DNA of 34,204 nucleotides, taken from positions 1 to 34,204 of the forward strand of contig SVRE01000019.1 in the NCBI GenBank assembly GCA_015065005.1. Direction: 5' to 3'. The stretch is from Oscillospiraceae bacterium (GTDB lineage: Bacteria > Bacillota > Clostridia > Oscillospirales > CAG-272). This document shows, piece after piece, positions 1-34,204 of this stretch (within the stretch, counting starts at the first letter, position 1; every line of letters begins with the position of its first letter). The notes under the pieces were generated by a model. The model saw nothing but the letters and a program-made list of their open reading frames with translations. It did not search any database and was not told the origin of the DNA. The position numbers were made by a program, and so were the translations under genes.

Positions 1-13
1 CATTCTTTTCCAT
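1..13 (-). CDS. Start of a leftward gene cut by the window edge
   Basis: On the minus strand an ATG at 13-11 begins M-E-K-N and runs off the left edge. An AGGAGG ribosome binding site lies at 29-24, ten bases upstream, and a consensus promoter lies at 91-63. Only four residues are visible, so no function can be given. It lies downstream of araD on the same strand but has its own promoter, and the araD terminator separates the two. Confidence 0.6.
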
Positions 14-62
14 AAAAATTAATCCTCCTGTATTTTAGTAATGCGGTCGCCAAACCACTACT

Positions 63-91
63 ATTATATCAGGAGGCTTAATTTTTGTAAA
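63..91 (-). promoter_or_regulatory. Sigma-A promoter for the left-edge gene
   Basis: On the minus strand, TTTACA (91-86), a 17-base spacer and TATAAT (68-63). Transcription would start near 56, giving a leader of about 40 bases before the ATG at 13. Confidence 0.7.
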
Positions 92-193
92 CTTCTCTTG
101 GGCTTGCGTAAAGCTCGCCCGAATTTTTTGCAGTTCCTCGCGTCTTTTTCCCCTAGTAGAACTAGGGGTTTATTTCCACGCCTTAAAGGCACC
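92..193. other. Gene-free stretch with a short perfect hairpin
   Basis: Between the araD terminator and the next promoter. It holds CCCCTAG (150-156), a five-base loop and CTAGGGG (162-168), plus a weaker GGGC/GCCC pairing near 101-120. No reading frame here has a credible start and ribosome binding site. It may be a second terminator or a repeat remnant. Confidence 0.35.
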
Positions 194-233
194 AAAAAAA
201 GAAGGCATAAGCCCTCTTTTGGCTTATGCCTTC
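194..233 (-). terminator. Rho-independent terminator of araD, overlapping its stop codon
   Basis: A perfect 13-bp stem (201-213 with 221-233), a seven-base loop and, on the minus strand, a run of seven T (200-194). The araD TAA stop (226-224) lies within the 5' arm. A shorter T run on the other side (234-237) may give weak termination of plus-strand transcripts. Confidence 0.85.
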
Positions 234-931
234 TTTTGTCCATAATACGCATTCGGTCCGTGCTTCCTGTCATAGTGCTTGCGGAGAAGAACCTCCTGCA
301 TTCTTTCTGTTTTTCCGTTCGCCTGGAGCATCAACATTTCTGTATTATATGACATCATAGCAACCTGTTCAAGAACAACTGCTGCTTCAACGGAGCTTTT
401 TGCATCCTTGCCCCAAGTAAAGGGACCGTGTGAATGAACAAGAGCCGCATGCATCTGCTCTGCCCCGATATCCTTAATAGCTTCAAGGATTACCGTTCCT
501 GTTTCTTTTTCGTACTCGCCCTTAATTTCACCCTCAGTCATTTTACGTGTGCAGGGGATTGTTGTGCCGAAATAATCAGCATGGGTTGTTCCGTACGGAG
601 TAATACCCCTGCCGGTTTGAGCATAGATGGTTGCCCAAGGAGAGTGGGTATGTGTAACACCGCCTATTTCCGGATATGCCTTATACAGTTCAAGATGTGT
701 CGGTGTGTCAGATGAAGGCTTCAAGTTGCCCTCCACCACATTACCGTTCAAGTCAACAACAGGAAGCATATCGGGTGTCAAGTCATCATATTCAACGCCT
801 GACGGTTTTATTACAATAAGTCCGCTTTCCCTATCAATTCCGCTCACATTGCCCCAGGTGAATGTAATTAAATTATACTTTACGAGCATCATATTTGCTT
901 CGTAAACCTCTTTTTTAAGCTGTTCTAACAT
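224..931 (-). CDS. araD: L-ribulose-5-phosphate 4-epimerase
   Basis: A class II aldolase/epimerase of 235 residues, the usual AraD length. It interconverts L-ribulose 5-phosphate and D-xylulose 5-phosphate in the cytoplasm at the end of L-arabinose breakdown. Visible signatures are GNVSG (27-31), KPSGV (42-46), SSDTPTH (73-79), the zinc-binding THTH (93-96), [17 protein letters not shown] (115-131) and a third zinc ligand in VHSHG near 165-169. The long HADYF-to-CTRKM block is AraD-like rather than fuculose-phosphate-aldolase-like. The start at 931 has an AGGAGA-type ribosome binding site nine bases upstream and its own promoter. No other arabinose gene (araA, araB, transporter) is visible; ribokinase is 29 kb away and unlinked. 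Confidence 0.93.
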
Positions 932-964
932 AATAAAAGCTCTCCTTTTCTATTTTATATAAAT

Positions 965-993
965 AGAATAGCAAATTTTTGAAGAATAGTCAA
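965..993 (-). promoter_or_regulatory. Sigma-A promoter for araD
   Basis: On the minus strand, TTGACT (993-988), a 17-base spacer and TATTCT (970-965), about 35 bases upstream of the araD start. Confidence 0.6.
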
Positions 994-1042
994 TAAAAAA
1001 CATCTATTTCTGTCCAAAAAAAGAAGTATTTTCTTTTTTTAC

Positions 1043-1071
1043 TTGATTTTTATGTCTCATTATGATAGAAT
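1043..1071 (+). promoter_or_regulatory. Sigma-A promoter for the His-tailed membrane protein
   Basis: TTGATT (1043-1048), a 17-base spacer and TAGAAT (1066-1071). It is divergent from the araD promoter; the two -35 boxes are about 50 bases apart. Confidence 0.6.
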
Positions 1072-1103
1072 TAGAAAAGAATAAAATTTGAAAGGGATAT
1101 TTT

Positions 1104-2054
1104 ATGGATAAAACCTATAATTTATTTAAAAAATTCTTACCGCTCATTATCGGTATGGCTTTTGTTGGTTTTGCCTTTTCACTTTTAACACTTTTATATT
1201 ACTACAATCCAAGCACCATTAGTGTTAATTTTAAAAATGTAATGCCAATTCTTACCATAATAGTGGTGGCAGGTGCTATTGCCTTGTCTGTATTTTTTTC
1301 ACTCCAAGTAAAGGATTTGCATCTTTCCAGAATCAAGAAAAACTTTGCGTTCAGCAAATTCGCCTCTTCTCTTACAGCAGCTCTTGGCGCTGCCCTGTTT
1401 TTCTTTGATTTCTTCAGATTTGTGCAGACACCTACAACCTCCTCGCCGTTGAGAATATTAAGAATGCTTGTTTTCGTTCCGTTCATTGCTCACTTTATTG
1501 TGGGAATGATTCCAAGCAAAATCAAAAGAAAAAAGGTTGTTTTGCCATCTTGGTTAAAGCCACTGACATCAATTTCAGCAATTGCATGGTCAATTTTTGG
1601 CTTACTTATGATTTATTTCTGGGCAGGTCTACCAACGACCAATATGTTCAGATTGATTCACACATTCTACTACATTCTTTTGATTGTTTTCTTTATGTTT
1701 GAGGCTAAATTTGAGTTGTTTGCCCCTATGCCAAGAGCATTTGTAATGTCATCAACATTATTATTTGTATATTCATTCATTTTAACCGGCTCAATTACTC
1801 TTGCCAAGGTTTTGGGCGGTATCCCCGGTGTTAACATTTCTGACTTTGAGTTGTTCCTTACATTCTCAATAGGAATCTATGCACTGTCAAGAATGATTGC
1901 AGTACAGCAGACCTTAAAATATGTGATGAACAAAAACAGCGGTAGTTCACGCCACCGTCACCATCATCACCATCACTCCTCCTCTGACAGCGACAAAGCT
2001 GCAACAGAGGCTGCAAATGAAGCTGCAAGTGATGCCGAAGCTCAAAAAGATTAA
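1104..2054 (+). CDS. Eight-helix membrane protein with a histidine-rich C-terminus, function unknown
   Basis: 316 residues with about eight hydrophobic segments (roughly residues 12-35, 46-69, 88-110, 120-140, 155-178, 184-206, 215-235 and 250-268). I do not recognise the family. The C-terminal tail is hydrophilic: a short Ser/Arg/His stretch with six consecutive histidines (RHRHHHHHHSSSDSD), then an Ala/Glu/Asp-rich end. Such tails can bind divalent metals, but nothing here shows that this one does. The start is supported by AAAGGGAT upstream and a promoter at 1043-1071. It is a single-gene unit closed by the terminator at 2057. It might be a sensor or membrane scaffold; this is not resolvable from sequence alone. 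Confidence 0.8.
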   Translation: MDKTYNLFKKFLPLIIGMAFVGFAFSLLTLLYYYNPSTISVNFKNVMPILTIIVVAGAIALSVFFSLQVKDLHLSRIKKNFAFSKFASSLTAALGAALFFFDFFRFVQTPTTSSPLRILRMLVFVPFIAHFIVGMIPSKIKRKKVVLPSWLKPLTSISAIAWSIFGLLMIYFWAGLPTTNMFRLIHTFYYILLIVFFMFEAKFELFAPMPRAFVMSSTLLFVYSFILTGSITLAKVLGGIPGVNISDFELFLTFSIGIYALSRMIAVQQTLKYVMNKNSGSSRHRHHHHHHSSSDSDKAATEAANEAASDAEAQKD

Positions 2055-2056
2055 TT

Positions 2057-2085
2057 AAAACAGCCCATATGGGCTGTTTTTGTTT
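2057..2085 (+). terminator. Rho-independent terminator after the His-tailed protein
   Basis: A ten-base perfect inverted repeat AAAACAGCCC/GGGCTGTTTT (2057-2066 with 2071-2080) with an ATAT loop, running into further T. It starts three bases after the stop codon. Confidence 0.85.
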
Positions 2086-2123
2086 ACTGTATTTATGTTA
2101 TCAAGCAACTCTATGATTAAAAA

Positions 2124-2167
2124 GCAAAAGCAGGCACACCAAAAGCCTTGGATGTGTCTGCTTTTTA
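2124..2167 (-). terminator. Terminator of the 2-hydroxyacid dehydrogenase gene
   Basis: A stem pairs 2129-2138 (AGCAGGCACA) with 2153-2162 (TGTGTCTGCT), one G-T pair included, and CC/GG pairing extends it inward. On the minus strand a T-rich run follows. It is 66 bases beyond the stop at 2228 and could act on both strands. Confidence 0.7.
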
Positions 2168-2198
2168 CATTTGAAATGTTTTTAAATAATCAGCAATT

Positions 2199-2215
2199 AT
2201 CGACACGTGGTCGAT
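2199..2215. repeat. Short inverted repeat downstream of the dehydrogenase gene
   Basis: ATCGAC (2199-2204) and GTCGAT (2210-2215) flank a five-base loop, 13 bases past the stop of the dehydrogenase gene. There is no clear T run on the minus strand. It may be part of the 3' end structure. Confidence 0.4.
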
Positions 2216-2227
2216 TGTTTTCGCAAA

Positions 2228-3241
2228 TTAAGCCATAGTAGCAAGCATTTTTTCTGTAATTTCATATTGGGTTGGTTTGCCATTCAAAAGATTTTCAAAT
2301 TGGTCAACAACCATTTCGCTCATTCTTGCAACCTCATTTGCCTGGCTGCCTGCAATGTGGGGTGTTAAGAATATGTTTTCAAGCTCATAAAAGTCCTTGT
2401 TTGTTGGTGGCTCTTCAATAGTTACATCAAGAATCGCAGACACGTCCCCGCGTTTTTTCAAAGCAGAGAGCATACCCTCCTCATCAACCTGAGCGCCACG
2501 ACCTGTGTTTATAAATGTTCCGTTTGGCTTCATATTTTCAAAAAGCTCACCCTTAAAAATGCCAACAGTTGCAGGAACGTTTGCCAAGTGGTTAGACACA
2601 ACGTCACAGGTTTCAAAAAGCTCCTTAAGAGTGTCAACCTTTTCGCCGCCAAGCTCCTTTGCCCTTTGAGCATCTACAAATACATCATAAATTTTGATGT
2701 TCAGCTTGTACGGCTTTAAAAGCTCAATTACTCTCTTACCTATCATACCTGCGCCAACTATACCTACATTCGTGTTGTAGTTTCCTGCGTGCGCCCTTGA
2801 AATATCTCCTGCATTTTTGTAGGAGTCACCGTTTTTAAATGCGCGTAAGGACTGATAATATCCCTTGTTTGCAAGTAAAATCTGCGCAACGGAAAACTCC
2901 GCAACAGGCACCGCGTTTGCAGCAAAGGCACTGAATATTCTTATGTTTTTATCAAAGTAATGCTGAGCGAAGTACTTTACACTTCCTGCCGCATAAAAAA
3001 GCGCCTTGGCGTTTGGGAAAAAGCGCGCAAAGTCATCCTTGTCCTCGCTTCCGCCCGGCATAGACCAGGTAGAAAAAATATACTCTACATCACCAAAGCC
3101 ATTTGGGTTCGCCTCCAAATCCTCCTGGCAATATACCTTGTCCAAATCTATATCTATTAATCTTTTGATTCTTTCCTGTGTTTCCTTGGGGTAAACATAG
3201 TCAATATTACCCTTGTTGTTTGCTAAAAATATGGCTTTCAT
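2228..3241 (-). CDS. D-isomer-specific 2-hydroxyacid dehydrogenase family protein
   Basis: A 337-residue cytoplasmic NAD(P)-dependent oxidoreductase of the D-lactate/phosphoglycerate dehydrogenase type, interconverting a 2-keto acid and its D-2-hydroxy acid. The NAD-binding GAGMIG is at 163-168. The catalytic trio is present: Arg248 in NTGRGAQVDE, Glu276 or Glu277 in DVTIEEP, and His295 in LTPHIAG. The substrate is unknown; the N-terminal 100 residues do not match serA or ldhA patterns that I recognise. I place the start at the ATG at 3241, with GAGGT just upstream, rather than at an upstream TTG. Its promoter is divergent from that of the flavoenzyme/heparinase cluster, and an inverted repeat lies between the two, so co-regulation with that cluster is likely but unproven. 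Confidence 0.88.
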   Translation of the reverse strand: MKAIFLANNKGNIDYVYPKETQERIKRLIDIDLDKVYCQEDLEANPNGFGDVEYIFSTWSMPGGSEDKDDFARFFPNAKALFYAAGSVKYFAQHYFDKNIRIFSAFAANAVPVAEFSVAQILLANKGYYQSLRAFKNGDSYKNAGDISRAHAGNYNTNVGIVGAGMIGKRVIELLKPYKLNIKIYDVFVDAQRAKELGGEKVDTLKELFETCDVVSNHLANVPATVGIFKGELFENMKPNGTFINTGRGAQVDEEGMLSALKKRGDVSAILDVTIEEPPTNKDFYELENIFLTPHIAGSQANEVARMSEMVVDQFENLLNGKPTQYEITEKMLATMA

Positions 3242-3275
3242 AGCTTTACCTCGCAATTCATATTATTACTCTTTT

Positions 3276-3304
3276 ATTTTGGCACAAAATCCCTTGTTTG
3301 TCAA
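3276..3304 (-). promoter_or_regulatory. Sigma-A promoter for the 2-hydroxyacid dehydrogenase
   Basis: On the minus strand, TTGACA (3304-3299), a 17-base spacer and CAAAAT (3281-3276). Confidence 0.6.
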
Positions 3305-3325
3305 GGCTTTTACTTGCAAAAAGCC
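3305..3325. promoter_or_regulatory. Candidate operator between divergent promoters
   Basis: Inverted repeat GGCTTTT (3305-3311), seven bases, AAAAGCC (3319-3325). It fits exactly between the two divergent -35 boxes (3299-3304 minus, 3336-3341 plus), a position suited to one regulator acting on both units. No regulator gene is in the window. Confidence 0.4.
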
Positions 3326-3335
3326 ACTATAATTA

Positions 3336-3364
3336 TTGACTTTTGCCTTATAATATGATAATAT
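3336..3364 (+). promoter_or_regulatory. Sigma-A promoter for the flavoenzyme/heparinase cluster
   Basis: TTGACT (3336-3341), a 17-base spacer and TAATAT (3359-3364), giving a leader of about 30 bases to the ATG at 3400. Confidence 0.55.
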
Positions 3365-3399
3365 TAGAATTAGATAATTATTGCATTGGAGGAAAATTT

Positions 3400-4719
3400 A
3401 TGGCTAACGTTCCACAAAATAAAGAGGCTTTTTTGAAAATGTGTGAGGAAAGCGGCACATCCTTCCCTTATTCTGAGGATTTGTCCGTTTTTAACAAAGA
3501 AATCGTAATTGGCTCTAAGACCTTACATAACAGAATTGTATATCAGGCAATGGAGGGCTGTGACGGCACCCTTGACGGCGCACCTGATGAGCTTACAAGG
3601 CGCAGATACCTTCGCTTTGCACGTGGCGGTGCGGGTCTTATCTGGTTTGAGGCCACCGCTGTTTTGGGTGAGGGCCGTGCTAACCCACGCCAGATGTACT
3701 TAACAGACAAAACACGTGATGATTTCAAGAGAATGGTTAACGATATTAAGGAAGAGGGCATAAAGGCAAACGGCTTTGAGCCGATTGTTGTAATTCAGCT
3801 TACCCACTCAGGCAGATATTCCAAGCCCGAGGGTGTGCCTGCCCCCCTTATAGCCTACAATAACCCGATTTTTGAAAAGGACAACCCTATTGATAAATCG
3901 AGAATTGTAACTGATGAGTATCTTGACACACTCCACGAGGCGCTTGTTAAAAACGCTGTTATTGCAAAGGAGCTTGGCTTTGACGGAGCCGATATCAAGA
4001 GCTGCCACAGATATTTGTTAAGCGAAATTTTGTCAGCCTATAACCGTGAAGGCCGCTACGGCGGAAGTTTTGAAAACCGTACACGCCTTCTGACAGGTGC
4101 GGTAAAGGACGCAAAGGCTTTAACGGGCAAGGACTTTATTATCACCTCCCGTCTGAACGCTTATGACGGTTTTGAATATCCTTACGGCTTTGGTGTTAGG
4201 GAGGGCTGTGGTATTGTGCCAGACCTTACCGAAGCAAAGATGCTTTTAAAGAAGCTTGAGGAAAACGGCATTGATATGATTGACATAACAATGGGTAACC
4301 CATATTTCAACCCACACGTTAACCGTCCGTATTCCAAGGGTGGCTATGAACCACCGGAGCATCCGTTGGTTGGCGTACAAAGAATGCTTGACGGAATCAG
4401 TGAGCTTAAAGCAGGGGTAAATGTGCCTGTTATTTCCTCGGGTATTTCATTCCTTGGTGCTGTAAGTGCCAATGTTTGTGCAGGATATATGGAAAAGGGC
4501 GGCTTTGATATGGCAGGCTACGGCAGGCAGACCCTTGCTTACCCCGACTGTGCAAATGCTATTACAAGCGGCGAAAACCTCGACCCCAAAAAGCTTTGCA
4601 TTTGCTGCAGCAAGTGTACTGAAATTATGAGAAAGCCCGGCGGTACCCCCGGCTGTGTAATCCGCGATAAGGAGGTTTATATGCCTCTTTACAACAAGTT
4701 TGTTTTAGGTAAGGAATAA
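3400..4719 (+). CDS. Old-yellow-enzyme family flavin oxidoreductase with C-terminal Cys cluster
   Basis: 439 residues. An FMN TIM barrel of the NADH:flavin oxidoreductase/2,4-dienoyl-CoA reductase type fills residues 30-385: NRIVYQAMEG (44-53), LTHSGRYSKP (134-143), and GFDGADIKSCHRYLLSEILS (193-212) followed by NREGRYGGSFENR. Cysteines at 400, 403, 406 and 419 (plus 402) sit where that family holds a 4Fe-4S cluster, with the same overall span. The protein ends there, without the FAD and NAD(P)H domains usual in 2,4-dienoyl-CoA reductase or BaiCD. The family reduces activated C=C bonds; the substrate here is unknown. I place the start at 3400 because GGAGGA lies seven bases upstream; an in-frame ATG at 3343 overlaps the promoter. 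It is the first gene of the cluster. Confidence 0.88.
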   Translation: MANVPQNKEAFLKMCEESGTSFPYSEDLSVFNKEIVIGSKTLHNRIVYQAMEGCDGTLDGAPDELTRRRYLRFARGGAGLIWFEATAVLGEGRANPRQMYLTDKTRDDFKRMVNDIKEEGIKANGFEPIVVIQLTHSGRYSKPEGVPAPLIAYNNPIFEKDNPIDKSRIVTDEYLDTLHEALVKNAVIAKELGFDGADIKSCHRYLLSEILSAYNREGRYGGSFENRTRLLTGAVKDAKALTGKDFIITSRLNAYDGFEYPYGFGVREGCGIVPDLTEAKMLLKKLEENGIDMIDITMGNPYFNPHVNRPYSKGGYEPPEHPLVGVQRMLDGISELKAGVNVPVISSGISFLGAVSANVCAGYMEKGGFDMAGYGRQTLAYPDCANAITSGENLDPKKLCICCSKCTEIMRKPGGTPGCVIRDKEVYMPLYNKFVLGKE

Positions 4720-4722
4720 AAT

Positions 4723-5004
4723 ATGAAAAAAAGACTTTTATCTCTCACTTTTCTATGCATTGTTCTGCTTGGTATTTTGGTTTTCCTTGTAGCTTGCGGA
4801 AACTATGACTTTATCGACACAAATTACACCTTTTCAAAGGCTTATGTTAAGATAGGGGACCAGTGGATGGACCTTGAAATCAAAAGCTGGACAGATTATG
4901 AGGGTGAGCAAATTCAGCTTACATTGGCTGACGGAACTGTTATGCTTGTTAACAGTGTGAATTGTATATTATATGAAGGAGAGTTGCCGAAGGGTGACAA
5001 ATAA
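4723..5004 (+). CDS. Small lipoprotein, function unknown
   Basis: 93 residues. An N-terminal signal (MKKR, then a hydrophobic run) ends in a lipobox-like LVAC, with the lipidated Cys near residue 25. The mature part is short, acidic and beta-rich, with GNYDFIDTNYTF directly after the Cys. It recalls a small NYD-x-IDT-x-YTF lipoprotein family that I believe is common in Clostridia and has no known role. It starts three bases after the stop of the OYE gene and ends four bases before the SDR start, so it is translated within the operon. It is the only exported product of the cluster. Confidence 0.75.
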   Translation: MKKRLLSLTFLCIVLLGILVFLVACGNYDFIDTNYTFSKAYVKIGDQWMDLEIKSWTDYEGEQIQLTLADGTVMLVNSVNCILYEGELPKGDK

Positions 5005-5008
5005 GATT

Positions 5009-5764
5009 ATGAAAAAGGTTGCTATTATTACAGGCGCAGCGGGCGGTATTGGTTACGCTACCTGCGAGAAATTTAACAAAGAGGGCTACGCTATTGTAGC
5101 TATGGATATTGTGGACGGTGACAAGGTTGCAGATAAATTTGAATGTTTTTCTGACTGCGTTTATGTTAAGGGTAACTTAGCATCCGGCGAGGACAGGGCT
5201 AACCTTGTAAGCACAGCTGTTAACAGCTACGGCAGAATTGACGTGCTTGTTAACGTTGCCGGTGTCGCACCAAGGGTTAGAAATGACATTCTTGAAATGA
5301 CAGAGGAAAGCTACGATTTCGTTATGGGTATCAACACAAAGGGTACACTTTTCTTAACCCAGCTTGTTGCCAACGAAATGATTAAGCAGGAAATGGTAAA
5401 CGGAATTAAGGGATATATTGTAAATGTATCCTCCTGCTCTGCATACACCTCCTCAACAAGCCGCGGTGAGTACTGCATCTCCAAGGCAGGCGCTACTATG
5501 ATTACAAAGCTTTTTGCTGACCGCCTTGCAAGTGAGGGTATTACAGTTAACGAAATTTGCCCCGGCATTATTGCAACAGGTATGACCGAAAAGGTTAAGG
5601 AAAAGTACGATAATCTTATTGCAGGCGGACTTGTTCCCCTTGGAAGATGGGGCTTGCCCGAGGATTGCGCAAATGCAATTTATACTCTTTCCAGCGGCAT
5701 GCTTGGTTACACCACCGGTCAATCTATAATTGTTGACGGCGGTATGCATATCCAAAGACTTTAA
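5009..5764 (+). CDS. Short-chain dehydrogenase/reductase (SDR)
   Basis: 251 residues of the classical SDR fold. The nucleotide-binding TGAAGGIG is at 8-15, NVAG (the NNAG site) at 82-85, the catalytic Ser in VSS near 141, and Tyr155 and Lys159 in EYCISK. The C-terminal GQSIIVDGG is typical of FabG-like enzymes. It oxidises or reduces a hydroxyl/keto group with NAD(P)H in the cytoplasm. Context suggests an intermediate of the same catabolic route, for example a deoxy-keto-uronate, but this is inference. The start at 5009 fits the family N-terminus (KKVAIITGA); its ribosome binding site is weak, and coupling to the lipoprotein stop at 5004 is likely. An in-frame ATG at 4973 would overlap that gene. 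Confidence 0.9.
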   Translation: MKKVAIITGAAGGIGYATCEKFNKEGYAIVAMDIVDGDKVADKFECFSDCVYVKGNLASGEDRANLVSTAVNSYGRIDVLVNVAGVAPRVRNDILEMTEESYDFVMGINTKGTLFLTQLVANEMIKQEMVNGIKGYIVNVSSCSAYTSSTSRGEYCISKAGATMITKLFADRLASEGITVNEICPGIIATGMTEKVKEKYDNLIAGGLVPLGRWGLPEDCANAIYTLSSGMLGYTTGQSIIVDGGMHIQRL

Positions 5765-5790
5765 TTCCCCAAAAATGTTAGGAGAATAAT

Positions 5791-7743
5791 ATGACAGAAG
5801 CATATACAAAAATTTGCGGCATAGATGTTAAAAAGGTCACACTTGATGCACTTGTTATAGGTACGGGTGCAGCGGGCTACAATGCAGCTATCCGTCTTGA
5901 CAAATACGGTATTGGTGACGTTGCCATTGTTACTGAGGGCATTAATATGGGCACCTCACGCAATACAGGCTCTGACAAGCAGACCTATTATAAAATGAAC
6001 CTTTGCGCTGACTACCCTGACTCTCCAAAAGCTATGGCAGAGGACTTTTTCAAGGGCAAGTGCGTTGACGGAGATAATGCTTACGCAGAGGCGGCTCTAT
6101 CTGTTCCCTGCTTTTTACAGCTTTGTGAGCTTGGTGTTGCCTTTCCTGTTAACCGTTTGGGTGAGTACGTTGGCTACAAAACAGACCATGACCCACGCGC
6201 ACGCGCTACAAGCGTTGGCCCTCTTACTTCAAAAATGATGACAGAGTGCCTTGAAAAAGAGGCAAAGCGCAGAAGCATTAAGATTTACGATAAGCTGCAA
6301 ATCATTGAATTTATAAAGGATAATGACGTTTGCGTTGGCGTGCTTTGCCTGAACAAGGTGGCACAAAACGAAAACGAAAGATTTGTTCTTTTCAATGCTA
6401 AAAACACTGTTATTGCAACAGGCGGCCCTGCAGGTATGTATGCAGATACTGTATTTCCTCTCGGCCATCACGGTGCTTCGGGCGTTGCCTTTGAAGCAGG
6501 GGTGCTTGGCAAAAACCTGACAGAGTGGCAGTACGGTTTAGCATCTGTCGCCCCACGCTGGAACGTATCGGGAACCTATATGCAGGTGCTTCCCCGCTTT
6601 GTTTCCGTTGACAGTGAAGGAAACGAGTACGAATTTTTAAACGATTACTTTGACGATATTGGCACATGTCTTTCCAAAATATTCAGAAAGGGCTATGAGT
6701 GGCCATTCGACTGCAAAAAGGTTATGAACGGCTCCTCTATTATCGACCTGTTGGTATTCAGAGAGTGCGTGCTTAAGGGCAGACGTGTTTACCTTGACTT
6801 CAGAAAGAACCCTTACGGTCTTGAAGAGCTTCCCTATGACAAGCTTGACGGTGAGGCTAAGGAGTATCTTGAAAACGCCCACGCTTGCTTTGGCACACCA
6901 CTTGCAAGACTGCAGTTTATGAATATGCCTGCATATGATCTATATCTTTCCAAGGGCGTTGACCTTGAAAAGGAAATGCTTGAAATCGCCCTTTGTGCCC
7001 AGCACAATAATGGCGGCCTTGACGTTGATATGTGGTGGCAAACTAATATCAAGCATCTTTTTGCTTGCGGTGAGGTTGCAGGAAGCCACGGCATTTACCG
7101 CCCGGGCGGAAGCGCGCTTAATGCAGGTCAGGTTGGCTCAATGAGAGCGGCGCAATATATTTCTCAGCATAATGAAAATGAGTGCTTTGACCCTGAAAAA
7201 GTGGACCACGTGGCTGAAAAAGCCATTTGCAAGCACTTAAAGCTTACAAGAAGCATACTTGGAAACGAAAGCAATCTTGATATGCTTTGGGAAAAATATA
7301 CAAAGAAAATGAGCGAGGCGGCAGGCGCTATCCGCAATTCCGCCTTGCTTGAGGATGCGATTTGCGAATGTGTTGATGCCATTGATGATTTCAACAGTCT
7401 TGTTAAGATTGACTCCCAAAGCAAGCTATGGTCTGCCTACAGACTGCGTGATGCATTAATCTCACAGGCTACATATATGACCGCAATGAAGGAATATGTT
7501 AAAATGGGCGGAAAATCCCGTGGCTCTGCCATTTACACCTCAAAAGAGGGTGATGTGCCTGCCAAAATGGAGGAAATTTTCCGTTTTGAGCTTGACAGCG
7601 GTAGCTTCGACACCGTTGTTCAGGAGGTTAACTACGCAAAGGATTTAAGCGTAAACGTTCGCCCTGTGCGTCCCCTGCCTGAGGGTGGCGGTTTCTTTGA
7701 AAACGTATGGCGTGAGTACAGAGAGAACAAAAATATTTATTAA
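5791..7743 (+). CDS. FrdA-like FAD-dependent oxidoreductase
   Basis: 650 residues of the FAD_binding_2 family (fumarate reductase flavoprotein, L-aspartate oxidase, adenylylsulfate reductase alpha). Visible are the dinucleotide-binding GTGAAG (24-29), a TGGPAG segment near 210, and the C-terminal FAD signature FACGEVAGSHGIYRPGG followed by SALNAGQVGS. Catalytic residues for fumarate are not obvious, so the substrate is open: ene-reduction or a dehydrogenation are both possible. There is no signal peptide and no haem-binding CxxCH, so it is cytoplasmic and not a flavocytochrome. TTAGGAGA precedes the ATG. It starts 26 bases after the SDR gene. An iron-sulfur partner subunit of the FrdB type is absent; the Cys-cluster OYE three genes upstream is the only visible candidate. 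Confidence 0.87.
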   Translation: MTEAYTKICGIDVKKVTLDALVIGTGAAGYNAAIRLDKYGIGDVAIVTEGINMGTSRNTGSDKQTYYKMNLCADYPDSPKAMAEDFFKGKCVDGDNAYAEAALSVPCFLQLCELGVAFPVNRLGEYVGYKTDHDPRARATSVGPLTSKMMTECLEKEAKRRSIKIYDKLQIIEFIKDNDVCVGVLCLNKVAQNENERFVLFNAKNTVIATGGPAGMYADTVFPLGHHGASGVAFEAGVLGKNLTEWQYGLASVAPRWNVSGTYMQVLPRFVSVDSEGNEYEFLNDYFDDIGTCLSKIFRKGYEWPFDCKKVMNGSSIIDLLVFRECVLKGRRVYLDFRKNPYGLEELPYDKLDGEAKEYLENAHACFGTPLARLQFMNMPAYDLYLSKGVDLEKEMLEIALCAQHNNGGLDVDMWWQTNIKHLFACGEVAGSHGIYRPGGSALNAGQVGSMRAAQYISQHNENECFDPEKVDHVAEKAICKHLKLTRSILGNESNLDMLWEKYTKKMSEAAGAIRNSALLEDAICECVDAIDDFNSLVKIDSQSKLWSAYRLRDALISQATYMTAMKEYVKMGGKSRGSAIYTSKEGDVPAKMEEIFRFELDSGSFDTVVQEVNYAKDLSVNVRPVRPLPEGGGFFENVWREYRENKNIY

Positions 7744-7890
7744 TAAACGAATTACTAAGAACCGTGTCCCTCGAAATGGCAAAAGGAGTGCTTTCCTTCT
7801 TAACGCCATTTTGACCGACAAGGATAGAACTTGATACAAAGGAAAATTCCTTTGTAAAACAGCAAATTGCCATTAGCTTGGAGGAACAGT
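7744..7890 (+). promoter_or_regulatory. Structured leader before the TIM-barrel gene
   Basis: A 147-base gap inside the cluster. AAATGGC (7774-7780) can pair with GCCATTT (7805-7811), or AATGGCAA (7775-7782) can pair with TTGCCATT (7867-7874), just before the ribosome binding site. Between these lies a perfect ten-base inverted repeat (7835-7844 with 7847-7856). There is no T run that would make it a plain terminator. It may regulate or process the mRNA, or be a small inserted repeat. Confidence 0.4.
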
Positions 7891-8688
7891 ATGAAAACAG
7901 GTCTTGTGTCCATTTCCTTCCGTAAAAAAACGGTTAAGGAGCTTATTAAGGCTGCAAAGGAAAGCGGACTTGAATACATTGAATGGGGTGGGGATGTACA
8001 CGTCCCTATGGGAAACGTTAAGCTGGCACGTAAGGTTAAAAGGCTGATGAACGGCGCAGGCTTGAAATGTGAAACCTACGGCTCTTACTTTGGTGTTATT
8101 TACCACTGCGATGAGCATTTTCCAATGCCGTTTAAAAAGGTTTTAAAAACCGCCAAGGCGCTTGGCGCTAAAACGGTACGTGTTTGGCTTGGCTGGCCCT
8201 GCTGCGGCTGCAAGCTTGGCAAGGGTATTTACCTTTGTGAAAAGCAGTTCAACAAAAACGTTTCTGTTGCAAAATATCTTTGCCAGGAGGCAAAAAAATT
8301 CGGTATGACCTTGTCAATCGAGTGCCATTTTGCCACACTGTCTGATGATTACCACGATACCTTAAGGTTTTTGGAAAAAGTAAATTGCGACAACCTGAAG
8401 CTATATTGGCAACCAAACCACGCAAAGAGCTTTGAATACAATTTAGAGGCGCTGAAGGCGCTTCGCCCATACATAACAAACGTTCACGTATTCAACTGGA
8501 ACGAAAAGGGTGAAAAGTTCCCGCTTATTGAGGGAAAATCACAGTGGGATGAGTATTTCAAGGTTCTAAATGATGAAAACAGCGGGGAACGTGTTTGTTT
8601 TCTTGAATTTATGCCAAATGGAGAGCTTTCTTCTCTACCCGCAGAAGCAGCTTCATTAAAGACCATTTTGGAGGGAATTGAAAAATGA
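7891..8688 (+). CDS. Sugar phosphate isomerase/epimerase-type TIM-barrel protein
   Basis: 265 residues of the xylose-isomerase-like TIM barrel family (AP_endonuc_2). Likely metal or catalytic residues are Glu144 in LSIECHF, the Asn176-His177 segment in WQPNH, His199 in NVHVFNW and Glu239 in LEFMPNG. The family includes isomerases, epimerases, 3-keto-sugar dehydratases and eliminases, so the exact reaction is open. It has an unusual Cys-rich loop, GWPCCGCKLG (101-110). No signal peptide. The start at 7891 has GGAGGAA eight bases upstream; an upstream in-frame ATG lacks a ribosome binding site. The stop overlaps the next start as ATGA, so it is translationally coupled to the first heparinase-like gene. 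Confidence 0.83.
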   Translation: MKTGLVSISFRKKTVKELIKAAKESGLEYIEWGGDVHVPMGNVKLARKVKRLMNGAGLKCETYGSYFGVIYHCDEHFPMPFKKVLKTAKALGAKTVRVWLGWPCCGCKLGKGIYLCEKQFNKNVSVAKYLCQEAKKFGMTLSIECHFATLSDDYHDTLRFLEKVNCDNLKLYWQPNHAKSFEYNLEALKALRPYITNVHVFNWNEKGEKFPLIEGKSQWDEYFKVLNDENSGERVCFLEFMPNGELSSLPAEAASLKTILEGIEK

Positions 8689-10385
8689 ATTTGTTAGGAA
8701 AAGCAACAGACCCAAAGTTTTGGGCAGAGGTAAAAAGCAACCCTTGCTACAAGGTTGCCCTTGATGCGGTTTTACGTGATTACGAAAAATACTGTATCGG
8801 AGAAATTGAAACAACCAAGTTTTCAAAATTCCGCTTGTTCAAGGACAAGGGAGACAGAACCTCCTACCAGGAAACTTTTTTCAAGCGTCAGCACAGAGTG
8901 TATGCAATGGCATTAATGGCCCTTATTTATCCTGAAAACGAGAGCTATTTAGAGCTTTTACAGGACACAATTTGGGAAATTTGTGACCAATACGTTTGGG
9001 CATTGCCTGCGCACATTGAAAACATAGATGTTAACAATAACTGTGAGCTTGATTTGGATGCAACCACAACAGCGATGGCCCTTGCCATGATAAAGGAAAT
9101 GCTGAAGGAGCGTCTACACCCACTTATCAAGTCGAGAATTGACCACGAAATTGACAGGCGATTGGTAAAGCCCTTTATGGCTCAGCGTTGGCATTGGGAA
9201 TACCGCCAGAATAACTGGACTGCGGTTTGCGCAGGTGCTACGGGCTGTACCGTTATGCTTAACCGCCCTGAGCTTTTTGAGCTTGTGCGCGACAGAATTA
9301 ATGAGGATATGGCAAGCTACATTTCATCATATAAGGATGACGGTGTTTGCGTTGAGGGTGCCGGCTACTGGAGCTATGGCTTTGGCTACTTTGTTGAATA
9401 TGCAGAAATGCAAAAGACCTTTACAAACGGTGAATTTGACCTTTTAAAGGGCGAAAAAATCAAAAGCATTTCCACCTTCCTGCAAAAGCTGTTTTTAGAT
9501 AAAGCGGTTATTGTAAACTACGGCGACTGCGGCGCGGGAACAGATGTTACTGTGCCTGCAGGCTTTATGTACGGTCTTAAGCGCTTATTCCCAAGTGATT
9601 TGCAGCTCCCGCCAAATGACAGAATGACAATAGAGGTTCACTACTTCCCATATTGCATTAAAGCCTTTACCTGCTATGACAGCACCTTCGCCGCAGAGGA
9701 CATTTCCCAAAATGCGGAGTACTATATGGGTGACTGTGGCTGGTTTGTGAAAAGGACTCCGAAATATGGCTTCAGCGCACGCGGCGGCTGTAACGGAGAG
9801 AGCCATAACCACAATGACGTAGGCTCGTTTATTTTGTCCATTGACAATGACCAGCTTCTTATCGATATGGGATGCAGACCCTATACAAGGCAGTATTTTG
9901 AGCACGGTACAAGATACACATATCTTGAAACCTCCTCAAGGGGACACAACGTACCGATTATTAACGGAAAATATCAGGCTAACATTCCCGAGGCTTATCC
10001 AACAACATCCTATGAAAACGGAGTGTTCTCTGTTGATTTTTCCGTAGCTTACGATATCCCCGAGCTGAAAAAGCTGGTTAGAAATTACTCATTTAGCGAC
10101 ACAGGGGTCAACATTTGCGATAATTTTAAGGCAGAGGGTGAGCTTACCTTTACCGAAAGAATTGTTTCCTATGTTGAGCCAAAAATATGTGGCGGCACCA
10201 TTGATTACGGCAAGGCAAGGATTGAGTTTGACGATAGAATTGCCAGCGCACGCGTGGAAAAGGACGTTCATGCAGTGGAGCTTGACACCGAAGGCAATCT
10301 AAAAAAAGGTATTGATGTTTATCTTGTCAGCATAGATGTTCACAAGCCAAAGGATAGCTTCTCCTTTTCTATCGAAATTGAATAA
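8685..10385 (+). CDS. Heparinase II/III-like protein, copy 1
   Basis: 566 residues: an alpha/alpha-toroid N-terminal half (about 1-330) and a beta-sandwich C-terminal half carrying the heparinase II/III-like signature. Visible are the substrate-cleft NNWTAVCAG (176-184), GAGYWSYGFGYF with Tyr228 as candidate catalytic Tyr, GESHNHNDVGSF (371-382) with the His/Asp metal site, and SSRGHNVPIING (417-428). Family members cleave uronate-containing glycans by beta-elimination. There is no signal peptide, so it probably acts on imported oligosaccharides in the cytoplasm. It is clearly paralogous to the next gene, sharing these blocks in the same order. The start codon overlaps the previous stop (ATGA), with GGAGGG upstream. 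Confidence 0.85.
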   Translation: MNLLGKATDPKFWAEVKSNPCYKVALDAVLRDYEKYCIGEIETTKFSKFRLFKDKGDRTSYQETFFKRQHRVYAMALMALIYPENESYLELLQDTIWEICDQYVWALPAHIENIDVNNNCELDLDATTTAMALAMIKEMLKERLHPLIKSRIDHEIDRRLVKPFMAQRWHWEYRQNNWTAVCAGATGCTVMLNRPELFELVRDRINEDMASYISSYKDDGVCVEGAGYWSYGFGYFVEYAEMQKTFTNGEFDLLKGEKIKSISTFLQKLFLDKAVIVNYGDCGAGTDVTVPAGFMYGLKRLFPSDLQLPPNDRMTIEVHYFPYCIKAFTCYDSTFAAEDISQNAEYYMGDCGWFVKRTPKYGFSARGGCNGESHNHNDVGSFILSIDNDQLLIDMGCRPYTRQYFEHGTRYTYLETSSRGHNVPIINGKYQANIPEAYPTTSYENGVFSVDFSVAYDIPELKKLVRNYSFSDTGVNICDNFKAEGELTFTERIVSYVEPKICGGTIDYGKARIEFDDRIASARVEKDVHAVELDTEGNLKKGIDVYLVSIDVHKPKDSFSFSIEIE

Positions 10386-10389
10386 TATA

Positions 10390-10412
10390 ATGGGGGAGCT
10401 GTGCTCTCCCAT
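10390..10412 (+). repeat. Hairpin between the two heparinase-like genes
   Basis: A nine-base stem (10390-10398 with 10404-10412, one G-T pair) with a five-base loop lies just after the stop of copy 1 and 16 bases before the start of copy 2. No T run follows, so it is not a standard terminator. It may protect mRNA ends or set the ratio of the two proteins. Confidence 0.5.
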
Positions 10413-10428
10413 TTAACGAGGTAAGATA

Positions 10429-12096
10429 ATGCTTGAAAGGTTTTTAGACCCTATCTTTTTAGAGGAATACAAATCCTCCCCGAAATACGAAAAAATGAGG
10501 ACACAGTATAAGGAGCTTTATGACAGGCTGAATATTGTGCCAATGCCGATTACCTTTTCAAAAATGCGTATGTTTTCCGAATGTGGAGACCGCAGTGAGT
10601 ATGAGGAGGCTTACAACCAGCATTTTGACAAGCTTACTATCTGCGCCTATATGGCTATTATTTACGGTGAGGAAAAATATATAAGGGAGCTTGAGGACTG
10701 TCTTTATGACGTTTTGTCCATTTACGTTTGGGCCTTGCCTGCCCATATTCCCGACCTTAATGAGGAAAATTACTACGAGCTTGATTTGGCATCCTGTGCC
10801 CACGGTGTTACAGTTGCCATAATTTACAGGCTTTTGGGAGACAAAATTCACCCACAGCTTAAAAAACGTATTGTTACCGAGCTTAAGCGCAGAATTTTAG
10901 AGCCTTTTAAAAGCCAAATCTGGCATTGGGAGGACAGATACAACAACTGGACCTCTGTTTGCGCAGGCTTTACGGGAATTGCACTTATGCTTATGTTCCC
11001 CGAGGAATTTACAAGGCTTTTGCCGCGCTTTAATGACAATATTCGCAAATACTACGAGGGCTTTCCCGATGACGGCGTTTGCTTGGAGGGACCCGGATAT
11101 TGGGGCTACGGCTTTGTTTCCTTTCTTGCTTATGCTATTATGATAAAGGATTTTACCAAGGGCGAAATTGATTACTTTAAGCTGCCGAAAACCAAAAAAA
11201 TTGCACTGTTCTACCAAAACACAGTGCTTTACAGGGATGTTATTACAAGCTATGGGGATTGCCCGATGGATGTAAAAACAAATGCAGTTTTATTCCATAT
11301 TCTCAAAAAAGAGTACGGAGATGAGTTCTATATTCCTACGGAAAACAGACACGCCCTGCCACTAACGCCGCTTATACACCCACTTTTGTATATCGAATAT
11401 TACAACCCTGAGCTTTCAGAGGATTCCTTGCCCATTACAGAAAATTACATGGAAAATTCAGGCTGGTATATAAAGCGCACACGCAGCTACGCAATAGGCG
11501 CCAAGGGTGGCACAAACGGGGAAAGCCACAACCATAATGACGTTGGCTCATTCGTTTTTGCAAAGGACAACCGACAGATATTTATTGATATGGGCGGGCG
11601 ACCTTACACCAAGGACTACTTTACTGAGGACAGGTACAAATATCTCGAAACCTCCTCAAGGGGACACAATGTTCCGATTATCAACGGACAGTATCAGGCA
11701 AACGTGCGCGAAACACGCTCATATACCTCACACGAAAACGGTATTTTCCGTGTTGATTTCAGAGAGCTTTACGATATTAAGGAGCTTAAATCCTTAGTTC
11801 GTGAGTTCAAATGTGAGGATAAATGCGTTACAATTAAGGACAGCTTTACCCTTGACGGTAACGGTACGTTTACGGAAAGGCTTGTTTCCTTTGATAAGCC
11901 CGAGATTAAGGACGGCGAAATTTTAGTTGGCGGAGTTAAGGTAACCTTTGACAAGCGCCTTGCAAAAGCAAGCTTTAGTGAGGATACCCACCACACAATC
12001 TCCAAAAACGAACCGCCCACAATGACTGTTTACTGCATCAACATTGACCTTTTGTATCCGGAAAAGGGCGAATTTGAATTTAAAATTGAAGCTTAA
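10429..12096 (+). CDS. Heparinase II/III-like protein, copy 2
   Basis: 555 residues, similar to copy 1 along the whole length. It has YVWALPAHI near 99-107 (also in copy 1), HWEDRYNNWTSVCAG around 166-180, GPGYWGYGF with Tyr224, GESHNHNDVGSF (364-375) and SSRGHNVPIING (409-420). Catalytic and metal-site residues are kept, so both copies look active. They may differ in substrate length or end preference. No signal peptide. A GAGGT ribosome binding site precedes the ATG by about seven bases. It is the last gene of the cluster; a large bidirectional terminator starts 21 bases downstream. Polysaccharide lyase family membership (PL12, 15, 17, 21 or a new one) cannot be settled by eye. Confidence 0.85.
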   Translation: MLERFLDPIFLEEYKSSPKYEKMRTQYKELYDRLNIVPMPITFSKMRMFSECGDRSEYEEAYNQHFDKLTICAYMAIIYGEEKYIRELEDCLYDVLSIYVWALPAHIPDLNEENYYELDLASCAHGVTVAIIYRLLGDKIHPQLKKRIVTELKRRILEPFKSQIWHWEDRYNNWTSVCAGFTGIALMLMFPEEFTRLLPRFNDNIRKYYEGFPDDGVCLEGPGYWGYGFVSFLAYAIMIKDFTKGEIDYFKLPKTKKIALFYQNTVLYRDVITSYGDCPMDVKTNAVLFHILKKEYGDEFYIPTENRHALPLTPLIHPLLYIEYYNPELSEDSLPITENYMENSGWYIKRTRSYAIGAKGGTNGESHNHNDVGSFVFAKDNRQIFIDMGGRPYTKDYFTEDRYKYLETSSRGHNVPIINGQYQANVRETRSYTSHENGIFRVDFRELYDIKELKSLVREFKCEDKCVTIKDSFTLDGNGTFTERLVSFDKPEIKDGEILVGGVKVTFDKRLAKASFSEDTHHTISKNEPPTMTVYCINIDLLYPEKGEFEFKIEA

Positions 12097-12116
12097 CAAA
12101 TTAAATAAAATTGTAT

Positions 12117-12200
12117 AAAAAATCCGATACGGAAATGATATGCACCCCAAAAGTGTCTAACCTTTGGGGTGCATATCAAATTCTTCCGTATCGGATTTTT
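12117..12200. terminator. Large two-tier bidirectional terminator
   Basis: The outer stem pairs AAAAATCCGATACGGAA with TTCCGTATCGGATTTTT (about 12118-12134 with 12184-12200). The inner stem pairs 12137-12151 with 12163-12177 perfectly over 15 bases. T runs occur on both strands. It separates the converging cluster (ending 12096) and lipid kinase gene (ending 12202). Confidence 0.85.
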
Positions 12201-12201
12201 A

Positions 12202-13101
12202 TTATTCTTTAATGTAATTTATTGCTTTTGGCATTACTGAAATATCAACAGAATTTTCCTTGAAGATTTCACCGTCAGCACAAACAGCGCCACAACCGTC
12301 AATTTTTATGCTTGTGCATCTTTTGTAAACCAAAATGTCCTCAACATCCTGGCGTACCTTCCCGTTTTCATCAACCAAAAGACCCTTTTTAAAGTCGCCA
12401 ACTATGCTGATAAACCTTGCCCTGCCAACGTTTTTGATTAAAACCGCATCTAAGAGGCCATCACTTACATCAGCAATAGGTGCAACCTTAAAGCCACCGC
12501 CATACCACTTTGCATTGGCAACCGCCGCTAACAAAAAATCGCCTTCCATATTTTCTGTTTCGCCGTTTTCGTTAGTTAAGCTTATTTTCAGGTTAAGCGG
12601 CTTTTTCGTAACCAGCTCACCAACTACGCCTAAGATATACGATGCCTTACCTGTAACCAACGGAAGCTTTTTAAGCTTGGATGCCTTTTGAACAACATTA
12701 CAGTCAAAGCCCATATTAATTACATTCACCGCATACTTGTCGTTAAACTTCATAACGTCAACCTGGTATTCGCCAAATTCACCCTCAAAGCTCTTAACAA
12801 AGTCATTTCCGCTGCCAACAGGCACAATTTTTAAGGATGCCCTTTGGTTGTTTCCGCTTTCCATCAAGGCATTCACCGCCTTGAAAACCGTACCGTCACC
12901 GCCGTAAACGGTAAAGCAGGTGTCCGGGTCCTCAATGCAAGCCCTTTTTATAAACTCCGTTGCCTCATCAGCAGATTTTGACATATACACAAGCTCGCTG
13001 CTGTTAAGATTTTCCTTAATCTTTGTTGCAGTACCCTTACCAGCCATAGGGTTTAACACGTGCATTATCTTTTTAATTTTTGATGCGTTTGTTTTTTCCA
13101 T
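12202..13101 (-). CDS. Diacylglycerol kinase catalytic-domain lipid kinase
   Basis: 299 residues of the DagK/YegS/BmrU family, which phosphorylate diacylglycerol or related lipids with ATP at the membrane inner face. LNPMAGKG (16-23), the nucleotide-binding GGDGT (67-71) and VPVGSGNDF (93-101) are visible, as is the C-terminal cADGE-like site (VCADGEIF) that completes the fold. The start has AAGGGG upstream and lies 12 bases after the stop of the esterase gene, so the two form an operon read from the promoter at 13823-13795. Whether it is true DgkB or a relative with another lipid substrate cannot be told. Confidence 0.88.
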   Translation of the reverse strand: MEKTNASKIKKIMHVLNPMAGKGTATKIKENLNSSELVYMSKSADEATEFIKRACIEDPDTCFTVYGGDGTVFKAVNALMESGNNQRASLKIVPVGSGNDFVKSFEGEFGEYQVDVMKFNDKYAVNVINMGFDCNVVQKASKLKKLPLVTGKASYILGVVGELVTKKPLNLKISLTNENGETENMEGDFLLAAVANAKWYGGGFKVAPIADVSDGLLDAVLIKNVGRARFISIVGDFKKGLLVDENGKVRQDVEDILVYKRCTSIKIDGCGAVCADGEIFKENSVDISVMPKAINYIKE

Positions 13102-13113
13102 ATTTACCCCTTA

Positions 13114-13755
13114 TCAGCTAATAAGCCATTCTATCAAATCGGTTTCTTCAAATGCTCTGTCCCAGCAGTTGTGTGATAAATCATCATAAACAGTAAATTC
13201 TACCTGTCCGCCCTGCGCCTTAACGGCATTTACCATAGCCTCACTTTGGCAAAGAGGGACAACATCATCACGCCCACCGTGATATACCCTGATTGGCATT
13301 TTAAGGGACCAGGCGCGCCAGTTCATACCGCCACCGCAAAGAGGAGCGATTTTGTAAAAGCGGTCAGAATAGGTCATTGCCATTTCCCAAGTGCCAAAGC
13401 CGCCCATACTGATACCGCAAAGGGAAACACGTGCCGCATCAATTTCGTTATTTTCAATAACGCTGTCAATAAGTGCCATCAGCTCCTTTTTGTAGTCAAT
13501 CCAGGTTGTATTGTGTGGACACTGGGGTGACAAGGTGTACGCACGTAAGCCATGGTAGCTTTGGTCGCCAACAAAAAGCTTTGGTACGCAATAAATCTTA
13601 ACCGCGTTAACATCATCTCCGCGCTCACCTGCGCCGTGTAAAAACACAATCAAGGGCAGCTTTTCGCCTTTTTTTACATCCTCAGGACAGGTCAATATGT
13701 AATTTAACGGTGTTGTTTCCACATTAGTCTTTTCTGTTTTATTATATGTAACCAT
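13114..13755 (-). CDS. Alpha/beta-hydrolase esterase (dienelactone hydrolase/PHB-depolymerase-like)
   Basis: 213 residues. VFLHGAGERGDD (37-48) forms the oxyanion-hole strand, GISMGGFGTW holds the nucleophile Ser116, and YHGGRDDVVP gives Asp163 or Asp164. The C-terminal SHNCW carries His195. The triad order and spacing fit an alpha/beta hydrolase. The family includes feruloyl/acetyl esterases and peptidases of short length; the substrate is unknown. There is no signal peptide, so it is cytoplasmic. GGAGTGAC precedes the ATG, and a good promoter lies at 13823-13795. It is co-transcribed with the lipid kinase gene. Confidence 0.85.
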   Translation of the reverse strand: MVTYNKTEKTNVETTPLNYILTCPEDVKKGEKLPLIVFLHGAGERGDDVNAVKIYCVPKLFVGDQSYHGLRAYTLSPQCPHNTTWIDYKKELMALIDSVIENNEIDAARVSLCGISMGGFGTWEMAMTYSDRFYKIAPLCGGGMNWRAWSLKMPIRVYHGGRDDVVPLCQSEAMVNAVKAQGGQVEFTVYDDLSHNCWDRAFEETDLIEWLIS

Positions 13756-13794
13756 ATGTCACTCCAAAAATCAAATTTTTGTTCATACATAAAT

Positions 13795-13823
13795 ATTTTA
13801 CCATATATATGTTGATTTGTCAA
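13795..13823 (-). promoter_or_regulatory. Sigma-A promoter for esterase and lipid kinase genes
   Basis: On the minus strand, TTGACA (13823-13818), a 17-base spacer and TAAAAT (13800-13795) with an extended -10 TG. Confidence 0.7.
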
Positions 13824-13897
13824 TGAAAAAGACTTACATTAAATGGCAACGGCTTTTAGGCAGGCATAAATTCTCAGTTATTTTTGGTGTAATTGTG

Positions 13898-13926
13898 TTT
13901 ACATTTAAAATTTAATATGATAAAAT
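13898..13926 (+). promoter_or_regulatory. Sigma-A promoter for uvrB
   Basis: TTTACA (13898-13903), a 17-base spacer and TAAAAT (13921-13926). No clear SOS (LexA/DinR) box of the GAAC-n4-GTTC type was seen next to it. Confidence 0.6.
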
Positions 13927-13959
13927 ATTATAGATAAACTAAATTGACGGGAGGTAAAT

Positions 13960-15915
13960 ATGAGCGGATTTGTGCTTAAAAGCGACTACAAGCCAACAGG
14001 CGACCAGCCACAGGCTATCAAGACCTTGACTGAGGGTATTCTGCGCGGTGAGCGTATGCAGACGTTGCTTGGCGTTACGGGTAGCGGAAAGACCTTTACA
14101 ATGGCAAATGTTATTGCGAATATTAACCGCCCTACCATTATTTTTGAGCCTAACAAGACCTTGGCGGCACAGGTTTGCTCCGAAATGAGGGAGCTTTTTC
14201 CCGATTCTGCCGTTGAATATTTTGTATCCTATTATGACTACTATCAGCCTGAGGCATACATTCCCGGTAAGGATATGTACATTGAAAAGGATGCAATGGT
14301 TAATGATGAAATAGACAAGCTGCGCCATAGCGCCACAAGCGCCCTTTTTGAGCGCAGAGATGTTATTATTGTAACAAGCGTTTCCTGTATTTACTCTCTT
14401 GGTGACCCGGAGGAATACCAGAGCCTGCAGATTGGTTTGCGTGAGGGTGCTGAGATGTCACGTGATGATTTGGTGCGCCAGCTTATTGCCCTTAACTATG
14501 AGCGAAACGATGTTAATTTTATACGTAACAAGTTCAGAATACGGGGGGACGTGGTTGAAATTTTCCCTGCATCCTCCACGGACAAGGCAATTCGCGTTGA
14601 ATTTTTCGGAGAGGAAATTGACAGGCTTTCCGAGATAAACACCTTGACGGGCGAGATTTTAAGGAATATGTCCTATGCGGTAATCTTCCCTGCCAACCAC
14701 TATGTTGTTTCCAGCAAAAAGCGAGAGGCGGCGCTGCAAAAGATTTATGATGAAATGGTGGAGCGGGTTGAGTTCTTTAAGAGCCAAAATAAGCTCCTTG
14801 AGGCGCAAAGAATTGAGGAGAGGACAAAGTACGATATTGAGATGCTGCGTGAAATCGGCTTTTGCTCGGGAGTTGAAAACTACTCCCGCATTTTAAGCGG
14901 ACGTGCCCCCGGCTCAACTCCTTATACCCTGCTTGATTATTTCCCCAAGGACTATGTTATGTTTATTGATGAAAGCCACGTTAGTGTGCCACAAATACGG
15001 GGTATGAGCGGCGGAGATTTGGCAAGGAAAACAAACCTAATCGAGTACGGCTTCCGCTTACCCTCTGCCTATGACAACCGTCCGTTGAATTTCCCCGAAT
15101 TTTTATCAAAGCTTAACCAAACAATATTTGTCTCTGCCACCCCCGGTGACTTTGAAAAGGAAAAATCCACTACTGTTGCAGAGCAGTTAATACGTCCAAC
15201 GGGCTTGATTGACCCAAGCGTGGAAATACGCCCTATTGCAACACAGATTGATGATGTTATCGGAGAAATTCGAGTTAGAATCGAGAAAAAGGAAAGGGTG
15301 CTTGTTACTACCCTTACCACCAAAATGGCTGAGGACTTAACGGACTTTTTGGCATCTAACGACATTAAGGTAAAATACATTCACCACAATGTTGACACCA
15401 TTGAGCGAATGGAGATTATACGCAGCCTGCGCCTTGGCGAATTTGACGTGCTTGTGGGCATTAACCTGCTACGTGAGGGTCTTGACATACCTGAGGTTTC
15501 CCTGGTGGCTATTCTTGATGCGGACAAGGAGGGCTTGTTCCGTTCCGAGCGGTCACTTATACAGACAATCGGACGTGCGGCGCGTAATGCAAGCGGACAC
15601 GTTATTATGTATGCGGATATTGTGACAAAATCAATGCAGGTTGCAATTGAGGAAACAAACCGCCGCCGTGCAATACAGCAAAAATATAACGAGGAAAACG
15701 GAATTATACCTAAGACTATTATCAAGGGTGTACATGACGTTATTGACCTTGGCAAAAAAGAGGACAAGCGCAAAAAGGGCAAGCTGAGCCGCGAGGAAAA
15801 GGAAAAGCTCATAGCAGAGCTTACCAAGGAAATGCGCAGTGCCTCTGCTAAGCTGGAATTTGAAAAGGCCGCTTACCTGCGTGACCAGATTAAGGAGTTA
15901 AAAACCACAAAATAA
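13960..15915 (+). CDS. uvrB: UvrABC system protein B
   Basis: 651 residues, normal UvrB length. The damage-verifying helicase of nucleotide excision repair, which is loaded onto DNA by UvrA and recruits UvrC. Walker A GVTGSGKT (38-45), the DNA-clamping beta-hairpin region [16 protein letters not shown] near 87-102, DESH (Walker B type) near 333, the helicase motif [18 protein letters not shown], and a C-terminal UVR domain (about 615-650) ending [26 protein letters not shown] precedes the ATG. The last 17 codons are repeated twice more downstream in a 118-bp tandem array. uvrA follows, so both repair genes are probably co-transcribed. Confidence 0.98.
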
Positions 15916-15930
15916 TAAAGAGTTTTTTGA

Positions 15931-15977
15931 CACCTCATCCGTCACCTACGGTGCCACCTTCTCCCACCGGAGAAGGC
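15931..15977 (-). repeat. REP-like palindromic unit, copy 1
   Basis: Read on the minus strand: a stem of CCTTCTCC/GGAGAAGG with a short loop, then GGTGGCAC, a short loop, and GTGACGGATGAGG. The same core (AGGTGGCAC...GTGACGGA) is found in the terminal repeat of the DUF559 unit at 30617. Confidence 0.8.
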
Positions 15978-15982
15978 AAGCT

Positions 15983-16033
15983 AAGGCGACATATTTGCGT
16001 GACCAGATTAAGGAGTTAAAAACCACAAAATAA
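15983..16033 (+). pseudogene. Duplicated uvrB 3' end, copy 2
   Basis: Seventeen codons reading [16 protein letters not shown] and stop, against [16 protein letters not shown] in uvrB. Three changed codons are synonymous and one changes Ala to Thr. There is no start or ribosome binding site, so it is not expected to be expressed as a protein. Confidence 0.85.
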
Positions 16034-16048
16034 TAAAAAGTTTTTTGA

Positions 16049-16095
16049 CACCTCATCCGTCACCTACGGTGCCACCTTCTCCCACCGGAGAAGAC
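16049..16095 (-). repeat. REP-like palindromic unit, copy 2
   Basis: Identical to copy 1 except for one base in the outer stem (GGAGAAGAC in place of GGAGAAGGC on the plus strand). Confidence 0.8.
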
Positions 16096-16100
16096 AAGCT

Positions 16101-16151
16101 AAGGCGACATATTTGCGTGACCAGATTAAAGAGTTAAAAACTACAAAATAA
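16101..16151 (+). pseudogene. Duplicated uvrB 3' end, copy 3
   Basis: Encodes the same [16 protein letters not shown] and stop as copy 2, with two further synonymous changes (AAG to AAA, ACC to ACT). No start signals. Confidence 0.85.
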
Positions 16152-16166
16152 TAAAGAGTTTTTTGA

Positions 16167-16213
16167 CACCTCATCCGTCACCTACGGTGCCACCTTCTCC
16201 CACCGGAGAAGGC
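16167..16213 (-). repeat. REP-like palindromic unit, copy 3
   Basis: Same sequence as copy 1. It ends 38 bases before uvrA. Confidence 0.8.
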
Positions 16214-16251
16214 AAGCTAAGGCTACCAGGCAGTATTTATAAGGAGAAAAA

Positions 16252-19086
16252 ATGAAAAACCAAATTGAAATTAAGGGTGCAAGGGTGCATAACCTTAAAA
16301 ATATAGATATTACAATTCCAAGGGACAAGCTTGTTATTTTAACCGGTCTTTCAGGCTCAGGCAAAAGCTCCTTGGCGTTTGACACCATATACGCGGAGGG
16401 ACACAGGCGATTTGTTGAGTCATTGTCCTCCTACGCGCGCCAATTTTTGGGTCAGCTTGATAAGCCGGATGTGGACTCCATTGAGGGTCTTTCCCCCGCT
16501 ATATCAATTGACCAAAAGACAACCTCCAAAAACCCACGCTCAACTGTTGGCACGGTAACGGAAATTTACGATTATTTAAGGCTTTTATATGCCCGCTTAG
16601 GCACTGTCCACTGCCCTGTTTGCGGCAAGGAGATTAAGCAGCAGAGCGTTGACCAGATTATAGACAAGATTTTGGAGTTACCCGAGGGCGAGCGCTTTAT
16701 GGTGCTATCCCCCGTTGTGCGCGGCAAAAAGGGTAGGCACGAAAAGGTGCTTGCCGATGCGCGCAAAAACGGATATGTGCGTATGCGTATTGACGGCACG
16801 GTTTACGACCTTGGTGAGGATATTGAATTAGAGCTTACCAAAAAGCATAATATTGATATTGTTATTGACCGTCTTGTTATGAAGGAGGGCTTGCGCCCAC
16901 GTCTTTCCGACTCTGTGGAAAACGCCCTCAAGGCAAGTGACGGAAAAATTAATATTTTGACTATGCCAAGGGATGGCGAGGGCGTGGAATACGAGTTTTC
17001 CACCAATTACGCCTGCGAGGAGCACGGTATCAGCTTTGGTGAGCTTGAGCCACGCTCGTTCTCCTTTAATAACCCCTTTGGCGCTTGTGAGCATTGCGCG
17101 GGAATAGGTGAGTTAAGACGCATTTCCCCCGAAAAGATTATACCGGACACAAGCCTTTCTCTTTCTGAGGGAGCGATACAGGTAAACGGCTTTAAATCCA
17201 TTGATGAGCAAAGCTGGACAGGACCCCTTTTCAAGGCGGTTTGTGAGCATATCGGCGCATCAATTGACATCCCGATAAAGGACTTTACAAAGGAGCAGCT
17301 TGATGCCATTTTGTACGGCACAGGCGACCAATATTATACTGTTGACCGCTATTTTGCAAAGCAAAAAAGACGCCAGACAACAAAATTCGAGGGCGTTATA
17401 CGCACTATTGAACAGCGTATGCAAATGATGGGGGATGAGTACTACGACCAATTTATTGAGGAAACCCCTTGCCCTGTTTGTAACGGACAAAGGCTTAATA
17501 AGCAAGCACTTTCCGTAACAATTGGCGGAAAGAATATTGACGCATTTTGCAAAATGTCCGTTGTTGATGAGCTGAAATTTTTAGACACATTAACCTTTAC
17601 GGAAAGTGAAATGCAGATTGCCAAGGAGATTTTAAAGGAAATCAGGGCGCGCTTGGGCTTTATGAAGAGCGTTGGACTTGAATACTTAACCCTTGCAAGA
17701 AAAAGCGCAACCTTGTCGGGCGGAGAGGCGCAAAGAATCCGTCTTGCAACGCAAATCGGCTCTTCCCTGGTGGGAGTTTTATACATTCTTGATGAGCCAA
17801 GCATTGGCTTACACCAGCGCGACAATTCCAAGCTTATCGGTACGCTTAAAAAGCTGCGTGATGTGGGCAACACGGTAATTGTTGTTGAGCATGATGAGGA
17901 AACCATGCTGGAAAGCGACTATATAGTTGACATTGGTCCGGGGGCAGGTGTACACGGCGGCGAAATTGTGGCCCAGGGCACTCCCCAAGAGATTATGGAA
18001 AACGAAAATTCAATTACGGGCGCATATTTAAGTGGCAGACGTGAAATCCCCGTACCGAAGGAAAGACGTAAGGGCAACGGAAATTACCTGCGTATTTTCG
18101 GCGCTAAGGAAAACAACCTTAAAAACATAGATGTTGAAATTCCACTCGGTTGTTTTGTTTGTGTAACGGGTGTTTCCGGCTCGGGCAAGAGCTCCCTTGT
18201 TAACAAGATTGTTTTGCAAAGCCTGGCAAAGAAATTAAACAGGGCAATTACCTACCCGGGTAAGGTTGACAGGATTGAGGGCTACGAGCATCTTGACAAG
18301 GTTATCGCCATTGACCAAAGTCCAATCGGACGTACACCAAGGTCAAATCCAGCCACGTATACGGGGCTTTTTACAGAAATCCGTGATTTGTTTGCAAAAA
18401 CTCCCGATGCTAAAATGCGCTCATTTACATCCTCTCGCTTCTCCTTTAACGTAAAGGGCGGCAGGTGCGAGAGCTGTGACGGTGACGGTGTTAAAAAGAT
18501 AGAAATGCACTTTTTACCTGACGTTTACGTCAAGTGTGACGTTTGTAAGGGTAAGAGGTACAACCGTGACACCTTAGAGGTTAAATTCAAGGGTAAAAAT
18601 ATTTCTGACGTGCTTGAAATGACCGCTGAAGAGGGTGCAAAATTCTTTAGCGAAATACCAAGCATTTCAAAAAAGCTGCAAACAATTTGTGACGTTGGCT
18701 TAGGCTATGTAAAAATAGGTCAGTCCTCCACAACTCTTTCAGGCGGTGAAGCCCAAAGGGTTAAGCTGGCAACGGAGCTTTCAAAGCGTTCAACAGGCAA
18801 GACAATTTACATTCTTGACGAGCCAACAACAGGACTCCACACAGATGACGTTAAAAAGCTGATTGGTGTGCTTCAACGCTTGGTGGATGCGGGCAACTCC
18901 ATTGTAGTTATTGAGCATAACTTAGACGTTATAAAGACCGCCGACCATATAATCGACTTAGGTCCTGAGGGCGGTGACGGTGGCGGAACAATTGTTGCAC
19001 AGGGCACACCCGAAGAGGTTGCGCAAAACGAAAGGTCCTATACGGGAAAATACGTTAAAAAGGCGCTGAACGGATATAAGGATTAA
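16252..19086 (+). CDS. uvrA: UvrABC system protein A
   Basis: 944 residues, normal UvrA length. The dimeric ABC-type ATPase that finds bulky DNA lesions and loads UvrB. First Walker A GLSGSGKS (32-39), a first zinc module CPVC with a later paired CPVC near 405, and [14 protein letters not shown] with [12 protein letters not shown]. The second half has GVSGSGKSS, the zinc finger [11 protein letters not shown]...CDVCKG, and [15 protein letters not shown] with [20 protein letters not shown] precedes the ATG. No promoter was found in the repeat-filled gap, so transcription probably comes from uvrB. A perfect hairpin terminator follows. Confidence 0.98.
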
Positions 19087-19090
19087 CTTG

Positions 19091-19121
19091 AAAACGAGAG
19101 CAGAAATTCTGCTCTCGTTTT
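19091..19121. terminator. Bidirectional terminator between uvrA and the spore protein gene
   Basis: A perfect 14-bp stem AAAACGAGAGCAGA/TCTGCTCTCGTTTT with a three-base loop; the ends supply T runs on both strands. It lies between the converging stops at 19086 and 19123. Confidence 0.9.
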
Positions 19122-19122
19122 G

Positions 19123-20670
19123 TTATATTATTATGCTTTTTATGCCATCGACTGTATCGGTGGACAGGTCATTGTTCTCCTTTAAGGTGGCAACGGTGGT
19201 GTGGTATTTTTTTGCTATTTCCCAAAGGGTGTCACCCTCTTTGGGGAAGTAAACTCGTACACAGGCTGCCTCCTTTTTGATTTCCTTGTCCTTTTTAAGA
19301 ATTGCGGTGTCCAAAATTTTTACCTTGTTTTTCTCTATTACTTCAAATGAGGGATGCATCTCTGCGCTGACAATCAGCTTATCCCCATCCAGCCTTGCGG
19401 TGGCATTTGAGACGGACATATCGCACCTTGCAACAAGCTCACCTGTATATCTGCCAAGGTCTGTGGCATATTTATAAGGAATTTCATAGCTTTCTGACAG
19501 GTACTCCGCAGTGTCCCCGTCTTGCTCCTCACCCTTGCCGATAAGAGTCAGGTTCAGCCTGCCGTTTAGTATGGCTTTTCCATTCTTGAATTCCGCTTTT
19601 TCGTACACAGGGTCCCACATAATGTCAATTATTTCACAAATATCCTTTGCTTTTCTCTTTACGCTTTCGTTTATTGAGAAGGAAGAATTTTGCGCCTTCA
19701 ACATAGAAAATACGTCTATTGTTTTGTACTCCCCCTCTGTTTCGCACCTGGTGGAATAGCAGTCTGTTACAAGCTCATTTTCTGTATTACGAACCAATTC
19801 CCCTTCAAGCTCACAGGTAAGGTCAAAGAAAAGCTGACCCACGCTGTCGCTTTGCTCATTGGAAATAGCTAAGCTGACAGGACGGGCGCTGACCCTTGCC
19901 ATATCGCCAAGAGTGGCACCCTGTGCCTCTAATTCCTCTGCTAACGCCACTGATTTTGTCAGGGTTATCATATTTTCCCCGTCCTTACAAATGCACTTAA
20001 CAGTTACCTCACCGCGCACAGAAACCGAGTTGTTTTGCGCCCTTACATCATTTACCGTAACCGATGCATCACACCAAACAGGTCGCGGGCTTTGATATGC
20101 GCCCATATCAAGCTTGTCACTGATCCTTATATTTTGCATACTGACAGGCTTTATGCTTAATGCCTTTACGGTTTCACTCTTCCTTTCTATAAAAAGCTCA
20201 TCAGCGGTGGTTTTGCCCTCTATTCTTTCCTCCTCTTTTACATTCTCCCAGCCTAAAATTCTGCTTTTCAGTCTGCTTTTTATCGTTATTTTTCTCGGCG
20301 CGTTTACCCTTGGCGAGGTGCTATCCACTACTGTGTCAATAAACACCGTGGTTGGATGGGATACAAGTGTCGCCTCTGCCTCATAGCTACTTGTAAGTGG
20401 TATGGAGCATAAATTCCCCTCATCATCCGTGTAAATCAGTAAGTACGTTACGGTGCCGCCGATTTCCAAGCTTGAATTGCTGCCGCTATCAGCAATATAC
20501 TTGCTCTCGGGTAATGCCTGCGCCCTTACGTTTAGCAGGCGCCTTATTTCGGGTACGTAATCGGGTAATGAAAATTCCTCACTTACATCGTGAGTTATAA
20601 CCGTATCGTTTGTCAGCCTTAAAAGTCCGTTATCCTTTATTTCCTCTGTATTTAGTCTAAGCTCCGCCAT
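19123..20670 (-). CDS. SPOCS (DUF3794) and LysM domain protein, probably spore-associated
   Basis: 515 residues. The N-terminal half carries DUF3794/SPOCS-type sequence, starting with EEFSLPDYVPEIRRLLNVRA (31-50), and similar segments recur across the protein. The C-terminus (about 466-513) is a LysM domain, VYFPKEGDTLWEIAKKYHTT, which binds peptidoglycan-like glycans. SPOCS-LysM proteins of Clostridia are linked to spore coat assembly, so the organism probably forms endospores. No signal peptide, as expected for a protein made in the mother cell. AAGGAG precedes the ATG by eight bases. A possible sigma-E/K-type promoter lies upstream. Confidence 0.88.
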   Translation of the reverse strand: MAELRLNTEEIKDNGLLRLTNDTVITHDVSEEFSLPDYVPEIRRLLNVRAQALPESKYIADSGSNSSLEIGGTVTYLLIYTDDEGNLCSIPLTSSYEAEATLVSHPTTVFIDTVVDSTSPRVNAPRKITIKSRLKSRILGWENVKEEERIEGKTTADELFIERKSETVKALSIKPVSMQNIRISDKLDMGAYQSPRPVWCDASVTVNDVRAQNNSVSVRGEVTVKCICKDGENMITLTKSVALAEELEAQGATLGDMARVSARPVSLAISNEQSDSVGQLFFDLTCELEGELVRNTENELVTDCYSTRCETEGEYKTIDVFSMLKAQNSSFSINESVKRKAKDICEIIDIMWDPVYEKAEFKNGKAILNGRLNLTLIGKGEEQDGDTAEYLSESYEIPYKYATDLGRYTGELVARCDMSVSNATARLDGDKLIVSAEMHPSFEVIEKNKVKILDTAILKKDKEIKKEAACVRVYFPKEGDTLWEIAKKYHTTVATLKENNDLSTDTVDGIKSIII

Positions 20671-20721
20671 TTCACATTCTCCTTACTTAATTTTGTTAGT
20701 ACAAGATATGCTCCTTCAATT

Positions 20722-20751
20722 TATAATATGCCACTTGACAAATCCAATTAT
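20722..20751 (-). promoter_or_regulatory. Possible sporulation (sigma-E/K-like) promoter
   Basis: On the minus strand CATATTATA (20730-20722) fits the CATAnnnTA -10 pattern, with ATA 18 bases upstream (20751-20749). It overlaps the serS promoter on the other strand. Fits a mother-cell-expressed spore gene but is a weak match. Confidence 0.35.
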
Positions 20752-20763
20752 TAGTGTTATTAT
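20735..20763 (+). promoter_or_regulatory. Sigma-A promoter for the serS T-box transcript
   Basis: TTGACA (20735-20740), a 17-base spacer and TATTAT (20758-20763), followed by more AT. Confidence 0.65.
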
Positions 20764-20771
20764 AATATAAA

Positions 20772-20996
20772 GACTGTGATGAAAAAAACAGCAAATACTT
20801 ACTTACAGAGAGTGGCGCTTGCAGGGGCTTTATCCCATGCAGCTGGAAGGTGCCATACCAAAAGGTTGCTTATTCCATTTCTGAGTCGGGTGCGAGGAGT
20901 GCCACGTTTTGCCACGTTATAGGCTTTGAGTTAAACTTTTAAGGTGGTACCGTGTAAATTTTGCACCCTTGATTTTTGTCAAGGGGCTTTTTTAAT
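20772..20996 (+). ncRNA. T-box leader, probably serine-specific
   Basis: A tRNA-sensing leader that fills the 228 bases before serS. It has the stem I start ACAGAGAGTGGCGCTTG (near 20805), the CTGGAAGG/GGTGCC region, and the conserved antiterminator AAGGTGGTACCGTG (20941-20954). The terminator is CCCTTGA/TCAAGGG with a T run (20966-20992). The likely specifier is TCC (20874-20876, a Ser codon) in TTATTCCATTTCTGAG. Uncharged tRNA-Ser would favour antitermination of serS. The choice of specifier is inference. Confidence 0.88.
20963..20994 (+). terminator. T-box regulatory terminator
   Basis: CCCTTGA (20966-20972), a six-base loop, TCAAGGG (20979-20985), then a run of T. It competes with the antiterminator containing GGTGGTACC. 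Confidence 0.85.
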
Positions 20997-21010
20997 ATTT
21001 GGAGGAAAAT

Positions 21011-22291
21011 ATGATTGATTTAAAATTCTTACGTGAAAATCCTGAAATTGTAAAGGAAAACATCAAAAAGAAGTTTCAGGATGCAAAGCTCCCTCTCGTT
21101 GATGAGGTAATTCAGCTTGATGGCGAATACCGCGCTTACAAGCAGGAGGCTGACAACCTTCGCGGTGGCAGAAACAAGCTTTCCAAACAGATTGGTATGC
21201 TTATGGCGCAGGGTAAGCGTGACGAGGCCGAAGAGGTTAAAAAGCAGGTTAGCGCAAACGCGCAAAGGCTTGCCGAGCTTGAGGTTTTGGAAGGCGAATA
21301 CGCAGAAAAGATTAAGAACATTATGATGCGTATTCCTAACATTATCGACCCTTCCGTGCCGATTGGTAAGGATGACAGCGAAAACGTTGAGGTGCAAAAG
21401 TACGGTGAGCCTGTTGTTCCCGATTTTGAAATTCCATACCACGCTGAAATTATGGAGAATTTAAAGGGTCTTGACCTTGACAGCGCAAGAAAGGTAGCGG
21501 GCAACGGCTTTTACTACTTAATGGGTGATATTGCGCGCCTGCACTCCGCTATTATCTCCTACGCACGTGATTTTATGATTGACCGCGGATTTACCTACTG
21601 CATCCCACCGTTTATGATCAGAAGCGAGGTTGTAACAGGCGTTATGTCCTTTGCTGAGATGGACGCTATGATGTACAAAATAGAGGGCGAGGACCTTTTC
21701 TTAATCGGTACAAGTGAGCATTCTATGATTGGTAAGTTTATTGACACTATTGTTCCCGAGGCTGAGCTTCCATACACCTTGACCTCTTACTCACCTTGCT
21801 TCCGTAAGGAAAAGGGCGCGCACGGTATCGAGGAGCGCGGCGTTTACAGAATTCACCAGTTTGAAAAGCAGGAAATGATTGTTGTTTGTAAGCCTGAGGA
21901 AAGCCCTGTTTGGTTCGACAAGCTCTGGCAGAATACCGTTGACCTGTTCAGAACACTTGATATTCCTGTAAGAACACTTGAGTGCTGCTCCGGTGACTTG
22001 GCTGACCTAAAGGTTAAGTCCATTGACGTTGAGGCGTGGTCCCCAAGACAGAAGAAGTATTTTGAGGTTGGTTCCTGCTCTAACCTTGGTGATGCACAGG
22101 CAAGACGCTTGAGAATCAGAGTAAACGGCAAGGATTCCAAGTACTTTGCGCATACACTTAATAACACAGTTGTTGCACCGCCAAGAATGCTTATTGCATT
22201 CCTTGAAAACAATATGAATGCTGACGGCAGCATTAACATTCCTAAGGCGCTTCAGCCATATATGGGCGGAAAAGAAAAAATTACCAAGTGA
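21011..22291 (+). CDS. serS: Serine--tRNA ligase
   Basis: 426 residues. A class II synthetase that charges tRNA-Ser in the cytoplasm. The N-terminal coiled-coil arm (about 30-105, rich in Lys/Glu/Ala) grips the tRNA long arm. The core has motif 2, FRKEKGAHG followed by GVYRIHQFEKQEM, and motif 3, GSCSNLGDAQARRLRIR. I place the start at 21011 (MIDLKFLREN) because GGAGG lies five bases upstream; an ATG at 20999 would overlap it. It is controlled by the T-box leader directly upstream. No terminator separates it from the next two genes. Confidence 0.97.
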   Translation: MIDLKFLRENPEIVKENIKKKFQDAKLPLVDEVIQLDGEYRAYKQEADNLRGGRNKLSKQIGMLMAQGKRDEAEEVKKQVSANAQRLAELEVLEGEYAEKIKNIMMRIPNIIDPSVPIGKDDSENVEVQKYGEPVVPDFEIPYHAEIMENLKGLDLDSARKVAGNGFYYLMGDIARLHSAIISYARDFMIDRGFTYCIPPFMIRSEVVTGVMSFAEMDAMMYKIEGEDLFLIGTSEHSMIGKFIDTIVPEAELPYTLTSYSPCFRKEKGAHGIEERGVYRIHQFEKQEMIVVCKPEESPVWFDKLWQNTVDLFRTLDIPVRTLECCSGDLADLKVKSIDVEAWSPRQKKYFEVGSCSNLGDAQARRLRIRVNGKDSKYFAHTLNNTVVAPPRMLIAFLENNMNADGSINIPKALQPYMGGKEKITK

Positions 22292-22317
22292 TTATAAAGC
22301 CTTAAAAAGGAGAAAAT

Positions 22318-22875
22318 ATGGATAAATCATATAAGATGAATATTGCAGGTCTTGACAGATACCTGCCACTTTGCAGGGTAAATGATGACCTTTATATCGG
22401 CGCATTTGTTATTTTCGGTGACCCTGAGCTTACAACCGCTTGCGCCGCTGAGCTTTTGAAAAGAGCCCCCGAGTACGATTATCTCGTAACCGCTGAGGCT
22501 AAAAGCATCCCTTTAATTCACGAAATGGCAAGGCAGAACAACAACCAGAAATATATCGTTGCAAGAAAATATCCTAAGCTTTATATGAGGGATATTATTA
22601 CTGCAAGGGTACGCTCCATTACTACAGATAAGGAGCAGGTGCTGCACCTTGACGGAAATGATGCTAAGCTTATGAAGGGCAAGCGAATTTTAATCGTTGA
22701 TGACGTTATCTCAACAGGCGAGTCCTTACACGCCCTTGAGGAGCTTGTTAGCTTAGCAGGCGGCGAAATCGTTGGAAGAATGAGTATTCTTGCCGAGGGT
22801 GATGCCACCGAACGCCCGGATATTACCTATCTTGAAAAGCTTCCGCTATTTAACGCTGACGGATCTGTAAAATAA
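22318..22875 (+). CDS. Phosphoribosyltransferase family protein (adenine PRTase-like)
   Basis: 185 residues. The PRPP-binding signature RILIVDDVISTGES (123-136) is clear. The N-terminal hood and the lack of GMP-type motifs resemble adenine or xanthine phosphoribosyltransferases, which convert a free base and PRPP to a nucleotide. The base specificity is uncertain. AAAGGAGAAAAT precedes the ATG, 26 bases after the serS stop. It is probably transcribed with serS and so indirectly under T-box control. Confidence 0.8.
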   Translation: MDKSYKMNIAGLDRYLPLCRVNDDLYIGAFVIFGDPELTTACAAELLKRAPEYDYLVTAEAKSIPLIHEMARQNNNQKYIVARKYPKLYMRDIITARVRSITTDKEQVLHLDGNDAKLMKGKRILIVDDVISTGESLHALEELVSLAGGEIVGRMSILAEGDATERPDITYLEKLPLFNADGSVK

Positions 22876-22906
22876 TTTCCCCGCAAATAACTACGAGGAG
22901 TTTTAT

Positions 22907-24220
22907 ATGGAATTAAATAAAATCAATTATGACAAAAGGGTGAAGTTCCACAAGATGGACAAAAAGCCCAAAAGGCAATTTTGGTTCTTTACTTGGCTTA
23001 TTCACCTGCTTAGCCTTATTATGATGGGATGGCGCACTAAAATCGAGAAAATCAATATGGACAGCCTCAAGGGCAAGCCATATATTATACTTTCCAACCA
23101 TCATTCCTTCGAGGATTTTGAGGTTAATTCATTAGCCACTTATCCAAGGCGTGTCAACAACATTGCAACCCTTGAGGGGCATTACCGCCGCGCGTGGCTT
23201 TTGGAGCTTTGCGGCTGCATCCCCAAAAGAAAATTCACCACTGACCCGAATTTGATTAAGGATTGCGAAATTGTTTTAAATGAATATAAGTCAATCTTGT
23301 CAATTTATCCCGAGGCAAGATATTCTCCTATAGGCACGCGTGCAATTATACCCGATGCTTACGGCGCTTTGATTAAGAAGCTTAACCACCCCGTTTGTGT
23401 TCTTTTACACAGGGGAAATCACCTTCGCTCCCCTGCTTGGGGCTGGCGCAAGAAGCGCAAGGTAAGGACCTATTCCACACTAAAGCAAATTTTGACTAAA
23501 GAAGACGTTGAAAAAAAGAGCGCTGAAGAAATTATCGAAATTGTAAGATGCGAGCTTGAGTATGATGAATACAAATACCAAAAGGATTTTGGTATTGTAA
23601 TTGATGAGCCATACCGCGCACAGGGGCTGCACAATGTACTGTATCAATGCCCACACTGTATGAGTGAGACGGGAATGACAAGCTCCGGGTCAACGCTGAG
23701 GTGCGAAAGCTGCCAAAAGGAATGGGAGCTTAAGGAAAACGGTGAGCTTGAGGCAAAGGACGGAAATACCGAGTTTTCGCACATCCCAAGCTGGTTCGAG
23801 TGGGAAAGGGAGCAGGTAAAGCGCCAAATTGAAAATGGTGAATATTCCTTTGAGGACACTGTTTCCGTTTATTCTCTTCCAAATACAAGAAAATTTATTC
23901 CCCTTGGCAAAGCAACCCTTAAGCACCAGCCGAAAAGCGGTTTCACTATTGAAGGACACTATAACGGCGAGGACTTTAAGATTTCTCGTCCTGTGGCGGG
24001 AATGTACGGTGTGCATATAGAATTTGACTATTGCTATATCCGCCCCGAGCCATGTATTCAGATTTCAATCTCCAATGATACCTTTGTTTGCTTCCCTACA
24101 AAGAAAAACGTAGTTATGAAGCTGCTTTTTGCAACAGAGGAGCTTTACAAGGCCGAAATGGCAGAGCGAATAGCAAAGCGCGCACAAAGAAAAGCAGAGC
24201 GCGAAAGCAAAAAAGAATAG
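22907..24220 (+). CDS. PlsC-like lysophospholipid acyltransferase with C-terminal zinc ribbon
   Basis: 437 residues. A short hydrophobic segment (26-42) is followed by the acyltransferase motif NHHSFED (64-70), an H-x4-D with His65 and Asp70, and IYPEARYSPIGTRA (133-146), equivalent to the EGTR block. The family acylates lysophosphatidate or similar at the membrane. Residues 248-269 form a CxxC...CxxC zinc ribbon (Cys248, 251, 266, 269), uncommon for PlsC, followed by a beta-rich region and a Lys/Arg/Glu-rich tail. The ribbon domain makes it much longer than typical PlsC (about 240). It starts 31 bases after the phosphoribosyltransferase stop with CGAGGAG upstream. Last gene of the serS operon. 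Confidence 0.82.
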   Translation: MELNKINYDKRVKFHKMDKKPKRQFWFFTWLIHLLSLIMMGWRTKIEKINMDSLKGKPYIILSNHHSFEDFEVNSLATYPRRVNNIATLEGHYRRAWLLELCGCIPKRKFTTDPNLIKDCEIVLNEYKSILSIYPEARYSPIGTRAIIPDAYGALIKKLNHPVCVLLHRGNHLRSPAWGWRKKRKVRTYSTLKQILTKEDVEKKSAEEIIEIVRCELEYDEYKYQKDFGIVIDEPYRAQGLHNVLYQCPHCMSETGMTSSGSTLRCESCQKEWELKENGELEAKDGNTEFSHIPSWFEWEREQVKRQIENGEYSFEDTVSVYSLPNTRKFIPLGKATLKHQPKSGFTIEGHYNGEDFKISRPVAGMYGVHIEFDYCYIRPEPCIQISISNDTFVCFPTKKNVVMKLLFATEELYKAEMAERIAKRAQRKAERESKKE

Positions 24221-24224
24221 ATTT

Positions 24225-24279
24225 AAAAAGGAAGGACAAGCAAACCCCGGATCAGTTCACAAAAAGTCCTTCCTTTTTT
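24225..24279 (+). terminator. Terminator of the serS operon
   Basis: AAAAAGGAAGGAC (24225-24237) pairs with GTCCTTCCTTTTT (24266-24278) across a 28-base loop, with a T run. Confidence 0.8.
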
Positions 24280-24385
24280 ATCGGATAACACAAGCCCCAT
24301 GCAGTGAATCAAGCACATATGGCTGGCATTTACAAGTGAATATTTAATTTTTTTGAAATTGATGCGTGAAATTTCTTAAAAAATG

Positions 24386-24394
24386 TGATATAAT
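24386..24394 (+). promoter_or_regulatory. Extended -10 promoter for the 82-residue protein
   Basis: TGATATAAT matches TGnTATAAT exactly. The -35 at the matching spacing is poor (GTGAAA). The transcript would have a leader of about 85 bases. The rest of 24280-24385 shows nothing recognisable. Confidence 0.55.
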
Positions 24395-24452
24395 TGAACC
24401 ACGAGGATGCATATTAGCCGTGCTTATAATAGCCGATTAACTTTGCTCAATT

Positions 24453-24481
24453 GTCATCTCTCAATTTTGAAAGGAGGTGAC
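24453..24481 (+). promoter_or_regulatory. Hairpin hiding the Shine-Dalgarno site
   Basis: GTCATCTC (24453-24460) can pair over all eight bases (one G-U) with GAGGTGAC (24474-24481), which contains the Shine-Dalgarno site of the gene starting at 24485. The loop is 13 bases. This could limit translation until opened. Confidence 0.5.
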
Positions 24482-24484
24482 ATA

Positions 24485-24733
24485 ATGAAAAGAGTTCAAT
24501 CCGCTTGCATTATGCAGGATTTGGTTTTCAAGCAAAAGGAAGACAGAGGCTTCCCGTTTGAAAAAGAGCTTGAGCTTAACAGAGCTGAGCTTGAACAATA
24601 TATCAAGGGGCTTGAGGCTAACAAAACAAAGTATATCATTCTTAACAAAAAAGAGCTTGAAAACGGACATATTGCAATTCGTATAAAAAAGCAATATAAC
24701 GAAAACGTTTCTGTTGGTGATTTTTTTGATTAA
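24485..24733 (+). CDS. Small conserved-type protein, 82 residues, function unknown
   Basis: Starts at 24485 with a near-perfect AAGGAGGTGACAT ribosome binding site, so it is a real gene despite its size. It opens MKRVQSACIMQDLVFKQKED and ends QYNENVSVGDFFD; it is charged, with no signal peptide or membrane segment. It recalls a small unannotated protein family of gut Clostridia (MKR-x-SACI-x-Q... ending QYN-x-V-x-D), a recollection I cannot check. Single-gene unit with its own promoter and terminator. Its leader can fold over the ribosome binding site, which suggests translational control. Confidence 0.75.
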   Translation: MKRVQSACIMQDLVFKQKEDRGFPFEKELELNRAELEQYIKGLEANKTKYIILNKKELENGHIAIRIKKQYNENVSVGDFFD

Positions 24734-24765
24734 TCGAACCCATTTGTCTCGGAACGATAAATAAA

Positions 24766-24806
24766 GCAAAAGCACTGTGCGGTTGCACAGTGCTCTTTGT
24801 TTTTTA
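24766..24806. terminator. Bidirectional terminator between two small convergent genes
   Basis: AGCACTGTGC (24771-24780), GGTT, GCACAGTGCT (24785-24794), then CTTTGTTTTTT on the plus strand and TTTTGCTTTATTT on the minus strand. Confidence 0.88.
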
Positions 24807-24989
24807 GTTCTTAAAACCTAAAAGTGCGCTGAAGTTGATTGTAGCAACGCTCTTGGTTTCACCGGTTGGATTGCCGTTGCTATCCAAAACCTCTTCTTCT
24901 GTAACCTCTACCTGAGATGCAGAAGCACAGATTACATCAAGAGTTTCAACGCTTTCATTTTCATATGCAGGGGAAATGTAATTTTTCAT
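24804..24989 (-). CDS. Small peptide gene, 61 residues, possible leader-type precursor
   Basis: A 61-residue peptide starting MKNYISPAYENESVETLDVI, with no membrane segment. The N-terminal pattern Y-x-x-P...E...DVI recalls a group of short Clostridia peptides, some considered precursor-like; this is memory, not a search. The C-terminal part has one Cys (in VICAS) and a turn DSNGNPTGE. AAAGGAGG lies nine bases before the ATG, and a fully consensus promoter drives it, so expression is probably strong. No maturation enzyme, protease or exporter lies beside it; the MFS gene is divergent. Confidence 0.75.
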   Translation of the reverse strand: MKNYISPAYENESVETLDVICASASQVEVTEEEVLDSNGNPTGETKSVATINFSALLGFKN

Positions 24990-25101
24990 CTATTCCATCC
25001 TCCTTTTAACAAATCAATTATTGCTATTTGCCATCAATTCTACAGTAAAAACAACTTATCATTAATCTCCGCAAACAGCCAATACATAATTTTGCGAATA
25101 A

Positions 25102-25130
25102 ATTATATCACAAGTATTTATCATTGTCAA
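25102..25130 (-). promoter_or_regulatory. Consensus sigma-A promoter for the 61-residue peptide
   Basis: On the minus strand, TTGACA (25130-25125), a 17-base spacer and TATAAT (25107-25102): a full match. The leader is about 105 bases. Confidence 0.85.
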
Positions 25131-25144
25131 GCAAAATCTGCTTA

Positions 25145-25173
25145 TTGAAAAAAATTTTTTATTGTGATAGAAT
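25145..25173 (+). promoter_or_regulatory. Sigma-A promoter for the MFS/GH2 operon
   Basis: TTGAAA (25145-25150), a 17-base spacer ending TGTGA, and TAGAAT (25168-25173). Confidence 0.65.
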
Positions 25174-25205
25174 ATAATTAAGCTTAAATACAGTGAGGTG
25201 GAATA

Positions 25206-26516
25206 ATGAAAAGCAAAAATAATAAGAAATTTTTATCCACGCTGATTATTTTCAGCCTGGTAGGACAGATTGCCTGGGTTGTGGAAAATATGTATTTCAA
25301 TGTTTTCATTTACAATATGTTCGGTGCCTCCCCTGAGGATATTTCCTTAATGGTGGCGCTGAGTGCAGTTACCGCCACCCTTACAACCCTACTTATCGGC
25401 GCTTTGTCTGACAAGGTTGGCAAAAGAAAGCTGTTTATTTTCGGCGGATATATTTTGTGGGGCATTTCAATTCTTGGTTTTGCCTTAGTGCGCCGTGACG
25501 TTATAGGCGCCTTGTTCCCTACTGCCGCCTCTGTCAGCGCAATTTGTATCACCCTTGCAATTGTACTTGACTGTGTAATGACATTTTTCGGTTCAAGCGC
25601 CAATGATGCCTGCTTCAATGCTTGGCTGACAGACGTTACGACAAAGGAAAACAGGGGTAGCGCAGAGGGAATCAATGCTATGATGCCGCTTGTTGCTATT
25701 CTTGTGGTTTTCGGCGGCGCTATGCTGATACCCTTAAAGCAAACAGAGGACAATTATTGGACCATTATATTCTCTATTATCGGCGGAGCTGTAATACTTA
25801 TCGGAATTTTGGGTATTTTCTTAATTGAGGAGCCGAAAATTGAAACAAGCGAAAACAAAAGCTATTTCGGAAACATTATCTACGGCTTTCGCCCATCCGT
25901 TATCAAAAAAAGCCCCATGCTGTATGTTTATCTGCTTTTGTTTACAGCGTTTGGCATATCCATTCAAATTTTCATGCCGTATTTAATTATTTATTACGAG
26001 CGTGGATTGGAAATGGCCGACTACGTGTTTATAATGGCGCCTGCAATTGTTTTGGCATCTGTATTCACCGCGCTTTGGGGCAAGGTGTATGACAAGCTGG
26101 GATTTAAGAAATCCGTGCTACCCTGTGTCGTTCTTTTGGCTTTGGGATATATAATTTTATTCATATTCACGCACACTGCTCTTGTTTTTATCGGTTCACT
26201 TCTTATGATGTGCGGATACCTTTCCGGCATGGCTGTTTTTGGCGCGGTTATACGTGATTCCATTCCGCAAAACAAATCAGGTATGTTCCAGGGGCTCAGA
26301 ATTGTGGGACAGGTTTTAATTCCCGGTGTTGTAGGCCCTTTCATCGGCTCACTTATACTTAAAAATGCAAGGCAGGAGCTAATAAACGGGCAGCTTACCT
26401 TCATTCCGAACGAAAATATTTTCTTCGGCGCTTTGATTGTTGATATAATTCTTATTGTTGCACTGGGGCTCTTGTTTTTCAGAAAGGAGCATAGCAAAGC
26501 ACAAAATGAAAATTAA
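25206..26516 (+). CDS. Major facilitator superfamily transporter
   Basis: 436 residues with about 12 hydrophobic segments. The loop 2-3 signature GALSDKVGKRKLFIFGG (about 62-78) marks the MFS, and LWGKVYDKLGFKK near 288-300 is its second-half counterpart. It lies in the inner membrane. The next gene, a cytoplasmic GH2 enzyme, overlaps its end by 11 bases, so a glycoside or oligosaccharide is the most likely substrate. GTGAGGTGG precedes the ATG. It is closer to sugar/glycoside symporters than to drug exporters in context only; the sequence alone does not decide. Confidence 0.85.
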   Translation: MKSKNNKKFLSTLIIFSLVGQIAWVVENMYFNVFIYNMFGASPEDISLMVALSAVTATLTTLLIGALSDKVGKRKLFIFGGYILWGISILGFALVRRDVIGALFPTAASVSAICITLAIVLDCVMTFFGSSANDACFNAWLTDVTTKENRGSAEGINAMMPLVAILVVFGGAMLIPLKQTEDNYWTIIFSIIGGAVILIGILGIFLIEEPKIETSENKSYFGNIIYGFRPSVIKKSPMLYVYLLLFTAFGISIQIFMPYLIIYYERGLEMADYVFIMAPAIVLASVFTALWGKVYDKLGFKKSVLPCVVLLALGYIILFIFTHTALVFIGSLLMMCGYLSGMAVFGAVIRDSIPQNKSGMFQGLRIVGQVLIPGVVGPFIGSLILKNARQELINGQLTFIPNENIFFGALIVDIILIVALGLLFFRKEHSKAQNEN

Positions 26517-28185
26517 ACATTTATATACTAAACAGGGTATGAGCTTAAACGGCGAGGAGTACAACGTATATCCGCGCCCACAGCTCAGGCGTGATTCCTT
26601 CTTTTCCCTGAACGGTAAATGGCTTTTAACCTATGGAGAAGGGGAGCAGGCTGAAATAACCGTACCCTATCCGCCCGAGTCAATTTTATCGGGGGTTTTC
26701 AAGGATATGGGCAAAAATCCGCGTTTGAAATATGAAAAGGAATTTACATTACCCAAAGGCTTCATAAAGGACAGGGTTATTTTGAACTTTGGTGCTGTTG
26801 ACCAGATTTGTACTGTTTATATAAACGGTAATCACGTTGGCAAAAACACCGGCGGATATAACCATTTTTCCTTTGATATAACTAATTATTTAAAGGAAGA
26901 AAACAAGCTTACGGTAATTGTTAAGGACTCGCTTTCAAAAAAGGTTTTGCCATATGGCAAGCAGACCTTGCACCGCGGCGGAATGTGGTACACACCAATA
27001 AGCGGTATTTGGCAAAGTGTCTGGCTTGAAAGTGTGCCGCAAAAATATATAATGTCACTGAAAATAACAACGGATAAAAACAGTGCAAGAATATATTTTA
27101 CGGGAATTGAGGATGGAGAGCTAACCCTTTATACGCCCGAAAAAAAGCTGAAATTTCCAATAGACCACGGAATTTGCCAGATATATGTAGAAAACCCAAG
27201 AATGTGGAGCCCCTCCGACCCATACCTTTACAATTTCACAGTTAAGGCGGGAGAGGACAGAATAGAATCCTACCTTGCCTTCCGCACCCTTGAAATTCAG
27301 ATTATCGACACGTACCCCCGTCTTTTACTGAACGGAAAGCCGTTTTTCTTCCACGGAGTGCTTGACCAAGGGTATTTCAGTGACGGCATTTTCACCCCTG
27401 CCTCCCCAGACTTATACGAGGAGGACATATTGAAAATGAAAGAGCTTGGCTTTAACACCATCAGAAAGCACATAAAGGTTGAGCCTGATTGGTTCTACTA
27501 TCAATGTGACCGCCTTGGTATGATTGTTTTCCAGGATTTTGTTAATAACGGCAGTTATTCATTTATGCGTGACACTGCCCTGCCAACGGTTTTAACAAAG
27601 AAATTTCCCGAAAAGCTGATGGCGAGAACCGCGCTGCAAAAAAGTGCCTTTGTTGACGGAATGAAAAAAACGGTAAAACAGCTTTATAACCACCCCTGTG
27701 TCTGTTATTGGACAATTTTCAACGAGGGCTGGGGACAATTTGACAGTGACAAGATGTATGAAATTCTAAGGGGACTTGATAATACAAGATTTATCGATTC
27801 CACATCCGGCTGGTTCAAAAAGAAGCAAAGTGACGTGGAAAGCCTGCACATTTATTTCAAGCCTGTTAAATTCAAGGAAAGTAAAAAACCAATAGTTCTC
27901 AGCGAATTCGGAGGGTATTCCTACAAGGTTGAGGGCCACGTAGCAAATGAAAAGAAAACCTACGGCTACAAGCTTTATGATGATAAGGAAAAGTTCCAAA
28001 AAGGTCTTGAGCATCTTTATCTTGAAGAGGTTGTGCCTGCTATTGAAAAAGGACTGTGTGCTTCCATTTACACACAGCTAAGCGATGTTGAGGATGAAAC
28101 AAACGGTCTTTTAACTTACGACAGGCAGGAATGTAAGGTTGACAAGGAAACAATGCTGCAAATTGCCGAAAAATTAAAGATATAA
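26506..28185 (+). CDS. Glycoside hydrolase family 2 enzyme
   Basis: 559 residues, no signal peptide. Order of domains: jelly-roll sugar-binding domain (about 30-180), immunoglobulin-like sandwich (about 180-265) and TIM barrel. The acid/base Glu407 is in TIFNEGWGQF and the nucleophile Glu467 in IVLSEFGGYS. GH2 includes beta-galactosidases, beta-glucuronidases and beta-mannosidases; this is a short, cytoplasmic form, and NEGWGQF is common in an uncharacterised GH2 group. I place the start at 26506. An AAGGAG lies about 16 bases upstream, farther than usual; overlap with the MFS stop suggests coupled translation. Substrate probably arrives through that transporter. Confidence 0.87.
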   Translation: MKIKHLYTKQGMSLNGEEYNVYPRPQLRRDSFFSLNGKWLLTYGEGEQAEITVPYPPESILSGVFKDMGKNPRLKYEKEFTLPKGFIKDRVILNFGAVDQICTVYINGNHVGKNTGGYNHFSFDITNYLKEENKLTVIVKDSLSKKVLPYGKQTLHRGGMWYTPISGIWQSVWLESVPQKYIMSLKITTDKNSARIYFTGIEDGELTLYTPEKKLKFPIDHGICQIYVENPRMWSPSDPYLYNFTVKAGEDRIESYLAFRTLEIQIIDTYPRLLLNGKPFFFHGVLDQGYFSDGIFTPASPDLYEEDILKMKELGFNTIRKHIKVEPDWFYYQCDRLGMIVFQDFVNNGSYSFMRDTALPTVLTKKFPEKLMARTALQKSAFVDGMKKTVKQLYNHPCVCYWTIFNEGWGQFDSDKMYEILRGLDNTRFIDSTSGWFKKKQSDVESLHIYFKPVKFKESKKPIVLSEFGGYSYKVEGHVANEKKTYGYKLYDDKEKFQKGLEHLYLEEVVPAIEKGLCASIYTQLSDVEDETNGLLTYDRQECKVDKETMLQIAEKLKI

Positions 28186-28187
28186 AG

Positions 28188-28217
28188 AAAAAATACCGAC
28201 ACGTGTCGGTATTTTTT
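28188..28217. terminator. Bidirectional terminator after the GH2 gene
   Basis: A perfect 30-base palindrome: AAAAAATACCGACAC joined to GTGTCGGTATTTTTT. It separates the converging GH2 gene (ends 28185) and permease gene (ends 28221). Confidence 0.9.
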
Positions 28218-28220
28218 GTT

Positions 28221-29402
28221 TTATATAAGCTTTAATGAAAGCATTGTTACGATTAAAATAAACAAAAATGCAAAGTTGAAAAGTGAAAACTTCACAACAT
28301 AGGATTTAACACCTGACGGGTCATTTTTTGTATATTCTCTTAAGGTAATAAGGGAAGCAAGTGATGCAATCAAGCTACCAACGCCGCCTATATTTACGCC
28401 CAAGAGTAAGTCGGCATAATTATCGGTGAATTGTGACAGTAAAATGGCAGAGGGCACATTACTTATAATCTGACAGGACAGTGCGCTGAACAAAAGCGTG
28501 CTTTTTCCCATTAAAAAGCCAAATACATCTCTTACCGCATCTATCCTTGCCATATTTCCGGCAAAAATGAAGAAGAAAACAAAGGTTAAAAGCAACGGAT
28601 AGTCCACCTTTTTAAGCGCATCTCTATCCATTATGAGAAGTGCTATCGGAATTATAATCAAGCCGATAAAATAGGGTATGCCGCGGAATACGATTGCAAT
28701 TGACAGGGCGAAGAGGACAAGATAAATTATTGTTCGCTTTACAGGAAGGCACACCTTTTCCTCCTTTAATTCAAGAGGCTCGCTTTTGACAAAGACAAGG
28801 CAACACACGGTTATCATCAAAATTGACAAAACGAAGGGGATAAGCATAATTCCCATAAATTCCATTGTAGGAATATTGAATTTACTGTACAGATACAGGT
28901 TTTGGGGATTGCCAAAGGGAGTTAACATTCCACCGAGATTTGCCGCAATATTTTGCATTATAAAGGTAAATGCCATATATTTTTTCTTGCCTGTTTCGTT
29001 CAAAACGAAGAAGCCAAGGGGCAAAAAGGTTAAAAGTGCCATATCGTTTGCTATCAGCATTGAGCCGATAAAGGTTATGTAAACAAGGGCTAAAACGCTT
29101 GCCCTTGCGGTTTTAAAAAGCTCAACGATTTTTCTTGCCAGAATATAGAAAAACCTGATGTTTTTAAGGGCGCAAACTACCGCTAAAACGCAGAAAAGAC
29201 AGGTTAAGGTTTTAAAGTCAAAATAACCTAAGTATTCCTTGTCAGGAGTGACTGCAAAGCAGGTTAACAGTGCTGCACAAAAGGCGATTACCATAACTGT
29301 ATTCTTTTTTATAAACGGCTCTACTCTATCCTTTAATATATGATGAGCGCCCATAACAAAGCTGTGCCATCTGTTATGGTGACGGTGAGTTGCAAGCTTC
29401 AT
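28221..29402 (-). CDS. SLC13/CitMHS/ArsB-type permease
   Basis: 393 residues with about ten hydrophobic segments. The signature GGMLTPFGNPQNLYLYSKF (about 156-174) and the later SNVPSAILLSQF resemble the two conserved re-entrant loops of the ion-transporter superfamily (citrate transporter, NhaD, ArsB). It probably moves an anion such as a carboxylate, or exchanges ions; the substrate is not determined. The cytoplasmic N-terminus is His-rich (six His in the first 21 residues), which might sense metal or pH. AAGGAGAG precedes the ATG. Its promoter is back to back with that of ribokinase. Confidence 0.83.
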   Translation of the reverse strand: MKLATHRHHNRWHSFVMGAHHILKDRVEPFIKKNTVMVIAFCAALLTCFAVTPDKEYLGYFDFKTLTCLFCVLAVVCALKNIRFFYILARKIVELFKTARASVLALVYITFIGSMLIANDMALLTFLPLGFFVLNETGKKKYMAFTFIMQNIAANLGGMLTPFGNPQNLYLYSKFNIPTMEFMGIMLIPFVLSILMITVCCLVFVKSEPLELKEEKVCLPVKRTIIYLVLFALSIAIVFRGIPYFIGLIIIPIALLIMDRDALKKVDYPLLLTFVFFFIFAGNMARIDAVRDVFGFLMGKSTLLFSALSCQIISNVPSAILLSQFTDNYADLLLGVNIGGVGSLIASLASLITLREYTKNDPSGVKSYVVKFSLFNFAFLFILIVTMLSLKLI

Positions 29403-29434
29403 ATTTTTCTCTCCTTCCTTTTCTCGCCTGTGGA

Positions 29435-29463
29435 ATTATACTATTTTCCTATCTATTTGTCAA
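29435..29463 (-). promoter_or_regulatory. Consensus sigma-A promoter for the permease
   Basis: On the minus strand, TTGACA (29463-29458), a 17-base spacer and TATAAT (29440-29435). Its -35 is seven bases from that of rbsK. Confidence 0.8.
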
Positions 29464-29470
29464 GTACTGC

Positions 29471-29499
29471 TTGAAATATTTTTTTAAGTAATATATAAT
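29471..29499 (+). promoter_or_regulatory. Sigma-A promoter for rbsK
   Basis: TTGAAA (29471-29476), a 17-base spacer and TATAAT (29494-29499). Confidence 0.75.
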
Positions 29500-29530
29500 T
29501 ACTATGTAAATATTATTCAAAGGAGTAACT

Positions 29531-30400
29531 ATGAAAAAGGTTATTATTGTTGGAAGTCTTAATACAGATTTGGTAATTAATGCGCCATATGCACCACAGG
29601 GCGGAGAGACCTTAATGGGTAGTGGCTTTATGATAAATCCGGGCGGAAAGGGCGCTAACCAGGCGTGCGCTACCGCTAAGCTTGGGGGAATGGCTTATAT
29701 GTGCGGATGTGTCGGTAACGACTCATTTGGCAATGAGCTTATTGACAACTTAAAAAATGCAGGAGTTAACACTGATTTTATAAGGCGTGTTGAAAATACG
29801 CCCACAGGAGTGGCTGTAATTGTGGTGACACAAGGGGAAAACCGCATTATTATTGACAGCGGCGCAAACGGATTTTTAAGTGAAGGTGACATTGACCGCG
29901 TGCTTGAAATTGCCGAGGCGGGAGATATATATTTAACCCAGCTTGAAAACCCTATTGACGTAATCGGCTACGGACTTAAAAGGGCAAAGGAAAAGGGACT
30001 TTTCACTGTGCTTAACCCAGCGCCTGCAAACAAGGATATACTAAAATATATTGAATACGTTGACATTATTACACCAAACGAAACAGAAAGCGAGATTTTA
30101 GGCGGAAAAGAGGCTTTGCTTAATGCGGGAATTGAAACGGTTATCACCACTCTTGGCTCGCGTGGGTTTGAAATTGCGACACAGGGTGGCAAAAAAACCT
30201 ACCCTTGCATAAAAATCACCCCTGTTGACACAACAGCGGCGGGAGATACCGCCTGCGGCGGTCTTTGCGCTAAGCTGTCAATGGGAGAGAGCCTTGAAAG
30301 TGCCATGAAATACGGCTCACTTGCTGCATCTATCGCCTGCACAAGACAAGGTGCGCAAATGTCTATCCCTACCAAGGAAGAGGTAGAAAATTACAAGTAA
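29531..30400 (+). CDS. rbsK: Ribokinase
   Basis: 289 residues of the PfkB family. It phosphorylates D-ribose (or a similar pentose) with ATP in the cytoplasm. The N-terminal NTDLVINAPYAPQGGET and GGKGANQA (38-45) are ribokinase signatures; the anion hole and catalytic base are DTTAAGD (233-239, Asp239), with Ala in place of the usual first Gly. AAAGGAG precedes the ATG. It stands alone: no ribose transporter or repressor follows, and 273 bases of gene-free sequence come next. Confidence 0.92.
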   Translation: MKKVIIVGSLNTDLVINAPYAPQGGETLMGSGFMINPGGKGANQACATAKLGGMAYMCGCVGNDSFGNELIDNLKNAGVNTDFIRRVENTPTGVAVIVVTQGENRIIIDSGANGFLSEGDIDRVLEIAEAGDIYLTQLENPIDVIGYGLKRAKEKGLFTVLNPAPANKDILKYIEYVDIITPNETESEILGGKEALLNAGIETVITTLGSRGFEIATQGGKKTYPCIKITPVDTTAAGDTACGGLCAKLSMGESLESAMKYGSLAASIACTRQGAQMSIPTKEEVENYK

Positions 30401-30616
30401 CAACTTTTTATACAATATGTTGAATGGGTGACATTATAAAAGATCGGCCAGGATAGGACTGTACTCTAAATGGCAGTTTTTACTTGCTGCCAGAATAAAA
30501 ATTCACCAACTTGGTTGGTGATCTTGCATTTTCGACATAACCCTAACACTACCGGCTAGCCTTACGCTTGTTACAGTTTGCCATAAATGGCTTATGTCAT
30601 TTTATAATTACAAGAT
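30401..30616. other. Gene-free stretch with several hairpins
   Basis: No credible reading frame. Contains TCACCAAC/GTTGGTGA with a three-base loop near 30508-30530; read on the minus strand it is followed by ATTTTTATT, like a terminator. There is also GGCAG/CTGCC near 30473-30495, and CCATAAATGGC near 30583. It could hold an unrecognised RNA or the remains of a mobile repeat. Confidence 0.35.
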
Positions 30617-30672
30617 ATAAAGCCTCCCTTGTGTAAAGGGAGGTGGCACACGAAGTGTGACGGAGGGATTGT
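30617..30672 (+). repeat. Left terminal repeat of the DUF559 unit
   Basis: Hairpin A is CTCCCTT/AAGGGAG around a five-base loop; hairpin B is CACAC/GTGTG around GAA; it ends GACGGAGGGATTGT. The AGGTGGCAC and GTGACGGA blocks are shared with the uvrB-uvrA units. Confidence 0.85.
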
Positions 30673-30673
30673 A

Positions 30674-31042
30674 ATGCAGAGAAAACATAATAAAGAGATT
30701 GTTCCAACTGCAAAAATGCTACGAAAAAATATGACCAAAGAAGAAAAGCACCTTTGGTATGATTTTTTGCGCACATATCCGATCCGTTTTTTGCGTCAAA
30801 AGGTTCTTGGAAAGTACATTGCAGACTTTTACTGCGCAGAGGCAAAGCTTGTAATTGAACTTGACGGTTCGGGTCATTATACCGAGGGTGGAAAGCAATA
30901 TGATAAAGAAAGAACTGCTTTTCTTGAAGAATACGGATTGACAGTTATCAGAATACCGAATACGGAAATACATAAAAACTTTCGAGGTGTTTGCGAATAT
31001 ATTGACCATCTCGTAGAACAATCCCTCAGTCAGCTTCGCTGA
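30674..31042 (+). CDS. DUF559 (Vsr-like) endonuclease-domain protein
   Basis: 122 residues, predicted PD-(D/E)xK-type fold related to Vsr. The likely active site is Asp51 in KYIADFYC, Glu62 and Asp64 in LVIELDGSGHYT, and the C-terminal VIRIPNTEI. The N-terminal TAKMLRKNMTKEEKHLWYDF is typical of DUF559 (helix rich in Lys/Arg/Leu, LRxxxTxxExxLW). Role unknown; DUF559 members occur alone or fused to mobile-element proteins. The start at 30674 is chosen because GGAGG lies seven bases upstream, inside the left repeat; an upstream TTG frame is spurious. The last residues, QSLSQLR and stop, are encoded by the right repeat. Confidence 0.85.
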   Translation: MQRKHNKEIVPTAKMLRKNMTKEEKHLWYDFLRTYPIRFLRQKVLGKYIADFYCAEAKLVIELDGSGHYTEGGKQYDKERTAFLEEYGLTVIRIPNTEIHKNFRGVCEYIDHLVEQSLSQLR

Positions 31043-31073
31043 CAGCTCCCTTTACACAAGGGAGCCTTTTTAT
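31018..31073 (-). repeat. Right terminal repeat of the DUF559 unit
   Basis: Inverted copy of the left repeat. Hairpin A arms are the same; hairpin B reads GTCAGC/GCTGAC around GAA, so its arms differ from the left copy but remain paired. It contains the stop codon of the nuclease gene. Confidence 0.85.
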
Positions 31074-31085
31074 GTTCATCTATGC

Positions 31086-31106
31086 CTTGTCATTTTTCCT
31101 GACAAG
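31086..31106. repeat. Short hairpin right of the DUF559 unit
   Basis: CTTGTCA (31086-31092), seven bases, TGACAAG (31100-31106). There is no T run downstream on the plus strand. TTTGTG/CACAAA follows near 31114-31127. Confidence 0.4.
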
Positions 31107-31130
31107 CACTGCATTTGTGTCCACAAACAC

Positions 31131-31169
31131 AAAACACGGTATACCTCTTTCGAGATATACCGTGTTTTT
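31131..31169. terminator. Bidirectional terminator, mainly for the sodium-pump genes
   Basis: AACACGGTATA/TATACCGTGTT with a short internal CTC/GAG extension and a TTTC loop; T runs on both sides. It is 45 bases beyond the stop at 31214. Confidence 0.8.
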
Positions 31170-31213
31170 GAAAACTGTCCTTTAAAGTGTAGCTCTGTCG
31201 TAGCCGATTTTAT

Positions 31214-31546
31214 TTATTGATTTTTATTCTTCCTGTCATCCAGGGTTTTGCCGTGCCAGTTAAGGATGGCAACAACGCCAATGATAACAAGAGTTACAAC
31301 AAAAATACCAACCATACCCTTGCCCATTAATACAAGGGAGTCAACAAAGGCTTCGCCATTGATTTGCACCTTCATAGGTGGCATTTCGCCATTTACCTCT
31401 TCGGATGTTGGGTTACAAACCTCACAGCCGATACAGGTTGAGGGTAATTCGTTTGGTGTTTTTTCCTCCTCAGCAGCAAGGGCGGTTATGCCAAGAACAG
31501 CGCAAAGCGCCAAGGCCAAGGAAATTACAAGTAATAGCTTTTTCAT
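31214..31546 (-). CDS. Sodium-pump decarboxylase gamma-like small subunit with exported Cys motif
   Basis: 110 residues. Signal peptide (MKKLLLVISLALALCAVLG..ALA, cleavage near 24), then about 40 outside residues with CIGCEVC (38-44), then one membrane helix (about 73-96, GKGMVGIFVVTLVIIGVVAI), then a short charged end. The helix region resembles OadG (OAD_gamma), which stabilises the beta/alpha subunits of sodium-translocating decarboxylases. A signal peptide and an exported Cys motif are unusual for OadG. AAGGAGG overlaps the stop of the beta gene (14-base gap), so the two are co-translated. The alpha (carboxyltransferase) and biotin subunits are not in the window. Confidence 0.72.
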   Translation of the reverse strand: MKKLLLVISLALALCAVLGITALAAEEEKTPNELPSTCIGCEVCNPTSEEVNGEMPPMKVQINGEAFVDSLVLMGKGMVGIFVVTLVIIGVVAILNWHGKTLDDRKNKNQ

Positions 31547-31560
31547 TTCAAGAACCCTCC

Positions 31561-32670
31561 TTAACCGAAGAATGACAGGATAAGACCGCCAGCAATAACG
31601 GAGGCAATCTGACCGGACACGTTTACACCTATGGAGTGCATAAGAAGGAAGTTAGTGTTATCCTCCTCAAGACCCAGCTTATGTACAACACGGGCAGACA
31701 TTGGGAATGCAGAAATACCCGCAGCGCCTATCATTGGGTTTATCTTCTTGTCCTTTGGCAAGAACAAATTCATAAGCTTAGCTATCATAATACCGCCGAA
31801 GGTATCAAAGATAAAGGCAACCAAGCCAAGACCCATAATAAGAATTGTTTCAAATCTTAAGAACTCATTTGCAGTCATCTTAGAGGCAATTGTAATGCCA
31901 AGGAAGATTGTAATTAAGTTTGCAAGAACCTTTTGCGCGGTATCGGAGAGTGAATTAAGCACGCCACACTCACGAATAAGGTTACCGAACATAAGGAAGC
32001 CGATAAGCGCAACTGCATCAGGTGCTACCAAGCCGACAATAACTGTTACAATAATCGGGAAAAGTATCTTTGTAAGCTTAGACACCTTTTTGCCTGTGTA
32101 TTGCATTTTAATGCGGCGCTCCTTTTTGGTTGTGCAAAGCTTAATAATAGGTGGCTGTACCAATGGCACAAGCGCCATATATGAGTAAGCCGCAACCATT
32201 ATAGCCGCTGTATAGTTAGAGCCCAGGGTGTTTGCAACGAAAATAGATGTAGGTCCGTCTGCTGCGCCGATTATGGCAATAGATGCAGCATCCTTAAGCT
32301 CAAAGCCGAAGAGGGAGGACATACTAAGGGTAAAGAAAATACCGAACTGAGCAGCCGCACCAAATATCATAAGCTTAGGGTTGGTAAGCAACGGCTCAAA
32401 GTCTATCATTGCGCCGATACCGATAAAGAGAATTAGCGGAAACAGCTCATGTGAGTCAATACCTATTTCAAACAGGTGGTCAATAACGTCCTTAGCACCG
32501 GACTCGGGCAGGTTGACAAGAATAGCACCAAAGCCCATTGGTAAAAGTAATGTTGGCTCCATTTCCTTTTTGATAGCCAGGAAAATCAAAATACCGCCGA
32601 TTATCCACATAACCAGCATTTTCCATCCGCCATCCTGGAAAAGGAGCATTACGTTTTCAAACAAATCCAT
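31561..32670 (-). CDS. Sodium ion-translocating decarboxylase beta subunit
   Basis: 369 residues, about ten hydrophobic segments. IIGAADGPTSIFVANTLGS (about 132-150) carries the essential Asp, and the C-terminal GVNVSGQIASVIAGG (about 348-362) carries the Asn and Ser of the sodium path. This is the membrane subunit of OadB/MmdB/GcdB, which couples decarboxylation of a biotin-bound carboxyl group to sodium export. The specific decarboxylase (oxaloacetate, methylmalonyl-CoA or glutaconyl-CoA) cannot be told without the alpha subunit. AAAGGAAAA precedes the ATG; the promoter lies at 32754-32727. Followed by the gamma-like gene. Confidence 0.9.
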   Translation of the reverse strand: MDLFENVMLLFQDGGWKMLVMWIIGGILIFLAIKKEMEPTLLLPMGFGAILVNLPESGAKDVIDHLFEIGIDSHELFPLILFIGIGAMIDFEPLLTNPKLMIFGAAAQFGIFFTLSMSSLFGFELKDAASIAIIGAADGPTSIFVANTLGSNYTAAIMVAAYSYMALVPLVQPPIIKLCTTKKERRIKMQYTGKKVSKLTKILFPIIVTVIVGLVAPDAVALIGFLMFGNLIRECGVLNSLSDTAQKVLANLITIFLGITIASKMTANEFLRFETILIMGLGLVAFIFDTFGGIMIAKLMNLFLPKDKKINPMIGAAGISAFPMSARVVHKLGLEEDNTNFLLMHSIGVNVSGQIASVIAGGLILSFFG

Positions 32671-32726
32671 AATTTTTCCTTTCGCTTTAGCTTATTGTAT
32701 TAAATACGTGACTATTATAACATAAT

Positions 32727-32754
32727 ATTATACTGTTTTGTCGAAAATTGTCAA
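32727..32754 (-). promoter_or_regulatory. Sigma-A promoter for the sodium-pump genes
   Basis: On the minus strand, TTGACA (32754-32749), a 16-base spacer and TATAAT (32732-32727). Confidence 0.75.
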
Positions 32755-32769
32755 TTTTTTTAAAATTTT

Positions 32770-32795
32770 AAAGCACCTCAAAGAAGAGGTGCTTT
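32770..32795 (-). terminator. Terminator of the ADP-ribosylglycohydrolase gene
   Basis: AAAGCACCTC/GAGGTGCTTT with a six-base loop, seven bases past the gene end at 32802. The T run on the minus strand is broken (TTTAAAATTTTA), so it may be leaky. Confidence 0.65.
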
Positions 32796-32801
32796 AATTC
32801 T

Positions 32802-34157
32802 TTATTTTTTGTTGATATGCTCCATTGTTCTCTTAACCATATCGGTAATTTTAACGGTTCCTACGCCAATGAGTGTTGTTTCAATTTTGTTATTGAGCGG
32901 CTTTTGCCAGTATTCATCAATTTTGTCAATACCGTTTTTCATACCCATAATTGAGCCAACGGTAGCACCGTTGCAGTCTGTATCAAAGGCGCTTTCAACC
33001 GCCAAGCAAACAGACTTGCCAAAATCATTTTCACCGTACAGAATTGCATATGCAACTATCATAGCATTTGAGATTGTGTGGCACCAGCCGTGGCCATCCT
33101 TCTCATCCCACTTTGTATGGATATAGTCATAGCATTCCTGAACGCTCTTGCCTGCTTTATACATATCAAGCACACCCATTACATCCTCGTAAAGGCGGGA
33201 GGTTTTCGGTATTTGGGAAAGTCCTGCCAAAATAATTTCCTCAGCAGTGTCGCAAACCGCAGCCGCTGCTATCATTGCTGAGGCAAGCATTTCACCGTAT
33301 ATACCGTTTTTGATATGAGAAATGCAAGCATCATTATATGCCATTCTTGCCGCTTCCTCGGGCTTGCCGGGATTTATGTAACCAAAATAGTCACCGCGAA
33401 TCTGCGCGCCTATCCATTCTCTGAACGGGTTTTTGTAAAGTGCGGATTCAGGGGCCCTGTAGCCCTTCAAAAAGTTCATATAGGCAATTCTTTCTGCGGT
33501 GCAATATGACTCCTTAGGCTGTAATTTAAGCCAAATGTCAGCAACCTGGTTTGGAGTAAATCCGCGCCCGAACCAATCAATGATTTTCTGGCCCATAACA
33601 GTATAGTTTGTGTCATCATCATATGGCATAAACGAAACTGTGTCTGCCCAGCATTTGTTCCTTAAATTATATCTGAAGGTGCTTGTCATTTCCTCTGTTA
33701 TATCAGTGGAATTAATATATCTGTGCATGGGATAGTTATCTGAGGCCTTAAGAAGCTTATGAAGCTCGTCCGTCCAAATACACTCAACAGGCTTGCCCAA
33801 AAGGCAACCGACAGCCCTGCCCATCCAGGCGCCGTGAATTTTCTTTTCAAGCTCTCTTTTTCCAAGCTTTTTCTTTGGAAGCTTGAATTTTTCGCGAAGC
33901 GCCTTAATGCCCTCAAGATCGCTTGGCTCATTATACTTATAGCCTTCCTTGATTTTAGCATTCAGCACAAGGTTGAAGATTGCATCAGCCACCCTGTCCT
34001 TAGTTTCGTTATCGGGAAGCTTGGCGGCAACCTCAAAAAGGCTTTTATATTCCTCTATATCAAGGCCCTCTTCTACGCTTTGACGGTATTCTGTCATTAA
34101 ATCACGCTGATAGGATTCCCACCAGCCCATATTTGCATAATTCTTTTTAAGCTCCAT
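32802..34157 (-). CDS. ADP-ribosylglycohydrolase family protein
   Basis: 451 residues. After an N-terminal helical extension of about 105 residues comes the ARH fold: KIHGAWMGRAVGCLLGKPVE (about 106-125), the first metal-binding PYDDDTNYTVMG (about 178-189) and the second, FDTDCNGATVGSIMG (about 389-403), with the Asp residues that bind two Mg ions. Family members remove ADP-ribose from proteins or hydrolyse related ribosyl compounds; some bacterial ones act on small molecules. No partner ADP-ribosyltransferase is visible. AGGAGG precedes the ATG by eight bases. The upstream 47 bases to the window edge hold no complete promoter. Confidence 0.87.
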   Translation of the reverse strand: MELKKNYANMGWWESYQRDLMTEYRQSVEEGLDIEEYKSLFEVAAKLPDNETKDRVADAIFNLVLNAKIKEGYKYNEPSDLEGIKALREKFKLPKKKLGKRELEKKIHGAWMGRAVGCLLGKPVECIWTDELHKLLKASDNYPMHRYINSTDITEEMTSTFRYNLRNKCWADTVSFMPYDDDTNYTVMGQKIIDWFGRGFTPNQVADIWLKLQPKESYCTAERIAYMNFLKGYRAPESALYKNPFREWIGAQIRGDYFGYINPGKPEEAARMAYNDACISHIKNGIYGEMLASAMIAAAAVCDTAEEIILAGLSQIPKTSRLYEDVMGVLDMYKAGKSVQECYDYIHTKWDEKDGHGWCHTISNAMIVAYAILYGENDFGKSVCLAVESAFDTDCNGATVGSIMGMKNGIDKIDEYWQKPLNNKIETTLIGVGTVKITDMVKRTMEHINKK

Positions 34158-34204
34158 AATGTAAACCTCCTATGGATTTTGACTTAATTTAATATATATT
34201 CCTG

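Follow-up and report, generated by a model that had tools for sequence, protein, structure and literature searches.

A DUF559 gene built into two inverted REP-like arms was confirmed in the window, i.e. the whole stretch of 34,204 nucleotides of contig SVRE01000019.1 from an Oscillospiraceae bacterium that was analyzed. The family of units to which gene and arms belong is, on well supported grounds, mobile. The best reading of the data, with a probability of roughly 0.57, is that the DUF559 protein is the enzyme of this mobile family.

The unit in the window comprises three features, listed with the evidence for each:

30620..30672, + strand, left arm (inverted-arm score, core alignment, folding of single-stranded DNA)
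30674..31042, + strand, DUF559 (PF04480) nuclease-like gene of 122 aa (Pfam, PDB match, structure model)
31018..31067, - strand, right arm, oriented opposite to the left arm (arm score, core alignment, folding of single-stranded DNA)

The left arm consists, in this order, of an outer hairpin (CCTCCCTT-GTGTA-AAGGGAGG), an inner hairpin and GACGGAGGGATTGT, and the right arm contains an inner hairpin (GTCAGC-TTC-GCTGAC) and an outer hairpin (GCTCCCTT-TACAC-AAGGGAGC). Both inner hairpins have stems of about 5–6 bp and 3-nt loops. Complementarity between the arms is 86% over a 37-nt core and 93% over a 15-nt inner core; the arms are unlike in that GACGGAGGGATTGT in the left arm corresponds to GACTGAGGGATTGT in the right arm read inverted. 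The inverted-arm score in the window was 68, whereas none of 100 shuffles exceeded 26. In single-stranded form, each arm is predicted to fold into the two hairpins, outer and inner (z-scores of -5.2 and -6.8), and none of 200 shuffles folded as well. The initial annotation had stated that the left repeat supplies the Shine-Dalgarno site and the right repeat the last codons and the stop. Both statements hold: GGAGGG at 30662–30667 lies in the GACGGAGGGATTGT part of the left arm, 6 nt before the ATG at 30674, and the C-terminal residues QSLSQLR as well as the TGA at 31040–31042 are encoded by the right arm. The unit contains no second ORF. Since none of the 22 other window genes passed the flank test and the arms recur elsewhere in the genome, a chance origin of the window arms can be excluded.

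The gene product matched the Pfam model DUF559, an entry (PF04480) still labeled as of unknown function, with E=1.6e-29 and 102.4 bits against a cut-off of 20.6; DUF2726 and MTES_1575 remained below their cut-off. The sole PDB sequence match of this single protein at E<=10 was 3hrl, an endonuclease-like protein of N. gonorrhoeae (3.5e-12). A structure model of middling confidence, built from 25 sequences (pLDDT 69.9, pTM 0.62), matched 3hrl and the homing endonuclease I-Bth0305I (3r3p) with TM scores of 0.60–0.63, and Vsr (1vsr) at rank 18. The residues D51, E62, D64, and H68 are invariant across the 25 sequences. By modeled fold and conserved acidic residues, the window protein is classified as a predicted PD-(D/E)XK nuclease of the Vsr-like type. 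The Vsr protein of E. coli is a nickase. Searches with Rfam revealed no family at the unit or its surrounding cassette (one match below threshold), PADLOC gave only weak matches to other systems, and the best NCBIfam model stayed far below its cut-off.

The occurrence of arms at other DUF559 genes was analyzed in a Clostridial and a plasmid set. A scan of species genomes resulted in 360 relatives among 383 stretches, of which the best 80 were taken; with 30 same-genus loci added and three duplicates removed, the set comprised 107 loci, 101 of them with enough flank. Inverted arms scoring above the best of 100 mononucleotide shuffles were found at 89 of the 101 loci (69/75 and 20/26) and missed at 12, some of the same-genus scores including neighboring repeats or palindromes besides the arms. 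DUF559 genes of this type therefore usually have such repeats, the first point on which the proposed mobility had been made to depend. In the plasmid collection, 37 records contained a relative, and 14 of the 20 examined passed a test of this kind, L283 by a single point; in the six others, a CCC/GGG hairpin was seen by eye at one side of the gene. These 20 loci are not independent, as they include three from Sphingomonas, two from Sinorhizobium, three from Azospirillum and three from Deinococcus. Among 155 other genes used as control (S. meliloti, Sphingomonas, Deinococcus and the window), only six scored above the best shuffle, and one of these encodes an IS4 transposase adjoining a DUF559 gene. 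A gene combined with inverted repeats, as in RAYT/REPIN systems, is thus present.

DUF559 genes were located between sufB and sufC, between two transhydrogenase genes, between paaD and paaZ and between yqeY and dnaG. Up to seven matches per genome were found. In the units read, no second gene was noticed between the arms. DUF559 is the gene enclosed by such arms even in phyla far apart from each other, with differing arm sequences. In a check for a phage home, a relative was encoded in two of 52 pattern-matching stretches of viral contigs. A control search of 14 well-known genomes gave a match in two (Caulobacter and Corynebacterium).

Arm similarity follows protein similarity, with a Mantel correlation of r=0.73 for 40 units thinned from 89 and of r=0.63 for 20 units of the genus only; none of 2000 permutations was as high in either case. 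Pairs of units from one genome were compared in six cases. In G011, G014, G017, and G022 the arms are very different (0.12–0.29) and the protein lineages differ, G024 has an intermediate arm similarity (0.57), and in G020 both proteins and arms are alike. This co-variation does not prove an action of the protein on the arms, because the two are linked and linkage alone gives co-variation. It shows inheritance as one unit and is compatible with specificity.

In the source assembly, which is 83% complete, about ten further places carry arm sequences. A search of the unit against its own genome gave 23 matches, palindromic places being counted on both strands, and several of these are, by eye, nuclease-free pairs of a left arm, about 20 bp and a right arm. 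One such pair (L194 on contig C34, contig positions ~14534–14619) has an extra stretch that its two arms share in inverted order, which is what copying of one arm from the other by foldback would look like. DUF559 itself was matched four times: in the window, between pyrF and pyrE (interrupted by TAA), on contig C45 and on contig C7 (interrupted by TAG).

Inward-facing arm cores could be detected in 51 of 246 family genomes, and in none with the reversed pattern as control. With 0–30 bp allowed, the spacer measured 21–25 bp in 121 of 143 listed rows, which include one place listed on both strands, and was never below 18 bp. Dispersed, gene-free inverted dimers with a defined spacer, the second RAYT/REPIN feature, are thus present as well. 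If relatedness is ignored, dimers are commoner in genomes with a DUF559 match (34 of 112 versus 17 of 134, p=5.7e-4) and with a close DUF559 relative (13 of 25 versus 38 of 221, p=2.4e-4). The remaining 17 of the 51 dimer-bearing genomes have no DUF559 match, some of their assemblies being incomplete.

The window unit lies within a larger element at about 30451–31199, a cassette with the following parts and flanks:

30439..30450, + strand, possible left half of a terminator stem of the host (this copy scores under the 95th percentile of shuffles)
30451..30481, + strand, left end of the cassette, a degenerate copy of ATAGRGYNGTACYCTAAAGGACAGTTTT
31131..31168, no strand, hairpin of the cassette 3′ module, at the same place in many printed relatives
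31170..31199, - strand, right end of the cassette, in the window GAAAACTGTCCTTTAAAGTGTAGCTCTGTC
31200..31212, + strand, possible right half of this stem, with a T-rich tract (again scoring under the 95th percentile of shuffles in this copy)

The unit was found inside such a cassette in the window and at 20 further loci where both ends could be reached. The cassettes have inverted ends (ATAGRG..CTAAAGGACAGTTTT and AAAACTGTCCTTTAG..CTAT), their own 5′ and 3′ modules and one variable cargo ORF, by eye NUDIX, methyltransferase, peptidase-like or VanZ-like, which the window copy lacks; no transposase was noticed in the cassettes read. The left module was found in 38 of the 246 family genomes and in none with the control. 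Downstream of it, L145 and L148 contain an ORF of 436 aa that is truncated by the end of the locus and whose start resembles a sigma factor by eye. In 28 of 30 cassettes with both ends, or 26 of 28 distinct ones as two places occur twice, the outer flanks are complementary above the 95th percentile of shuffles, and all 30 have a T tract; the window copy, with its worn ends, is one of the two misses. From these flanks, the cassettes at 30451–31199, L010–L064 and L123–L152 appear to be inserted in the loops of intrinsic terminators. DUF559 is not among the longest ORFs in seven of nine cassettes with both ends in one set. Cassette and unit are separate layers. The window unit was probably brought to its place by the outer cassette, which is likelier than an arrival by the unit itself.

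The travel of the unit inside a cassette with other ends, as seen in the rumen subfamily, and the 17 dimer-bearing genomes lacking a match would fit a mobile unit whose arms are recognized by another transposase or by host replication or repair, with DUF559 as cargo or as a selfish maintenance factor. A passage of PMC12308824 points the same way, describing repeated segments of Legionella with a transposase and DUF559 as recombination hotspots. This is rather improbable in view of the presence of DUF559 between differing arms in widely separated phyla, the lack of a second gene between the arms of the units read and the co-variation of arm and protein even within one genus.

Sites without the unit were found at two loci. 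The pyrF-pyrE spacer was analyzed at 24 loci in 23 genomes of the genus, the source genome included: the unit is present in three (G000, G007, and G011) and absent in 21, where the gap measures 14–305 bp and in one case (G005) holds a lone outer hairpin only. In other species (L154, L160, and L162) this spacer contains different palindrome-rich stretches, and it may collect insertions. At the window site, the upstream gene was found in 13 relatives. Both flanks align in four of them and the unit is absent from all four; the remaining nine are uninformative, as the far side does not align within the locus. By eye, little beyond a terminator is present in G011, G018, and G026, and different DNA with a small ORF in G021. 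Sites lacking the unit, the second point on which the initial annotation had made mobility depend, thus exist among relatives at the window locus. Cassettes with the same cargo differ too: a nuclease-free arm pair is found in L133 and a lone hairpin in L150, while L033/L037/L050 and L012/L042 hold the whole unit. In L150 and L158, the outer hairpin stands alone where relatives hold the unit, which would fit an excision scar as well as a pre-insertion state.

The position between pyrF and pyrE that the unit shares in three species could also result from homing, in which the nuclease cuts the empty allele and the unit is copied by recombination with the filled homologue. I-Bth0305I is among the nearest solved folds, and an intein-borne DUF559 gene is assigned to the EDxHD homing family in a passage of PMC9403480. 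Units occupy many unrelated sites, however, and homing alone would leave neither the 67–108 bp duplications described below nor dispersed nuclease-free dimers, which makes this explanation very unlikely. As for the self-contained mobile unit proposed initially, the union of gene and arms in most of the relatives tested, the varied sites of the unit and the unit-free sites support it for the family, but the window copy itself more likely arrived in the cassette.

Direct repeats anywhere within 250 bp were found at 12 of 88 units, compared with 1 of 150 in a cross-paired null. Strict duplications, whose two copies lie no more than 15 bp from the unit, were detected at 5 of 19 same-genus units versus 2 of 342 cross-paired flanks:

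L094, 67 bp, 98.5% identity
L097, 104 bp, 99%
L098, 108 bp, 92%
L102, 69 bp, 93%, copies containing repeat pieces
L111, 94 bp, 98%

L097 and L098 are located at the same kind of site and may represent one event. By eye, the duplicated piece in L111 and in L097/L098 is the 3′ end of the gene directly upstream. In the L009–L088 set, 0 of 69 units have a strict and 5 of 69 a loose duplication; among dimers (30 fetched of 143 listed) none of 24 has one, and in the plasmid set 1 of 13, which is loose and of 72% identity. The flanking direct repeats of L116, which contain the arms themselves, and of L108, which contain other repeats, were not counted as target duplications. In another species, a solo REP arm downstream of the same kinase gene (L182) is accompanied by a 62-bp direct duplication of 82% identity. 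A base-exact empty site at strain level was not found for S. meliloti, Sphingomonas sufBC, E. coli ycjD or an E. coli boxC dimer; for S. meliloti, the record was chromosome-sized and no other one covers 80% of the query. An assignment of the unit to the IS elements or MITEs of a DDE transposase was rejected, as there is no second ORF and the strict duplications of 67–108 bp are not short and fixed.

These duplications, the positions inside conserved operons, the up to seven matches per genome and the relatives without the unit at the same site all speak against a resident nuclease that repairs mismatches or processes hairpins or triplexes and around which repeats gather by chance or selection. 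Such a function is quite unlikely for the units, although the fold resembles Vsr and the DUF559 protein VsrA of Caulobacter causes an SOS response in cells without the methylase ScmA, for which its authors propose mismatch or very-short-patch repair (PMC12907096).

The DUF559 gene of E. coli, ycjD, is located between sapF and fabI; a K-12 strain and BL21(DE3) are among the strains annotated with it. At least 80% of the query was covered in 3364 of 5426 genomes. For the other 2062 genomes, no place covers 80% of the ycjD region. Three boxC-like repeats are found at this gene in strain 118UI (L291): one shares sequence with the 3′ end of ycjD, the other two lie ahead of fabI, and one repeat of the ycjD-fabI spacer is identical to TMECO no. 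9 in Table 1 of PMC4666352. According to that article, knowledge of boxC repeats in E. coli goes back to the 1990s, five inverted pairs are each composed of one repeat of each of two types, and no remnants of transposases or integrases were found around the repeats; neither ycjD nor DUF was matched in its text. Three E. coli strains without ycjD have an efflux operon at sapF instead and thus no clean empty site. In strain E28, 207 bp including and surrounding a boxC dimer are missing, with borders that are not exact.

If the DUF559 protein is the enzyme, gene and arms would form one mobile unit, in which the Vsr-like nuclease would nick DNA and bind hairpin arms, both those of its unit and those of nuclease-free dimers. 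Nicks on opposite strands, about 60–130 bp apart, would be set at a target that is sometimes the 3′ end of a gene; hairpin DNA would be joined or copied there, and fill-in would give the long duplications. This nick-and-fill route is a proposal that we regard as less likely than not. In the window, an older copy of the unit rides in the separate terminator-loop cassette. More broadly, and tentatively though with somewhat better prospects than the route itself, DUF559 proteins may include a new class of transposition enzymes: lone Vsr-fold nickases that mobilize hairpin repeats (boxC-type, Clostridial REPs and dimers) across phyla, with variable target duplications of about 60–130 bp from distant opposite-strand nicks, and that could be the enzymes so far lacking for boxC and other orphan repeats related to it. 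Many DUF559 genes would then have a role beside the repair proposed for VsrA, and DNA would have a route of mobility that is neither HUH nor DDE and leaves an unusual footprint. The data suggest that a DUF559 enzyme may spread a class of short repeats of unexplained origin. With a one-gene nuclease family built into boxC-type repeats and ycjD present in K-12 and BL21(DE3), the question is directly testable.

DUF559 has been linked to mobility and repair earlier, through the Legionella segments, the EDxHD intein and VsrA; PMC8836110, PMC9845703, and PMC8861277 mention it incidentally. A link to REP-like repeats was not among the matches listed in the open literature, subscription papers and preprints lying outside this scope. 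With VsrA, studied as a possible mismatch-repair enzyme, the unit protein shares the Pfam domain and the Vsr-like fold. The nuclease fold is also similar to that of EDxHD/Vsr-like homing endonucleases such as I-Bth0305I, but there is no sign of units homing into one cognate allele. The outer cassette resembles mobile insertion cassettes (MIC), both having inverted ends and a passenger gene and lacking a transposase. It differs in targeting terminator loops and in that no parent IS was found; none with the same ends was noticed among the loci read.

Among repeats, the boxC/PIT/TMECO intrastrand-triplex class (described in PMC4666352) is found, by eye, beside several DUF559 genes. Its inverted pairs join two unlike types, and the window arms are likewise unlike, but in place of the short loop of boxC they contain a second hairpin. 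A CGTC tag and a CCA tail were seen by eye in many, though not all, of the arm types, and many unit arms read CGTC-hairpin-CCACC from the inside with the tags face-to-face, as in the CGTC-tagged REPs of PMC3733652. The stem lengths do not match, and some unit lineages have other tags; the inner hairpins of the window arms also differ in their dimensions from the 8–9 bp stem and 4–5 nt loop of CGTC REPs.

The likeness to REPIN/RAYT (TnpA-REP) lies in a single enzyme gene with palindromic repeat flanks and in dispersed gene-free inverted dimers (for the RAYT features, in part PMC3733652). RAYT is a HUH tyrosine transposase, whereas the unit enzyme is a predicted PD-(D/E)XK, Vsr-like DUF559 protein; furthermore, a GTAG tag was not noticed in the unit arms, and long duplications lie beside some units. 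Membership in RAYT/REPIN was rejected, as the HUH Y1 tyrosine transposase is absent and both Pfam and fold point to a nuclease. The nuclease may act on the repeats, as suggested initially by analogy with RAYT, and the nuclease-free pairs are dispersed in the manner of REPINs, but the enzyme is of another type. For boxC-type and Clostridial REPs, DUF559 would play the part that RAYT has for GTAG REPs, and we infer a REPIN/RAYT-like mobile system with a nuclease of the Vsr/I-Bth0305I fold as its putative driver.
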